Both the position numbers and the translations under genes were made by a program. The notes beneath the pieces were generated by a model. That model saw nothing but the letters and a program-made list of their open reading frames with translations, had not been told where the DNA came from and made no database searches. Shown piece by piece: positions 1 to 64,000 of a stretch of DNA of 64,000 bases. This stretch comes from Geoalkalibacter halelectricus (lineage in GTDB: Bacteria > Desulfobacterota > Desulfuromonadia > Desulfuromonadales > Geoalkalibacteraceae). The stretch is from contig NZ_CP092109.1 in assembly GCF_025263685.1 (NCBI RefSeq), positions 2,977,001 through 3,041,000 of the forward strand. The letters run 5' to 3'. The stretch's first letter is position 1, and each line of letters starts with the position of its first letter.

Positions 1-528
1 CAGGGCCCAATAGATTTTTTCAATATCGCGCGCGGCCATGGCCTGGGTCAGCGGCTTATGAGCCTGAGGGTGAATCGAGAATACCATAATCCCCGAGGTG
101 TTGCGATCCAGACGTTGCACCATACCCAACTCTGGACGACACTGGGGGCGAAAAGGATCATGCAAATAGCGCAACAGAGCCTCATAAAGGGTGCCCTTGT
201 AACGTGCGTGGGTGGGCTGGGTGTCGATTCCAGCAGGCTTATCGATCGCCAGAAGGTAGCGATCCTGAAAGACTATATGGCGCTCCGTCACGGAGAACGG
301 TTCCAGGGGCAAGCCGTCAAGATGAACCTCGATCCCCTGCCCTTCCCGGACCTGCAAGGAGCACCGACAGGTGCGCCGTCCGTCAACGTGAACTCCCCCC
401 AGATCGATGATGCGGCGGGAATAAGTGCGCGAAAAGCCACTCAGCCGCGCGGCCAAAACTTGATCGAGGCGTTGGCCGGCGTCTTGTTCCCCTACCCGGA
501 GCCGATGAATTTCACCCTTACCCCTCAT
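1..528 (-). CDS. RluA-family 23S rRNA/tRNA pseudouridine synthase (3' truncated)
   Basis: It should isomerise specific uridines in structured RNA to pseudouridine. The first 176 codons are present and the gene runs off the left edge. An S4-type RNA-binding domain covers roughly residues 15-65, and the family motif RLDRNTSG lies at about residues 139-146 with the catalytic Asp at about 141. The segment 'DKPAGIDTQP' before it is also typical. The ATG at 528 follows a GGGAGAGG ribosome binding site. RluA, RluC and RluD cannot be separated because the C-terminal half is missing. It is the last gene on the minus strand before the 6S RNA region. Confidence 0.88.
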   Translation of the reverse strand, partial: MRGKGEIHRLRVGEQDAGQRLDQVLAARLSGFSRTYSRRIIDLGGVHVDGRRTCRCSLQVREGQGIEVHLDGLPLEPFSVTERHIVFQDRYLLAIDKPAGIDTQPTHARYKGTLYEALLRYLHDPFRPQCRPELGMVQRLDRNTSGIMVFSIHPQAHKPLTQAMAARDIEKIYWAL

Positions 529-632
529 GACCTCTCCCGTAAAAAAAGAATCATTTCAGCACATTGAACAAAAAGCGCAAGTCATTATAAAAAAATAATT
601 CCTGTACCGAGGAAAAAATTTGCCGCTGAGCG

Positions 633-660
633 TTGACAGTCACCGCACCTGTGCTAGAAA
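633..660 (+). promoter_or_regulatory. Candidate sigma-70 promoter for 6S RNA
   Basis: TTGACA at 633-638 is followed after 16 bases by TAGAAA at 655-660, preceded by TGC (extended -10), giving a start near 667. An alternative -10, TAAGAT at 671-676, would start transcription near 683, closer to the folded 5' end, but has no good -35. The surrounding sequence is AT-rich. Confidence 0.55.
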
Positions 661-685
661 TGATATCAAATAAGATCTTTCAAAA

Positions 686-867
686 TTCTCTGGGATGCAC
701 GACACGGACCTTATCGGGGTGACCAACATTTATGGGTCAAAGCATCCGGCCAGTGATCATGGTGAGCCTGCCCATCCTTGAATGGGACGCCTAAAGTGAT
801 CCTCCGGTGAATTCCGCAAGGTTTCAAAAGGTCACGGCGACGAGCAAACGATCGGCATTCCGGAGGC
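686..867 (+). ncRNA. ssrS: 6S RNA
   Basis: 6S RNA mimics an open promoter and sequesters the sigma-70 RNA polymerase holoenzyme. The ends form a closing stem: CTCTGGGATGC (688-698) pairs with GCATTCCGGAG (855-865) through 11 positions including two G-U pairs. The apical arm at 761-795 reads GGTGAGCCTGC, then a CCCAT/ATGGG hairpin (771-775 with 782-786), then GCCTAAA. This matches the order in E. coli 6S RNA (GGTGAGCATGC, hairpin, GCCTTAAA). The 3' strand TTTCAAAAGGTCACGGC (822-838) also resembles the E. coli counterpart. Length, about 180 nt, is normal. The gene often found after ssrS in other proteobacteria (ygfA) is absent here. Confidence 0.88.
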
Positions 868-871
868 GAAT

Positions 872-1059
872 AAGCAATTGGCAGGTCGCAGGGCAGCGGC
901 ATAATCCGTTAGGACTCATCCGCTTGAAGCAGCGACTTCCCATGGCAGGAGCGTTCCTGAATCTTCCGGCGTCAGGTTCACAGGAAGTTGGTCCTGGAAG
1001 TGACATAACGCACCTGACCGCGGATGAAGAAAGTGCCCTGACGTATCTGCCAATTGCTT
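872..1059 (+). ncRNA. Unidentified highly structured element downstream of 6S RNA
   Basis: The ends of this 188-nt stretch are perfect 13-bp complements, AAGCAATTGGCAG (872-884) and CTGCCAATTGCTT (1047-1059). Nested inside are CAGGGCA/TGCCCTG (889-895 with 1034-1040) and TCATCCGC/GCGGATGA (916-923 with 1020-1027). Two apical arms follow: CAGGA/TCCTG (946-950 with 955-959), and GTCAGGT/ACCTGAC (971-977 with 1012-1018) enclosing TCAC/GTGA and CAGGA/TCCTG. No credible reading frame covers it. It lies between 6S RNA and a terminator, so a plus-strand transcript is likely, but the fold reads on either strand. It could be a novel RNA, a diverged second 6S copy (I found no 6S signature) or a palindromic repeat. 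Confidence 0.55.
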
Positions 1060-1068
1060 TCCCATGCA

Positions 1069-1102
1069 TAAAGCCCCGCAATCCATGGATCGCGGGGCTT
1101 TA
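1069..1102 (+). terminator. Bidirectional intrinsic terminator
   Basis: TAAAGCCCCGC (1069-1079) pairs perfectly with GCGGGGCTTTA (1092-1102) around a 12-nt loop. It can end the 6S-region transcript on the plus strand and the ihfB transcript on the minus strand. Confidence 0.8.
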
Positions 1103-1136
1103 TGTGTTCTTGGCTGCAGTGTGTCGCAAAAATTCG

Positions 1137-1427
1137 TCAACAGCAAGTTCCGTTGTTGACCCGCTCACGCAATTCCTTACCGGTCTTGAAGAACGGCGTC
1201 TTCTTGGGCGGAATTTTCACCAAATCGCCGCTTTTGGGATTGCGTGCCTCGCGAGCATCGCGCTCACGGATGGTAAACGAGCCAAAGCCGCGAATCTCAA
1301 CGCGATCCCCTCCAATGAGCGCCTGGCTGATGCTGTCGAAAATGGTGTTGACGACCAATTCAGCCTCTTTTTTACTCAAGGCCACGTTTTCGACCGCCAA
1401 CTGCTCAATCAATTCACTTTTCGTCAT
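1137..1427 (-). CDS. ihfB: Integration host factor subunit beta
   Basis: A nucleoid protein of the HU/IHF family that forms a heterodimer with IhfA and bends DNA sharply at specific sites; it commonly assists sigma-54 promoters and recombination. The protein has 96 residues, the usual IHF-beta length. It shows the RGFGSF motif at residues 46-51 and ARNPKSG at 61-67, the beta-arm tip carrying the intercalating proline (Pro64). The start is preceded by AGGAG. It is followed within 20 bp upstream by sppA, so it probably belongs to the rpsA-sppA-ihfB transcript; in E. coli ihfB also sits next to rpsA. Confidence 0.95.
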   Translation of the reverse strand: MTKSELIEQLAVENVALSKKEAELVVNTIFDSISQALIGGDRVEIRGFGSFTIRERDAREARNPKSGDLVKIPPKKTPFFKTGKELRERVNNGTCC

Positions 1428-1445
1428 GGTGTCATATCTCCTGTT

Positions 1446-2393
1446 TCAATTCACCTGCCACAAATATTGCAGGCCATCGGCATTCTGCCCCTGCAGACTC
1501 TGGCGCACGCGGGTCACGCTTTCCTGAATCAGATACTCAAAGAACCTGGGTCTTTCGGGCGCGGGATAGACGGTGCGGGGTTCGCCTTTGATGCCCGCCA
1601 TCTCGCCGGCCACAAGGATCGCATCGCGCAAATTCCCCAGATCGTCCACAAGCCCCAGGGACAGGGCCTGACGTCCGCTGAAAATGCGTCCGTCGGCAAG
1701 TCCCACCACCTCGGCATAGTCCATGGAGCGCCCCTGGGCCACCGCGGATACGAACTGGTCGTGAACATCATTGATGAGTTCTTGAAGGATGTGTTCTTCC
1801 TCCGCGCTCATGGGGCGCACCGGTGAGCCGATATCCTTGTGCTCCCCACTTTTAATCACCCGGTTCTTGAGCCCTATTTTGTCAAGAAGCTCCTGAAAAT
1901 TGGTAAATTCCATGATCACGCCGATGCTGCCGGTTATCGTACCAGGATTGGCGAGAATGCGGCTGGCGGGCGCGGCGATGTAGTAGCCGCCTGAGGCCGC
2001 CACGGAGCCCATGGATGCAACCACCGGCTTGACGTCGGCCAGACGGCGGACCTCCTCGAAAATTTCCTGCGAGGGACCAACCCCGCCGCCCGGCGAATCG
2101 ATCCGCAGCACCACGGCCTTGATGGAGGGATCTTCGCGAAACTTGACAATGGTCTCGATTGTCTTATCCGAAGAAAGAATGACTCCGGTAACAGGAATCA
2201 CCCCGACCCGATCACCAATGGGAAACGGCGCGCTACGCCCCGTCATTGATCCAATGGCGAGGATGATCAGAAAAAACACAAGAAAAATGGCGCCAAAGGT
2301 TGCAAGCGCCATCAGGAAGGGTCGTTTATTCATGAGCAGCTTTCGGACCGAAACGGAACCCCGACCCTGAGGGCCGGGGTTCCGGGTTGTCAT
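1446..2393 (-). CDS. sppA: Signal peptide peptidase SppA (short form)
   Basis: A membrane-anchored serine protease of the S49 family that degrades signal peptides left in the membrane. The 315-residue protein has one N-terminal membrane segment (about residues 24-48). The nucleophile is Ser134 in 'VAASGGYY' and the general base is Lys186 in 'SGEHKD', spaced 52 residues apart as in the Bacillus short-form enzyme. 'DSPGGGV' at 99-105 contributes to the active-site groove. Neither possible start, the ATG at 2393 (11 bp after the rpsA stop) nor the internal ATG at 2333, has a strong Shine-Dalgarno sequence, so the first 20 residues are uncertain. Confidence 0.93.
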   Translation of the reverse strand: MTTRNPGPQGRGSVSVRKLLMNKRPFLMALATFGAIFLVFFLIILAIGSMTGRSAPFPIGDRVGVIPVTGVILSSDKTIETIVKFREDPSIKAVVLRIDSPGGGVGPSQEIFEEVRRLADVKPVVASMGSVAASGGYYIAAPASRILANPGTITGSIGVIMEFTNFQELLDKIGLKNRVIKSGEHKDIGSPVRPMSAEEEHILQELINDVHDQFVSAVAQGRSMDYAEVVGLADGRIFSGRQALSLGLVDDLGNLRDAILVAGEMAGIKGEPRTVYPAPERPRFFEYLIQESVTRVRQSLQGQNADGLQYLWQVN

Positions 2394-2404
2394 CCGAAGA
2401 AAAA

Positions 2405-4144
2405 TCAGTCTTCTTTCTTATCCCCAGCGGCCTTGTTCATCGCACCCTGGAGCAGCGCTCCAAGGCTTGAGGTAGCCTCTTTCTGGGATCCGAGGTAGGC
2501 ATCGACCTCGGCCTTTTCCTTCTGGTCGGAAATCTTCTTGATGGACAGACCGATCTTGCGGTCATCCATATCGATGTTGAGGACCACCGCCTCAAGCTCA
2601 TCGCCGACCTTGGCGAAGGTCTTGGGCGAATCGACCTTTTCCTTGCTGATCTCCGAGACGTGGATGAGGCCTTCGATACCCTCCTCGATTTCGAGGAAGA
2701 TGCCGAAATCGGTCACCGAGGTCACCTTGCCCTTGACGATGGTGCCGGGGCGGTAGCGCTCGGGAATGGTCTCCCAAGGATCGGCGGCCAGTTGCTTGAC
2801 CCCCAGGCTGAACCGCTCGTTCTCGCGGTCGATGTTGAGCACCACGGCCTTGACCAGGTCGCCCTTCTTGTAAACCTCGGAGGGATGCTTGATGCGCTTG
2901 ATCCAGGAGATGTCGGAAATATGCACCAGCCCGTCAATACCCTCGTCAACGCCCACGAAGATGCCGAAGTCGGTAATATTCTTGACCTGGCCTTCGATGA
3001 TGGTGCCGACCGGGAATTTCTCGCCGATGATGTCCCAGGGATTGGGCTCGACTTGCTTAAGGCCCAGGGAAATACGACGGTTGTCGGCGTCCACGGCAAG
3101 AACCAGGGATTCGACTTCGTCGCCGATGTTGAGAATCTTGTTGGGGTGCTTGATCCGCTTGGTCCAGCTCATTTCCGAGACATGGATCAGGCCCTCGACG
3201 CCTTCCTCTAACTCGACGAAGGCGCCGTAATCGGTGAGGCTCACAACCTTGCCGACGACCCGGGCGCCGACCGGATACTTACCAGAGGCTTCTTCCCAGG
3301 GATCCGGAGTGATCTGCTTGAGACCCAGGGAAACACGCTCTTTTTCCTGATCGAACTTGAGTACTTTGACCTTGATGCGATCGCCGACGTTGAGAATATC
3401 CGAGGGATGATTGACCCGTCCCCAGGACATATCGGTGATGTGCAACAGGCCGTCAATGCCGCCCAGGTCGATGAAAGCGCCATAATCGGTGAGGTTTTTG
3501 ACCACACCCTCGACGATTTTGCCTTCCTCGAGGTTTTCAAGTGTTTTTCCGCGCAGATTCTCCCGCTCGTCCTCGAGCAACACGCGGCGCGACAGAACGA
3601 TGTTGCCGCGTCTTTTATTGAGTTTGATGATCTTGAACTTATAGATTTCGCCGATCATCTTCTCCAGATTGCGTACCGGCCGCAGATCCACCTGGGATCC
3701 GGGCAGGAAGGCATTGACTCCGATATCAACGGACAGGCCGCCCTTGATGCGCGAAAGAATGCGCCCTTCGACGATGGCATCTTCTTCCAGGCTGTTCCAG
3801 ACTTTCTGCTGATCAGCCTTGCGCTTGGAAAGGCGCACCAAGCCGGTCTCACTGTCGGTGCCCTCGAAAAGCACGTCGAATTCGCTGCCGATGCCGATAT
3901 CGGCGGCAACGCCGTCTTCCACGAATTCACTCAAGGGGATGATCCCCTCGGATTTGTACCCGACATCGACCACGACGGAATCGGGCGTCTTTTGCACGAC
4001 GACCCCTTTGACCACCTCACCGGGCTTGAGCGCCTTGTGGGTGCTGTCAAGAAGCTCGGCAAAAGTTTCCGCGTCTTCCAGCTCTTCGTCCCTGTCCAAA
4101 AATTCGTCTTCGTTCTGGTTGATCTGACCCTTGTTTTCGACCAT
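2405..4144 (-). CDS. rpsA: 30S ribosomal protein S1
   Basis: S1 binds mRNA on the small subunit and helps initiation on leaders with weak Shine-Dalgarno sequences. The sequence contains six consecutive S1/OB repeats, recognisable by recurring '(D/E)YGAF(V/I)(D/E)L..G..GL(I/L)H' and 'DFGIF' segments followed by 'RI(S)LG(L)KQ'. The ATG at 4144 follows TAGGGGGAA and yields 579 residues; an upstream in-frame start at 4210 lacks such a site and would add 22 atypical residues. The N-terminus is acidic (NEDEFLDRDEELEDAETF). It sits between ispH/cmk upstream and sppA/ihfB downstream, a typical bacterial arrangement. Confidence 0.96.
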   Translation of the reverse strand: MVENKGQINQNEDEFLDRDEELEDAETFAELLDSTHKALKPGEVVKGVVVQKTPDSVVVDVGYKSEGIIPLSEFVEDGVAADIGIGSEFDVLFEGTDSETGLVRLSKRKADQQKVWNSLEEDAIVEGRILSRIKGGLSVDIGVNAFLPGSQVDLRPVRNLEKMIGEIYKFKIIKLNKRRGNIVLSRRVLLEDERENLRGKTLENLEEGKIVEGVVKNLTDYGAFIDLGGIDGLLHITDMSWGRVNHPSDILNVGDRIKVKVLKFDQEKERVSLGLKQITPDPWEEASGKYPVGARVVGKVVSLTDYGAFVELEEGVEGLIHVSEMSWTKRIKHPNKILNIGDEVESLVLAVDADNRRISLGLKQVEPNPWDIIGEKFPVGTIIEGQVKNITDFGIFVGVDEGIDGLVHISDISWIKRIKHPSEVYKKGDLVKAVVLNIDRENERFSLGVKQLAADPWETIPERYRPGTIVKGKVTSVTDFGIFLEIEEGIEGLIHVSEISKEKVDSPKTFAKVGDELEAVVLNIDMDDRKIGLSIKKISDQKEKAEVDAYLGSQKEATSSLGALLQGAMNKAAGDKKED

Positions 4145-4252
4145 TAAAGCGGTTCCCCCTAGCAGATTTCCTGCCGCCATTCGGCAGGTTTTCTTTATTT
4201 CTTGAAGCAATAGGAAGGGAAAGTATCATAAAGTGACGGAAAAAACAAACCC

Positions 4253-5098
4253 TTAATTGGAGATATTCCGCACCCTGTGGATGACTTCATCAATCAGCCA
4301 ACGTGGCGTTGAGGCCCCGGCGGTGATTCCGACAGTGACCACGCCCTGAAACCACTCCGCGCGCAGTTGCTCAGCGGTTTCGATGTGGTGGGTGCGCGGC
4401 TGGATTTCGGTGCAGATTTGCGCCAGGCGGGTGGTATTGGCACTGTTGAAGCCGCCGATGACCAGCACCAGGTCGGATTTGCGGGCAATCTCGCGCGCCT
4501 CTTCCTGACGCACGCTGGTCGCGTCGCAAATGGTGTTGAAGATGCGCAGTTCCTGGCATTTCTTCAGGCAGATATCGGCGACCTGGCGCAAGGTCTCGAA
4601 GGACTGGGTGGTTTGAGCAATGAGCCCCAGGCGCTTACGGCGCGGAATCGCCTCGGCCTCATCCGGCGCCGCGACCACGAACACATCCCCGCTCGCGGCG
4701 TAGGAGAGAATGCCCTGAACCTCGGGGTGTTCCCGCTCTCCGACCAGCACCACGCCATAACCCTCGCGACTCAGCAGGGCGGCGTAATCCTGCGCGCTCT
4801 TGACGAAGGGACAGGTCGCATCGACCACCTCGAGATCGCGCGCGTTGATTTCCTTGAGTTCGCCGCTGGTCACCCCGTGTGAACGAATGATGACCGCTCC
4901 CTCGGGGATGTCCTTGACGGCGTGCACCACGACCACGCCTTTTTCCTCGAGCTTCTCCACCAGTTGCGGTGAGTGGATGATAGGCCCGAGGGAACAGATG
5001 CCGTCGTGAGAATCCGCGGCTTCAAAAGCCATGCGGGTGGCGCGTTTGACGCCGAAGCAGAAACCGGCGCTGCGTGCCAGAAGAATGGTGATCGCCAT
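4253..5098 (-). CDS. ispH: 4-hydroxy-3-methylbut-2-enyl diphosphate reductase
   Basis: Last enzyme of the MEP isoprenoid pathway; it reduces HMBPP to IPP and DMAPP using an oxygen-sensitive iron-sulfur cluster. The three cluster cysteines are visible at Cys14 (CFGVKRA), Cys96 (DATCPFV) and Cys191 (ICDATSVRQ). The catalytic Glu126 lies in 'REHPEVQG', and His42 and His74 line the diphosphate pocket. Length 281 residues is normal. The start codon overlaps the cmk stop by one base (TGATG), indicating translational coupling. Dxr of the same pathway is encoded at 38352-39509. Confidence 0.96.
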   Translation of the reverse strand: MAITILLARSAGFCFGVKRATRMAFEAADSHDGICSLGPIIHSPQLVEKLEEKGVVVVHAVKDIPEGAVIIRSHGVTSGELKEINARDLEVVDATCPFVKSAQDYAALLSREGYGVVLVGEREHPEVQGILSYAASGDVFVVAAPDEAEAIPRRKRLGLIAQTTQSFETLRQVADICLKKCQELRIFNTICDATSVRQEEAREIARKSDLVLVIGGFNSANTTRLAQICTEIQPRTHHIETAEQLRAEWFQGVVTVGITAGASTPRWLIDEVIHRVRNISN

Positions 5099-5790
5099 CA
5101 GCTGCGTATCCTCTCCTCACTGCGAGCCGCCACCGCCGCCGCCATGCGCTCGACCACCTGGTCGATGGTCAGGTCCGTAGAGTCGATGAGCACCGCATCG
5201 GTCGCCTGCATGAGCGGCGCATGCTGCCGGGAACTGTCGGCGACATCGCGCGCCTCGACCTCGGCGACGGTTCGGGCCAAATCCACATCCAGTCCCTTTT
5301 CCTTGAGTTCGAGATAGCGTCTGCGGCCCCGTTCCTGTGCCGAGGCGGTCAGGAAGAACTTGGCTTCGGCGTGGGGAAAAACCACGGTGCCAATGTCGCG
5401 CCCCTCCAGAACTACCCCGCCCTTTTCGCCCATGCGGCGCTGCAGAGCGGTGAGATTGTCCCGCACCGCGGCCAGCGAAGATACCCGCGAGGTCAGCAGG
5501 CTCACTTCTGGAGTGCGAATGGCGTCGCTGACATCCTCGCCGTCGAGAAACACCCGCTGCGCGCCGTCGACTCGCCGAAACTCGATGTTCAGCGCCAGGC
5601 TCAACGCTCCCAGGGCGGCTTCATCATCCGGATCGACGCCGCGACGCAGCGCCGCCAGCGCCACGCAACGGTACATGGCCCCCGTATCGATATGGGCGAA
5701 ACCCAGGCGCCGGGCCAGCAGCTTGCTGATGGTGCTCTTGCCGGCCCCGGAGGGACCGTCGATGGCAACGATGGGCTTAAAATCTGTCAT
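5098..5790 (-). CDS. cmk: Cytidylate kinase
   Basis: Phosphorylates CMP and dCMP with ATP in the cytoplasm for nucleotide recycling. The P-loop GPSGAGKST is at residues 12-20, 'DTGAMYRC' follows at about 36-43, and 'EGRDIGTVVFP' is the CMP-binding segment. The ATG at 5790 has AAGGA six bases upstream and gives 230 residues; an in-frame ATG at 5811 adds seven residues read from a short repeated tract. The downstream ispH start overlaps its stop codon. The cmk-ispH-rpsA order is conserved in several deltaproteobacteria. Confidence 0.95.
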   Translation of the reverse strand: MTDFKPIVAIDGPSGAGKSTISKLLARRLGFAHIDTGAMYRCVALAALRRGVDPDDEAALGALSLALNIEFRRVDGAQRVFLDGEDVSDAIRTPEVSLLTSRVSSLAAVRDNLTALQRRMGEKGGVVLEGRDIGTVVFPHAEAKFFLTASAQERGRRRYLELKEKGLDVDLARTVAEVEARDVADSSRQHAPLMQATDAVLIDSTDLTIDQVVERMAAAVAARSEERIRS

Positions 5791-5837
5791 TGGTCCTTGG
5801 TCATTTGTCATTTGTTAAAAGCGATCGATGGCAAGAT

Positions 5838-7130
5838 TTACCCCTTCACCTGCGCGAGGAGTTGCCAGAAATTGGGGAAGGAGGTGGCGGTGCAGGCGGT
5901 GTCATCAATGGTCACCTCGCCCGTGGCGCGCAGAGCCGCCACCGCCATGCTCATGGCGATGCGATGGTCGCCGTGGGATTTCACCCGGCCGCCTTTCAGG
6001 GCGGCTACACCCTCGATACGCATGCCGTCCTCAAGGGCTTCCACCCGCGCGCCGAGGGCGCCGAGTTCACTGACCATGGCGGCAATGCGGTCGGTTTCCT
6101 TGACGCGCAATTCCTGGGCATCCCGGATTACCGTGACGCCCTCGGCCAAAGCGGCCGCCACGCTGATGACCGGAAACTCATCGATGGCGCGCGGCACCAG
6201 GTCTCCGCCGATCTCAATGCCGCGCAAGGTGCTGCCGCGTACGAGAATATCCGCCACCGGCTCACCGGAGAGGGTGCGCTCGTCATGCAACTGCAGATCT
6301 CCGCCCATTTGACGAAGAATTTCGATGATGCCGCTGCGGGTGGGATTGATGCCGACATTGCGCACCAGAAGTTCCGAGCCCGGGGTGATCAGCGCCGCCA
6401 CCAGAAAAAACGCCGCCGAAGAAATATCCCCTGGCACCTGAACCTCGCGCCCCGCCAATCGCGGCAGGGGCTTTATGGACACTCCCCCGTCAAAGGTTTG
6501 CAGTTCGGCGCCGAAAAAGCCCAGCATGCGCTCACTGTGATCGCGCGAGAGGTGCGGCTCATACACCCTGGTTTCGCCTTCGGCGTAAAGGCCGGCCAAC
6601 AGCAGCGCCGATTTGACCTGAGCGCTGGCGATGGCCGAGCGATATTCGATCCCCCGCAAAGGGCCACCGTTGATGGCCAGTGGTGCGCGCTCCCCGCCGT
6701 CGCGCCCCCAGATGCGCGCGCCCATGCGCGAGAGGGGCTCCACCACCCGTTTCATGGGCCGGCGCCGCAGGTACTGATCCCCGGTGAGCACGGAAAAAAA
6801 ACGCTGCGCCGAAAGCAGGCCCGTCATCAGGCGCATGGTCGTGCCCGAGTTGCCGCAGTCCAGGACATCCGCGGGCTCGCGCAGACCGTGCAGACCGCGC
6901 CCCTGGATTTCCAGAATCCCCTCGCCGAGTCGGGTAATCTCTACCCCCATGGACTGAAACGCCTTGAGGGTGGAGAGATTGTCCTCGCCCTCGAGAAAAC
7001 CTTGAATGCGGGTTTTTCCTTCGGCCAGGGACCCGAGCATGATGGAGCGATGGGAGATGGACTTGTCACCGGGCACGGTGATTTCACCGCGCAGGCCGCC
7101 AGAGGCGGACAGGGTCTGGGATTGGATCAT
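5838..7130 (-). CDS. aroA: 3-phosphoshikimate 1-carboxyvinyltransferase (EPSP synthase)
   Basis: Sixth step of the shikimate pathway: transfers enolpyruvyl from PEP to shikimate-3-phosphate. The 430-residue protein shows GDKSISHRS at residues 21-29 (the shikimate-phosphate binding Lys/Ser), the PEP loop 'LDCGNSGTTMRLMTG' near 90-104, 'RVKETDR' near 347 and the C-terminal 'HGDHRIAMS'. It lies 36 bp after tyrA and 47 bp before cmk, in an aromatic amino-acid cluster with pheA and tyrA. Confidence 0.96.
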   Translation of the reverse strand: MIQSQTLSASGGLRGEITVPGDKSISHRSIMLGSLAEGKTRIQGFLEGEDNLSTLKAFQSMGVEITRLGEGILEIQGRGLHGLREPADVLDCGNSGTTMRLMTGLLSAQRFFSVLTGDQYLRRRPMKRVVEPLSRMGARIWGRDGGERAPLAINGGPLRGIEYRSAIASAQVKSALLLAGLYAEGETRVYEPHLSRDHSERMLGFFGAELQTFDGGVSIKPLPRLAGREVQVPGDISSAAFFLVAALITPGSELLVRNVGINPTRSGIIEILRQMGGDLQLHDERTLSGEPVADILVRGSTLRGIEIGGDLVPRAIDEFPVISVAAALAEGVTVIRDAQELRVKETDRIAAMVSELGALGARVEALEDGMRIEGVAALKGGRVKSHGDHRIAMSMAVAALRATGEVTIDDTACTATSFPNFWQLLAQVKG

Positions 7131-7166
7131 GGCAAGACTCTCACCGGCGGTCCCGAACAGGCCGCC

Positions 7167-8039
7167 TCACAGGATGTTGTCGCGCAGTTCCTTGGAACGC
7201 TGGAAAAATTCATAAAGACGTTCGCCCTCGCCGCTGCGCACGTCCTCCTTGAGTTCGGCCAAAAAATGTTCGAACCGCTCCATCATTTCCAGCAGCGCCG
7301 CGCGATTGGTCAGGGCGATATCGCGCCACATGCTGGGGTCCGAGGAGGCAATACGGGTAAAATCGCGAAACCCGCCGGCGGAATATTCCAGGATGTTTTC
7401 CTCGTAGCGGTCATAGGAGCCCACCGCATTGACCAGAGAATAGGCCACCATGTGCGGCAGGTGGCTGATGGCGGCCAGAATGCGGTCGTGCTTTTCGGCA
7501 TCCATCACCACCACCTCGCTACCGGCCGTGCGCCACATGCGCTCGACCATTTCCAGGGCATCGGACTCCGTGTTTTGGGTCGGGGTGAGAATGCAGCGGC
7601 GATGGTGGTAGAGGGTGGCAAAGGCCGCCTCGGCCCCGCTCTTCTCGGTCCCGGCGATGGGATGCCCGGGAACGAATGACACCCCGGGGCGCAGCAGGGG
7701 TTCGATGGCGGCGATGACCTGGGCCTTGACGCTGCCGCCATCGGTGATGACGGCTCCCCTTTTGAGATGGGGGATGATCGCCGCCGCCACCTCACCGAGC
7801 TTGCACACCGGGGTGGCCAGAAACACGAGATCCGCCTCGCGCGTGCCCGCCACCGCATCCTGGGTGATCCGATCGACGATCCCCAACTCCAGGGCTTTTT
7901 CCAGATTGGCCAGGCCGCGACCGATGCCGATCACCTCGCCCACCGCTCCCGCTTCACGCAAAGCCAGAGCCAGGGAGCCGCCGATGAGGCCGACGCCGAC
8001 TATCGCCAACCGTGGGATATAAAATGTGTCTTTGGTCAC
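7167..8039 (-). CDS. tyrA: Prephenate dehydrogenase
   Basis: Oxidatively decarboxylates prephenate to 4-hydroxyphenylpyruvate on the tyrosine branch. The NAD-binding motif GVGLIGGS is at residues 15-22. The prephenate-binding segment 'PGHPIAGTEKSG' carries the conserved histidine. I prefer a GTG start at 8039: it lies 8 bp after the pheA stop with GAGG six bases before it, and gives 290 residues. Starting further upstream would run through the end of pheA and add an atypical leader. No ACT domain is visible at the C-terminus, so feedback control would have to act through the catalytic domain. Confidence 0.92.
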   Translation of the reverse strand: MTKDTFYIPRLAIVGVGLIGGSLALALREAGAVGEVIGIGRGLANLEKALELGIVDRITQDAVAGTREADLVFLATPVCKLGEVAAAIIPHLKRGAVITDGGSVKAQVIAAIEPLLRPGVSFVPGHPIAGTEKSGAEAAFATLYHHRRCILTPTQNTESDALEMVERMWRTAGSEVVVMDAEKHDRILAAISHLPHMVAYSLVNAVGSYDRYEENILEYSAGGFRDFTRIASSDPSMWRDIALTNRAALLEMMERFEHFLAELKEDVRSGEGERLYEFFQRSKELRDNIL

Positions 8040-8047
8040 GATCAACC

Positions 8048-9124
8048 TCAGGGACGCGCCTTGGGATAGGACCCGAGCACTTTGAGAAATTGACAATAGC
8101 TTTGCAACTCGGCAATCGCCTCGGCCACTGCCGGATCGGCGACATGGCCTTCCAGATCCAGGAAGAAGATGTATTCCCAGGCCTTGGATTTCAACGGACG
8201 GCTTTCGATCTTGCTCAGGTTGATCTGGCGCTTGCTGAATGGTTCGAGCATGCGGTAGAGAATGCCGGGCTCGTCCTTGACGCTGAACATGATGGAGGTT
8301 TTGTCCTTGCCGCTGCGCTCCGGTGTAGTGCGCCCCACCACCAGGAATCGGGTGAAATTGTTGGGATTGTCGGCAATTTTCGCCTTAACCACCTTGAGCC
8401 CGTAAAAGGAGGCGGCCATCTCGCTGGCAATGGCCGCGGCACTTTCGTCCTCGGTGGCCATTTGTGCCGCCAGAGCGGTGCTGGCCACATCCACCAGGGG
8501 CACCTCGGGCAGGTTTTCCTCCAGCCAGCGCCGGCACTGCGCCAGGGCCTGGGGATGGGATACCACTTTGCGCACCTCCTCCAGGCGGCCGCTGCGCGAG
8601 AGCAGGTCGTGGGAAATTTCCAGCAGGATCTCGGCAATCACCTTGAGATCCGAACCCATGAACATATCCAGGGTATGCGAGACTATGCCCTCGTTGGAAT
8701 TCTCGACGGGCACCACGCCGTAATGGGCACGGCCGCGCTGCACCTCCTCGAACACCGCCGAAATACTCTTCAGGGGCACCAAGCGCGCGGAAAGCCCGAA
8801 CTGCTGCATGGCGGCGACATGGGTAAAAGTCGCCTGGGGGCCGAGGAAGGCCACCTTCATGGGTTCTTCCAGGGACAGGCAGGCTGAGATGATCTCACGG
8901 TAAACGCTGCGAATCGCCTCGGCGGGAAAGGGGCCGGAATTTTTTTCACTCAGGCGCCGATAAATGGCCTGCTCGCGGCTGGGTACGTAAAATTCCTTCT
9001 GCTCGCCGGCCTTGGCGTGACCGACCTCGATGACCACCCTGGCCCGCTCGTTGAGCAGCTCCAGAATCCGGTCGTCGATCTCATCGATTTTGCGCCGCAA
9101 CGGCCCAAGCTTATCCTCTGCCAT
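8048..9124 (-). CDS. pheA: Bifunctional chorismate mutase/prephenate dehydratase (P-protein)
   Basis: Converts chorismate to prephenate and then phenylpyruvate. Three domains are seen in order: an AroQ-type chorismate mutase (about residues 1-90, with 'LRRKIDEIDDRILELLNERA'), a prephenate dehydratase (about 91-270, with 'FLGPQATFTH', 'PVENSNEG' and the catalytic 'NFTRFLVVG'), and a C-terminal ACT domain (about 280-358, 'KDEPGILYRMLEPF', 'INLSKIESRP') expected to bind phenylalanine for feedback inhibition. At 358 residues it has full family length. It is the first gene of pheA-tyrA-aroA-cmk-ispH and is divergent from the aminotransferase at 9317. Confidence 0.96.
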   Translation of the reverse strand: MAEDKLGPLRRKIDEIDDRILELLNERARVVIEVGHAKAGEQKEFYVPSREQAIYRRLSEKNSGPFPAEAIRSVYREIISACLSLEEPMKVAFLGPQATFTHVAAMQQFGLSARLVPLKSISAVFEEVQRGRAHYGVVPVENSNEGIVSHTLDMFMGSDLKVIAEILLEISHDLLSRSGRLEEVRKVVSHPQALAQCRRWLEENLPEVPLVDVASTALAAQMATEDESAAAIASEMAASFYGLKVVKAKIADNPNNFTRFLVVGRTTPERSGKDKTSIMFSVKDEPGILYRMLEPFSKRQINLSKIESRPLKSKAWEYIFFLDLEGHVADPAVAEAIAELQSYCQFLKVLGSYPKARP

Positions 9125-9225
9125 CTCGCACCTCGTTTACGGTCGGAAAGCAGGCAATTTAGCCCAATCGACGGCAAAATGCAACTTGTGTGGCGACACT
9201 TTGCACCCCAGGGCGCAGCCAACCC

Positions 9226-9254
9226 TTGACCCGCCCACACGCCAAGGCTAAACT
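9226..9254 (+). promoter_or_regulatory. Sigma-70-type promoter for the aminotransferase
   Basis: TTGACC (9226-9231), a 17-base spacer and TAAACT (9249-9254) form a good sigma-70 promoter in the pheA-aminotransferase divergent region, about 60 bases before the start codon. Confidence 0.65.
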
Positions 9255-9316
9255 GCGCCGATTGCGGGTTGGCTCTTTTTTCGCCGGCCCCATTTTATCT
9301 CAAGGAGTTGATTGAC

Positions 9317-10507
9317 ATGGCCATTGCCGACAAGGTTCAGGGATGCATCGAGCGTTCTTCGTGGATTCGTAAGATGTTCGAGGAAGGCGCGGCACTGCGG
9401 GAGAAGTACGGCGCCGATAATGTGTTTGATTTCACCCTGGGCAACCCCGCGGTGGAGCCCCCCGAGGCGTTTCGCGCCCAGCTGCTGGAACTGGCGCAGC
9501 GGCCCCTGATCGGCATGCACCGCTACATGAACAATGCCGGGCATGAGCAGACCCGTGCCGCGGTGGCGGAAATCCTTGCCGAGAAAAGCGGCCTGCCGGT
9601 AGCGGCGCGCCACGTCATCATGACCTGCGGCGCGGGCGGCGCCCTCAACGTGATCCTCAAGACCATTCTCAACCCCGGCGAGGAAGTCATCATCCTCACC
9701 CCCTATTTCGTCGAGTACAAGTTCTACATCGACAATCACGGCGGGGTGCCAGTGGAAGTGTGGACTAATCGCGATACCTTCCAGCCCGACATCGACGCCA
9801 TCGCCGCGGCCATCGGCCCCAAGACCCGCGCCCTGATCCTCAATTCGCCCAACAACCCCACGGGCGTCATCTATCCGCGCGAAACCCTGGCCGCCCTGGG
9901 GCGCATGCTGGAGGAGAAAGAAAAGGAACTGGGACGGCAGATCTACGTGATTTCCGACGAACCCTACGCGCGCCTGAGCTACGACGACAAGCAGGTGCCC
10001 GCCATCTTTGCCTGCATCCGCAATGCGGTGATCGCCACTTCTCATTCCAAGGACCTGGCCCTGCCCGGCGAGCGCATCGGCTATCTGGCCGCCAACCCGC
10101 AGATGCGCGAAATCGAGCTGTTCATGGAGGGGGCGGTGTTCTGCAACCGGGTGCTGGGCTTCGTCAACGCGCCGGCGCTCATGCAGCTGCTGGTCGCGGG
10201 GCTGCAGCGCGCCAGCGTGGATGTCGCCGAGTACCAGCACAAGCGCGATGTGCTCTACAATCACCTGAGCAAGCTGGGGTTCGAGATGGTCAAGCCCGAC
10301 GGCGGCTTCTACCTGTTCCCCAAATCGCCCCTGGCCGATGACGTGGAATTCGTCAAGACCGCCCAGCGGCACAACCTGCTGCTGGTGCCGGGGTCGGGCT
10401 TCGGCGCGCCGGGCTTTTTCCGCATCGCCTACTGCGTGGATCTGGCCATGATCGAGCGCAGCCTACCGGCCTGGGACAAACTGGCCGCCGAAACCCTGCG
10501 CCCCTGA
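9317..10507 (+). CDS. PLP-dependent class I/II aminotransferase
   Basis: Fold-type I aminotransferase of 396 residues. The PLP-binding lysine is Lys245 in 'SHSKDLALPGERIG', 'NSPNNPTG' near 177-184 binds the substrate carboxylate and cofactor, and 'SDEPY' near 214-218 carries the Asp that contacts the pyridine nitrogen. The ATG at 9317 has AAGGAG nine bases upstream; the longer frame from 9269 lacks one. It stands alone on the plus strand, divergent from pheA-tyrA, so transamination of phenylpyruvate or hydroxyphenylpyruvate is a reasonable guess, but aspartate or alanine cannot be excluded. Confidence 0.88.
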   Translation: MAIADKVQGCIERSSWIRKMFEEGAALREKYGADNVFDFTLGNPAVEPPEAFRAQLLELAQRPLIGMHRYMNNAGHEQTRAAVAEILAEKSGLPVAARHVIMTCGAGGALNVILKTILNPGEEVIILTPYFVEYKFYIDNHGGVPVEVWTNRDTFQPDIDAIAAAIGPKTRALILNSPNNPTGVIYPRETLAALGRMLEEKEKELGRQIYVISDEPYARLSYDDKQVPAIFACIRNAVIATSHSKDLALPGERIGYLAANPQMREIELFMEGAVFCNRVLGFVNAPALMQLLVAGLQRASVDVAEYQHKRDVLYNHLSKLGFEMVKPDGGFYLFPKSPLADDVEFVKTAQRHNLLLVPGSGFGAPGFFRIAYCVDLAMIERSLPAWDKLAAETLRP

Positions 10508-10513
10508 AAAGCC

Positions 10514-10543
10514 AAGGGCCGGTCTCGCGAGACCGGCCCTTTT
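10514..10543 (+). terminator. Intrinsic terminator of the aminotransferase gene
   Basis: AAGGGCCGGTCTC pairs with GAGACCGGCCCTT and is followed by further T residues, seven bases after the aminotransferase stop. The symmetric flanks could also serve recJ, which ends at 10546 on the other strand. Confidence 0.85.
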
Positions 10544-10545
10544 AC

Positions 10546-12267
10546 TTATCCATTTTCCCGTAAATCCTTCACCCGCAACTGGACGGAGTCACGCCCCTGC
10601 CAGCGATTGATCTGCGGCGTACAGAGCACATCGACCCGCCCCTTGATGCCCTGCCAACGCGCTGCCGCGCCGAAGGCGATACAAGGCAGACTCAAGTCGT
10701 CCTGGCGCAACTGGAATTGCAGATGATCGCGACCCACGCAGCGCGGCCGCTCAAAGACCGCCCCGTTCACGCGGAACAGGGGCTCGGGATTGCCAGGGCC
10801 GAAGGGAGCGAGGGCGGCCAGTTCGGCTACGTCTGCCTGGGCGAAGGCGGTCAGTTCCACTTCACCGTCGTGCAGCATTTGCGGCAGCAAAGCCTCCTCA
10901 TCGAGCCACTCGTGCGCCACATTTTCGAACCGCGCGTCAAAACTCTCTACCTGATGCGCGCTAAGAGTCAATCCGGCCGCGTATTCATGTCCGCCGAAGC
11001 CTTGCAGCTCCGTGCTGCAACGCTCCAGGGCCTGATACAGATGAAACCCGCGGATTGACCGCGCCGATCCCTTGCCGCGCCCCTGCTCCAGGGCAATCAG
11101 AACCGTAGGCCTATGAAAGCGCTCCACCAGCCGGCTGGCGACGATGCCGATGACACCGGGATGCCAGCGCTCATCGGCGAGGACAATGGAATTGCGCTGC
11201 GGCTGATCCAGCTTTGCAAGGCGCTCCAGCGCCTGGCTGAAGGTTTCCGCCTCGATGGCCTGGCGCTGTCGATTGCACGCGTCAAGCTGCTCGGCAATAG
11301 CGCGTGCCTCCTGAGCGTCCTCGGTCAGCAGCAGCCTGACCGCCGCGGCCGCATCCTCCAGGCGACCGGCGGCATTGAGACGCGGCGCCAACTGAAAGCC
11401 CACCGCTCCACAATTGATCTCCCGCACTCCGGCGACCTGGCGTAATGCAGCCAGGCCGGGGCGGCGATCCTGGGCCATGAGATCCAACCCAGCACGGGTC
11501 AAAATCCGATTGACGCCGGTCAGGGGCACGATGTCGGCAATGGTCCCCAGGGCAACCAGATCGAGAACCTGCTTGAGGTCGGGCTCGGGTCGGCTGTGAA
11601 ACCAGCCCTGGGCGCGCAATTCGCGCCGCACCGCCAGGGCCAGAAAAAAAGCCACCCCGACGCCGGCGAGGTGCTTATCGGGAAAAGTGTCGTCGGGCAG
11701 ATGGGGATTGATCAGTGCCAGAGCCCGCGGCAACTCCTGGGGGGGCTGGTGATGGTCGGTGATGATGAGATCGAGCCCCAGCTCGGCCGCCAGCCGCGCC
11801 TCCGCGACGGCGCTGATGCCGCAGTCGACCGAAACCACCAGGTGCTTGCCCCTGGCCTGGGCGGCCCGCAGGGCCTCGGCGGAAAGACCATAGCCGTCGC
11901 GCAAACGCAGGGGGATATGAAAATCGACTTGCGCGCCCATGGCCCGCAGACTCTCCACCAACAAGGCTGCGGCGCTGATCCCGTCCACATCGTAATCGCC
12001 GTGCACCTCCACGGGATGTTGCTCACGCACGGCGCGCGCCAGGCGCTCGGCGGCCCGATCCATGCTACGGAGCAAGCCCGGATCGGGCAGCGCCGCCAGG
12101 CGCGCCTGCAAAAACACCCCCGCCTGCTCGGGATCGACCAGGCCGCGTCCAGCCAGAACCCGCGCGCACAGGGGCGAGAGATTCAAAGCCGCGCCCAGCT
12201 GAGTAATCTGGGCCAAGACCTGATGGGCTTGGCGGGGCAGCCAGCGGCGTCGGCTTATGGGCTCCAT
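10546..12267 (-). CDS. recJ: Single-stranded-DNA-specific 5'-3' exonuclease RecJ
   Basis: DHH-family exonuclease acting in recombination, mismatch and base-excision repair. Metal-binding motifs are complete: 'HGDYDVDGIS' at 89-98, 'VDCGIS' at 147-152, 'DHH' at 171-173 and 'ALGTIADIVPL' further on. The DHHA1 domain ('GRGKGSARS', 'GFGGHEYAAG') and a C-terminal OB domain follow. Length 573 residues is normal. Its start overlaps the end of the upstream lipoprotein gene by 13 bp, so the two are probably co-transcribed. Confidence 0.95.
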   Translation of the reverse strand: MEPISRRRWLPRQAHQVLAQITQLGAALNLSPLCARVLAGRGLVDPEQAGVFLQARLAALPDPGLLRSMDRAAERLARAVREQHPVEVHGDYDVDGISAAALLVESLRAMGAQVDFHIPLRLRDGYGLSAEALRAAQARGKHLVVSVDCGISAVAEARLAAELGLDLIITDHHQPPQELPRALALINPHLPDDTFPDKHLAGVGVAFFLALAVRRELRAQGWFHSRPEPDLKQVLDLVALGTIADIVPLTGVNRILTRAGLDLMAQDRRPGLAALRQVAGVREINCGAVGFQLAPRLNAAGRLEDAAAAVRLLLTEDAQEARAIAEQLDACNRQRQAIEAETFSQALERLAKLDQPQRNSIVLADERWHPGVIGIVASRLVERFHRPTVLIALEQGRGKGSARSIRGFHLYQALERCSTELQGFGGHEYAAGLTLSAHQVESFDARFENVAHEWLDEEALLPQMLHDGEVELTAFAQADVAELAALAPFGPGNPEPLFRVNGAVFERPRCVGRDHLQFQLRQDDLSLPCIAFGAAARWQGIKGRVDVLCTPQINRWQGRDSVQLRVKDLRENG

Positions 12268-13112
12268 GCGGGTCCTGCATCCGGAAACGGGTGCTGCGCC
12301 AGGGGGAGGTAAAGAATATTTCCCAGATAGGAGAGCCTGCGGCCATCGAAAAATCTCGCCTCGATCCGCTCAGGATCATTCGTCCCCCAGTGATTATCGG
12401 CCATCAGCACGTCCTCTGGCACCTCCTCGCCGAGAACCGCAGCATAGTCGCGGCTGTCCAGGATATTGTTGTAGCGGATCACATAGTCGCGGGGGTGAGA
12501 AGTGAAAAAGAACGCTCTGCCGTTGTCCACCAGATGGTTGAATTCAATGACGGGCGCGCCGTAATGAAAGCGGATCCCCGCGTCATTGCCGCGGATCAAG
12601 TTGTGGGAGATGTGCATATCGCTGGTGTTGAAGCGCAGGGCGACCAGATTATCCTGAAAAATACTCTGCGTGACTCGCACCTGGGAATCGAAGCTATGGA
12701 TGGCGCTGTCGGCCTGGGTGAAGATGCAGTGGGAAAAAACCGCCTCGGGGCTTTGGCGCAGGTTGACGGCACCCCAGCTACCGGCCCCCGCATCCTCCCG
12801 GGCGGCTCGAAAGACGATGGGGGCTTCGGCGGTGCCACGCGCCAGGATGCGCCCGCGCACGATAAGCTCACTGCCGGGAAAAAAGGGATGAATCCTCAGC
12901 AAGTCCTCGCCTTCGACCGGCGGCAGAAACACCACCTGCGTGCCGGGGACGATGTGCAAGGTGGCACCCTCCTCGATGGTGACGTCGCCACGCAGGTACA
13001 CGGTGTTTTCCCAGAAAATCTCGCCGTGGAGGTCTCCGGTGATGGGGCGCGCTGCCAGGGTGCAACCACTCAGCACTACCAGCAGCACGACGCAGGTCAG
13101 ATAACATCTCAT
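12255..13112 (-). CDS. Lipoprotein with right-handed beta-helix (NosD/pectate-lyase-like) repeats
   Basis: Function unknown. The N-terminus is a lipoprotein signal with lipobox LSGC, the lipidated residue being Cys17. From about residue 35 the sequence shows beta-helix rungs: 'GDVTIEEGATLHIVPGTQV', then repeated 'N.I..N..GI...' segments such as 'HNLIRGNDAGIRF' and 'IRYNNILDSRDYA', ending near 'NHWGTNDPERIEARFFD'. Such folds occur in copper-processing NosD, polysaccharide-active proteins and adhesins, but no catalytic motif is evident. It would sit in the outer membrane or periplasm. It lies between the sec operon terminator and recJ, overlapping recJ by 13 bp. Confidence 0.75.
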   Translation of the reverse strand: MRCYLTCVVLLVVLSGCTLAARPITGDLHGEIFWENTVYLRGDVTIEEGATLHIVPGTQVVFLPPVEGEDLLRIHPFFPGSELIVRGRILARGTAEAPIVFRAAREDAGAGSWGAVNLRQSPEAVFSHCIFTQADSAIHSFDSQVRVTQSIFQDNLVALRFNTSDMHISHNLIRGNDAGIRFHYGAPVIEFNHLVDNGRAFFFTSHPRDYVIRYNNILDSRDYAAVLGEEVPEDVLMADNHWGTNDPERIEARFFDGRRLSYLGNILYLPLAQHPFPDAGPAWSP

Positions 13113-13156
13113 GGTTTACGGCTTTCCAGAATTCTGGCGGTCCCGAATATGCGAAA

Positions 13157-13177
13157 GGCCGGGAAAAATTCCCGGCC
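13157..13177 (-). terminator. Intrinsic terminator after the queA-tgt-yajC-secDF-TPR operon
   Basis: GGCCGGGAA (13157-13165) pairs with TTCCCGGCC (13169-13177) with a three-base loop. On the minus strand it is followed by TTTCGC, about 40 bases after the TPR gene stop. Confidence 0.6.
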
Positions 13178-13217
13178 CTCGCTATGCTGGCGGTTTTGCC
13201 GGCCGCGCGTCGGCTGA

Positions 13218-13778
13218 TTATTGTCGAAGAGCTTCGATGGCGCGCAGTTCGGCGCGCAGTTGCTCAACACCCTGGCCGCTGGGATGCAGTTCCACATAGC
13301 GCGACCAGGCCTGGTGCGCCTTGTCAAGATCCTGCAGATCGTAGCGGTATACCACACCCAGGTTGTAGAGGCTCTGGGGATGGAAGGGGTTCATCTCGTT
13401 GGCCTTGCGGAAGTTTTCAATGGCCCGATCATACCAGCCGACGCGCCGGAACATGACGCCCTGATTGGTGATCACGTCGGGATCATTGGGGTCCATTTCC
13501 AGGGCCTTGTTGTAGGCCTCGATGGCCTTCATGGGCTGGTTGCTGTCGAAATAGTTATGCCCGAGTTGCACCCAGGCGCTGCGATTGCCGGGCTCCTTGC
13601 GCACGATTTCCTCGAGCATCTGGATGTTCTGCTGCAGCATCACGTTGGGAGCCGAGGCGGGCGGCGTGGCGGTGCGGGCGGGCGCGGATTCCTTGCCGCC
13701 GGTATTGGCGATGATGACGCCGAGAAGTACGCCGATGACCAAGGCCGCGCCGGCCAGAATCCAGGTTTCTTTTTTCAT
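13218..13778 (-). CDS. Membrane-anchored tetratricopeptide repeat protein
   Basis: A 186-residue protein with an N-terminal membrane anchor (about residues 5-24) and roughly three to four TPR units from residue 50 onward ('AWVQLGHNYFDSNQPMKAIEAYNKALEMDPND', then 'VITNQGVMFRRVGWYDRAIENFRKANEMNPFHP' and a third at 'SLYNLGVVYRYDL'). TPRs mediate protein-protein contacts. Its ATG overlaps the secF stop by four bases (ATGA), so it is translationally coupled to the SecDF subunits. A scaffold role at the translocon is inferred from position only. Confidence 0.8.
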   Translation of the reverse strand: MKKETWILAGAALVIGVLLGVIIANTGGKESAPARTATPPASAPNVMLQQNIQMLEEIVRKEPGNRSAWVQLGHNYFDSNQPMKAIEAYNKALEMDPNDPDVITNQGVMFRRVGWYDRAIENFRKANEMNPFHPQSLYNLGVVYRYDLQDLDKAHQAWSRYVELHPSGQGVEQLRAELRAIEALRQ

Positions 13779-14716
13779 GATGCAACCTCCTCCGCGACCT
13801 CGTCGGTCTGCGGCTCCTTGCGCGGCCGCCAGTTCTCCCAGAAGATGAGAATGGGGCTGGCCACGAAAATCGACGAATAGGTTCCCACGATCACCCCGAT
13901 GAGCAGGGCGAAGGCGAAATTGTGAATAACCCCGCCGCCGAAGATGAACAGGGCGAGCACCACCATCAAGGTGGTTCCCGAGGTCAACAGGGTTCGCGAC
14001 AGGGTCTGGTTGATGCTCTTGTTGATCACCGCCGGCAGCCCCTCGCGCGCATTCTTGGCCATGTTCTCGCGGATGCGGTCGTAGACGATGATGGTGTCGT
14101 TGAGCGAATAACCGATAATGGCGAGAAATGCGGCCACGATGGGCAGATCGATTTCGCGCCCGAAGAGCGAGAACAACCCGAGAGTGATCAACACGTCATG
14201 CATCAGGGCGACGATGGCGCCCAAGGCAAAGCGGAACTCGAAACGCCAGGTGACGTAGATAAGGATCCCGACCATGGCGTAGAAAATCGCCAGCATGCCC
14301 TTGGTGCGCAGCTCCTGGCCGACCTGGGGTCCGACCATTTCGGCACGGCGCAACTCGACCCGGTCGCTGCCGTAAGTCTGCTCGAGCACCACATCCACTT
14401 GCTGCGCCAATCCTTCGAGTTCAGCCGAGGTGGTTTGCGTGCGGATCAGAAACTCATTGGGCTCGTCGCCGAACTGCTGAATGCCGATGGGACCAAGGTC
14501 AACGCCGGCGAGCGCCTCGCGAATCTCGGCGGGGTTGGTGTCGACCTCGAATTTGACCTGGACGAGCATCCCCCCGGCAAAGTCGATGCCGTAATTGGGA
14601 CCGCCCTTGGCGATCAGCGAGACCACCCCGATGAGGATCATCGCCAGGCTGAAAATAACGGCGAGCTTGCGCTTGCCGATGAAATCGATGTTGGTTTCGG
14701 ACTTGATCAACCGCAT
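13775..14716 (-). CDS. secF: Protein translocase subunit SecF
   Basis: Membrane partner of SecD; the SecDF complex uses proton motive force to pull proteins through SecYEG on the periplasmic side. The 313-residue protein has the expected first membrane helix, the periplasmic 'GIDFAGGMLVQVKF' segment near residue 44, and a five-helix C-terminal bundle including 'GYSLNDTIIVYDRIREN' and 'TSGTTLMVVLALF'. It follows secD by 18 bp and overlaps the TPR gene. Confidence 0.96.
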   Translation of the reverse strand: MRLIKSETNIDFIGKRKLAVIFSLAMILIGVVSLIAKGGPNYGIDFAGGMLVQVKFEVDTNPAEIREALAGVDLGPIGIQQFGDEPNEFLIRTQTTSAELEGLAQQVDVVLEQTYGSDRVELRRAEMVGPQVGQELRTKGMLAIFYAMVGILIYVTWRFEFRFALGAIVALMHDVLITLGLFSLFGREIDLPIVAAFLAIIGYSLNDTIIVYDRIRENMAKNAREGLPAVINKSINQTLSRTLLTSGTTLMVVLALFIFGGGVIHNFAFALLIGVIVGTYSSIFVASPILIFWENWRPRKEPQTDEVAEEVAS

Positions 14717-14734
14717 GAATGGCTCCTTATGCCT

Positions 14735-16339
14735 TTAACCGATGCTTATCCGCTTGGCACGGCCCGTATTCAGAAAATAGTCGAAAACCGTCCGTGTTAC
14801 GAATATGGCGGTAAACAAGGAGGCAATGATCCCCACCGACAAGGTTACGGCAAAGCCTTTGACCGGGCCGGTGCCGAACTGGAACAAAACCAGCGCGGCG
14901 ACCAAAGTGGTGATGTTGGCGTCGATGATGGTCGAGAACGCCTTGCTGTAACCGGCCTCCAGAGCGGCGCGCGCCGTTTTGCCGATGCGCAACTCCTCAC
15001 GGATGCGCTCGAAGATAAGTACGTTGGCATCCACGGCCATACCGACGGTGAGCACGATTCCGGCGATACCTGGCAGCGTCAAGGAGGCCTTGAACATGCT
15101 CAGCATGGCCATGATGAAAACCAGGTTGAGTACCAGGGCAAGAATGGCAACCAGCCCGGAGAGCCCGTAGTAAAGGGCGATGGCCACCACCACTAGGGCG
15201 CCGCCGACGGTAATGGACACGATTCCCTGCTGAATGGAGTCACGTCCCAGGGAGGGACCGACGGTGCGGTTTTCAAGAATCTGCACCGGTGCCGGCAACG
15301 AACCGGCGCGCAGGACAATGGCCAGGTCGGTTGCCTCGCGCTCGGTAAAAGCGCCCGAAATCTGCGCGCTGCCGCCCGAAATGCGCTCACGAATGACCGG
15401 CGCTGAATAGACCGTATCGTCGAGCACGATGGCCATGCGCCGGCCGACGTTGGCCGCGGTGATCTGATCGAAGCGCCGCGCTCCCAGGGCGTTGAAGTCG
15501 ATGGCCACGTAGGGCTCGCGGAAACGCGGGTCGATGCGCACCTGAGCGTCGGCCAGCAAATCTCCGGTCAACAGAGTCGCGGTGTGCACGGCGATGGGGG
15601 TTTCCGTCACGGCACCGGTGCGCGGATCGGCGCGGCGCTCGTAAAGCACCTGGGTCCCAGGCGGCAGGCGGCCTTCCGCGATGTCGCCCGCGGTGACATC
15701 TTCGGCGACCATCTTGAACTCAAGGCGGGCGGTCCTGCCGAGCAGTTCAATGGCGCGATGGGGATCCTGCACCCCCGGCAATTGAACGAGAATGCGATTG
15801 TCCGCCTGGCGTTGAAGGACAGGTTCGGTTACGCCGAACTGGTCGACGCGGTTGCGCAGGGTCTCCAGGGCCTGGCGGTGGGCGTAATCGCGAATCTGGT
15901 CGATTTCGCGGGTGCTGAACCGATAGTGCTTGGCGATGTAGCCGCCGTCCAGGGGTTGAGTCTGAACCTCAAGATTGGGGAAATTGTCGCGCATGAGGCG
16001 TTCCACCTGGCGCGCCGTTTCCTCGTCGTAAACCGTGATGCTGATGCCCCCGGCGGCCAGATCGCGCGAAACGCCGCGGTAGATCAGGTCACGCTCGCGC
16101 AGCAAGGTTTCGGTTTGATCCACCAGGGTGTCCAGACGGCTTTCGACAGCCTTGTCGACCTCAACACCGAGGATCAGGTGCATCCCGCCCTGCAGATCGA
16201 GCCCCAGGTGAATGGGGTCAAAGGCCTTGGTCCACCAGGCGGGCAACTTATCGCCGGCCAGGGTGGGCCCCAGGGCAAAGAGGGACAGAACCACCAGCAA
16301 CAGGATGACCGCACCCCGTATCTTGAGGTTTTTGGACAT
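14735..16339 (-). CDS. secD: Protein translocase subunit SecD
   Basis: RND-like membrane component of the SecDF accessory translocase. The 534 residues comprise an N-terminal helix, the P1 head with 'GLDLQGGMHLILGVE' near 47-61, a large periplasmic region including 'NRVDQFGVTEP' and 'RILVQLPGV', and five C-terminal helices with 'AVDANVLIFERIREEL' carrying the conserved Asp for proton relay. It lies between yajC and secF as in E. coli. Confidence 0.97.
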   Translation of the reverse strand: MSKNLKIRGAVILLLVVLSLFALGPTLAGDKLPAWWTKAFDPIHLGLDLQGGMHLILGVEVDKAVESRLDTLVDQTETLLRERDLIYRGVSRDLAAGGISITVYDEETARQVERLMRDNFPNLEVQTQPLDGGYIAKHYRFSTREIDQIRDYAHRQALETLRNRVDQFGVTEPVLQRQADNRILVQLPGVQDPHRAIELLGRTARLEFKMVAEDVTAGDIAEGRLPPGTQVLYERRADPRTGAVTETPIAVHTATLLTGDLLADAQVRIDPRFREPYVAIDFNALGARRFDQITAANVGRRMAIVLDDTVYSAPVIRERISGGSAQISGAFTEREATDLAIVLRAGSLPAPVQILENRTVGPSLGRDSIQQGIVSITVGGALVVVAIALYYGLSGLVAILALVLNLVFIMAMLSMFKASLTLPGIAGIVLTVGMAVDANVLIFERIREELRIGKTARAALEAGYSKAFSTIIDANITTLVAALVLFQFGTGPVKGFAVTLSVGIIASLFTAIFVTRTVFDYFLNTGRAKRISIG

Positions 16340-16417
16340 ATCGTTTAACTCTCCTTGCGATGTAAAATCCTGCGGCGCCCCGAGGGATCAGGGCGCCGCG
16401 GAGCAGAGGCGATCAGA

Positions 16418-16723
16418 TTATTGCGCCTTTTTGTTGGCAACCGATGCACGATTGACCTTGATTTTCACACCCGTGGCGATTTCCAGGGTGACCACCGAAT
16501 CCTGAATGGCGGTAATCCGGCCGTGGATACCGCCGGCCGTCACCACCTCATCGCCTGCCTGGAGGGCGTCAAGCAACTCCCGGTGCTGTTTGGCCCGCTT
16601 CTGCTGGGGCCGGATGAGCAGGAAATAAAAGATGGCGAACATGAGCACCAGCATGATGATGCCCGAATAAGGGTTGCCCTGCTGGGCGCCGTTTCCGGCC
16701 ATGGCGAAAGCTTCAGAAACCAT
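16418..16723 (-). CDS. yajC: Preprotein translocase subunit YajC
   Basis: Small inner-membrane protein that associates with SecDF. The 101 residues include one membrane helix (about 20-40, 'GIIMLVLMFAIFYFLLIRPQQKR'-like region) followed by the family segment 'RPQQKRAKQHRELLDALQ' and the KOW-like 'GDEVVTAGGIHGRI'. The order tgt-yajC-secD-secF is conserved. Confidence 0.95.
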   Translation of the reverse strand: MVSEAFAMAGNGAQQGNPYSGIIMLVLMFAIFYFLLIRPQQKRAKQHRELLDALQAGDEVVTAGGIHGRITAIQDSVVTLEIATGVKIKVNRASVANKKAQ

Positions 16724-16779
16724 TGTGTGAATCCTCCTCTATGGATCGTTGATGGAGAAAAAGGGCCTTGGCGCGCGCC

Positions 16780-18974
<2,195 letters not shown>

Positions 18975-19033
18975 TAAACCGCCGGTCGGCGCACCTGACA
19001 AACCCCTCAGGCCACCCAAAAATACAGCTTGCT

Positions 19034-19062
19034 AGGAAACCATAAATGGTTGCCGAAGTCAA
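19034..19062 (-). promoter_or_regulatory. Possible promoter and operator-like palindrome upstream of queA
   Basis: On the minus strand TTGACT (57-62 of the 19000s) lies 17 bases before TTTCCT, a weak promoter. The spacer and -10 region overlap the palindrome AACCATAAATGGTT (19038-19051), so a repressor site is possible. The regulator is unknown. Confidence 0.3.
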
Positions 19063-19126
19063 CTCGATTCGGCCGGAAGAGTCCGCCAAGAGGAGGCCGA
19101 AACAAGCCCCTACTCCCCTGTAATCC

Positions 19127-20164
19127 CTAGGGAAATAGAGGCAGTTGAGCGAGGCCGAGGCGTTCCTCGAAGCCGTGCATGAGATTCATATTCTGTACTG
19201 CCTGACCGGCTGCGCCCTTGACCAGATTGTCGATGGCCGCGGCGACGATCACCTTCCCCGTGCGCGGATCAAGCGTCAGGTTGAGGTCACAGAAATTGCT
19301 GCCCCGCACGTTGGCGATGTTGGGCCAGACTCCCTCGGGAAGAAGACGGACAAAAAACTCTTGCTCGTAGTGATTGCGGTAGATGGCGCGCAGATCCGCG
19401 ACGGACAAGGCGGCGGTGAACTGCGCATAACAGGTGGAAAGAATTCCGCGATTCACCGGCAACAAGTGGGGCGTGAATGTCAATCTGATCGCAGCGCCGG
19501 CCACATCGCCAAGGGTCTGCTCGATTTCCGGCGTATGGCGATGTCCGGCGACGCCGTAGGGTTTGAATCCCTCGTTGACCTCGCAGAACAGGCTCGCCAC
19601 CTTGGCGGCGCGCCCCGCGCCGCTGGTTCCGGACTTGGCATCCACCACCAGCGTGGAGACATCGACGAGCCCCTCGACGAGCAGGGGTTTCAACGCCAGC
19701 GCGACGCTGGTGGGATAACAGCCGGGATTAGCCACCAAGCGGGCCGGCGCGATTTTGTCCCGGTAGATTTCAGGCAATCCGTAGACCGCCTCGGCGAGCA
19801 GCTCGGGGCTGGTGTGGGCCTGATACCACTGCTCATAGACCGAAACCTCGCGCAGGCGATAATCCGCGGACAGATCGACCACCCGCTTGCCGGCGTGCAG
19901 AAAAGCCGGAACCACCGCCATGGCCGTCCGGTGCGGCAGAGCGGTGAAGATAAAATCGGCCTTGGCGCAGACCAGATCAACGTCGACATCGTCGCACACC
20001 TGGGTGATGGCGCCGTGCAACGAGGGGAATAGGGCCGCCAATTCCTCCCCGACATTCTGCCGCGAGGTCACGCAGGCGATTTCCACTTCGGGATGGGCAT
20101 GCAGCAGCCTTGCCAGCTCGACGCCGGTATACCCGCTGGCCCCAACGATCGCAACCTTGATCAT
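19127..20164 (-). CDS. argC: N-acetyl-gamma-glutamyl-phosphate reductase
   Basis: Third step of arginine synthesis: NADPH-dependent reduction of N-acetylglutamyl phosphate to the semialdehyde. It has the nucleotide-binding GASGYTGVE at residues 8-16, the catalytic Cys149 in 'NPGCYPTS', and '[13 protein letters not shown]' with the conserved His. The ATG at 20164 has a strong AAGGAGGT; an in-frame ATG at 20179 does not. Length 345 residues is standard. It lies downstream of rpsI but after a terminator. Confidence 0.96.
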
Positions 20165-20182
20165 GACGACCTCCTTCAAAGC

Positions 20183-20209
20183 AAAAAGGGAACCCGTGGG
20201 GTTCCCTTT
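20183..20209 (-). terminator. Intrinsic terminator of rplM-rpsI
   Basis: On the minus strand AAAGGGAACCC pairs with GGGTTCCCTTT around a three-base loop and continues into TTTTT. It sits 23 bases after the rpsI stop and overlaps the argC leader. Confidence 0.85.
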
Positions 20210-20231
20210 GAATGCCGCAACTGCGCAGAAA

Positions 20232-20624
20232 TTAACGCTTGGAGAACTGGAAGCTGCGCCGCGCGCCGCGCAGACCGTACTTCTTACGCTCTTTGACGCG
20301 ACTGTCGCGCGTGATGAACCCGGCCTTCTTCAGGGTGCCGCGCAATTCAGCGTCAACCGCGAGCAGCGCCTTGGTGATGCCGTGCTTGATGGCACCGGCC
20401 TGACCCGAGGGACCACCGCCGCAGACATTAACAAAGATATCGAACGCACCAACCTTCTGGGTCAGTTCCAGGGGCTGCATGACCACCATCTTGGAGGTTT
20501 CGCGCCCGAAGTATTCGTCCAGCGTGCGATTGTTGACCATGATCCGACCCTGGCCGGGCATCATGCGCACCCGGGCCACGGATGTCTTTCTCTTACCGGT
20601 GGCGGTAAAGGTTTCCTGAGCCAT
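20232..20624 (-). CDS. rpsI: 30S ribosomal protein S9
   Basis: Small-subunit protein whose C-terminal tail contacts P-site tRNA. The 130-residue protein starts '[19 protein letters not shown]', contains '[20 protein letters not shown]' and ends in the conserved basic 'RRSFQFSKR'. It follows rplM by 18 bp, the universal L13-S9 pair. Confidence 0.97.
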
Positions 20625-20642
20625 TCATCTATCTCCTGGTGC

Positions 20643-21071
20643 TTATAAAGTAAATTCTTTGGGCTGCTGGGCTTGATGGGGATGATCGGCCCCAGCGTAG
20701 ACCTTGAGCTTTTTGAACATCTGCCGCCCGAGCTTGTTTTTGGGCAACATGCCCTTGACGGCCTTCTTGATCAGCTCTTCGGGTTTGGCGGCCAGCAGCT
20801 TTTCCGCGTTGATCGACTTGATTCCGCCGGGAAAACCGGAATGCCGATAATACATCTTGTCGGCCATCTTATTGCCGGTCAGGCGGATCTTGTCGGCATT
20901 GACAATGATGACGAAATCACCCGTATCGACACTCGGGGCGTAGATCGCTTTGTGCTTGCCGCGCAGAATGCGCGCAACTTCGGTGGCGGCGCGCCCGAGG
21001 ACCTTGTCCTCGACATCAACCACATACCAGCTCTTTTCAACTTGCGAATTCGAAACGACTCGGGTGCTCAT
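20643..21071 (-). CDS. rplM: 50S ribosomal protein L13
   Basis: Early-assembling large-subunit protein. The 142 residues include '[27 protein letters not shown]', '[18 protein letters not shown]' and '[20 protein letters not shown]', all family hallmarks. It has its own promoter at 21128-21156. Confidence 0.97.
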
Positions 21072-21127
21072 GAAATTCCTCTCTATCGGTCATCTGTGAA
21101 GTATGTACGGGGCTCACAGAAGTTGAG

Positions 21128-21156
21128 AACTTATCTGAAAGAAATTATCATGTCAA
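21128..21156 (-). promoter_or_regulatory. Strong sigma-70 promoter of rplM-rpsI
   Basis: Minus strand TTGACA (21151-21156), a 17-base spacer and TAAGTT (21128-21133). It starts a leader of about 50 nt before the L13 start codon. Confidence 0.8.
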
Positions 21157-21194
21157 GGGATTTTCCCAGGCCGGGCGAGCTTTTTTCGCCGGAA

Positions 21195-21647
21195 TCAGAG
21201 AATCGAGGGCTTGAGGCTCAAAACCGGACAGGGCGCCTGCTGCACCACACGTTCGGCGGTACTGCCGATGAGCAGATGAGCAAGTCCGGTGCGACCATGG
21301 GTGCCGATGACGATAAGCTCGACATTCTGCTCCTCGGCATAGCGGCAGATTTCCTTGAAGGGGATGCCGCTAAGCACGGCGGTTTCAATGCGAACATCGG
21401 AGCAATCCGCCAGAACGCGCCGCGCCTCCTCCTCCAAGCGGCGCTGTGCTTCGCGCATTTGCAGTTGACGCTCCTGGCGGGGCTTGCCGGCCATCTGGGT
21501 AAAATATTCGAAGTCGCCGTCGACGGCCACGTAGAGAAGGCAATAGGTCGGATCGAAATAGTCTCTCAGCGTCAGCGCAAACCTTAATGTCTCAAGGCTG
21601 TGCCGGGAAAAATCGATCGGTACGAGAATTTTCAAAATCTTTTTCAT
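21195..21647 (-). CDS. Universal stress protein family (UspA-like)
   Basis: A 150-residue single-domain Usp. It has the N-terminal 'KILVPIDFSRHSLETLRFA' and the C-terminal nucleotide-binding signature 'VIGTHGRTGLAHLLIGSTAERVVQQAPCPVL', a G-2x-G-9x-G(S) motif that suggests ATP binding. Role in stress resistance is inferred from the family. It sits between truA and rplM, apparently with no sharing of their functions. The ATG at 21647 gives the usual N-terminus; an upstream in-frame start adds seven residues. Confidence 0.9.
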   Translation of the reverse strand: MKKILKILVPIDFSRHSLETLRFALTLRDYFDPTYCLLYVAVDGDFEYFTQMAGKPRQERQLQMREAQRRLEEEARRVLADCSDVRIETAVLSGIPFKEICRYAEEQNVELIVIGTHGRTGLAHLLIGSTAERVVQQAPCPVLSLKPSIL

Positions 21648-21725
21648 GATGGTTCGCCACCGCCTCAAAAAGTCTTAGCAGTGACTATAACCGGCGAGAC
21701 CTGTTTTGCAACCCGCGCAGCAGCC

Positions 21726-22457
21726 TCAGTACCAGACCTCCATCAGGCATAAACCCTGCGGGGGCGCGGTGGGTCCCGCCCGCCCGCGTCCGTCGCCCAC
21801 CAACCGCGCCATGTCTTCGGGTGGCCGCTTGCCCAGGCCGATTTCCACCAGCGTGCCGACCATCACCCGCACCATGTTGCGCAAAAACCCGCTGCCGCGC
21901 ACATCAATAAAAAGCAACTTGCCCTCGGCGGCGAAGTCCACGGAAAAAATCTCCCGCGTGGTGGTACGCGCAGCACAGCCCGCAGTGCGAAAGGCCTGAA
22001 AATCATGGCGTCCCACCAGCGCGCTTGCCGCCTGGCGCATGGCAGCGAGGTCGAGGTCGGCCCGCAGTTGCCAGCTGTAGCGGGCGTAAAGGGGTGAGCG
22101 CACGGGATTGCGGCACAAACAATAGCGATACCATTTGCCGCGCGCATCGTAGCGGGCGTGAAAGGCATCGCGAACCTGCATCGCGTCCTGAACGGCGATA
22201 TCCTTCGGCAGCAGCCCGTTGAGACCTTCGCGGTAGGCGGCCGGTGGCAGGTCGCGCTCGGTATGAAAATTGGCCACCATGCCCCGTGCATGCACCCCGG
22301 CATCGGTGCGCCCGGACGAAATCAGGGTCACGGGGGTCCCAAGCAGCTGATGGAGACTCTCCTCCACCACCTGCTGAATGCCGAGGCCGTTGGGTTGACG
22401 CTGCCAGCCGGCATAGGCCGTACCGTCATATTCGAGAATCAGGCGAATGTTGGCCAT
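21726..22457 (-). CDS. truA: tRNA pseudouridine(38-40) synthase
   Basis: Modifies uridines 38-40 of the anticodon arm. The catalytic Asp52 is in 'GRTDAGVHARG'. The N-terminal 'ILEYDGTAYAGWQRQ' and the C-terminal 'FLRNMVRVMVGTLVEIG' and 'GLCLMEVWY' are characteristic. The start at 22457 gives 243 residues and overlaps the end of ecfT by 19 bp, suggesting coupling. Confidence 0.95.
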   Translation of the reverse strand: MANIRLILEYDGTAYAGWQRQPNGLGIQQVVEESLHQLLGTPVTLISSGRTDAGVHARGMVANFHTERDLPPAAYREGLNGLLPKDIAVQDAMQVRDAFHARYDARGKWYRYCLCRNPVRSPLYARYSWQLRADLDLAAMRQAASALVGRHDFQAFRTAGCAARTTTREIFSVDFAAEGKLLFIDVRGSGFLRNMVRVMVGTLVEIGLGKRPPEDMARLVGDGRGRAGPTAPPQGLCLMEVWY

Positions 22458-23233
22458 AGACGCGTACCGAGCAAGTAGAGGGGCAGCAGCATGGCACAAC
22501 CGAACAAGGCCCAGTTCTGCCAACGGGGCAGGGTTTTTACCTCTTCGGGTGGGCCGGCTCCTGGCAGCGCCTCACCGCGGGCCAGCAGCACGGCCAGTTC
22601 CTCGGCCCGATCCGCAAGCCGCACCAGCACGGGGGCAAACTGATCCCGCGCCTGCCGGGCTTGCGCCCAGATGCCGGGTTTACCCGTTGACTCGGCCGCG
22701 CGTGCCACCACCAACTCCTCACGCAACAGCGGCAGAAAGTGCAGAGTCAGCAAAATGAACTCCCCGCCGCGCGCCACCGGAATCCGCAGCGACTGCAGAG
22801 GTGAGGCCAGCGTCACAAAGGCAAGAGCGATGCGCGCGGGAGAGGTCGTCAGGGTGAGCAGAGAGGAGAACACCACCGCCAGGCCCAACTGCCACACCAC
22901 CCGCAGGCCTTGCAACAAGCCGTCATAGGAGAGAAAGGCCATGCCCCAGAGCGTGCGCCCAGGAGAAAACAGCACATGCAACACCAGGGTGAACAGAAAC
23001 AGCCAGCGAAACACCCGCAGCCCACGCCACCAGAGGCGCCAGGAAACACCGCTGCACGCAACGAGCGTCAGCGCCAGGGTGCTTAGCGCCACCAGGGCCG
23101 TGGGCCGCGCAACGGAGAAGGCGCAGATGACCAGCACCAGCACGAGCACCAGCTTCAAGGGCGCATCGAAACGGTGCAGCAGCGAATCGCCGGGCTCATA
23201 ACGGCCGAGAATCAGATCATCGAGGACGGACAT
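22439..23233 (-). CDS. ecfT: Energy-coupling factor transporter transmembrane protein EcfT (CbiQ family)
   Basis: T component of ECF vitamin/metal transporters, coupling ATPases to a substrate-binding S protein. The 264-residue protein starts 'DLILGRYEPGDSLLHRFDAPLKL', has several membrane helices, and carries the cytoplasmic ATPase-coupling helices: 'ARAAESTGKPG' and 'RLADRAEELAVLLARGE', variants of the paired A-R-A/G motifs. No A or S component is encoded next to it in this window. It overlaps truA by 19 bp. Confidence 0.85.
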   Translation of the reverse strand: MSVLDDLILGRYEPGDSLLHRFDAPLKLVLVLVLVICAFSVARPTALVALSTLALTLVACSGVSWRLWWRGLRVFRWLFLFTLVLHVLFSPGRTLWGMAFLSYDGLLQGLRVVWQLGLAVVFSSLLTLTTSPARIALAFVTLASPLQSLRIPVARGGEFILLTLHFLPLLREELVVARAAESTGKPGIWAQARQARDQFAPVLVRLADRAEELAVLLARGEALPGAGPPEEVKTLPRWQNWALFGCAMLLPLYLLGTRLWPTFA

Positions 23234-23339
23234 AGGATATCAGGCTCGGGGCGGGCCGGTCGTGCGTCCAGGGATCAGCTCACCCGGGTTTGTTCCGCCC
23301 TGGGCAGCGCCGAGCCCGAAACCGGACGGGCGGCACCGA

Positions 23340-24359
23340 TCAAAGATAGTCGGCGGCCAGGATTTCAGCGATCTGCACCGCGTTCAGGGCGGCGCCCTTG
23401 CGCAGATTGTCGGCGACCACCCACAGGTTGAGCCCGTTCGGCACGGATTGGTCTTCACGGATGCGACCGACCAACACCAGATCCTGGCCGGCGGCATCAG
23501 CCGCCAGCGGATAGAGGTTGTGCGCCGGGTCGTCGACAACACTCAGGCCCGCCGCCGCGCCCAGCAGTTCTCGCGCTTGATCGGCGGAGACCTTGCCCTG
23601 GGTTTCGACGTTGATTGCCTCGCTATGGCCGTAAAACACCGGCACCCTGACCGCCGTGGCGGTCATCGCCAGATTGGGCTCGCCCAAAATTTTGCGCGTT
23701 TCCTCCACCAGACTCATTTCCGCGCGGGTATTGCCCTGGTCGAGAATATCGCCGATCAATGGCAAACAGTTGAAGGCAATCTGGTGCGGATAAACCTCGG
23801 GGGCGGCGGGGCGCCCGTTGAGCAACTCCCCCACCTGCTTGCGCAACTCGTCGATGGCCCTGGAGCCGCATTCCGATACCGCCTGGTAGGTCGCGACCAC
23901 GACCCGACGAAGCTTTGCGGCATCATGCAGGGGTTTAAGGGCAAGGACCATCTGGATGGTGGCACTGGTCGGGATGGCGACGATCCCCTTGGCACGACAG
24001 CCGGCCAGATCCGCGGCATTGACTTCCGGCACCACCAGAGGCACCTGGGGGTCCATTCGCCAGGCACCGGAGGTATCGATACACAGGGCCCCTGCGGCGA
24101 CCGCCAAGGGGCAGTACTCCTGGCTTATCCCCTCGCCGGCGCAGAAAAAAGCCAAGTCGATTCCCGCGAAGGAGTCCTTGGCCAGTCTCTCGACCAAAAT
24201 CTGCTCGCCCTGGAATTCCAAGAAATTGCCCTCGGAGCGCTCACCAGCCAAAAGCCGCAGATCCGCTGCGGTAAAATCGCACTCGCCGAGAATCTGGAGG
24301 ATTTCGGTGCCCACGGCACCAGTGGCACCGACGATGGCAACGTTGAGGGGTTTTGACAT
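23340..24359 (-). CDS. Aspartate-semialdehyde dehydrogenase family protein lacking the catalytic cysteine (Usg-1-like)
   Basis: The overall fold is that of Asd: nucleotide-binding GATGAVG at residues 11-17, 'PLVVPEVNAADLAG' near 107-120, 'RVPVFYGHSEAINVET' with the conserved Arg and His, and 339 residues. However, the position of the nucleophile, normally N-P-N-C-S-T-I-Q-M, reads I-P-T-S-A-T-I-Q-M (129-137), so the cysteine is Ser132. Usg-1-type Asd paralogues in E. coli and Pseudomonas, also encoded near truA or leuB, have likewise lost it. It is probably not a working Asd; its role is unknown and the true asd should be elsewhere. AAGGA precedes the ATG at 24359. Confidence 0.85.
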   Translation of the reverse strand: MSKPLNVAIVGATGAVGTEILQILGECDFTAADLRLLAGERSEGNFLEFQGEQILVERLAKDSFAGIDLAFFCAGEGISQEYCPLAVAAGALCIDTSGAWRMDPQVPLVVPEVNAADLAGCRAKGIVAIPTSATIQMVLALKPLHDAAKLRRVVVATYQAVSECGSRAIDELRKQVGELLNGRPAAPEVYPHQIAFNCLPLIGDILDQGNTRAEMSLVEETRKILGEPNLAMTATAVRVPVFYGHSEAINVETQGKVSADQARELLGAAAGLSVVDDPAHNLYPLAADAAGQDLVLVGRIREDQSVPNGLNLWVVADNLRKGAALNAVQIAEILAADYL

Positions 24360-24436
24360 GATTGAATCCTTTGAGTTTGCGGATCGGGCGGCCGCGGACC
24401 GCGGAGAATCCCGGGAACCGCGGCCGCCCAATAGCC

Positions 24437-25525
<1,089 letters not shown>

Positions 25526-25575
25526 GAAAATCTCTCCTTGAAAGGATTGAAAACAAAAAACCACAGGCATTTTCA

Positions 25576-25649
25576 CCGCGGAGACGCAAAGGGCGCGAAG
25601 TATTACATCTTGATCCAGTAACTATTTGGCGCTCTCTGCGTCTCGGCGG
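25576..25649. repeat. Imperfect inverted repeat with 'CGCGGAGACGC' arms between leuD and leuB
   Basis: The left arm (25576-25596) and right arm (25629-25649) are about 20-bp near-complements built on GGAGACGCA and TGCGTCTC, separated by 32 bases. Arms of this kind look like dispersed intergenic repeats rather than a terminator, as no T-run follows on either strand. Confidence 0.45.
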
Positions 25650-25658
25650 CAGAATAGG

Positions 25659-26189
25659 TTAATACCGCGCGTCGGCGAAATCGACCCAGCCGCCCGCCTG
25701 CACCAGGGCCTTGTCGAAGGGGCTGATGTCAAAAGAAAAGTTCTCCTCGCTCCCGTCGGCGCGCGCCTTGAGGGTCTGCCCTTCAAGATCGACGGTAATC
25801 TCCACGGCGCCGTCCTTGCCCAGGGCAAAGAGGCGGTCGATGTCGGCCTGGGGCAACTCGATGGCGAGCATGCCGCCGTTGAAGGTGTTCTGCCGGAAAA
25901 TGCGCGCATAACTCTGGGCGATGATGGTGTGAATGCCGTTGACCTCAAACACCCAGGGGGCATGCTCGCGCGACGAGCCACAACCGAAATTTTCACGGGC
26001 TACCAGCACGCGGGCGTTTTTCAGCACCTCGCCCTTGGGATCGAACCCCTCGAGTTTGAGATCCTCGAGAATGTAGGGCTTGAGAGCCTCCTTGGTCACT
26101 TCGGTCAGGTACTTGGCGGGAATGATCTCATCGGTATTAATGTCGGAACGGTCGAGGAAAATCGCCGGTCCGCCGAAGGTCTTTTTCAT
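25659..26189 (-). CDS. leuD: 3-isopropylmalate dehydratase small subunit
   Basis: Swivel domain of the isopropylmalate isomerase heterodimer, which converts 2- to 3-isopropylmalate with LeuC. The 176-residue protein has 'DRSDINTDEIIPAKYLTE' at the N-terminus and the substrate-recognition loop 'ENFGCGSSREHAPW'. The following 'SYARIFRQNTFNGGMLAIELP' is also typical. It lies downstream of leuC and upstream of leuB. Confidence 0.96.
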   Translation of the reverse strand: MKKTFGGPAIFLDRSDINTDEIIPAKYLTEVTKEALKPYILEDLKLEGFDPKGEVLKNARVLVARENFGCGSSREHAPWVFEVNGIHTIIAQSYARIFRQNTFNGGMLAIELPQADIDRLFALGKDGAVEITVDLEGQTLKARADGSEENFSFDISPFDKALVQAGGWVDFADARY

Positions 26190-26241
26190 GGTTTCTACTC
26201 CACAGGATTTAATTCATGCCGAGACGGAGCGGGTCCGCCCA

Positions 26242-26260
26242 GGGCGCACGCCGTGCGCCC
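26242..26260. other. Perfect short hairpin in the leuC-leuD gap
   Basis: GGGCGCAC (26242-26249) pairs with GTGCGCCC (26253-26260) with a three-base loop. No T-run follows, so an mRNA-processing or stability role is more plausible than termination. Confidence 0.4.
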
Positions 26261-26282
26261 CTCCCTCAAACTGGCCAGCAGC

Positions 26283-27563
26283 CTAGAATTTCCGCGCGTC
26301 GGCGATCACCCCCGCGATGGCCGTGGCTGCAGCGGTGGCCGGACTCATCAGATGCACCATGCCGCCCTTGCCCATGCGCCCGTTGAAGTTGCGGTTGCTG
26401 GTCGAGGCACAGACTTCGCCTTCGGCCAAAACCCCGTTGCTCATGCCCAGACAGGCACCGCAGGTCGGGTTGGTCACGCAGAAACCGGCATCCATGAAGA
26501 TGTCGATGATCCCCTCATGGAGGGCGTCCTTGAAAATTTTCGGCGTGGCGGGAGAAACGATGCCGCGCACATGCTCGGCGATTTTTTTGCCCTTGAGTAC
26601 CGCGGCGGCCACACGCAGATCCTCGATGCGCCCATTGGTGCAGGTGCCGATATAGACCTGATCGACGCGGGCACCGGCCATCTCGGCCACGGCCTTGACG
26701 CAATCGGGCTTGTAGCCGTAGGTGACCATGGGTTCGAGTTTGGAGACGTCGAAATCGAGAACTTTTTCGTACACCGCGTCCTCATCGGAATGCCAGCGGC
26801 GGAAATCCTCGCAGGCCGCTTCCTTGCTCGGGTAATCGTTCTGGATGAAGGGCCAGAGATACTCCACGGTGGTCATGTCGGGCAGGCAGATACCACTGGT
26901 GCCGCCGGCTTCGATGGCCATATTGCTGAGCGTCATGCGCGCCTCCATGGACATCTCGTCGACGATGTTGCCGCGAAACTCGATGACCCGGTCGGTGGCG
27001 CCGTTGACGCCGATCTGGCCGATGACGTAGAGGATCACGTCCTTGGCATAGACGCCCGGTGCCAAGGTTCCCGTCAGGTTGATGCGGATGGTTTTGGGCT
27101 TGCGAAAAGCGCACACCCCTTTGAGGATGCCGACTTCGAGATCGGTGGTGCCGACCCCGGCGGCGAAGGCGCCAAAAGCGCCGTGGGTGCAGGTGTGGCT
27201 GTCGCCCATGATGACGGTGAAACCAGGGCGAATGTAGCCTTTTTCCGGGAACAGGGCATGACAGACACCGTTGTGGCCGACATCGAAGAAATCCTTGATG
27301 GCGTGACGATGCGCCCAGTCGCGCAGCATCTTGCCCTGCAGGGCGGTCTTGCTGTCCTTGGCGGGGGTCACATGGTCGATCACGGCCTTGATCTTGGTGT
27401 TGTCGAACACCCGATCCTTGCCGCGCGCCTCAAGATCGGCGATGGCGACCGGCGTGGTGATCTCATGACAGAGCACGCGGTCGAGGTCGAGCACATAGGT
27501 TCCCGGGAACGGCTCGTCGCGCAGATGCGCGGTGAAAATTTTCTCGGCGATGGTCTTTCCCAT
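26283..27563 (-). CDS. leuC: 3-isopropylmalate dehydratase large subunit (homoaconitase-like LeuC)
   Basis: Carries the [4Fe-4S] cluster of isopropylmalate isomerase. The cluster cysteines are in 'IGTCTNGRIEDL' and in 'NPTCGACLGMSNG'. Other aconitase-family motifs include 'IMGDSHTCTHGAFGAF' and 'VDEMSMEARMTLSNM'. At 426 residues it belongs to the shorter subfamily shared with archaeal homoaconitases. AAGGAG precedes the ATG at 27563. Function with LeuD is assured by adjacency. Confidence 0.95.
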   Translation of the reverse strand: MGKTIAEKIFTAHLRDEPFPGTYVLDLDRVLCHEITTPVAIADLEARGKDRVFDNTKIKAVIDHVTPAKDSKTALQGKMLRDWAHRHAIKDFFDVGHNGVCHALFPEKGYIRPGFTVIMGDSHTCTHGAFGAFAAGVGTTDLEVGILKGVCAFRKPKTIRINLTGTLAPGVYAKDVILYVIGQIGVNGATDRVIEFRGNIVDEMSMEARMTLSNMAIEAGGTSGICLPDMTTVEYLWPFIQNDYPSKEAACEDFRRWHSDEDAVYEKVLDFDVSKLEPMVTYGYKPDCVKAVAEMAGARVDQVYIGTCTNGRIEDLRVAAAVLKGKKIAEHVRGIVSPATPKIFKDALHEGIIDIFMDAGFCVTNPTCGACLGMSNGVLAEGEVCASTSNRNFNGRMGKGGMVHLMSPATAAATAIAGVIADARKF

Positions 27564-27666
27564 AACAGCTCCTTTAAACAATTGAGGTAAGGGCGCAAGC
27601 AGTTTAACCCGAAAAAGTCGCTGCCGACAACGCAGCGAACATAAGCGCCCGGCCCGAACGAACGGA

Positions 27667-27686
27667 GGGCGGCCTGGTGGCCGCCC
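27667..27686. other. Perfect GC hairpin in the leuA-leuC gap
   Basis: GGGCGGCC (27667-27674) pairs with GGCCGCCC (27679-27686). It lies just after the leuA stop on the minus strand and lacks a T-run, so it may be a weak terminator or stability hairpin reducing leuC expression. Confidence 0.4.
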
Positions 27687-27713
27687 GGATTTGCAAGGAT
27701 GAAAAAGGGGTAC

Positions 27714-29252
<1,539 letters not shown>

Positions 29253-29375
29253 GGTTCCTCCTGGCTGTCTCTGAGAAGGGCTGTCTTTGGGGTTGTCGCT
29301 TCGACCACTGTCGGCACGGGTTCAAGGTCGCTCAGGTCCGCTTCCAAAAGACCACCCCCTTTCCGCTGCGAATAG

Positions 29376-29410
29376 AAAAAGGCTCTCCCCCATGTTCAGG
29401 GGCGAGAGCC
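29376..29410 (-). terminator. T-box attenuator terminator
   Basis: Minus-strand GGCTCTC and GCCCC pair with GGGG and GAGAGCC, followed by TTTTT. Formation competes with the antiterminator that contains the T-box sequence immediately upstream. Confidence 0.9.
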
Positions 29411-29634
29411 TTGAGACTTCGCGGTACCACCCTGGTTCGGTCCGGCACGACCGGACCCTTCATTGCCCTTAACGCAGGTTCACGTCCCGAGCTGGCCGAG
29501 AAAATTCTCGGGTTGACCCGGGCTGCTCCAAGGCGAGTTCAGCCGCTTTCGTACCGGCTCGCACCAACCGCCGGCTCTCTGCAACGAAAGTGAAGGCCTA
29601 CTACTCCTCTTCACGGCATTTGTAACTTTTCTGC
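29376..29634 (-). promoter_or_regulatory. T-box riboswitch with leucine (CUC) specifier controlling leuA
   Basis: The leader senses uncharged tRNA-Leu and permits read-through into leuA when leucine is scarce. Minus-strand hallmarks in order: stem I with GTGAAGAGGAGTAG, the distal-loop segment AGAGAGCC followed by GGTTGGTGCGAGCC, the specifier loop TGAACTCGCC with CTC (Leu) at 29537-29535, the T-box AGGGTGGTACCGCG (29433-29420), then a terminator. The specifier agrees with the downstream gene. Common in Firmicutes, T-boxes on leuA are among the few reported from deltaproteobacteria. Confidence 0.92.
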
Positions 29635-29640
29635 TCCGAA

Positions 29641-29669
29641 GTAGACCAAAGAATCGGCGCGGGTGTCAA
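29641..29669 (-). promoter_or_regulatory. Promoter of the leuA T-box leader
   Basis: Minus-strand TTGACA (29664-29669) with 17 bases to GTCTAC (29641-29646), a weak -10, placing the start near 29634. Between here and psd (29670-29766) I see no further feature. Confidence 0.55.
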
Positions 29670-29766
29670 GACACAATTCCAGAGATCCCGCAAACTTGGG
29701 CATATTTTCGATCTGGCTGTAATTGACTTTGCGCGGGCCAAAAATAAAGCGCCGGCCAACCAGGCA

Positions 29767-30411
29767 TCAAACCAGGGTTGCGACGATGCTCTCCCCGGCG
29801 CCCGTCCGGTCGCCGACCCGCAGCCGCACCGGGGTGCCGGCGGGCAGGTAGAGATCGACCCGCGAGCCGAAGCGAATCAGGCCGTAGCGCATGCCGCGCT
29901 TGAGTTGATCGCCGACCTGAGGGTAGCTGACGATGCGGCGTGCGACCAGTCCGGCGATCTGCACGCAAAGCACCTTGTGGCCCTGCTCGGCTTCGATGAG
30001 CAACCCCGACTGCTCGTTGTCCAGGGCGGCCTTGTCCAGGGAGGCATTGAGGAACATGCCCTTGTTGTAATAGGTGTTGATGACCTTGCCGTCACAGGGA
30101 AAGCGGTTGACATGCACATCAAAGACATTCATGAAAATGCTTATTTTGGTCGCGGGGCCCTGAAAATAACGGGGTTCCTCGACCTCACCGACAAAAATCA
30201 CCTTGCCGTCCGCGGGCGCCACCACGGCACCTTCCTCAGCGGGGGAAAGGCGCTCGGGATTGCGGAAAAAATAGATGCTGAACAGAGTCAGGGCGAACAG
30301 AATAAAGGTCAGAAAGCCCCACCCCAGCAGACCGAAAACAATGGTGATAAAGGCAAACAGCCCGATAAACGGATAGCCTTCAACGGCAATGGGTTGATTT
30401 TGATTTCGCAT
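29767..30411 (-). CDS. psd: Phosphatidylserine decarboxylase proenzyme (short form)
   Basis: Makes phosphatidylethanolamine; the proenzyme cleaves itself to create a pyruvoyl cofactor. The 214-residue protein has two N-terminal membrane segments (about 13-48), 'APADGKVIFVGEV', 'FMNVFDVHVNRFP' and the self-cleavage site 'RFGSRVD' (Gly182-Ser183) of the short, pyruvoyl-Ser type. It lies after an ilvC terminator. In Geobacter relatives pssA usually follows psd, but here only about 100 bp of leader and the T-box lie before leuA. Confidence 0.93.
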   Translation of the reverse strand: MRNQNQPIAVEGYPFIGLFAFITIVFGLLGWGFLTFILFALTLFSIYFFRNPERLSPAEEGAVVAPADGKVIFVGEVEEPRYFQGPATKISIFMNVFDVHVNRFPCDGKVINTYYNKGMFLNASLDKAALDNEQSGLLIEAEQGHKVLCVQIAGLVARRIVSYPQVGDQLKRGMRYGLIRFGSRVDLYLPAGTPVRLRVGDRTGAGESIVATLV

Positions 30412-30431
30412 AAGCGGTGCGACCTCCCGAA

Positions 30432-30466
30432 TAAAAACAGAGCGGGGGCATCAATGCCCCCGCTCC
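30432..30466 (-). terminator. Intrinsic terminator after ilvC
   Basis: AGCGGGGGCAT (30441-30451) pairs with ATGCCCCCGCT (30454-30464); on the minus strand CTGTTTTTATT follows. It separates ilvDBNC from psd. Confidence 0.85.
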
Positions 30467-30482
30467 GATTGTCCATGAAAAA

Positions 30483-31529
<1,047 letters not shown>

Positions 31530-31590
31530 TTAATAACGCGATCAGCGGAACCTTATAGCACAGTTGCGCCCCCCTGCCAACCTTTTAGCC

Positions 31591-31640
31591 CGCACCGGGC
31601 AGGATGCGCCGACGTACGGCGGCGCATCCTGCCCGGTGCG
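31591..31640. repeat. 21-bp perfect inverted repeat between ilvN and ilvC
   Basis: The arms 31591-31611 and 31620-31640 are exact complements around an 8-nt loop, beginning CGCACCGGGCAGGATG. No T-run follows on the minus strand (GGGCTAAAAGG), so it is not a classical terminator. It lies 13 bases after the ilvN stop, within the operon. Confidence 0.75.
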
Positions 31641-31652
31641 ACGTCTGCGCGG

Positions 31653-32147
31653 TTAGACGTTTTTCCACCCCTTGGGACCGCGGCCGATGACCACCGGCCC
31701 CGAACGCACGATTTCCTTGATCCCCAGGGGACGCAGCAACTCGACGATGGCGTTGATTTTTCCAGGCGCCCCGGTCACTTCGACGGTATAGGATTTGGCG
31801 CTCACGTCAACCACCTTGGCGCGAAAGATATCGACGATGCGCAGCACTTCGGCTCGCGTGCCCTCTTCGGCGCTGACCTTGACCAGGGCCATTTCGCGCT
31901 CGACGAAATCGCCGCCGGTAAAATCGATGACCTTGATGGTGTCGATGAGCTTGTTGAGTTGCTTGGTGATCTGCTCAAGAATCTGATCATCGCCGGACGT
32001 GACGATGGTCATGCGCGAGATGGTCGGATCAAGGGTCGGGGCCACCGACAGGCTCTCAATGTTGAAGCCGCGCCCGGAGAACAATCCCGCCACCCGCGCC
32101 AGCACGCCGAACTCATTCTCCACCAGAACCGAAATCGTGTGTTTCAT
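31653..32147 (-). CDS. ilvN: Acetolactate synthase small (regulatory) subunit
   Basis: Binds valine and confers feedback inhibition on IlvB. The 164-residue protein has an N-terminal ACT domain ('HTISVLVENEFGVLARVAGLFSGRGFNIESL') and the C-terminal regulatory half ('REMALVKVSAEEGTRAEVLRIVDIFRAKVVD'). Two ATGs are close together; the one at 32147 is better spaced from GAGG than that at 32153. It is also named ilvH in many genomes. Confidence 0.95.
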   Translation of the reverse strand: MKHTISVLVENEFGVLARVAGLFSGRGFNIESLSVAPTLDPTISRMTIVTSGDDQILEQITKQLNKLIDTIKVIDFTGGDFVEREMALVKVSAEEGTRAEVLRIVDIFRAKVVDVSAKSYTVEVTGAPGKINAIVELLRPLGIKEIVRSGPVVIGRGPKGWKNV

Positions 32148-32192
32148 GGACATACCTCGTTATTTTGAATAATAGCAGTAACTGTTCAGCCT

Positions 32193-32295
32193 GGGGTCGC
32201 AACCCCCATGACAAGGGGCGCTTTTCGCCCTCCATGGCCGCTTGACTGGTGCCATCCCTGGCGCCAGACACCCTCGTCATGGGGGCTGCGGCCCC
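32193..32295. repeat. Nested hairpin element (about 103 bp) between ilvB and ilvN
   Basis: Outer arms of about 25 bases (32193-32217 and 32271-32295) pair with two mismatches and one G-U. Two perfect small hairpins lie inside, GGGCG/CGCCC and CTGGTGCC/GGCGCCAG. No frame or T-run is present. A dispersed palindromic repeat or an mRNA-processing structure tuning IlvB:IlvN ratios are the two readings. Confidence 0.7.
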
Positions 32296-32341
32296 ACACC
32301 TTGTGAATAGATACCAATAGCAATCTGAAAGAATTCAGAGA

Positions 32342-34039
32342 TCAGCTCGAGAGCACCATTTCATTGAGTCCGGCCGCCGGCGGCACCATGGGCAAGACAT
32401 TTTCCTCGCGCGACACCTTGAACTCCATGATCACCGGACCGGGAATTTCCAGGGCCCGACGGATGGTCGCCTCGACGTCGCCGGGTTTTTCGGCGCGCAA
32501 GCCGGTAGCGCCGTAGGCTTCGGCCAGCTTGACGAAATCGATGGGCAACTCCATGCAGGTGTGACTGTAGCGGCGATTGAAGAACATCTGCTGCCACTGG
32601 CGCACCATACCGAGAAAATTGTTGTTGAGAATGGCGATCTTGACCGGCAGACGGTATTGCACCAGGGTCGCCAGTTCCTGCGAATTCATCTGGAACGAGC
32701 CGTCGCCGGAGATGTCGATGACCTGACGCTCGGGAAAGGCCACCTGGGCTCCAAGGGCGGCCGGCAGACCAAAGCCCATGGTGCCCAATCCTCCTGAGGT
32801 CAGAAAGGTGCGCGGCTGGATGAAATCGAAAAACTGGGCGGTCCACATTTGGTGCTGTCCCACCTCGGTGGTGATGATGGCATCGTCGTGGGTCAATTCG
32901 CGAATTTTTTCGATGACGAACTGCGGCTTGATCACCGCCTCTGATTTTTGATAAGCCAGGGGCTGCGCCTGCTTCCAGTCATCGACCTGGCGTCGCCAGG
33001 GGGCGGTGGCTTCAATCAGCGTGGACAATGGCTCGGGATTCTCGGCGAGACGCTTGGCCATCTGATCAAGAACCTCGCGCAGATTGCCGACAATGGGCAA
33101 ATCGACCCGCACGTTCTTCTTGATGGAGGTGGGATCGATATCGATGTGAATGATTTTGGCGTCGGGGGCAAAGCTGGCGATACGCCCCGTCACCCGGTCA
33201 TCAAAGCGCGCCCCCGCGGCAATCAGCACATCGGCATTGGTCACGGCCATATTGGCGCAATAGGTGCCGTGCATGCCGAGCAGGCCGAGGCACAAAGGAT
33301 GGCGCGTGGGAAAGGCCGATTTGGCCATTAGAGTGGTGGTGACGGGCGCCTGGATCAACTCGGCGAGGCTTTTGAGCTCGGCCGCAGCATCGGACAGCAC
33401 CGCTCCGCCGCCGACGTAGAGCACCGGCTTGCGCGCCTCAAGAATCATACTGGCCGCTTTCTCGACCTGGCGCGCATTGGGCCCAAAGGTCGGCTTGTAA
33501 CCGGCCATTTCCACCTTCTCAGGATAGACGAAACGGGTGCTGTCGATCTGGACATCCTTGGGTAGGTCGATGAGCACCGGCCCGGGACGCCCGGTGCGCG
33601 CGATGAAAAACGCCTGCTTGACGATGCGCGCCAGATCCTTGACGTTCTTGACCAGGTAGTTGTGTTTGGTGATGGGCCGGGTAATGCCGACCATGTCGGC
33701 TTCCTGAAAGGCGTCGTTGCCGATCAGGGGGGTGGGAACCTGACCGGTGATGACCACCAGGGGGATGGAGTCCATGTAGGCGGTGGCGATACCGGTGACG
33801 GTATTGGTCGCTCCGGGGCCGCTGGTCGCCAGGGCCACTCCCACCTTTCCCGTGGCGCGCGCGTAGCCGTCGGCGGCGTGCACGGCCGCCTGCTCGTGGC
33901 GGGTTAGAATGTGGTTGATGGGAGAATCAAAAAGATCGTCATAGATGTTGATGACGGCGCCGCCGGGATAGCCAAAGATGGTATCCACGCCCTCGCGCTG
34001 CAAGCATTCCAGCAGAATCTGGGATCCGGTCAGTTTCAC
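32342..34039 (-). CDS. ilvB: Acetolactate synthase large (catalytic) subunit
   Basis: ThDP-dependent enzyme forming acetolactate and acetohydroxybutyrate. The 565-residue protein has '[14 protein letters not shown]', the activating glutamate region '[21 protein letters not shown]', FAD-domain '[12 protein letters not shown]' and the ThDP/Mg motif '[17 protein letters not shown]...NNNFLGM'. Translation starts at GTG (34039) behind GGAGGAG. It lies downstream of ilvD. Confidence 0.96.
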
Positions 34040-34123
34040 AATCGAGCTCCTCCAGGGGCCAAGGCATGATGACAGCCGGCGCGGGCAGCCTCCCCGCCGC
34101 CATGCGCCGGCGAAAGGAAAGAA

Positions 34124-35797
34124 TCAGTCGTCGACGCGGGTCACCGCGCCCGTGTAGGCCGAGGTGACGACCTTGGCATAACGGGCCAGCCACCCGGTTT
34201 TGATCTTGGGTTCGGGCTTGCGCCATTTTTCCCGCCGTGCCGCCAGAGTCGCTTCATCGACCTTGAGTTCGAGGCGGCGCGCGGGGATATCCAGACTGAT
34301 GAGATCGCCGTCCTCCACCAGGGCGATGGGGCCGCCTTCGGCGGCTTCGGGGGAAATATGCCCGATGCAGGGCCCGCGGGTTCCGCCGGAGAAGCGCCCA
34401 TCGGTGATCAGTGCCACGCTGTCGCCCAGCCCCAGACCCATCAGGGTTGCCGTGGGAGCAAGCATTTCGCGCATCCCAGGCCCGCCCTTGGGTCCCTCGT
34501 AACGAATCACGACCACCTCGCCGCCGCGAATCTGCCCGCTCATGAGCGCCGCCATGGCGGCCTCCTCGGATTCGAAACAGCGTGCCTGGCCTTCAAAGCG
34601 CATCATTTTTTCCGAAACGCCGGATTGCTTGACCACCGCGCCCTTGGGGGCCAGATTGCCGCCGAGAATAGCGATGCCGCCCTCGGGACGCACCGGATTG
34701 GCAATGGGCTGAATCACCTCTTCGTCCACCTCGCGCACCTGGTCGATCACCTGATGTACGCTCAGCCCACTCAGGGTGGGGTTGTCGAGGATGCGGTCGC
34801 GCAACTGATAGAGAACTCCCGGCACGCCGCCCGCGGCATCCAGGTCTTCCATGAAATATTTCCCCCCGGGGTTCATGGAGGCGAGCTGCGGTGTTTCGCG
34901 GCTGAGACGGTCGAATTCCTCCAGCGGTAAGTCAACCCCGGCCTCGCGGGCCAGGGCCAGCAGGTGCAGTACGGTATTGCTCGACCCCCCGAGGGCCAGG
35001 TCGACGCGGATGGCGTTTTCAAAGGCCTGTCGGGTCAGGATCTGCCGCGGGGTGATGTTCTCGCGCACCAGATCCACGATGCGCTGCCCCGAGGCAAAGG
35101 CCAGACGCCGCTTGTAGGCGGATACCGCGGGCGTGGTGGCGCATTGCATCAGGCTCATCCCCAGGGTTTCGGTCAGAATCGCCATGGTGTTGGCGGTAAA
35201 CAAACCCTGACAGGAGCCCGCTCCCGGGCAAGCCTTGTCCTCGCAGACCTGCAACTGCTGCTCGTCGATGACCCCGGCCTTGAACTGCGCCATGGCCTCG
35301 AAGGTGTCGGTAACAAAGGAAAAGGCGCGCCCGCCGCGCCCCCGTCCGGCGAGCATGGGACCGGCGGTGACGACGATACAGGGAATGTCCAGACGCGCCG
35401 CGGCCATGAGCATGCCGGGAGTGATTTTGTCGCAGTTGGTCAGCAGGACCAACCCGTCGAGACGGTGCGCCTCGGCGATGGACTCGATCATATCGGCAAT
35501 CAGTTCACGAGTCGGCAGGGAATAATGCATGCCCTTATGTCCCATGGAGATGCCGTCACAGACACCGGGAATGCCGAAAATAAAGGAAAAGCCGCCGCCG
35601 GTATGCACGCCCTTTTCGATAAAACGTTCAAGGTCGCGCATGCCGATATGCCCCGGAATCAGGTCGGTGAAGGAGCTGGCGATGCCGATAAAGGGTTTGT
35701 CCATCTGCTCGCCGGGCACCCCGGTGCCCTTGAGCAGCGCGCGATGCGGGGTCCGTTCGAAGCCCTTGGTAATGACGTCACTACGTTTCGCTGCCAT
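34124..35797 (-). CDS. ilvD: Dihydroxy-acid dehydratase
   Basis: Dehydrates 2,3-dihydroxy acids to the keto acids of valine and isoleucine using an iron-sulfur cluster. The 557-residue protein has cluster cysteines in '[10 protein letters not shown]' and '[21 protein letters not shown]', plus '[35 protein letters not shown]'-type C-terminal motifs with the catalytic serine. First gene of ilvD-ilvB-ilvN-ilvC. A terminator-like hairpin at 35846-35868 lies in its leader. Confidence 0.96.
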
Positions 35798-35845
35798 GGT
35801 GGTCCGCTACCTTTTTTTTAGAAAATTGCCGTCAGACAAAACAAC

Positions 35846-35868
35846 AAAAGGGGTCCGGAAAAGACCCC
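35846..35868 (-). terminator. Terminator-like hairpin in the ilvD leader (possible attenuator)
   Basis: GGGGTC pairs with GACCCC, followed on the minus strand by TTTTGTTGTTTT. It lies about 50 bases before the ilvD start and downstream of another terminator, so it would act on transcripts starting in the intervening 50 bases or on read-through. Confidence 0.6.
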
Positions 35869-35918
35869 TGCCCTAAAACCCGCCGGCCGGCATCGGTCAC
35901 GGCCGAAAAACCGGCACA

Positions 35919-35960
35919 GAAAAAACGGAGGGCTCGGGCGCCTGGCCCGAACCCTCCGTG
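35919..35960 (-). terminator. Intrinsic terminator after the DUF465 gene
   Basis: ACGGAGGG plus TCGGGC pair with GCCCGA plus CCCTCCGT; the minus strand continues TTTTTT. It begins about 12 bases after the DUF465 stop. Confidence 0.85.
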
Positions 35961-35971
35961 GATTGACCTGA

Positions 35972-36202
35972 TCAGTTTACGGATATGCTGTAGCCGCGCA
36001 TAAGCCGCGTCATTTCGTCCTTTCCAGCCAGCTTGATCTTTTGAATCTTCTTGCGCTCCAATTCCTCTTCAGGAGTCAGGTAGCGTTTTTTCTCAAACTC
36101 GTTCAGCTCTTTCTCCAGCAACTGGTGTTCTTCAAAAAGCATGCGAAATTTGGGACTTTCGCTCACCAGTCGCTCCACCAACTCCATGTCCATTTCCTCC
36201 AT
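35972..36202 (-). CDS. DUF465 (YdcH-like) small coiled-coil protein
   Basis: A 76-residue, highly charged protein predicted to be mostly helical. It matches the DUF465 pattern: 'SPKFRMLFEEHQLLEKELNEFEKKRYLTPEEELERKKIQKIKLAGKDEM', i.e. two helices joined by the conserved YLTPEEE turn. Function is unknown in the family. GGGAGG precedes its ATG. It follows tsaB by about 95 bp and is closed by its own terminator. Confidence 0.85.
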   Translation of the reverse strand: MEEMDMELVERLVSESPKFRMLFEEHQLLEKELNEFEKKRYLTPEEELERKKIQKIKLAGKDEMTRLMRGYSISVN

Positions 36203-36298
36203 GGGACACCTCCCGCAAGGTTAGAGGGTTGAAAGAGTTTGGAAATCTTCAATGCTAAAATATCCAATGGCGTTCTACTTGTCAACCCGTCAAAAATC

Positions 36299-37015
36299 TT
36301 ACCCCTGCAGGCCTTGCCCGGGATCCTTGAGCGACCAGGCGATCTCGGCCTCGGAAGGCCTGATATAGGCGGCGTTCAGGGTCTGGGGGGTGTGCGTTTC
36401 TCCCTGCCGCAGCCGCTCCAGGCCAATCAGGGCCGCCATGGAGGCACGCGGTGAGTGCAGCACCCAGGGAGCGAAGTGCGCCTCGGTGCCGAGGTACTCC
36501 TCGATGAGGTTGCGGTAGGCCACGGCCCCCTCGCCGAGAAACAGGGCGGGCCCCTGCATCCGACGCACCAATTCCAGCGGAGCGATGACCCGCTCCTCGC
36601 CCAGTGGCGCGGGATGACCGCGGCGCATGCGGAAAAGCCCGGCGTAGACTTCCTTTTTGCGCGCATCCAGCAAGGCACAGACCGGATATTCGGCCTCGGG
36701 CACGTTCATGGCCAGGGTTTGCAGGGACGAGACTCCGATCAATGGGCGGCCGGTTGCGAGGGCCAGGCCCTTGGCCGTCGCCATGCCGACCCGCACGCCG
36801 GTGAACGAGCCCGGACCCTGGACCACGACGAAGGCGTCCACGGCGCCAAGCGCCGTGTCGGTGTCGGCGAGCACCTGGCGCACCCCGGACATCAGGCGCT
36901 CGGAATGGGTGCCGTGGACATTGAACAAAATCTCAGCGAGCAGCTTTTCCCCCCGGCACAGGGCAATGCTGCCGGTGGAGCCGGAGGTATCCAGGGCCAG
37001 CAGGGTCGCCGTCAT
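36299..37015 (-). CDS. tsaB: tRNA threonylcarbamoyladenosine biosynthesis protein TsaB
   Basis: Partner and scaffold of TsaD in t6A37 modification of ANN-decoding tRNAs. The 238-residue ASKHA-fold protein begins 'LLALDTSGSTGSIALC', has 'HSERLMSGVRQVLADT' and 'GPGSFTGVRVGMATAKGLA'. It lacks the metal-binding residues of TsaD, as expected for TsaB. The start overlaps the rseP stop by four bases. Confidence 0.93.
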   Translation of the reverse strand: MTATLLALDTSGSTGSIALCRGEKLLAEILFNVHGTHSERLMSGVRQVLADTDTALGAVDAFVVVQGPGSFTGVRVGMATAKGLALATGRPLIGVSSLQTLAMNVPEAEYPVCALLDARKKEVYAGLFRMRRGHPAPLGEERVIAPLELVRRMQGPALFLGEGAVAYRNLIEEYLGTEAHFAPWVLHSPRASMAALIGLERLRQGETHTPQTLNAAYIRPSEAEIAWSLKDPGQGLQG

Positions 37016-38340
37016 CCGCCGATCCCCCCGAAAATACGCATGAGGTCGTTGTAGAAGGCCAGGATCATGAGCAGGATGAGCAACATCAAACCGATCTGCT
37101 GAGCGATCTCGCGGGTACGCGGGGACAAGGGACGGCGGAAAATCAACTCGAACAGATTGAAGACGATATGGCCGCCATCGAGGATCGGGATCGGCAAAAG
37201 GTTGAGAATGCCCAGCTGAATGCTGAGAAACGCCAGCACCAAGAGGATGCTCGAGACATCGGTCTGGGCGGCCTGGCCGGCAACCTGCACCACGGTGATG
37301 GGACCACCGATATTATCGACGGACACATTGCCGCCGAACAGCTTCTGGATGAAGACGATGGTCAGGTCGATCAGCTCCAAGGTGCGCCCTGCGCCGGCGG
37401 CCATGGCGGCGACGGGTCCATAGCGCTTGGTGATCAGCTCCTGCGCCGGTGCGATGCCGATCAGGTAGTCATCGTCGCGCCCTCCGCGCTGAGCGGTCAG
37501 GGTGAATTCGAGTCTCTCGCCGTCGCGCTCCACCGCCACAACCTGCGGTTGGCCCTGGCCCTGTTGAATGCCGATGCGCAGATCATACCAGGACTTGATC
37601 GGCATCTCGCCCACCTGCACGATCAGGTCGCCTTCTCGCAACCCCGCGGCTTCGGCGGGCATGCCGAGAGCCAATCCGCCGACCCGCGCTTCCTGGTCGG
37701 GGAAAAGACCGATCGCCTGGGTCTCGAGATGCCCCGCCGCCGCGGGGATTTGCAATCCCAGACGCCGGCCGTCGCGCTGAACCACAAAATCAAGATCGTC
37801 GCCGGCAAAAGTGATCAGCTTGCGGTTGGCTTCGCTCCAACTCGCGACGGACTGTCCGTTGATCGATTCAATGCAGTCGCCTGGACTAAAACCGGCGGCG
37901 GCACCGTCGCTGTCGGCCACCACGTAACCTACACAGGGGCGCGCCTCGAGAAAGGCAGGCATGCTGACGCCGATCATGTAAGCCAGGGGCAGAACCAAAA
38001 AGGGCAAGACCAGGTTCATCAGCGGTCCGGCCGCGACGATGGCCAGGCGTTTGCCGGGCGACTTGGCGGCGTAGGAGCGCGTGCGCTCCTCGGGCGTGAG
38101 TTCGCCGCTCTCGCCGTTCTCCCCGCTGCCCTCGCCCAGCATCTGCACGTAGCCACCGAGGGGCACGGCGCAAATCATGTATTCGGTCTCGCCCCACTGG
38201 CGCGATACCAGCCGTGGACCGAAGCCGAGGGAGAACTTGAGAACCTTGACTCCGGCCATCTTGGCAACGCAGAAATGACCCAGTTCGTGGATGAATACCA
38301 GAATCCCCAACATGATGATTCCGGCGATGACTGTCACCAT
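37012..38340 (-). CDS. rseP: RIP-type zinc metalloprotease RseP (site-2 protease)
   Basis: Inner-membrane intramembrane protease that cleaves anti-sigma factors and remnant signal peptides. HELGHF at residues 18-23 supplies the zinc ligands His18 and His22 and Glu19; 'LNLLPIPILDGGHI' near the C-terminus provides the third ligand (Asp). Two PDZ-like regions lie between (about 125-200 and 215-290). Length 442 residues is typical. It lies between dxr and tsaB. Confidence 0.95.
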   Translation of the reverse strand: MVTVIAGIIMLGILVFIHELGHFCVAKMAGVKVLKFSLGFGPRLVSRQWGETEYMICAVPLGGYVQMLGEGSGENGESGELTPEERTRSYAAKSPGKRLAIVAAGPLMNLVLPFLVLPLAYMIGVSMPAFLEARPCVGYVVADSDGAAAGFSPGDCIESINGQSVASWSEANRKLITFAGDDLDFVVQRDGRRLGLQIPAAAGHLETQAIGLFPDQEARVGGLALGMPAEAAGLREGDLIVQVGEMPIKSWYDLRIGIQQGQGQPQVVAVERDGERLEFTLTAQRGGRDDDYLIGIAPAQELITKRYGPVAAMAAGAGRTLELIDLTIVFIQKLFGGNVSVDNIGGPITVVQVAGQAAQTDVSSILLVLAFLSIQLGILNLLPIPILDGGHIVFNLFELIFRRPLSPRTREIAQQIGLMLLILLMILAFYNDLMRIFGGIGG

Positions 38341-38351
38341 AAAACCTCCAC

Positions 38352-39509
38352 TCAGACAATCGCCTCGATGGTCTTGGCCGCACGCGACCGAGCCCAGCGA
38401 TCCGCCCTGAGAACGTCGTCGATATGCTCCAGCTGGTTTTCGCGAGGCGCTTCAAGCACCGTAGCGATGACCCGGCCGATATTCAGAAAAGAAATTTCAC
38501 CGCGCAAAAAGGATTCCACCGCCACCTCGTTGGCCGCGTTGAGCACCGCGGGTGCCGTCCCGCCTTCGCGCAACGCCTCGTAGGCGAGCTTGAGACAGGA
38601 AAATTTGCGCAAATCGGGTTGCTCGAAGGTCAGCCGACCGATACGACACAGATCGAGTTGGGGAATTTTCAGCGCGATGCGCTCCGGGTAGGACAAAGCA
38701 TAGGCGATGGGAGTGCGCATATCGGGAATCCCCATTTGCGCGATGACCGACCCATCGATGTACTCGACCATGGAATGCACGATGCTTTGCGGGTGAACGT
38801 GCACGTCGATGCGCTCGGCGGGAAGATCAAACAGCCAGCGCGCCTCGATGACTTCCAGGCCCTTGTTCATCATGGTGGCCGAATCGATGGTGATCTTGCG
38901 CCCCATGGACCAGTTCGGGTGCTGCAGGGCATCGGCCGGCGTTACCTGAGCGAGCTCGGCCAGGGAGCGCTCCCGAAAGGGTCCGCCCGAGGCCGTCAGA
39001 ATCAAACGTCGCACGTCGCCCTTGCGATGCCCCTCGAGGGATTGAAAAATCGCCGAGTGTTCGCTGTCCACCGGGACCAGCCGCGCGCCGCGCGCCGCCG
39101 CCCGCGCCATGACCAGGGGCCCGGCGGTCACCAGGGTTTCCTTATTGGCCAGGGCGATGTCATGGCCCGCCTCGATGGCGGCCATGGTGGGAATCAGGCC
39201 CGCGGCGCCGACAATGGCTGACACGACCATATGTGCCTCGCCATGGGAAGCGCAAGCCATCAGGCCCTCGACGCCGTGCAGGATTTCCGGCGCGATTTCG
39301 CCCAATCTCTGACGCAGGGTCTCGGCCTGATGGGAGGAAATAACGGCGACCAACCGGGGGCGAAAGGCACGTATTTGCTCTTCGAGGCGCTCAATGTTGT
39401 TGCCGCCCGTCAGCGCCATGACGCGGTAGCGGTCGGGATGAGCCGCGACGATATCCAGCGTGTTGACACCGATGGAGCCTGTGGACCCCAGAATGACCAG
39501 ATTTTTCAT
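38352..39509 (-). CDS. dxr: 1-deoxy-D-xylulose 5-phosphate reductoisomerase
   Basis: Second MEP-pathway enzyme: DXP to 2-C-methylerythritol 4-phosphate. The 385-residue protein has '[15 protein letters not shown]' for NADPH, '[12 protein letters not shown]', the metal-binding '[11 protein letters not shown]', the flexible loop '[12 protein letters not shown]' and '[23 protein letters not shown]'. The start at 39509 begins the dinucleotide fold directly. It follows cdsA by 13 bp. Confidence 0.96.
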
Positions 39510-39522
39510 AAAGGTGTCCGCC

Positions 39523-40323
39523 TCACCCAAAGCCGCGCAGCAACGCAAAAAAGTAGACCGGCGGGAACAGCAGCAGCAGGCTGTCCAGGCGGTCGAGAAT
39601 GCCGCCGTGACCGGGAATCAGGTGGCCGGAATCCTTGACCCCGCAGCTACGCTTGAGCATGGATTCGACCAAATCGCCGATCTGCGCCAACGGCCCGAGA
39701 ACCGCTGCCAGCAGCAGACATTCCCACACGGACAGGACCGGAAAAAACCAGTACTTGGCCAGGAGCGCACCCAGCAGGGCTCCGACCAGGCCACCCACCG
39801 CGCCCTCGACGCTCTTGTTGGGACTGATGGCCGGGTAAAGTTTGCGCCGCCCCAGGGTCACGCCGACAAAATAAGCGGCGGTATCGCTGGCCATGGCCAC
39901 CAGCAAAATCAAAAACACCCACTCGCGCCCCCAGGGCAGATCACCCAAAGCCGCCAACAAGCCCAGCGGCAGCCCTACGTAGAAGATGCCGAAATGCACC
40001 AAGCCAAGTTGCTGGACGACGCTGCCCAGGTCGCGAAAGTTGAACAAAAACCAGGTCACCCAAAACAGCAACAACAGACTCATGCCCGCCAGAACGGCCC
40101 CGGAATGGCCGAAGGCCGTCAGCCAAACGAACAAAACCCCGCCGCCGACCGCCAGAAGCTGCTCACGGCCGCGATCGGCGGGGAGCACCATGCGATAGAA
40201 CTCAGCCAGGGCCAGCCCGGCGACCACCAGAACCAGCAAACGGAAGAAAAAGCTATTGGCAAAATAGATATACAGCAGTAGCGCCGGAAGAACGATGAGA
40301 CCTGTCAGGATTCGCTGCTTAAT
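39523..40323 (-). CDS. cdsA: Phosphatidate cytidylyltransferase, apparently with an ATT start codon
   Basis: Makes CDP-diacylglycerol for phospholipids. The C-terminal signature is '[32 protein letters not shown]'-like, with multiple membrane helices. No ATG, GTG or TTG lies near the family N-terminus: codons from 40323 read ATT then [15 protein letters not shown], the expected CdsA start, with AGGAGGAAGGGG 10 bases upstream. The first conventional codon, TTG at 40239, would remove the first membrane helix. From ATT the protein has 266 residues, normal for CdsA, and the start overlaps the uppS stop by 5 bp. Confidence 0.88.
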
Positions 40324-41065
40324 GGCGTCCCCCTTCCTCCTGGTTGCCCTCTTTGCTCCTCTGCTCGGCCGTCAAGCCGAAACGCCGCTCCCTGCGATTG
40401 TATTCATGGAGAGCTTGGCGCAATTGATCGGGGCTGAAATCGGGCCACAGGGTTTCGGTGAAATAGAGTTCGGTGTAAGCCAGCTGCCACAGCAGAAAAT
40501 TACTGATCCGCATTTCGCCGCTGGTGCGGATGAGAAAATCAGGATCGGGCAGGCCAACGGTATCGAGTTGCGCGGCGATCCTCTGCTCGCTGATGTCCTC
40601 GGGCTCGACCTCGCCGCGCGCTGCGGCGCTCGCCAACTTGCGCATCGCGCGCGTAATTTCGTCACGCGCCCCATAGGAGAGCGCCAGGGTCAGAACCATG
40701 CCGGTCTGGCTGCGGGTGCGCTCCACGGACTCATCCAGCATGGTGGCCACCGCGCCGGGCAGCCGCCCGGTGTCGCCGATCACATTGAGACGGATACCGT
40801 GCTTGAGCATGGTTGGCACTTCGTTGCGCAGGTAAGTGGCGAGAAGCTCCATGAGAGCCTCCACCTCCTCCTCGGGCCGCCCCCAATTTTCAAAACTGAA
40901 GGCGTACAGGGTCAGCCAGGAAATGCCGAGTTTGGAACATTCCTCGACAATCCCGCGCACCACTTCGACCCCCTGCTGGTGGCCCAGGATACGCGGCAAC
41001 CCACGTTGACGCGCCCATCGACCATTGCCGTCCATTATGATCGCCAGATGCCGAGGCAAGTACAT
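40319..41065 (-). CDS. uppS: Isoprenyl transferase (di-trans,poly-cis-undecaprenyl diphosphate synthase)
   Basis: Makes the C55 lipid carrier precursor for peptidoglycan and O-antigen. The 248-residue protein has 'AIIMDGNGRWARQRGLPR' with catalytic Asp12, 'TLYAFSFENWGRP', 'LALSYGARDEI' and 'PDFLIRTSGEMRISNFLLWQLAYTELYF'. These define the cis-prenyltransferase family. It is followed by cdsA with an overlap. Confidence 0.96.
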   Translation of the reverse strand: MYLPRHLAIIMDGNGRWARQRGLPRILGHQQGVEVVRGIVEECSKLGISWLTLYAFSFENWGRPEEEVEALMELLATYLRNEVPTMLKHGIRLNVIGDTGRLPGAVATMLDESVERTRSQTGMVLTLALSYGARDEITRAMRKLASAAARGEVEPEDISEQRIAAQLDTVGLPDPDFLIRTSGEMRISNFLLWQLAYTELYFTETLWPDFSPDQLRQALHEYNRRERRFGLTAEQRSKEGNQEEGGRH

Positions 41066-41170
41066 CAGTACAACTCGTTGAAGAAATTTTTATAGCAGCC
41101 GAACAAAGGCAATAAAGCTAGCACGAAAAAAGGCGGGAGACAAGAACCTGGGCAAACACGGGGCGGGGAA

Positions 41171-41208
41171 AACAATGGGGTGCGAGACGCCATGCATCCC
41201 GCACCCCA
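41171..41208 (-). terminator. Probable intrinsic terminator after the ferredoxin gene
   Basis: TGGGGTGCG (41176-41184) pairs with CGCACCCCA (41200-41208); the minus strand continues TTGTTTT. It lies seven bases after the ferredoxin stop. Confidence 0.65.
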
Positions 41209-41214
41209 AACAGA

Positions 41215-41379
41215 TCACTCAACGATGGCGTTGACCGGGCACGCGTCGAGACAGGCGCTGCACTCGGTGCAATTGGCGGTGATGGAAAAACTCTCGCCCT
41301 TTTCGACGATGGCGCCCACGGGACAACTGTCCACGCAGGTTCCGCAGGCGATGCAATCCTGGTTGATTTTAAATGCCAT
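41215..41379 (-). CDS. Small 2[4Fe-4S] ferredoxin
   Basis: A 54-residue clostridial-type ferredoxin, a low-potential electron carrier. It has two cluster motifs: CIACGTCVDSCP (9-20) and CTECSACLDACP (37-48), each Cys-x2-Cys-x2-Cys-x3-Cys-Pro. AAGGAG lies eight bases before the ATG at 41379. It sits between frr and uppS, which are often direct neighbours, and is closed by a terminator. Supplying electrons to IspH is possible (this operon and the cmk operon make isoprenoid precursors) but unproven; the genome probably encodes several ferredoxins. Confidence 0.93.
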   Translation of the reverse strand: MAFKINQDCIACGTCVDSCPVGAIVEKGESFSITANCTECSACLDACPVNAIVE

Positions 41380-41433
41380 TTTCTACTCCTTCACGATGGA
41401 CTGACGGGCCTGTTCGGAATCCCTTCCGGCCGG

Positions 41434-41991
41434 TCAGATCTCCATGATCTCGGCTTCCTTGCCGGCAACCAGTTCGTCGACTTTCTTGACGAATTGATCG
41501 GTGAACTCCTGGACGTCCTTTTCACCGCGCTTCAGGTCGTCCTCGGAGATTTCCTTGCCTTTCTCAAGTTTTTTCAGCGCTTCATTGGCGTCGCGCCGCG
41601 CATTGCGGATGGCGATCTTGGCGTCCTCGCCCATGCGCTTGGTCAGCTTGCCCATCTCCTTGCGCCGCTCCTCGGTGAGGGGCGGGAACACGATGCGTAC
41701 CACCTGCCCGTCGGAGCTGGGGTTGAGCCCCAGATCGGATTTCTGAATGGCTTTTTCGATCTCGGAAATCAGATTCTTTTCCCATGGCTGAATGGTGATC
41801 ATACGTGGCTCGGGCACCGTCAGGGAACCGACCTGATTCAAAGGCGTGGGCGTACCGTAATAATCCACCCGGATGTCGTCAAGCAAGGCTGTCGAGGCCC
41901 GACCGGTGCGCACCTTGGTGAAGTCCTTGCGCAGGGCGTCGATGGCCTTGTCCATTCCAGCGCGGGCTTTTTTAATGATGTCATCATACAT
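41434..41991 (-). CDS. frr: Ribosome recycling factor
   Basis: With EF-G splits post-termination ribosomes. The 185-residue protein shows '[31 protein letters not shown]', '[27 protein letters not shown]' and '[28 protein letters not shown]', all typical RRF segments. It follows pyrH by six bases. Confidence 0.97.
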
Positions 41992-41996
41992 AGAGA

Positions 41997-42746
<750 letters not shown>

Positions 42747-42751
42747 TTAAA

Positions 42752-43663
42752 TTACTTGGCCAGGGCCGCCACCTCGGCCGCGAAATCGTCAGCCTTCTTC
42801 TCGAGGCCTTCGCCAAGCTGAAAGCGAGCGAAGCCGGTCAGCTTGATTTCGGCACCGATCTGCTTGCCCAGGGCCTTGACCACCTGCTCGATCTTCTGGT
42901 CGGGATCGATCACGTAGGCCTGCTCGGTCAGACACACCTCGCCGTAAAACTTGTTGAGCTGGCCCTCGACGATTTTGGGGATGATGTTCTCGGGCTTACC
43001 GCTTTCCTTGGCTTTGGTGGCCATGATGTCGCGCTCACGCTCAAGCACATCGGCAGGCACGTCCGCACGCACCAGGAATTGAGGATTAGCAGCGGCCACG
43101 TGCATGGCGATCTGCTTGGCCAGTGCCTGAACCTCCTCGGCGTCGGCCTTCTCGGTCTGCAACTCCACCAGGGTACCGATCTTGCCGCCGCCATGAACAT
43201 AGGAAGCGACCACGCCTGGAGCGGCCTCGAAACGCTCGAAGCGGCGAATGTTCATGTTTTCACCGATGGTGGCGATCTGGTGGGTCAGCTCCTCGCCCAC
43301 GTTGCGGCCGGTGCCGGGGAAAGCCAGGGCCTTGAGCGCCTCGACATCGGCAGGAGCCTCGCCCAGCACCACCTCGGCGACGCCGGCGACAAACTTCTGA
43401 AAAGCATCGTTTTTCGCCACGAAGTCGGTTTCGGCATTGACCTCAACCAGAACCCCGCGCGAACCCTCGCCGGCGGCCGCGATCAGACCCTCGGCGGCAA
43501 CCCGGCCGGATTTCTTCGCCGCGGCGGACAGGCCTTTCTTGCGCAGCAAATCGACCGCTTCTTCCATATTACCACCGGCCTCGGTCAGGGCCTTCTTGCA
43601 ATCCATCATGCCGGCACCGGTTTTGTCGCGCAGTTCGGCAACCATCGAAGCAGTAATACTCAC
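42752..43663 (-). CDS. tsf: Elongation factor Ts
   Basis: Guanine-nucleotide exchange factor for EF-Tu. The N-terminal module '[38 protein letters not shown]' and the core '[18 protein letters not shown]' with the TDFV motif are clear. At 303 residues it is of the long, two-subdomain type. Translation starts at GTG (43663), eight bases after GGGAGG; an in-frame ATG six codons later is less well placed. Confidence 0.96.
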
Positions 43664-43734
43664 GGGTCAACCTCCCAATCGTGGACGGACCAAGCCGTCG
43701 GAAATGTGTGTGGAAATACAGTTGCGATAGGATG

Positions 43735-43771
43735 GCAAAGGGCGGTTTCCTGTGCAGGAACCGCCCTTTGC
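43735..43771 (-). terminator. Hairpin between rpsB and tsf (weak terminator/attenuator)
   Basis: GCAAAGGGCGG (43735-43745) pairs with CCGCCCTTTGC (43761-43771) and inner CCTG/CAGG extends it. Only TTTGCC follows on the minus strand, so partial termination between S2 and EF-Ts is likely. Confidence 0.5.
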
Positions 43772-43793
43772 ATAAACCTCACAGAACAACGGA

Positions 43794-44591
43794 TCAGGCC
43801 TGGGCGGCAGGTTCCGCGCCGACTTCGGCGGCGCCGGCCTCAACCGCGTCGACCTTCTCGGCCGCCTCGGCATCCGCGCCTTCGGCCTCGCTACGCAGCA
43901 CGACCTCGCGGGCCTGGGTGCCTTCGACGCAGGCGTCCGCCATGCGCGCCGCGAACAGGCGGATGGCGCGAATGGCGTCGTCATTGCCGGGGATGATGTA
44001 ATCAATATCGTCGGGATCGCAGTTGGTGTCGACCACGGCCACCACGGGAATACCGAGCTTGCGGGCTTCCTTAACCGCGATGTGCTCCTTCTTGGGGTCG
44101 ATCACGAACAGCGCGCCGGGCGGCTTGGTCATGGCCTTGATGCCGCCGAGGCTCTTCTCGAGTTTGGCTCTTTCACGCTCGAGCTGCAGCACTTCTTTCT
44201 TGGTCAGCAGGTCGTAGGTGCCGTCCTCGGCCATGGTTTCGATTTTCTTGAGCCGGTCGATGCTGCCCTTGATGGTGACGAAATTGGTGAGCATGCCGCC
44301 GAGCCAACGGTTATTGACGAAATACTGGCCGGCGCGCTGGGCTTCTTCCTGAATGGCGTCCTGCGCCTGCTTCTTGGTGCCGACGAACAAGACCTTGTCG
44401 CCATTTTGGACAGTCTCGGCAAGAAAGCTGTAAGCCGTCTTGAAATAGCGAACGGTCTTTTGCAGGTCGATGATGTAGATGCCGTTGCGCGCCCCGAAAA
44501 TGTAGGGCTTCATTTTCGGATTCCAACGACGGGTCTGGTGTCCGAAATGCACACCGGCTTCAAGAAGCTGCTTCATGCTGATCTGGGCCAT
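43794..44591 (-). CDS. rpsB: 30S ribosomal protein S2
   Basis: Small-subunit protein needed for S1 docking. The 265-residue protein has '[41 protein letters not shown]', the KH-like region '[16 protein letters not shown]', and '[26 protein letters not shown]'. The C-terminus is extended by an Ala/Glu-rich tail, a common variable feature. Start preceded by AAGGAGAAAA. Confidence 0.97.
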
Positions 44592-44690
44592 TTTTTTCTC
44601 CTTCGCGGGTTGTTTGCCTCCGTCCCCTTGCCATGCTTTTCGTCACCGATGCGTCATCGGCACCCACGCAAACCTTCCGGGGACGTGCGT
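44592..44690 (-). promoter_or_regulatory. Structured rpsB mRNA leader (possible S2 autoregulatory element)
   Basis: CGTCCCC (44621-44627) pairs with GGGGACG (44679-44685) and a perfect CCGATG/CATCGG hairpin (44646-44660) lies within. S2 represses its own mRNA in E. coli, so the fold could be the target; I cannot match a specific consensus. Confidence 0.35.
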
Positions 44691-44787
44691 TTTGAATAAC
44701 CACGAGTCTATAGCACGCCATACGCGCCAAGGGCAAGAGGAAAATAACCTATTTGCCGGTTTACATTCCGCCGGGAACTCGATTAAT

Positions 44788-45984
44788 ATGGCTCGCGCCA
44801 TGCTCTTCGCCCGCCGTCATCTCTATATCCTCAGGGAAACCCTCGCCCCCTTCATTCTGGGGGTGGCGATTTTCACCTTTGTTCTGCTCATGGGGCGGCT
44901 GTTGCGTCTAGTTGAGCTGGTTTTGAACAAAGGCGTTCCCCTTGCCGACATCCTCAAGCTGTTTGCCTATCTGCTGCCTTCCTTTCTGGTCCTCACCCTG
45001 CCCTTGGCTTTCTTGCTCGCCGTGCTGCTCGGTTTTGGCCGTCTTTCGGCCGATGCCGAGGTCGTGGCCCTGAAATCTTCCGGGGTAAGCCTCTACGACA
45101 TGGCCAGGCCGGTCCTGGTTCTGGCGCTGGCTGTTTCCCTGCTGACCGCCCTGCTGACCTTTTACGCCGAGCCGCAAGGTAAGCGTGCATTTCGCGACCA
45201 GGTTTTCGAAATCGCCCATGCCCGTGCCACGGTCGGCGTCGAGCCACGCATTTTCAACGACGAGTTTGACGGATTGGTCCTTTACGCCAACAGCATTGAT
45301 GATCGCAGCGGCCTGATGCAGGGACTGTTCATCTCCGACGAGCGGATCGGCCGCGAGCCGGCCGTTATCCTGGCGCGCAGCGGGCGTGCCATCTCCGACC
45401 CCCAGGCGCTGACTCTCACACTGCGCCTGCAGCAGGGCGCCATCCATCGCCTCCAGGACCGCAGAGGCGAGAGTGTCTACCAGATTGTTGAATTCGACAA
45501 CTACGACATTCAACTCGATCTCGGCCGGGAGCTGCGCAATTTCCGCGAGCGTCAGAAGCGCGAAAGCGAGATGTCCCTGGCCGAATTGGGCCAGGCCATC
45601 GCCCACGCCGATGCCGAGGAGAAGCGCAAATACCTGGTGGAGCGCCATCAGCGCCTGGTCATGCCCCTGGCCCCAGTGCTTTTTGCCCTGATCGGCATCC
45701 CCCTGGGCATTCAATCGCAGCGCTCCAGCCGCGGCGGCGGTTTTGCCTTGGCACTGGCGGTCTTTCTCGCCTACTACTTGGTATTTTCCTTCGCCGAAAC
45801 TCTGGGGCACGAGGGATTGGTTCCCCCTGCCGCGGCCATGTGGCTGCCCAACCTGGTGTTTCTGGCGGCGGGCATCGCCCTGCTGCGGATGACCGCGCGG
45901 GAAAAACGACTCGCGCTCTTCGACCGCCTGGATGATTGGGGGCGCGCCCTGGCCCGACGCTGGCGCAACCGGAGGCTGAAGTGA
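44788..45984 (+). CDS. lptF: LPS export ABC transporter permease LptF
   Basis: Inner-membrane permease of the LptB2FG complex that extracts lipopolysaccharide. The 398-residue protein has an N-terminal helix pair ('YILRETLAPFILGVAIFTFVLLMGRLL'), a periplasmic beta-jellyroll and three C-terminal helices ('LVMPLAPVLFALIGIPLGIQSQRSSRGGGFALAL'). The ATG at 44788 was chosen because the longer open frame upstream runs antisense through rpsB. The stop overlaps lptG by four bases. LptB is encoded at 63394 onward. Confidence 0.93.
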   Translation: MARAMLFARRHLYILRETLAPFILGVAIFTFVLLMGRLLRLVELVLNKGVPLADILKLFAYLLPSFLVLTLPLAFLLAVLLGFGRLSADAEVVALKSSGVSLYDMARPVLVLALAVSLLTALLTFYAEPQGKRAFRDQVFEIAHARATVGVEPRIFNDEFDGLVLYANSIDDRSGLMQGLFISDERIGREPAVILARSGRAISDPQALTLTLRLQQGAIHRLQDRRGESVYQIVEFDNYDIQLDLGRELRNFRERQKRESEMSLAELGQAIAHADAEEKRKYLVERHQRLVMPLAPVLFALIGIPLGIQSQRSSRGGGFALALAVFLAYYLVFSFAETLGHEGLVPPAAAMWLPNLVFLAAGIALLRMTAREKRLALFDRLDDWGRALARRWRNRRLK

Positions 45985-47066
45985 AACTCATCGACCGCTA
46001 CATCCTGCGGCGCTTTTTCCATGTCTTCGGCCTTTCCCTGGCGGCCTTCGTGGGTCTGTACCTGCTGGTCGATTTTTTCGAAAAAGTCGACAACCTGCTG
46101 GAGCAGGGCGCGCCTTTGGGCCTTTACCTCGCCTACTTTTCCGCCAAGGTGCCCCTCATCACGGTGCAGGTCGCGCCCATGGCGGTTCTCATGGGTGCGT
46201 TCATGGCCATCGGCGGGCTCTCGCGCACCAGCGAGCTGACCGCTTTGTGGGCCGGCGGAATCAGTTTGCCGCGCATCGCAGGGCCGCTGCTGGGCACGGC
46301 CGGTTTCATTTCATTGCTCCTGCTGCTGCTCGGCGAACTCGTGGTGCCCTGGAGCATCCGCACCACCAATGAAATCTGGGAAACACGCGTGCACGGCCGA
46401 CCGACCCTGGTATATAAACTTGACCGCCTGTGGCTGCGCGACGGCGAACAAATCATCAACGTGCGCCTGGTGCAGCCCGAGGACAACCTGCTGCAAGGGG
46501 TTTCCCTGTTTCGTTTCGACGAGGACTTTCGCTTGGTCGAACGCATCGAGGCGCCCCACGCCGAGCATATCGGGGAATCCTGGCAGGCCGCCGAGTTGCA
46601 GCACTTTCGCTTTGCGCCCGGCAGCGGGCAATTGCTCTCCGCCGACCGACTGCGCGAGATGCCCCTGCCCTTGACGCGGGCCCCGGAGGATTTCCGTGGT
46701 GCACAGGTCGCGGCGGAAGAGCTAAATTTTCGTCAACTCCGGCAGCGTGCCACGGTGTTGCGTGGCGAGGGCTACGACCCACGGCGGTTCATCGTGGATA
46801 TGCACAACCGCCTTGCGACTCCCTTCGCCACCCTGATCATGGCCTTCATCGGCATCCCCTTTGCCCTGCAAAAAGGCCGCAACAGTCGTATCGCCCTGGG
46901 GATCGCGATTACCGTCGCCATCGGCTTCAGCTATCACATGCTGCACGCGGTCAGCATGGCCATGGGCTATGCGGGGATACTGCCGCCCTTGGTCTCCGCC
47001 TGGAGCGTCAATCTGCTGTTTGTGCTCCTCGGCACCTACCTGCTGCTGGCCGAGCGGGCCAATTGA
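45981..47066 (+). CDS. lptG: LPS export ABC transporter permease LptG
   Basis: Second permease of LptB2FG. It starts at GTG (45981) overlapping the lptF stop (GTGA), with GGAGG six bases upstream, and has 361 residues. The N-terminus 'KLIDRYILRRFFHVFGLSLAAFVGLYLLVDFFEKVDNLL' and the C-terminal 'RLATPFATLIMAFIGIPFALQKGRNSRIALGIAI' are the family pattern, flanking a periplasmic domain. Confidence 0.94.
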   Translation: MKLIDRYILRRFFHVFGLSLAAFVGLYLLVDFFEKVDNLLEQGAPLGLYLAYFSAKVPLITVQVAPMAVLMGAFMAIGGLSRTSELTALWAGGISLPRIAGPLLGTAGFISLLLLLLGELVVPWSIRTTNEIWETRVHGRPTLVYKLDRLWLRDGEQIINVRLVQPEDNLLQGVSLFRFDEDFRLVERIEAPHAEHIGESWQAAELQHFRFAPGSGQLLSADRLREMPLPLTRAPEDFRGAQVAAEELNFRQLRQRATVLRGEGYDPRRFIVDMHNRLATPFATLIMAFIGIPFALQKGRNSRIALGIAITVAIGFSYHMLHAVSMAMGYAGILPPLVSAWSVNLLFVLLGTYLLLAERAN

Positions 47067-47151
47067 TTCCCGGCGTCGCCCTTGAGATCCCCCGGAACCC
47101 TGGTTTATTTTTCTTAGAAGGATTTCAAGCTCTCAATAGGGGGGTGCGTCC

Positions 47152-48006
47152 ATGAGAAAAATTCTGCTTACCTTTTGCGTTCTGCTGTGCTGCGCCCTGT
47201 GGAGTGCCACGGCAGCGGCCCTGGAAATTCGCTCCCTCTCACCGTCCACCGGCGAGCCCGGCGCTCGGGTCGCCATGACCGGCGGCCCCTTTGCGCCCGC
47301 GGTCGAGATCCTGTTCGGTAGCGAGGTTCTCATCCCGGACCAGCACGAGGAATCCCGCCTTGTTTTCACCATCCCGGCACTTCCCGAGGGGGATTACCTG
47401 GTACTTTTGCGCCATGGCGAGGATACCTCGCCGACCGGCTTCACGTTCCGCCTGGTGGAGCCTGCTCCCTGGATCGGCTCCATCAGCCCCACGCAACTCG
47501 ATGAATGCACCTTTGAGGAGGAGCGTCGGGTGGTAATCAGCGGCCGCAATTTTCAGACCGGCGCCCAGGTGCTGGTCAACCAGGCGGCCGTACCCGTGGA
47601 TGCAGTGGGATCCGAAGAGATCACTTTTAAATTCCCCCCCCTGACCAGCGGCATGCACCGCGTCCAGGTGGTCAATCCCAGCGGCAAGATCTCCCTGGCC
47701 CACGGCCTGCAAATCAGCAACATTCCCGAAATCCAATCGGTGAGCATCGGCGCCGACCAGGTCAATTTTTACGAGGTCGTCATCAACGGAAAAAACTTCC
47801 AGTTCAATTCCCGTCTGCTGGTCAACGGCGAAGTGGTGCGCGGCGCGGCCGCCATACGCCCCAGCACCGAGTTTGTCCAGGTGGTCGACTGCCGCACCCT
47901 GCGCTACACCCGCTATCCCGTGAGCCGTGAGCCGCGCCAGGTCAATTTGCAAATCGTCAATCCCGGCGGCGAACAAAGCGCGGTTTACACCGCGACCATC
48001 CCTTAG
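47152..48006 (+). CDS. Exported IPT/TIG-domain protein
   Basis: Function unknown. A Sec signal peptide (about residues 1-22, ending 'TAAA') is followed by three immunoglobulin-like IPT/TIG modules: about 24-100 ('IRSLSPSTGEPGARVAMTG'), 108-190 ('IGSISPTQLDECTFEEERRVVISGRNF') and 192-284 ('IQSVSIGADQVNFYEVVINGKNF'). No other domain is present in the 284 residues. IPT/TIG modules often bind carbohydrate or protein partners at the cell surface. It follows lptFG by 85 bp and ends at a shared terminator. A role near the LPS machinery would be guesswork. Confidence 0.8.
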   Translation: MRKILLTFCVLLCCALWSATAAALEIRSLSPSTGEPGARVAMTGGPFAPAVEILFGSEVLIPDQHEESRLVFTIPALPEGDYLVLLRHGEDTSPTGFTFRLVEPAPWIGSISPTQLDECTFEEERRVVISGRNFQTGAQVLVNQAAVPVDAVGSEEITFKFPPLTSGMHRVQVVNPSGKISLAHGLQISNIPEIQSVSIGADQVNFYEVVINGKNFQFNSRLLVNGEVVRGAAAIRPSTEFVQVVDCRTLRYTRYPVSREPRQVNLQIVNPGGEQSAVYTATIP

Positions 48007-48023
48007 CCGCCCGCCGGCCTTTT

Positions 48024-48063
48024 ACGCAAAAAAGCCCTGTGGAACGACAGGGCTTTTTTGCGT
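48024..48063 (+). terminator. Bidirectional intrinsic terminator
   Basis: ACGCAAAAAAGCCCTGT (48024-48040) is the exact complement of ACAGGGCTTTTTTGCGT (48047-48063). It closes the plus-strand lptFG-IPT unit and the minus-strand ahcY. Confidence 0.93.
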
Positions 48064-48085
48064 GGACGCTTATTGTTTTCCAGAA

Positions 48086-49495
48086 TCAATAGCGATAGTG
48101 ATCGCTTTTGTACGGCCCCTCCTTGGGGACGCCGATATAGGCCGCCTGCTGGTCGGTCAGCTCGGTGAGCATGGCGCCGAGCTTGGTGAGTTGCAGGCGC
48201 GCGACCTTCTCATCGAGGTGTTTGGGCAGGATGTAAACTCCCACGGGATACTGCGCGGGATTGGTCCACAGCTCGATTTGCGCCAGCACCTGATTGGCGA
48301 AGGAGGAACTCATGACGTAGCTGGGATGCCCGGTGGCGCAGCCCAGATTGACCAGCCGCCCCTCGGCCAGCAGGATGATGCGCTTGCCGTCGGGGAAGAT
48401 GATGTGGTCGACCTGGGGTTTGATGTTCTCCCAGGTATGGCGGCGCAGGGCCGCCACTTCGATTTCATTATCGAAGTGACCGATGTTGCAGACGATGGCG
48501 TTGTTCTTCATGGCGGCCATGTGGTCATGGGTGATGACGTTGATGTTGCCGGTGGTGGTGACGAAGATATCGGCCTTGTCGCAGGCATATTCCATGGTCA
48601 CGACCTTGTAGCCCTCCATGGCCGCCTGCAGGGCGCAGATGGGATCGATCTCGGTGACCCACACCTGGGCCTGTAAGCCGCGCATCGCCTGGGCGCAGCC
48701 CTTGCCGACCTCGCCGTAACCGCAGATCACCGCCACCTTGCCGGCGATCATGACGTCGGTGGCCCGCTTGATGCCGTCCACCAGCGACTCACGGCACCCG
48801 TAGATGTTGTCGAACTTGGACTTGGTCACCGAGTCGTTGACGTTGATGGCGGGGAACTTAAGCCGCCCCTCGTTGTGCATCTGGTAGAGGCGATGTACGC
48901 CGGTGGTGGTCTCTTCGGTCACACCGCGAATATTGTCGGCCACGCGGGCATACCACTGGGGATCGCCGGCGAGGCGCTTGCGGATGGCGGCAAACAGATA
49001 CTCTTCTTCCTCGCAGGTAGGATTGGCGATCAAGGAGGAGTCGCTCGCCGCGCGGCTGCCGAGATGCAGCAACAAGGTGGCGTCGCCGCCGTCGTCGAGA
49101 ATCATGTTGGCGCTCTCGCCGTTGGGCCACTCGAAAATACGGTGGGTGTAATCCCAATATTCCTCTAGAGTCTCGCCCTTGTAGGCAAACACCGGGATGC
49201 CGGCGGCGGCAATGGCGGCGGCGGCATGGTCCTGGGTGGAGAAGATGTTGCACGAGGCCCAGCGCACCTCGGCGCCAAGGGCGGTGAGTGTCTCGATGAG
49301 GACCGCGGTCTGGATGGTCATGTGCAACGAACCGGCGATGCGCGCACCCTTAAGCGGCTTGGCCGCGGCGTATTCCTCGCGAATAGCCATCAGCCCAGGC
49401 ATTTCGGTCTCGGCGATGTTCATTTCCTTGCGGCCCCATTCGGCGAGCTCCAGATCTTTGACGACAAAATCCCCGGGGGAAGTAGGCATTTCCAT
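48086..49495 (-). CDS. ahcY: Adenosylhomocysteinase
   Basis: Hydrolyses S-adenosylhomocysteine to homocysteine and adenosine, completing the methyl cycle with MetK. The NAD-binding '[15 protein letters not shown]' and the catalytic region '[21 protein letters not shown]' are intact, as is the C-terminal '[10 protein letters not shown]'. Several ATGs are possible; 49495 is ten bases after AAGGAG and gives 469 residues, matching the family. Confidence 0.95.
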
Positions 49496-49542
49496 GGATG
49501 ACATTCTCCTTGATTGATAATTCTCTGAGATGGATGCAAACA

Positions 49543-49574
49543 GCCTTTTGCCGTCGCCGGGGACGACAAAAGGC
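49543..49574 (-). promoter_or_regulatory. Hairpin in the ahcY leader
   Basis: GCCTTTTG (49543-49550) pairs with CAAAAGGC (49567-49574), with further pairing of CGTCG/CGACG inside. It lies about 50 bases before the start codon with no T-run. I could not fit it to the SAH riboswitch consensus. Confidence 0.35.
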
Positions 49575-49641
49575 CCGTTCAGACACGTCTGGCGCACGCT
49601 CAGGTTGAGGCGCGTCAAGGCTTATTAGACCAAGTAAAATC

Positions 49642-50376
49642 CTACAAAGCAAAGCTGCGGGTGTAGACTTCGCCGGAATCGACATCCAGCATCTGCAAGC
49701 GCAGTTGCCGCGGTTGTCCTGCCTCGGCGGGGAAGAACAAAAAGCCACGCCCCAGGAATCCAGGGCCCACCGGGCGATTGCGCAGCTCCTTGTTGCTCAG
49801 ATCCCGCGCGATGGCGCGACCGGCCTCATCGCTGCCGAGTTCATGGGCCCCGCCGATCACCGCGCCGCCGGCACCGCCCAGGGCGGCCCCTTTACCGGCC
49901 GCCGACGCGACGTTTTCACCCGAGACGATGCCGATGGCCGCACCGACCAGTGCGCCGCCGGCGGCCCCAAGCATGCCGCCGCGCCCGGCACCCCGACCGA
50001 TGCGGGCGTATTCATCGCTTTTTTCAACCCGTTCGTAGGCCGCGCGGCTATCGAGAATGTTCCACATATAGCCCTCATCGTCGATGAGGAAGGTCTGCTC
50101 CGGCACGATGCGTAGGGCGCTGCCACCCTGGTTGTCGATCACCACCTGCACCGGTTGGATGCCGGCGCCGATGATATCGAAGCCAAATGCGGAACGGGCG
50201 GCATTTCTATCCCGGTAGGACTCCGCGGCCACCTGGGCGCCGCCGATCACCTGCATGTTGGGATTGGCGCTGGGCACCCGAAAGCCGACCTCTTGGCTTT
50301 TGTATGGCGTACACCCGGTGGCCGCAAAGACCAGGGCGAATAACAATATCCAGGATTTTTTGATCAGCTTTCTCAT
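49642..50376 (-). CDS. Glycine-zipper outer-membrane-type lipoprotein
   Basis: Function unknown. The 244-residue protein has a lipoprotein signal (residues 1-21, lipobox ATGC) and a glycine-zipper hairpin at about 125-180, rich in GAAGGALVGAAIG and GAGGAVIGGA repeats, which can insert into or span membranes. The C-terminal 'DSGEVYTRSFAL' is conserved-looking. The ATG at 50376 has GGAGG eight bases upstream; the longer frame upstream lacks a signal. It stands between the glycosyltransferase and ahcY. Confidence 0.78.
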   Translation of the reverse strand: MRKLIKKSWILLFALVFAATGCTPYKSQEVGFRVPSANPNMQVIGGAQVAAESYRDRNAARSAFGFDIIGAGIQPVQVVIDNQGGSALRIVPEQTFLIDDEGYMWNILDSRAAYERVEKSDEYARIGRGAGRGGMLGAAGGALVGAAIGIVSGENVASAAGKGAALGGAGGAVIGGAHELGSDEAGRAIARDLSNKELRNRPVGPGFLGRGFLFFPAEAGQPRQLRLQMLDVDSGEVYTRSFAL

Positions 50377-50588
50377 TTGAACCTCCAGCAAACCTCTTGC
50401 CGTAAATTTGTAACGACCCACCTCAGCCCGAACGACATTCCTGTCAAGATTGCAAAACCCTATTTTTCGGGCCAGCACGAAACCCGGAGCACTACAGCTC
50501 CAAACCTGAATCCTTTCAGCTTTTTCTTTAAAATTACCACCACTTTGGTTTAGGCGTCCAGCCGGTCTCGCCAGATTCCAAACACCCA

Positions 50589-51644
50589 TCAGCTATTTTC
50601 CAGGCGCGCCAGCATGCGGCGAAACCAGAGCCTGACCAAATACCCGGTGCAGCGATTGAAAAAGGCAAAATCGGTGCAGCGTTCCCAAACGAGGCAAAAA
50701 CCTTGCCCCCAAGGGCGCCGCCGGCGCGGTAACTTGACAGAGTAGCGCACCCAGGTCAAAAAGGCAAAGGGCAATTGCCAGGCCTGGGAACGCACATAAC
50801 CGCCTGTCGCCTGCCAGAGACGGCGCTGCTCGGTCTCGGGCAATTCCTTAAGCAGGCGCTCAATGCAAAGAAAAAAGGGACGCAGATCAAGGCGTGCGCT
50901 TTCGGTCTGCTGGCGGTAAACCGCGGGAGCCTGCTGAAAAAAAGCCGTCCAGCCGATGTGGTGGAAATTCATCAGCAAAGCGTTGAGAATTTGGCGCTCG
51001 CGCAACCCTTCGCGTTCAAAACGTCGCGCCGAGGTGAAAACCTCGGCGGGCAGCAGCAGCCAGTTTCCCCGGCGCGCCACCGCAGCCGCCAGGATTTCAT
51101 CCTCGAAGATGGTCTGCTCTTGCGCAAAAGGGCCGACTTCTTCGAACAGGGCGCGCGGCATGAGCATGCCTTGATCCCCGTGAATACAGCCGGGCAGATT
51201 CAAGCGTGCTTTTTCCTCGTAAAAAAAATAGCCAAAACCGTGACGCTGTGACTGCAGGTCAAAACGCAGGGCAAAGTGCCCGGCCAGCCCATAATCACCC
51301 CGCCGGGCCAGTTCTTCACGCAGATAGGCAAGGCTCAGGGCCAGGGCGCGCGGTTCGGGCAGTCGGCAATCGGCGTGTAGAAACAGCAGAAACTCACCCA
51401 CAGCCTTTCGCGCACCGGCGTTCATCTGTCGTCCGCGCCCGGGGCGGCTCGTCACCAGATGCAGGGCAAAGGGCAGCTGCGCCGCCATCCCGCGCATGAG
51501 AGCGGGGGATCCATCGCTGGATTCCCCGTCGCAAAGTATGACCTCGAAGGCGCAGTCGCGCTGCGCGGCCAACATGGCAACCAGGGCCGGCAGGCCGCGG
51601 GCTTCGTTGAGAGTTGGAACGACTATGGAGAGTTCGGGTCTCAA
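50589..51644 (-). CDS. Family 2 glycosyltransferase
   Basis: A GT-A fold transferase of 351 residues. It shows 'LSIVVPTLNEARGLPALV', the nucleotide-binding 'VILCDGESSDGSP', 'GRGRQMNAGA' and the metal-binding HADC, followed by 'GDQGMLMPRALFEEVGPF' for acceptor binding. The DXD-like motif is intact, so activity is likely, but donor and acceptor are unknown. It resembles the single-domain group often encoded with lipid or polysaccharide genes. Translation appears to start at TTG (51644), overlapping the mscS stop by four bases. Confidence 0.82.
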   Translation of the reverse strand: MRPELSIVVPTLNEARGLPALVAMLAAQRDCAFEVILCDGESSDGSPALMRGMAAQLPFALHLVTSRPGRGRQMNAGARKAVGEFLLFLHADCRLPEPRALALSLAYLREELARRGDYGLAGHFALRFDLQSQRHGFGYFFYEEKARLNLPGCIHGDQGMLMPRALFEEVGPFAQEQTIFEDEILAAAVARRGNWLLLPAEVFTSARRFEREGLRERQILNALLMNFHHIGWTAFFQQAPAVYRQQTESARLDLRPFFLCIERLLKELPETEQRRLWQATGGYVRSQAWQLPFAFLTWVRYSVKLPRRRRPWGQGFCLVWERCTDFAFFNRCTGYLVRLWFRRMLARLENS

Positions 51645-52744
51645 GTCGCGGTGCCGGAATGCTCCCGCGCTCCGGCAGCCAGGGCGTCGGCGAATTCACC
51701 CTCGATCTCGGTGCGCACCCGCGGCAGGCATTCGGCGTAGTTGGCTTGCAACCAGGCGAGAAGCTTTTCGCGCACTTCGCAACGCAGATTCCAAGCAATG
51801 CCGGCATCCGCGGCACTCATGAGGGCGCGCAGTTCCACCGAGCGATCGGTTGTGTTGGTCACCTGCAAACCCCAGACCTTGCCGTCCCAATGCTCGGATT
51901 CCTGGAGAAAGACGTGCAATTGCTCGCGCACCGCGGCAACGGGAATCCGGTAGTCGGCGTAAATGAAAACCGTGCCGAGCAGATCGGCGGTCACCCGGGT
52001 CCAGTTCTGGAAGGGCTGCTCGATGAAGTAGGTGATGGGCACCACCAGCCGGCGCAGATCCCAGATGCGCACCACCACGTAAGTGAGGGTGATTTCTTCG
52101 ATGCGTCCCCATTCCCCTTCGACAATGACCACGTCATCGAGGCGAATGGGTTGGGTGATGGCGATCTGGATCCCGGCAAACAGGGTCGCCAGGCTTTTCT
52201 GGGCGGCAAAGCCGAGAATGATACCGGCGATACCGGCGGAAGCCAGCAGGCTCACCCCGATCTGGCGCACCTTTTCGAAGGTCATGAGCATGGAGGCGGT
52301 GGCGATGACGATGATGAGCACCAGCAGCACCTTGACCAGCACGTTGATCTGGGTGTGCATGGTGCGCGCACGCAAATTGTCTCGTGCATTGACATCGAAT
52401 TTGTGCAAAACGACATCGCGCAACACGAACACCGCCGCCACCAGCAGCCAGGTCATGCCGGCGATAAACGCCAGGCCGACCAGATGCCCCAGAATTTCGC
52501 CCCCCTGCGGCGGAAGACGCAGAGCCGGAACGACCAGCAGCAAAAGAAACAGGGGCAGCAGCAGTCGAGCCGGAACTTCGAGGTGCTTCACCAGTGCGTC
52601 GTCCCAGCGGTTTTTCGTCTTGGCGGTAAGCTGTCGCAACAGGCGAAACAGCCCCTTGTGCAGGGCAAATCCGGCGAACACGGCCAATGCCATCAACGCC
52701 AGGGAAAAGAACAGGGTCGAGAATCCAAATCCATCCGTTTGCAC
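51641..52744 (-). CDS. MscS-type mechanosensitive ion channel
   Basis: Opens under membrane tension to release solutes on hypo-osmotic shock. The 367-residue protein has about four to five membrane helices; the pore-lining one is 'GVSLLASAGIAGIILGFAAQKSLATLFAGIQIAI', with the small-residue packing typical of MscS TM3, followed by the beta domain 'IRLDDVVIVEGEWGRIEEITLTYVVVRIWD'. It starts at GTG (52744), seven bases after AAGGAG. The next gene overlaps its stop. Confidence 0.9.
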   Translation of the reverse strand: MQTDGFGFSTLFFSLALMALAVFAGFALHKGLFRLLRQLTAKTKNRWDDALVKHLEVPARLLLPLFLLLLVVPALRLPPQGGEILGHLVGLAFIAGMTWLLVAAVFVLRDVVLHKFDVNARDNLRARTMHTQINVLVKVLLVLIIVIATASMLMTFEKVRQIGVSLLASAGIAGIILGFAAQKSLATLFAGIQIAITQPIRLDDVVIVEGEWGRIEEITLTYVVVRIWDLRRLVVPITYFIEQPFQNWTRVTADLLGTVFIYADYRIPVAAVREQLHVFLQESEHWDGKVWGLQVTNTTDRSVELRALMSAADAGIAWNLRCEVREKLLAWLQANYAECLPRVRTEIEGEFADALAAGAREHSGTAT

Positions 52745-52837
52745 TGTTTGCTCCTTTCGGTTGAGAGGTCAGCGAGACAATGCACCAATGATAACCGCTC
52801 CTCCCCGGGCGGCAAGAAATCGCGGGGGAAAAATAAA

Positions 52838-52861
52838 AAAACGGGCCGCGAGGGGCCCGTT
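52838..52861 (-). terminator. Intrinsic terminator (probably of metK)
   Basis: AAACGGGCC pairs with GGCCCGTTT and a run of T follows on the minus strand. It is separated from the metK stop by the 167-bp repeat at 52893-53059. Confidence 0.85.
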
Positions 52862-52892
52862 TCAAAATGTCGTGTCGAGGAATGCGGCCGCC

Positions 52893-53059
52893 TAGGAGGC
52901 TGTCGGACTATCCGGGCCGAAGCGAAAATTTGGATGTTTCAGTCCGGATTTTGGCTCCTTTGAGAGCGCATAGCCGTAGCTACGTGCCGAAAAGGAGCCG
53001 GAATCCGGGCCAAACAGCCGGATTTGCAGCCGGCTCATGGATGGTCCGACAGCCTCCTA
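52893..53059. repeat. 167-bp MITE-like palindromic element ending in the metK stop codon
   Basis: Terminal inverted repeats of 21 bp (52893-52913 and 53039-53059, beginning TAGGAGGCTGTCGGAC) differ at one base. A second inverted repeat lies inside: the arm around 52943-52960, containing CCGGATTTTGGCTCCTTT, pairs with 52990-53007. It encodes no protein. The right end supplies the TAG stop of metK. It looks like a non-autonomous mobile element or dispersed intergenic repeat. Confidence 0.75.
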
Positions 53060-54226
53060 AAGACGCGCCCGCTTGCGCAGGGATTCGACCCGATCGGTAC
53101 GCTCCCAGGAAAATTCCGGCTCATTGCGGCCGAAGTGCCCGTAGGCGGCGGTTTTGCGATAAATGGGGCGCAGCAGATCCAGGGTTTCGATGATGGCACG
53201 CGGACGCATGTCGAACTCTTCCTGCACCACGCGCGCGATGTCGTTGGAAGGTATCCGGCCGGTGCCGAAGGCATTGATCATGACCGAAACCGGCTCGGCC
53301 ACGCCGATGGCGTAGGCCAGTTGCACCTCGCATTTGTCGGCCAGCCCGGAGGCCACGACATTTTTGGCTATGTAGCGCGCCATGTAGGAGGCGCTGCGGT
53401 CGACCTTGGAGGGATCCTTGCCGGAAAAGGCTCCGCCGCCGTGGGAGCCCTGGCCGCCGTAGGTATCGACGATGATTTTGCGACCGGTCAAACCGCAGTC
53501 GCCCATGGGCCCGCCAATGACGAAGCGGCCCGTGGGATTGATGAAGTATTTGGTCTTTTCATCCAGCAGTTCGGCCGGAATGACCTTTTTCACCACCTCT
53601 TCGATGATCCCTTCGCGCAGGGTCTCATAGGTGACCTCGGGAACATGCTGGGAGGACACGACCACCGCATCCACGCGGATGGGCTTGTCGTTGATATATT
53701 GGATGGATACCTGTGCCTTGCCGTCGGGGCGCAGGAAGGTCAGCAGGCCCGACTTGCGCACTTCGGCGAGGCGCTTGGTGAGACCATGAGCGAAAACGAT
53801 GGGCATGGGCATGAGTTCGGGCGTGTCGTTGCAGGCATATCCGAACATCAGGCCCTGGTCGCCGGCGCCCTGGTCCTTGAACATGCCCTCGCCTTCGGTC
53901 ACGCCCATGGCGATGTCGGGAGATTGGCGATCGATACTGGTCAAAACCGCGCAAGTTTCCCAGTCAAAGCCCATGGCCGAGTCGCCGTAGCCGATGTCAC
54001 GGATGGCGGCACGCACGACCTCGGGATAGTCGATGCGCGCGCTGGTGGTAATTTCACCGGCGATCATGGCCAGGCCGGTGGTCACCAGGGTTTCACAGGC
54101 GACACGCGCGCGCGGGTCCTGGGTGAGAATCGCATCGAGAATGCTGTCGGAAATCTGGTCGGCAACCTTGTCGGGGTGTCCCTCGGTCACCGATTCGGAG
54201 GTGAACAGAAAATCGGTCATCGGCAT
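53057..54226 (-). CDS. metK: S-adenosylmethionine synthase
   Basis: Forms SAM from methionine and ATP. The 389-residue protein has '[19 protein letters not shown]', '[18 protein letters not shown]' (the flexible loop), '[34 protein letters not shown]'-type motifs and '[16 protein letters not shown]'. The ATG at 54226 is eight bases from AAGGAG. The stop codon TAG lies within a repeat end, and the C-terminus 'RKRARL' may have been altered slightly by that insertion. Confidence 0.96.
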
Positions 54227-54316
54227 GCAACGCACTCCTTTTAGGACAGGCTTGGAAAAAAGACCTTCAGGGAATAATCCAAAATCCCAAAAAAGTCAAG
54301 GCAATTTCAGATGTTA

Positions 54317-56104
54317 TCAGATTTCGGGAGGACCGAAGAGGCCGGGGAAGCGCTTGCTCATCTCCTCCTCGACATAGCGGCTGACATCCTGCGCTCGCGG
54401 CAGTTCGAGCAACCGAGCCAGCAGTTCCTCGCCGTCTTGTCGACGAACTTCGCGGACCACGCGCTTGATGCGTGGGATGCAGGGCGCGTTCATGGACAAC
54501 TCATGAAAGCCGAGCCCCAGCAGAATCAAGGCGTAGGCGGGCTCACCCGCCATCTCGCCGCACATGCCCACCTCGATACCGGCCCTGCGCCCGGCATCGC
54601 CGATCATCTTCAGGGCACGCAAAATGGCCGGATGCAGGGGCTCGTAGAGGTAGGCCACATGCTCATTGCCGCGATCCACGGCCAGACAATACTGAATTAA
54701 ATCGTTGGTGCCGACGGAAAAAAAGTCAACTTCGGGAGCCAGCAGGTCGGCGATCAGGGCGGCCGAGGGCGTTTCGATCATGATGCCGATGCGAATGTCC
54801 GGATCGTAGCTGAGCCCCCTCTCATCAAGCTCAGCGCGGGCCTCGCTCAATAGCCCCTTGCAGGCCTGGATCTCATCGACCCCGCTTATCATGGGGAACA
54901 TAATGCGCACCTCACCGTAGGAGGACGCCCGCAAAATGGCGCGCAACTGCTCCTTGAGCAGGGCCCGCTCCTTGAGGGAAAAGCGCACGCCGCGCAACCC
55001 CATGGCCGGGTTTTCTTCCTCGGCGAGATTGATCTCGGGAACGAATTTATCGCCGCCCACATCGAGGGTGCGGATGGTGACGGGTTCGGGAATCATTTTC
55101 TGCGCCAGGTCCCGATAGACCTCGAACTGCTCATCCTCATCGGGCGGCTGGGCGCGATTGAGAAACAGAAACTCGGTGCGAAACAGCCCAACGCCGGCCC
55201 CACCGTGGGCCAGAACCGCAGGCACTTCATGGGCCAATTCCACATTGCCGCGCAGCGTCAGCCGGTAGCCGTCGCGGGTCTGCGCCGGCAGGTCGCGGTA
55301 GGCCTGAAGTTCCTTCTCAAGGTACTCGTAAGCCTGTTTTTTATGCAGGTATTCCTTGAAGGTTTCCTGGGAGGGATTGAGAATGACCGTGCCGGCGCTG
55401 CCGTCGATGATGATCGGGGTATCCTGCCGCACCAGGGAACTGATGTTCTCCAGCCCGACCACCGCCGGAATTTCCAGGGAGCGAGCCAAAATGGCCGTGT
55501 GAGAAGTGCGCCCGCCCGCATCGGTGACAAAGCCGATGACCTTGGAGCGATCCATCTGCATGGTGTCGGCCGGAGACAATTGATGGGCCACCACCACCGC
55601 CTTATGGACGATTTCCCCCATGCTGCGCTGGCCTTCGCCGAGCAGGTTGCGCAGCAGGCGCTCACCGATGGAATCGATGTCGCTGCGCCGGTCGCGCAGG
55701 TATTCATCCTCGATGGCGTTGAAAAACTCGCGAAATTTATCCAGGGTCCGGCGCAGGGCGCTCTCGGCGTTAAGGCACTGCACCTCGATCAGTCCCAGGG
55801 TTTCGCGCACCAGCATTTCGTCTTCGAGAATCAGCAGGTGGGTGTCGATGATGTAGAGATGCTCGCGCAACTCCGGAGAGCTGACCCGCTCCTTGACATC
55901 GAGCAGTTGACGGCGCGACTCGTCGAGGGCGGCACGAAACCGCTGCACCTCATCCGGCACCAATTCCGGGGGCACATAGCAGTCGACCAAGGCCTGACGG
56001 GCACGGTTGAACAGAAAGGCTTCGCCGATGGCGATGCCCGGGGAAACACCCAGACCAACCAAAAAGGTGTCCTGAGGCAGACTAATTTTCTCCGAATCCG
56101 TCAT
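54317..56104 (-). CDS. ptsI: Phosphoenolpyruvate-protein phosphotransferase (PTS enzyme I)
   Basis: Transfers phosphate from PEP to HPr, starting the PTS cascade. The phosphorylated histidine is His202 in 'GGRTSHTAILARSLEIPAV', PEP-binding 'GIGLFRTEFLFLNR'-like and 'TLDVGGDKFVPE' segments follow, and 'EVGMCGEMAGEP' carries the catalytic Cys. At 595 residues it has no GAF domain, so it is PtsI rather than PtsP. The ATG at 56104 overlaps the end of ptsH by about 20 bases. Confidence 0.95.
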   Translation of the reverse strand: MTDSEKISLPQDTFLVGLGVSPGIAIGEAFLFNRARQALVDCYVPPELVPDEVQRFRAALDESRRQLLDVKERVSSPELREHLYIIDTHLLILEDEMLVRETLGLIEVQCLNAESALRRTLDKFREFFNAIEDEYLRDRRSDIDSIGERLLRNLLGEGQRSMGEIVHKAVVVAHQLSPADTMQMDRSKVIGFVTDAGGRTSHTAILARSLEIPAVVGLENISSLVRQDTPIIIDGSAGTVILNPSQETFKEYLHKKQAYEYLEKELQAYRDLPAQTRDGYRLTLRGNVELAHEVPAVLAHGGAGVGLFRTEFLFLNRAQPPDEDEQFEVYRDLAQKMIPEPVTIRTLDVGGDKFVPEINLAEEENPAMGLRGVRFSLKERALLKEQLRAILRASSYGEVRIMFPMISGVDEIQACKGLLSEARAELDERGLSYDPDIRIGIMIETPSAALIADLLAPEVDFFSVGTNDLIQYCLAVDRGNEHVAYLYEPLHPAILRALKMIGDAGRRAGIEVGMCGEMAGEPAYALILLGLGFHELSMNAPCIPRIKRVVREVRRQDGEELLARLLELPRAQDVSRYVEEEMSKRFPGLFGPPEI

Positions 56105-56348
56105 CAATCAGCTTCCCGATGGTCAAAAGCGCCTCCTCGGCGTCGTCACCGTCGACCATCACCCGAATGGTCGAACCCTGGGCCGCGGCCAGCATGAGAA
56201 TCCCCATGATGCTTTTGCCGTTAACCTCCATGCCGTCCTTGTCGACCATGACGTCGGAGCGGAAACGATTGGCGGTTTGCACCAACTGCGCAGCGGCGCG
56301 GGCATGCAGGCCAAGTTTATTCTTGATGATGAAGTCTTTTTGAATCAT
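56082..56348 (-). CDS. ptsH: Phosphocarrier protein HPr
   Basis: Receives phosphate from enzyme I at His15 (LGLHARAAA) and passes it to EIIA. It also has Ser46 in GKSIMGIL, the site used by HPr kinase, and hprK is encoded six genes away. Length 88 residues is standard. Ser46 phosphorylation is expected to modulate phosphotransfer or signalling. Confidence 0.96.
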   Translation of the reverse strand: MIQKDFIIKNKLGLHARAAAQLVQTANRFRSDVMVDKDGMEVNGKSIMGILMLAAAQGSTIRVMVDGDDAEEALLTIGKLIDDGFGEN

Positions 56349-56364
56349 GAAGCGTCCTTTTCCC

Positions 56365-57117
56365 TCACAGAAAAAACCCGAGACAGAGCAGCGCCCCGGT
56401 GGTGGCGAGAATCAAGAGCAGATTGGAGGCGCCCTTGCGGGTCAGCCAACCCAAAGCAACCACCAGGGGCAAAAACAGCAAACCCCAGCCCGAAGCAACG
56501 CCTTCACTGCCGAGACAAACCAGCGTCAGGTAGGCGCAGAGCCCCCCGAGCAGCACCACCGTCGCCTCCTTGGCGCGAATCGCCCAGTCGGGCAGATGGC
56601 GGCGCTGAACCACCTCGACCATGCGCAAACCGCTGAAATAGCCGCGCAGCATCCCGCCGAAGCGAAACCACAGGTGGGGCAGATTGAACATAACTAGAAA
56701 AACCACCGGGGCCCATAAAGAGCCCTTGAAGGCGAAAAAGAGCGCAATCACCGCCGCCAGGGGGCGAAAACCACCCCAAAAGAGCGCGTCACCAATGGCG
56801 GCGAAGGGCGCCATGACCATTTCCCGAAACTCCACCGGCCCGATGGCCGCACCTTCACCGCGGGCCTGCGCCTCCTCCAGTGACAGGGTGGCGCCAAGCA
56901 ACGGCGAAGCCATGAAGGGGTGGGTGTTGAAATAGACCATGTGGCGGCGAAAGGCTTCCTCCAGGTCCTGGCCCTGATACAGGTAACGCAGGGCCGGCGC
57001 CATGATGTAGAGCGCCCCCAGGCTCTGCATGCGCTCAAAACTCCAGCTGGCCTGAAGCAGAAAGGTTCGCCCCAGGGTCCGCAAAAGAATCGCCAGTGGA
57101 AGCTTTTTTTGTCGCAT
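56365..57117 (-). CDS. PTS system mannose/fructose/sorbose family IID component
   Basis: Membrane subunit of a mannose-family EII permease. The 250-residue protein has 'RTFLLQASWSFERMQSLGALYIMAPALRYLYQ', 'NTHPFMASPLLGATLSLEEA', and 'PFAAIGDALFWGGFRPLAAVIALFFAFKG', all ManZ-type signatures, plus several C-terminal helices. It is encoded seven bases after EIIC. Substrate unknown. Confidence 0.92.
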   Translation of the reverse strand: MRQKKLPLAILLRTLGRTFLLQASWSFERMQSLGALYIMAPALRYLYQGQDLEEAFRRHMVYFNTHPFMASPLLGATLSLEEAQARGEGAAIGPVEFREMVMAPFAAIGDALFWGGFRPLAAVIALFFAFKGSLWAPVVFLVMFNLPHLWFRFGGMLRGYFSGLRMVEVVQRRHLPDWAIRAKEATVVLLGGLCAYLTLVCLGSEGVASGWGLLFLPLVVALGWLTRKGASNLLLILATTGALLCLGFFL

Positions 57118-57124
57118 AAGCCTC

Positions 57125-57817
57125 CTAAAGCAGCCACAGCAGCAGCAGCACGGTGGTAAACGAGGCGGTGAACAGGGTCAGGGACCGACTCACGTTCATC
57201 GTGCCGAGAATGGTGGCCGTTCCCACCAGGGGAAAGGCCAGCAGCAGCCAGCCTTCCACCTTGCCCAGGGTGGGCAGCAGGGTTTGCCCCGCAACCAGGA
57301 CTGCCGCCCATCCCGGCGCCGTAATGAGCACATAGGTTCCCAGGCCGGCCAAGGCAAAATGCGTCAGCCCCCGCAGATGGCGCCGCTCCAGACTGCGCAA
57401 GCGTCCCGCGGCTAAATCGGCTTCTGCCTGGCGAATCAAACGACCATTGCGATTACGCGCCAGGCGATCGAAAATCTGGCCGACTTTTGCCAGCGGCATG
57501 GCCACCAACACGCAAAACAGGATCAGAAGCGTTCCCTCCACACTGAAGCGGCCGGATGCGGCAACCGCCAGAACCGTGCCTGACACCGCTACCTGGGTAT
57601 CATCCGGAGGGATGGCGGCGCCGACGGGCAGCCGCCCGAGCCATAAAAGCTCGACCAAGGCCCCGACCTGCAGTCCGATCAGGGGATCGCCGATCAGCAA
57701 GCCGGTCAGGGGGCCGGCCACGATGGGACGCGACACCATGAACTGGCCGGCCGCGGTACGATCAAGACCCAGCACCAGCGCGGCCAGTGCGCCTATGAAA
57801 AATTCGCTCCAGGGCAT
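57125..57817 (-). CDS. PTS system mannose/fructose/sorbose family IIC component
   Basis: Membrane subunit of the same EII. The 230-residue polytopic protein has 'QFMVSRPIVAGPLTGLLIGDPLIGLQVGALVELLWLGRLPVGAAIPPDD', the EIIC-Man signature. It begins one base after EIIB, so the EII genes form one operon. Confidence 0.92.
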   Translation of the reverse strand: MPWSEFFIGALAALVLGLDRTAAGQFMVSRPIVAGPLTGLLIGDPLIGLQVGALVELLWLGRLPVGAAIPPDDTQVAVSGTVLAVAASGRFSVEGTLLILFCVLVAMPLAKVGQIFDRLARNRNGRLIRQAEADLAAGRLRSLERRHLRGLTHFALAGLGTYVLITAPGWAAVLVAGQTLLPTLGKVEGWLLLAFPLVGTATILGTMNVSRSLTLFTASFTTVLLLLWLL

Positions 57818-57818
57818 A

Positions 57819-58307
57819 TCACTCAGGCATGCTTCGAATCAACTTCCTCCAATGCTGTCCCCGATCGGCAGGCACACAGCGCGAGACGATTTCAACGCCC
57901 GCGGATTCCAGCTGCAAGAGGTTTTTCACATCCGCTTCGTCCAGGTGAATGGTGCAGGACAGCTGATATTTACCCTGCCCTTCATGCATGTTGCCCAGAT
58001 TGAGCTCCTTGAAAACCAGGCCACGGCGGAACGCGCGCAAGGCATCCTCGGAGGTGGCGAACAACACCAAAACCTTGCTGGCGGCGGGCTTGAGTTCATC
58101 CAGGCGCCGGCAAGCTTCATCAACCCCGGCAATGATAACCTTGATGCTGCGCGGCACCGAGGACTCCATCATGGCACGCCGCAGGGACGGCCCGGCCAAC
58201 TCATCGTTGGCTACGACAATGCAATTGGCGTGGGTAAAGGGAATCCAGGCCTCCAGAACCTGGCCATGGATCAAACGGTTATCGATGCGCGCCAGAACGA
58301 TGCCCAT
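57819..58307 (-). CDS. PTS system mannose-family IIB component
   Basis: Cytoplasmic phosphocarrier accepting phosphate from EIIA. The 162-residue protein begins 'IVLARIDNRLIHGQVLEAWIP' with the phosphorylated His14, and has 'IVVANDELAGPSLRRAMM' as in EIIB-Man. The motif RLIHGQV is unmodified, so it should be phosphorylated. Confidence 0.93.
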   Translation of the reverse strand: MGIVLARIDNRLIHGQVLEAWIPFTHANCIVVANDELAGPSLRRAMMESSVPRSIKVIIAGVDEACRRLDELKPAASKVLVLFATSEDALRAFRRGLVFKELNLGNMHEGQGKYQLSCTIHLDEADVKNLLQLESAGVEIVSRCVPADRGQHWRKLIRSMPE

Positions 58308-58342
58308 AGCCCTAAAACTTTGCTCCCGCTGTCGTCACCAGC

Positions 58343-58744
58343 TCAACGTTCGAGAAATTCGCTCGCCAGCGCCATGCTCTGCTGGCCGTAAGCCTTGAGC
58401 ATAGCAGCCAGTTCGGTGACATTGAGATCATCGCGACTGTTGAAGAATTTCAGCACCATCGGCAGATTGACTCCGGTCAGCACTTCGATGCGCGGGGGGT
58501 CGAGAAAGGAGATGCTGAGATTGGACGGCGTGCCGCCAAACAGATCCGTGAGAATCAAAACGCCCTCATCTCCGGTGCGCACCGCCTCAATGGCCTCGCC
58601 CAAAGCGCCGCGCACCTTCTCGACACTGTCCTCGCGCTCGATGCCTACGGCGCGAGCCTGAGTGACGGGGCCGACAATCATTTCCGCGGCGAGCAGCAGT
58701 TCACGAGCCAACCCGGCGTGGGTGGCAATCACCAGTCCGATCAT
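58343..58744 (-). CDS. PTS system mannose-family IIA component
   Basis: Takes phosphate from HPr at His9 (ATHAGLARELL) and passes it to EIIB. The 133-residue protein has 'LILTDLFGGTPSNLS', the EIIA-Man signature. It ends four bases before rapZ begins on the same strand, linking transport to RapZ and HprK regulation. Confidence 0.93.
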   Translation of the reverse strand: MIGLVIATHAGLARELLLAAEMIVGPVTQARAVGIEREDSVEKVRGALGEAIEAVRTGDEGVLILTDLFGGTPSNLSISFLDPPRIEVLTGVNLPMVLKFFNSRDDLNVTELAAMLKAYGQQSMALASEFLER

Positions 58745-58747
58745 GAC

Positions 58748-59614
58748 TTACCCCTTTTCTAGGTCGCGATGACTGATTTCTACGGCGAAGCCCTGCCCGG
58801 CGAGAAAGGGCCGCATTTCTTCGGCCAGGGATACGCTGCGGTGGCGGCCGCCGGTACAGCCGATGGACAGGGTCAGATAACTTTTGCCTTCCTGGCGGTA
58901 GTTGGGCAGGAGAAATTGCAGCATATCCTGAAACTTCTTGAGAAAGTCCCGGCAGGCGGGCTGCTTGAGCACATATTCGCGAACTTGCGCGTTGAGCCCG
59001 GTCAGGGGGCGCAGTTCCTCGACAAAATGGGGATTGGGCAAAAAGCGAACGTCGAAAACAAGATCGGATTCGATGGGAATGCCGTAGCGAAACCCGAAGG
59101 ATTGCACTTTCACCACCAAGGGGGTCTTGCCGCTGCGCCCCAGAACCGTCTCGAGCACCTGCTCCTTCAATTGATGAACCGTCAAGGCCGAGGTGTCGAA
59201 AACCACCGTGGCCAATCGCTTGAATCCGGACATCAGCTCGCGCTCACGGGCAATGCCCTCGGGCACCCCCTCCTGCCGGGCCAGGGGGTGACGCCGCCGG
59301 GTTTCGGAATAGCGGCGAATCAGGGCCTCGTCGCCGGCTTCGAAGAAAAGAATCTCCACCGGGTGTCCGGCGGCGCGCACGGCACTGAGGGTCGATTCAT
59401 AATCCGCGAGAAAATCGCGATTGCGGATATCAATGACCACGGCGACGTCGGGAGTAAAGCGCACGCCGTGCTCGGTCAGCTCAAGAAAACGCGGCAGAAG
59501 AACCAGCGGCAGATTGTCGACGACAAAAAAACCTTCGTCCTCCAGCACCCGCGCGGCGCTTGATTTGCCCGAACCCGAAAGCCCCGTGATGATTAAAACC
59601 CTTTTGCGGCTCAT
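58748..59614 (-). CDS. rapZ: RNase adapter protein RapZ
   Basis: Binds small RNAs and controls GlmS level through RNase E in E. coli; a P-loop protein. Walker A is GLSGSGKS at residues 11-18, and the C-terminal domain has 'SIGCTGGRHRSVSLAEEM'. Length 288 residues is normal. Its start overlaps the hprK stop by four bases (ATGA), a conserved hprK-rapZ linkage. Confidence 0.94.
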   Translation of the reverse strand: MSRKRVLIITGLSGSGKSSAARVLEDEGFFVVDNLPLVLLPRFLELTEHGVRFTPDVAVVIDIRNRDFLADYESTLSAVRAAGHPVEILFFEAGDEALIRRYSETRRRHPLARQEGVPEGIARERELMSGFKRLATVVFDTSALTVHQLKEQVLETVLGRSGKTPLVVKVQSFGFRYGIPIESDLVFDVRFLPNPHFVEELRPLTGLNAQVREYVLKQPACRDFLKKFQDMLQFLLPNYRQEGKSYLTLSIGCTGGRHRSVSLAEEMRPFLAGQGFAVEISHRDLEKG

Positions 59615-60585
59615 TCCAGATTGTCCCCGATGATGGTGTGGGAGTGGAGTCGAGCGGTCTCCGCCATGCGTTGCTCCAGGCGGTCCTGAAATTCGCGCGC
59701 GCTGTGATATCCCATTTCCTTGAGCAGTTGATTGCGGGCGGCGACCTCGACAATGGTGGTGATGTTGCGCCCGGGGCGCACCGGTACGCGCTGCAACGGC
59801 AGCTCAATGCCAAGCAGGCTGGTCGTCTCCTCCTCCAGACCGAGCCGATCGTATTCGCGTCCGTCTTCCCATTGCACCAGCTCAATGACCAGGTCGATCT
59901 TCTTTCGCTCCCGGATGGCGGCCACGCCGAACAAGTGCTTGATGTTGATGATGCCCAGGCCGCGAATTTCCATGTGGTGGTGCAGCAGGTCCATGCCCTC
60001 GCCGAACAAAACCGCCGGAAGCTTGGATCGCACCCGCACGACATCGTCGGCCACCAGGCGATGGCCGCGCAAAATCAGGTCCAGGGCGCACTCGCTCTTG
60101 CCGATGCCGCTCTTACCCATCAGGAGCACCCCCACACCCAGCACGTCCACGAGCACGCCGTGGGCAAGGGTCGAGGGCAGCAGGCGCTCTTCGAGAAATT
60201 TGGTGACCAGAGAGATAAAAATTGAGCTTTGGTGGTGGGTGCGCAACAGGGGCGTGCCGCGCCTGGCGGCCTCTTGAACAAGCAGCTCGGGCGGCTCCTG
60301 GCCCTTGGTGATGATCAGGCAGGAAACGTTGAGCGCGCACAAAGCGGCGATGTTGCGCCTGGCGGTTTCCGGGGATAACTGCTCAAGGTAGGTCAGCTCG
60401 GTCGAGCCGAGTACCTGAATCCGGTCCGGGTGGAGATTCGTCGTGTAGCCGGCCAGGGCCAGGCCCGGTTTTTGGATGCGCGGCACGCTGATTTTGTTGC
60501 CCAACCCGGTCTCCCCGGCGAGCAATTCAAGATCGAGCCCGGTTTCATCCTCTCCGAGCAATTCTTGGATACTCAGATCCGCCAT
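59611..60585 (-). CDS. hprK: HPr kinase/phosphorylase
   Basis: Phosphorylates or dephosphorylates HPr on Ser46. The 324-residue protein has Walker A GKSGIGKS (157-164), the HprK signature 'EIRGLGIINIKHLFG' and an N-terminal domain starting 'ELLGEDETGLDLELLAG'. HPr carries the matching serine. In Proteobacteria HprK usually links PTS state to nitrogen or cell regulation; the neighbours here are ptsN, rapZ and rpoN. Confidence 0.95.
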   Translation of the reverse strand: MADLSIQELLGEDETGLDLELLAGETGLGNKISVPRIQKPGLALAGYTTNLHPDRIQVLGSTELTYLEQLSPETARRNIAALCALNVSCLIITKGQEPPELLVQEAARRGTPLLRTHHQSSIFISLVTKFLEERLLPSTLAHGVLVDVLGVGVLLMGKSGIGKSECALDLILRGHRLVADDVVRVRSKLPAVLFGEGMDLLHHHMEIRGLGIINIKHLFGVAAIRERKKIDLVIELVQWEDGREYDRLGLEEETTSLLGIELPLQRVPVRPGRNITTIVEVAARNQLLKEMGYHSAREFQDRLEQRMAETARLHSHTIIGDNLE

Positions 60586-60597
60586 AGGTCCCGGCTC

Positions 60598-61059
60598 TCA
60601 GAGATTGTTTTCCTCATCGACGATGATCCGGTAAATTTCCCCGCCATCGGCCGCCTGGACCAGGCGTTCACGAACCTGGGGATTCTTGAGAAGTTTGGAG
60701 ATGCGCGCCAGGGTTTTTAGATGAACCCCCACGGAGTCCTCCGGCGCAATGAGCAGGAAAAACAGGTGTGCCGGACGCCCGTCCATGGCATCGAAATCGA
60801 TCCCATCGCGGCTGCGACCAAATGACAGCATAAGATGGTCGATGTTTTTAAGTTTGCCGTGGGGAATGGCAACGCCGTCGCCGATGCCGGTGCTGCCAAG
60901 CCGTTCGCGCTCCTTGAGCACATCAACCACCAGTTTGCGATCCAACCCCTTTTCCACCCGCGCCAGGGCATCGGTCAGCTCCTCGAGCAGGGCGTTTTTA
61001 TCTTTGGCCTTGAGGTCGGCGACAAGGGCATTGGGTTTGAGTAAATCGGAGATTTTCAT
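60598..61059 (-). CDS. ptsN: PTS IIA-like nitrogen-regulatory protein PtsN (EIIA-Ntr)
   Basis: A signalling phosphoprotein of the nitrogen PTS. The phosphorylated histidine is His67 in 'GVAIPHGKL', and 'RLVQAADGGEIYRIIVDEE' closes the domain. The ATG at 61059 gives 153 residues; the frame extends further upstream but adds an atypical stretch with a terminator-like hairpin. It belongs between rpoN-hpf and hprK-rapZ as in many proteobacteria. Confidence 0.93.
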   Translation of the reverse strand: MKISDLLKPNALVADLKAKDKNALLEELTDALARVEKGLDRKLVVDVLKERERLGSTGIGDGVAIPHGKLKNIDHLMLSFGRSRDGIDFDAMDGRPAHLFFLLIAPEDSVGVHLKTLARISKLLKNPQVRERLVQAADGGEIYRIIVDEENNL

Positions 61060-61085
61060 AAGTGCCAGTGGATAGCTGCCGTTGG

Positions 61086-61126
61086 AAAACACATGGGGGG
61101 AGCCGGCCCCAGGCCTCCTCCCCCCA
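61086..61126 (-). terminator. Terminator-like hairpin between hpf and ptsN
   Basis: TGGGGGGAG (61094-61102) pairs with CTCCCCCCA (61118-61126); on the minus strand TGTGTTTTCC follows. It lies right after hpf and may reduce read-through from rpoN-hpf into ptsN. Confidence 0.55.
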
Positions 61127-61145
61127 CGCAAGAATCCTCAAGGTA

Positions 61146-61694
61146 TCAGGATGTCTGGGGAATGATCAACCCATAGTTGCCGTCCTTGCGACGGTAAACG
61201 ACGTTGATCGCTTCGGACTCATCATCGGTGAAAACCAGGAATTCCTTCTGCAGAAGATCCATCTGCATCACCGCTTCCTCCACCGACATGGGCTTCACCG
61301 GAAAGCTGTGGCTGCGGATGATGGCGGGCTCGCCCCGGCCTTCGTCGATGCTTTCCGCCGCGAACACGGTTTTCTGCACGGTTCGCTCACGTCCGGCGGC
61401 CGGCTTGTGATTCTTGATTTTTTCCTTGTAGCGCTTGAGCTGACGCTCGACCTTATCGACCATTGCGTCGACGGCGGCATACATGTCGTTGGTCTCTTCG
61501 GAGCCTTTGATGGTGATGCCCTTGGCCACCAGCGCCACTTCGGCGCGGTGCCGGATTTTTTTCTCCACGCTCAGCACCACCTGAGCATCGATCGGCTCCT
61601 CGATGTACTTCTTCACCCGCTCAAGCTTCTCCTCGGCGTAGGCACGCAAAGGATCACTGGCTTCCATATGCCTGAAGGTCACGGCAATCTGCAT
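61146..61694 (-). CDS. hpf: Ribosome hibernation promoting factor, long form
   Basis: Dimerises 70S ribosomes to 100S in stationary phase. Residues 1-100 form the HPF/RaiA domain ('AVTFRHMEASDPLRAYAEEKLERVKKYI') and the C-terminal domain at 130-182 ('SFPVKPMSVEEAVMQMDLLQKEFLVFTDDESEAINVVYRRKDGNYGLI') is the dimerisation domain of the long form. The long form is usual outside gammaproteobacteria. It lies between rpoN and ptsN. Confidence 0.94.
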   Translation of the reverse strand: MQIAVTFRHMEASDPLRAYAEEKLERVKKYIEEPIDAQVVLSVEKKIRHRAEVALVAKGITIKGSEETNDMYAAVDAMVDKVERQLKRYKEKIKNHKPAAGRERTVQKTVFAAESIDEGRGEPAIIRSHSFPVKPMSVEEAVMQMDLLQKEFLVFTDDESEAINVVYRRKDGNYGLIIPQTS

Positions 61695-61801
61695 AAACTC
61701 CTCCTGATGTGTAAACTATCCCGAACCTGGTCGGGACATCCTTGATTTCAAGTATAACCTGCCAAAGCCGTTTCATCAAAAACGGCAACCGGCCGCACCA
61801 C

Positions 61802-63259
61802 CTAGAAAAGACGCTTGCGCTCGGTGGACGAGCCGATGCCGAGCATCTCGCGATATTTGGTGACGGTGCGCCGAGCGATGTTGATGTTGTTCTTTTCGAG
61901 CATTTCAACGATCTTGCGATCCGAGTAGGGCTTTTTCGGGTTTTCCCCGGCGATGAGATCGCGGATGCGACTTTTGACGCTTTCCGACGCAATGGAGTCG
62001 CCCCCGGTGGTATTGATGCCGCTGTTGAAGAAAAATTTCAATTCATACAATCCCTGCGGGGTCTGTACGTATTTGTTGGTGGTGACGCGGCTGATGGTCG
62101 ATTCGTGCATTTCGATGTCTTCGGCCACGTCACGCAGCACCAGGGGCTTGAGGTAGTCGATGCCCTTCTCGAAAAATTCCCGCTGGAACTTGACGATGCT
62201 TTTGGTGACCTTGTAGATAGTGCGCTGGCGCTGATGGATGCTCTTGATGAGCCACACCGCGCTGCGCAGCTTTTCCTGGATGTATTCCCCGGCCTTGGCG
62301 TCCACCAGGGACTCGTTGGTCATGGCCTGGCGGTAAAAGGCGTTGATGCGCAGATTCGGCAACCCTTCGTCGTTGAGCACCACCACGAACTCGTCGCCGA
62401 TTTTGTAGACGAAAATATCGGCGGTGATGTACTGCACATCCTCCTGGTTGTACTGACGCCCGGGGCGCGGATCGAGATTGGAAATAACCCGGGTGGCCTC
62501 GAGCACCTCGTCGAGGCTCACGCCCAGCGCCTTGGCGATGACGGGATATTTACGGTTTTCCAATTCCTGGATGTGATCGCGCAGCACCCGCTCCACCAGG
62601 GTGTCGCTCATGCCCAGCACACGCACCTGGCAGAGCAGGCACTCCTGAAGGTTGCGCGCGGCAACCCCCGGGGGATCGAATTCCTGCACCAGGCCCAACG
62701 CCTTTTCCACGCGCTCCGGCGTGCTGGCGGTCGCCGCGGCCACTTCGTCCAAGGTAGCCTTGAAAAATCCGTCCTCGTCCAGATTGCCGATAATTTCCGC
62801 CGCGATCTGCCGGGTCTGCTCATCGAAACGCGACAGACTCAGCTGCCACATCAGATGATCGGTGAGGGTGGTTTTCTTGGTCAGCAGGTTTTCGTAGGAG
62901 GGGCGCTCCTCATCATCCTCGTAGGAATCGGCGACCGACCCGCCCAGATTATAACCCTCAAGGTAGGTCTGCCAATCAATGTCGTTGAGGCCTTCCTTGT
63001 CCCCCTTGACCTCGGGCAGATCATCACCGCCCTCCTCGGCGACGCTCTCCTTGGTGGCTTCGCCGGACTCCTCGGCCAGCTCTTTTTCCTCGGCGATGTC
63101 CTGACCTTCGTCGAGAATCGGGTTTTCTTCCAACTCCTGCTGGACCAGATCGATAAGTTCCATGCGCGACAGCTGCAGCAACTTGATGGCCTGCTGCAGT
63201 TGCGGCGTCATCACCAGTTGCTGGCTGAGCTTGAGTTGTTGGCGAATTTCCAGAGCCAT
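61802..63259 (-). CDS. rpoN: RNA polymerase sigma-54 factor
   Basis: Directs transcription from -24/-12 promoters that need AAA+ activators. The 485-residue protein has the Gln/Leu-rich region I ('QQLKLSQQLVMTPQLQQAIKLLQLSRMEL'), an acidic region II (about residues 48-90), a helix-turn-helix and the RpoN box ARRTVTKYRE at 462-471. It follows lptB, as in many genomes, and precedes hpf. Confidence 0.96.
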   Translation of the reverse strand: MALEIRQQLKLSQQLVMTPQLQQAIKLLQLSRMELIDLVQQELEENPILDEGQDIAEEKELAEESGEATKESVAEEGGDDLPEVKGDKEGLNDIDWQTYLEGYNLGGSVADSYEDDEERPSYENLLTKKTTLTDHLMWQLSLSRFDEQTRQIAAEIIGNLDEDGFFKATLDEVAAATASTPERVEKALGLVQEFDPPGVAARNLQECLLCQVRVLGMSDTLVERVLRDHIQELENRKYPVIAKALGVSLDEVLEATRVISNLDPRPGRQYNQEDVQYITADIFVYKIGDEFVVVLNDEGLPNLRINAFYRQAMTNESLVDAKAGEYIQEKLRSAVWLIKSIHQRQRTIYKVTKSIVKFQREFFEKGIDYLKPLVLRDVAEDIEMHESTISRVTTNKYVQTPQGLYELKFFFNSGINTTGGDSIASESVKSRIRDLIAGENPKKPYSDRKIVEMLEKNNINIARRTVTKYREMLGIGSSTERKRLF

Positions 63260-63349
63260 AATCGTAACCTGACTAGTCCCTTATATTATCCTTGCCATTA
63301 AACCCTGATCAGACGGCAAAGACCAGTAAAAACAGAGCTTCGGGGCAAA

Positions 63350-63366
63350 CAACTCCCAGGGAGTTG
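63350..63366. promoter_or_regulatory. Palindrome between lptB and rpoN
   Basis: CAACTCCC (63350-63357) is the complement of GGGAGTTG (63359-63366), separated by one base. The arms are too close for a stable RNA hairpin, so a DNA-binding site before rpoN is more plausible. Regulator unknown. Confidence 0.3.
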
Positions 63367-63393
63367 CGCCGCGGAACCCGAAAGAAAGGCCCG

Positions 63394-64000
63394 CTACAAA
63401 GAGAATCCCTCGCCCAGGTAGACCTTGCGGGCCCGGGGGCTGGCGGCGATTTCGGCCGGGGTGCCGTATTCCAGAATCCGCCCCTCGCTGAGTATGTAGG
63501 CCATATCGCAGACGCCCAGGGTTTCGCGCACGTTGTGATCCGAAATCAGAACGCCGATGCCGCGCGCCACCAGATGGGAGATGGTTTTTTGAATATCGAT
63601 CACCGCAATCGGATCGATGCCGGCAAAAGGCTCATCGAGCAGAATAAACGCGGGATCAAGCACCAGCGCACGGGCGATTTCCACGCGCCGTCGCTCACCG
63701 CCGGAAAGAGCATAGCCCTGACTGCGGGCGATGTGGGTGATGCCGAATTCCTCCAGCAACTGGTCGCAACGGCTGCGGCGCTCGCCGGCCGGCAAGCCGA
63801 GGGTTTCGAGAATGGCCAGGAGGTTGCCCTCGACCGTCATTTTGCGAAAGACCGATGGCTCCTGGGGCAGATAGGAGATTCCCGAGCGCGCACGCAGGTA
63901 CATGGGCCAGTCGGTGATGTCCTGGGTGTCGAAAAAAATCCGTCCCTGATCGGGGCGGGTCAAACCGACCACCATGTAGAAGGAGGTCGTCTTGCCGGCC
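63394..64000 (-). CDS. lptB: LPS export ABC transporter ATP-binding protein LptB (5' truncated)
   Basis: Cytoplasmic ATPase powering LPS extraction by LptFG (encoded at 44788-47066). Visible are the end of Walker A (AGKTTSFY), the Q-loop '[23 protein letters not shown]', the ABC signature LSGGERRR, Walker B '[13 protein letters not shown]' and the switch '[10 protein letters not shown]'. The first part of the gene lies beyond 64000. '[10 protein letters not shown]' and the '[20 protein letters not shown]' end are characteristic of LptB. Confidence 0.94.

Follow-up and report, generated by a model that had tools for sequence, protein, structure and literature searches.

What is the folded segment that separates a 6S RNA gene from its terminator in Geoalkalibacter halelectricus? 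The window analyzed here is a stretch of 64,000 nucleotides (contig NZ_CP092109.1, positions 2,977,001 to 3,041,000 of the forward strand). An initial annotation, made from the sequence alone, had pointed to a set of nested stems without a credible reading frame between the 6S RNA and a strong terminator, and had left three explanations side by side: a co-transcribed partner RNA, a diverged tandem 6S copy, or a palindromic repeat. 6S RNA is known to restrain RNA polymerase, and there is no settled explanation for the several 6S RNAs that many bacteria maintain. The locus has the following parts, in window coordinates (A5 is the alignment of the four Geoalkalibacter sequences).

1–528, minus strand: gene for a pseudouridine synthase of the RluA family, truncated at the window edge; a syntenic marker
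633–660, plus strand: likely promoter of the 6S-2/partner unit (TTGACA at 633–638, extended −10 TGcTAGAAA at about 652–660)
684–870, plus strand: 6S RNA of the second-paralogue type (6S-2), in the 6S-2 clade (RF00013, 45.1 bits, E 7.9e-8)
871–1060, plus strand: partner RNA element (fold z −5.5; 12 compensatory pairs in four genomes; homologues behind 6S-2 elsewhere)
873–886, plus strand: 5′ arm of the closing stem, conserved core GCAATTGGC (A5 columns 3–16)
896–909, plus strand: small 5′ hairpin, GCGGC...CCGT, with invariant pairs (A5 columns 26–39)
916–1027, plus strand: central stem, 916–923 paired with 1020–1027, with three double changes
926–939 and 946–1016, plus strand: inner hairpin and long apical stem, both inside the central stem
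1045–1058, plus strand: 3′ arm of the closing stem, core GCCAATTGC (A5 columns 175–188)
1064–1104, plus strand: shared intrinsic terminator, a GC-rich inverted repeat called by script and conserved in the four genus members; bidirectional use is possible
1137–1427, minus strand: HU-type DNA-binding protein gene, convergent neighbour and 6S-2 syntenic marker (tblastn across 6S-2 loci)
1446–2393, minus strand: SppA-type signal peptide peptidase gene, 6S-2 syntenic marker

A single conserved promoter precedes 6S-2, the element, and the terminator, which were found to adjoin each other gaplessly. The RF00013 score of the 6S-2 gene lies just below the gathering score of 46.4 bits. The promoter was spotted by eye and was not found by a consensus scan; its TTGACA and the TGnTA-AA-like bases are common to all four genus members. 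The terminator calls throughout this study come from a simple script. A promoter-like site within the element (878–905) is not kept in relatives and was discarded. Promoter, spacing, and terminator together suggest that 6S-2 and the element very probably come from one transcript. Elsewhere in the window, a T-box leader (RF00230, 29395–29623, minus strand, 121 bits) is the only Rfam match above the gathering score.

Is the fold more than a chance product of base composition? The minimum free energy of nucleotides 868–1062 is −87 kcal/mol, while 200 dinucleotide shuffles gave −60.2 ± 4.9 kcal/mol (z = −5.5) and none of them was as low. The nested stems are where the initial annotation had placed them. 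In all four Geoalkalibacter genomes, the element lies immediately after the third 6S gene and before the conserved terminator, with fold z values from −4.7 to −7.4. The four sequences, folded singly, share the same architecture of a closing stem, a small 5′ hairpin, a central stem, a second hairpin, and a long apical stem. The A5 consensus has 58 pairs, and in 12 of them both bases are substituted in one or more sequences; compensatory changes, whose absence would have spoken against a conserved fold, were therefore present with only four sequences. Paired columns of the plus strand contain 23 G-U pairs and 2 A-C mismatches in the genus. Since the opposite strand would reverse this ratio, the plus strand is the RNA. 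A protein-coding reading was rejected, as no reading frame is kept: the copy of one relative (G002) is interrupted by stops in each of the six frames, and the length varies by 1 nt within the genus. The earlier statement on the lack of a reading frame was borne out. The element is very likely a real, conserved, co-transcribed RNA.

Is the element tied to a particular 6S gene? The G. halelectricus genome has three 6S genes (at 364932, 1679030, and 2977684, the last being that of the window). The first two are directly followed by a terminator, and only the third carries the element. A tree of 168 6S sequences places all 31 that bear a partner in one clade of 80 with a support of 1.0, and the partner was found at none of the 88 primary 6S genes that make up the rest. 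Thus, the partner is tied to one paralogue. About half of the 6S-2 clade, or more, lacks it, so that it is dispensable; its absence from more than half of the clade means that gain or loss has occurred repeatedly. An RluA-family, HU, or SppA gene lies beside 26 of the 31 partner loci and 31 of the 49 partnerless 6S-2 loci, many of which are on short stretches, but beside none of the 88 primary 6S loci. Judging from the tree and the flanking genes, the element accompanies 6S-2 only, and does so at an orthologous locus.

Some further features of the 6S genes were observed. Most genomes of the order have two or three 6S genes, in two old clades of the tree, and two genomes (G009 and G029) may hold four. 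Five further 6S-like loci (L102, L103, L104, L105, and L106) match RF00013 in the apical part only (about model positions 61–129). They may represent a third, fast-changing type of 6S, which has no partner.

How far does the element extend beyond the genus? A covariance model from the four Geoalkalibacter copies only (R1) was run on 136 genomes of the order and gave no further copy, save one that emerged with filters off (24.7 bits), directly abutting its 6S, in a genome of the same family as that of the window (G005). Taken by itself, R1 pointed to an element restricted to the genus, but a survey of the 3′ flanks of 6S genes revealed that this was a limitation of R1. The distance between a 6S and the terminator that follows it, measured at about 160 loci of the order, is bimodal. 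It is mostly 0–50 nt, and in some twenty loci it is 120–207 nt with folded segments inside; one more locus of this long class (G012) was spotted by eye. Most of the long-class segments have a closing stem with CAAUUGGC (AATTGGC). In most partner segments, a GAAA strand and a GAGUA strand are opposed in an internal loop, and both are present in all 13 sequences of alignment A7.

A second model (R2), built from six long-class segments, carries no place information. R2 led to new copies in G126, G127, G129, G130, G133, G049, and G106 and to weaker ones in G033 and G024. Each copy lies 0–2 nt behind a 6S, and a terminator-like hairpin follows wherever the locus is long enough to read. The copies of G049, G024, and G033 come from families outside the training set; the 6S of G033 was identified by eye, as Rfam does not list it at E 0.01. 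A third model (R3), built from 13 members, has 29 pairs, 19 of them with double changes. Its covariation was reached by none of 500 shuffles and is also far above that of slid controls. R3 recovered the same member set as R2, and no copy was found outside the order when 277 genomes from the class and 395 from the phylum were searched. In G035 and on contig C30 of G106, weak R3 matches have no 6S ahead and look like coding sequence; they were taken as chance. When species genomes and viral contigs were scanned with a DNA pattern, a single clear member emerged (L048), from Geoalkalibacter sp. CSMAG_1185 on a contig of G002; the remaining loci belong to unrelated taxa, and their number is about that expected by chance.

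In total, I found 31 partner loci in about ten families (f1, f6, f8, f9, f11, f13, f14, f16, f19, and f20 by the labels of the tool), where the segments of f13, f19, and genus g37 are joined to the others by place and fold only. The median fold z is −4.3 over the 31 partner segments, six of which are no better than −1.7, and +0.27 over 40 control flanks. The covariance-model search of Desulfuromonadales that had been proposed at the outset yielded homologues flush behind 6S in other families. With the shared promoter and terminator, the lack of a gap, and the association with 6S in about ten families, the co-transcribed partner RNA was the one of the three early explanations that found support.

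Does the copy of the window belong to this family? The AATTGGC core occupies the same closing-stem position in this copy and in the wider family, and the copy abuts the 3′ end of a 6S-2 gene and precedes a terminator. R1 matches the partners of G005 and G018 at their exact places with E about 4e-5 (3.5e-5 for G018), and R3 matches those of G001 (21 bits, E 2.6e-4), G005, and G002 likewise; covariance-model E-values are rough, and those of R1 and R3 call for caution, as palindromic closing stems yield antisense or terminator matches of similar score. R1 also matches the elements of G015, G049, G106, and G126 at their exact places. The R3 score of the window's copy is weak (8.0 bits), and the GAAA/GAGUA internal loop is absent from all five f1 copies, including this one. 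The flanking RluA, HU, or SppA genes, shared with most other partner loci, are a further line of evidence for kinship. The f1 copies are probably a divergent branch of the partner family.

What may such an RNA do? The best explanation, to which I would assign a probability of roughly 0.6, is that the element represents an uncatalogued RNA family that is co-transcribed with 6S-2 and probably processed to a protein-binding RNA. I infer the mechanism as follows. A precursor of about 420 nt would be cut between the two RNAs or left whole. The element would then be a stable RNA whose internal loop serves as a protein-binding site. Made in a fixed ratio to 6S-2, it would act in trans alongside 6S-2, under conditions where 6S-2 restrains RNA polymerase. 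In known RNAs, the bulged-G motif (sarcin-ricin loop, loop E) offers proteins or RNA a rigid platform to dock on. The GAAA/GAGUA loop of most members fits this motif: members of the loop type have GAA facing AGUA within a helix, between paired flanks. The likeness is a sequence-based match to a motif rather than to a family, and it is not seen in the Geoalkalibacter copies. There may be an even chance that the 6S-2 of Desulfuromonadales is a two-RNA system, in which a single transcript would supply, at a constant ratio, a 6S and an unrelated conserved protein-binding RNA, the latter giving 6S-2 a job that the primary 6S lacks.

An unrelated structured RNA that shares its transcript with a second 6S is not known to me. 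Bacillus subtilis also has more than one 6S (6S-1 and 6S-2), as do all Geoalkalibacter genomes studied here, but both RNAs of B. subtilis are 6S. A search of the available literature and Rfam gave nothing like the 6S-2 partner RNA, which may nevertheless have been described earlier. The 6S-2 locus is a 6S transcription unit extended by a further RNA, and the element by itself is a new RNA family. The second 6S paralogue thereby differs from the first in a concrete way, having a linked uncatalogued RNA with an invariant core of its own. The finding suggests that 6S loci elsewhere be inspected for a structured RNA in the interval from the 3′ end of 6S to the terminator. Ms1 and CoRP of actinobacteria are structured non-6S RNAs linked to RNA polymerase (PMC4191392, PMC11077062). 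They were found via polymerase binding and have no tie to a 6S gene, whereas the element is known from sequence alone. Since non-6S polymerase-binding RNAs exist (PMC4191392, PMC11077062), a polymerase-linked role for the element would have a parallel.

The element might instead have no function of its own. Its closing stem would recruit an RNase or block exonucleases, and thereby define the 3′ end of 6S-2 or prolong its life. The constant position in cis, abutting 6S-2, agrees with such a maturation or stability module, as does a strong closing stem enclosing an interior that varies more across families than the stem itself. On the other hand, a blocking stem would need neither an invariant internal loop nor inner helices that covary, and the primary 6S and half of the 6S-2 genes manage with a plain terminator. 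I consider this reading possible but rather unlikely, while a protein-binding, trans-acting RNA, set against a maturation or stability module, is as yet an evenly balanced proposition.

The two RNAs may also stay joined as one molecule of about 400 nt, whose second domain would recruit a further factor to the 6S-bound polymerase. There is no spacer between 6S-2 and the element, no internal promoter is conserved, and a polymerase-binding RNA of greater length has a precedent in CoRP of corynebacteria, which is about 500 nt long (PMC11077062). But each half has a complete closing stem of its own, which suits separate folding, and a bipartite RNA seems improbable.

That the element is a diverged tandem copy of 6S which still binds RNA polymerase, as the initial annotation had allowed, is very unlikely. 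The element resembles 6S (SsrS, RF00013) in length (about 188 nt) and in its long closing stem, adjoins it in the same orientation, and in G045 and two other genomes shows some alignment signal to its own 6S. However, RF00013 does not match 871–1060 even at E 10, nor does it match the partner segments of relatives, and no family of Rfam 15 matches 871–1060 either at the gathering score or at E 10, which agrees with the earlier failure to see a 6S signature or a known RNA family in it. The alignment of 6S with its own element is no better than with shuffles (median z 0.3), compared with a z of 4.4 for 6S against another 6S of the same genome. The branching and the conserved core differ as well: the large open central bubble of 6S is not seen in the consensus fold, and at its position a hairpin occupies the 5′ strand of the element, opposite a 3′ strand that is merely short. 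An antisense action on 6S was also rejected, with a median z of −0.2 for the duplex energies over the 31 loci.

The idea that a palindromic repeat or MITE entered the space between 6S and the terminator can be dismissed: the element is nearly palindromic and the genome has a palindrome dispersed over about 40 sites, including one behind another 6S gene, but the element itself occurs once in the 4.13-Mb single-contig genome, not in the many scattered copies expected of a repeat, shows compensatory changes, keeps the same orthologous locus in many families, and lies inside the transcription unit rather than after its terminator.

Separately, the partner of G045 (L197, family f19) gave an alignment z of 5.1 with its own 6S, unlike nearly all others, and may differ in origin. 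As for the dispersed palindrome, a weak element-like match behind a second 6S gene of this genome (865–1024 of L110) turned out to be one of its copies. It is a 165-bp near-palindrome (GGAGACTGTCGGACTATCC...GGATAGTCCGACAGCCTCC), whose roughly 40 copies in this genome are 95–98% identical, for example at L110:862–1026 (genome 365161–365325) and at about 52894–53058 of the window. One copy directly follows the terminator of a different 6S gene and is lacking in G001–G003. The near-palindrome looks like a recently active MITE.
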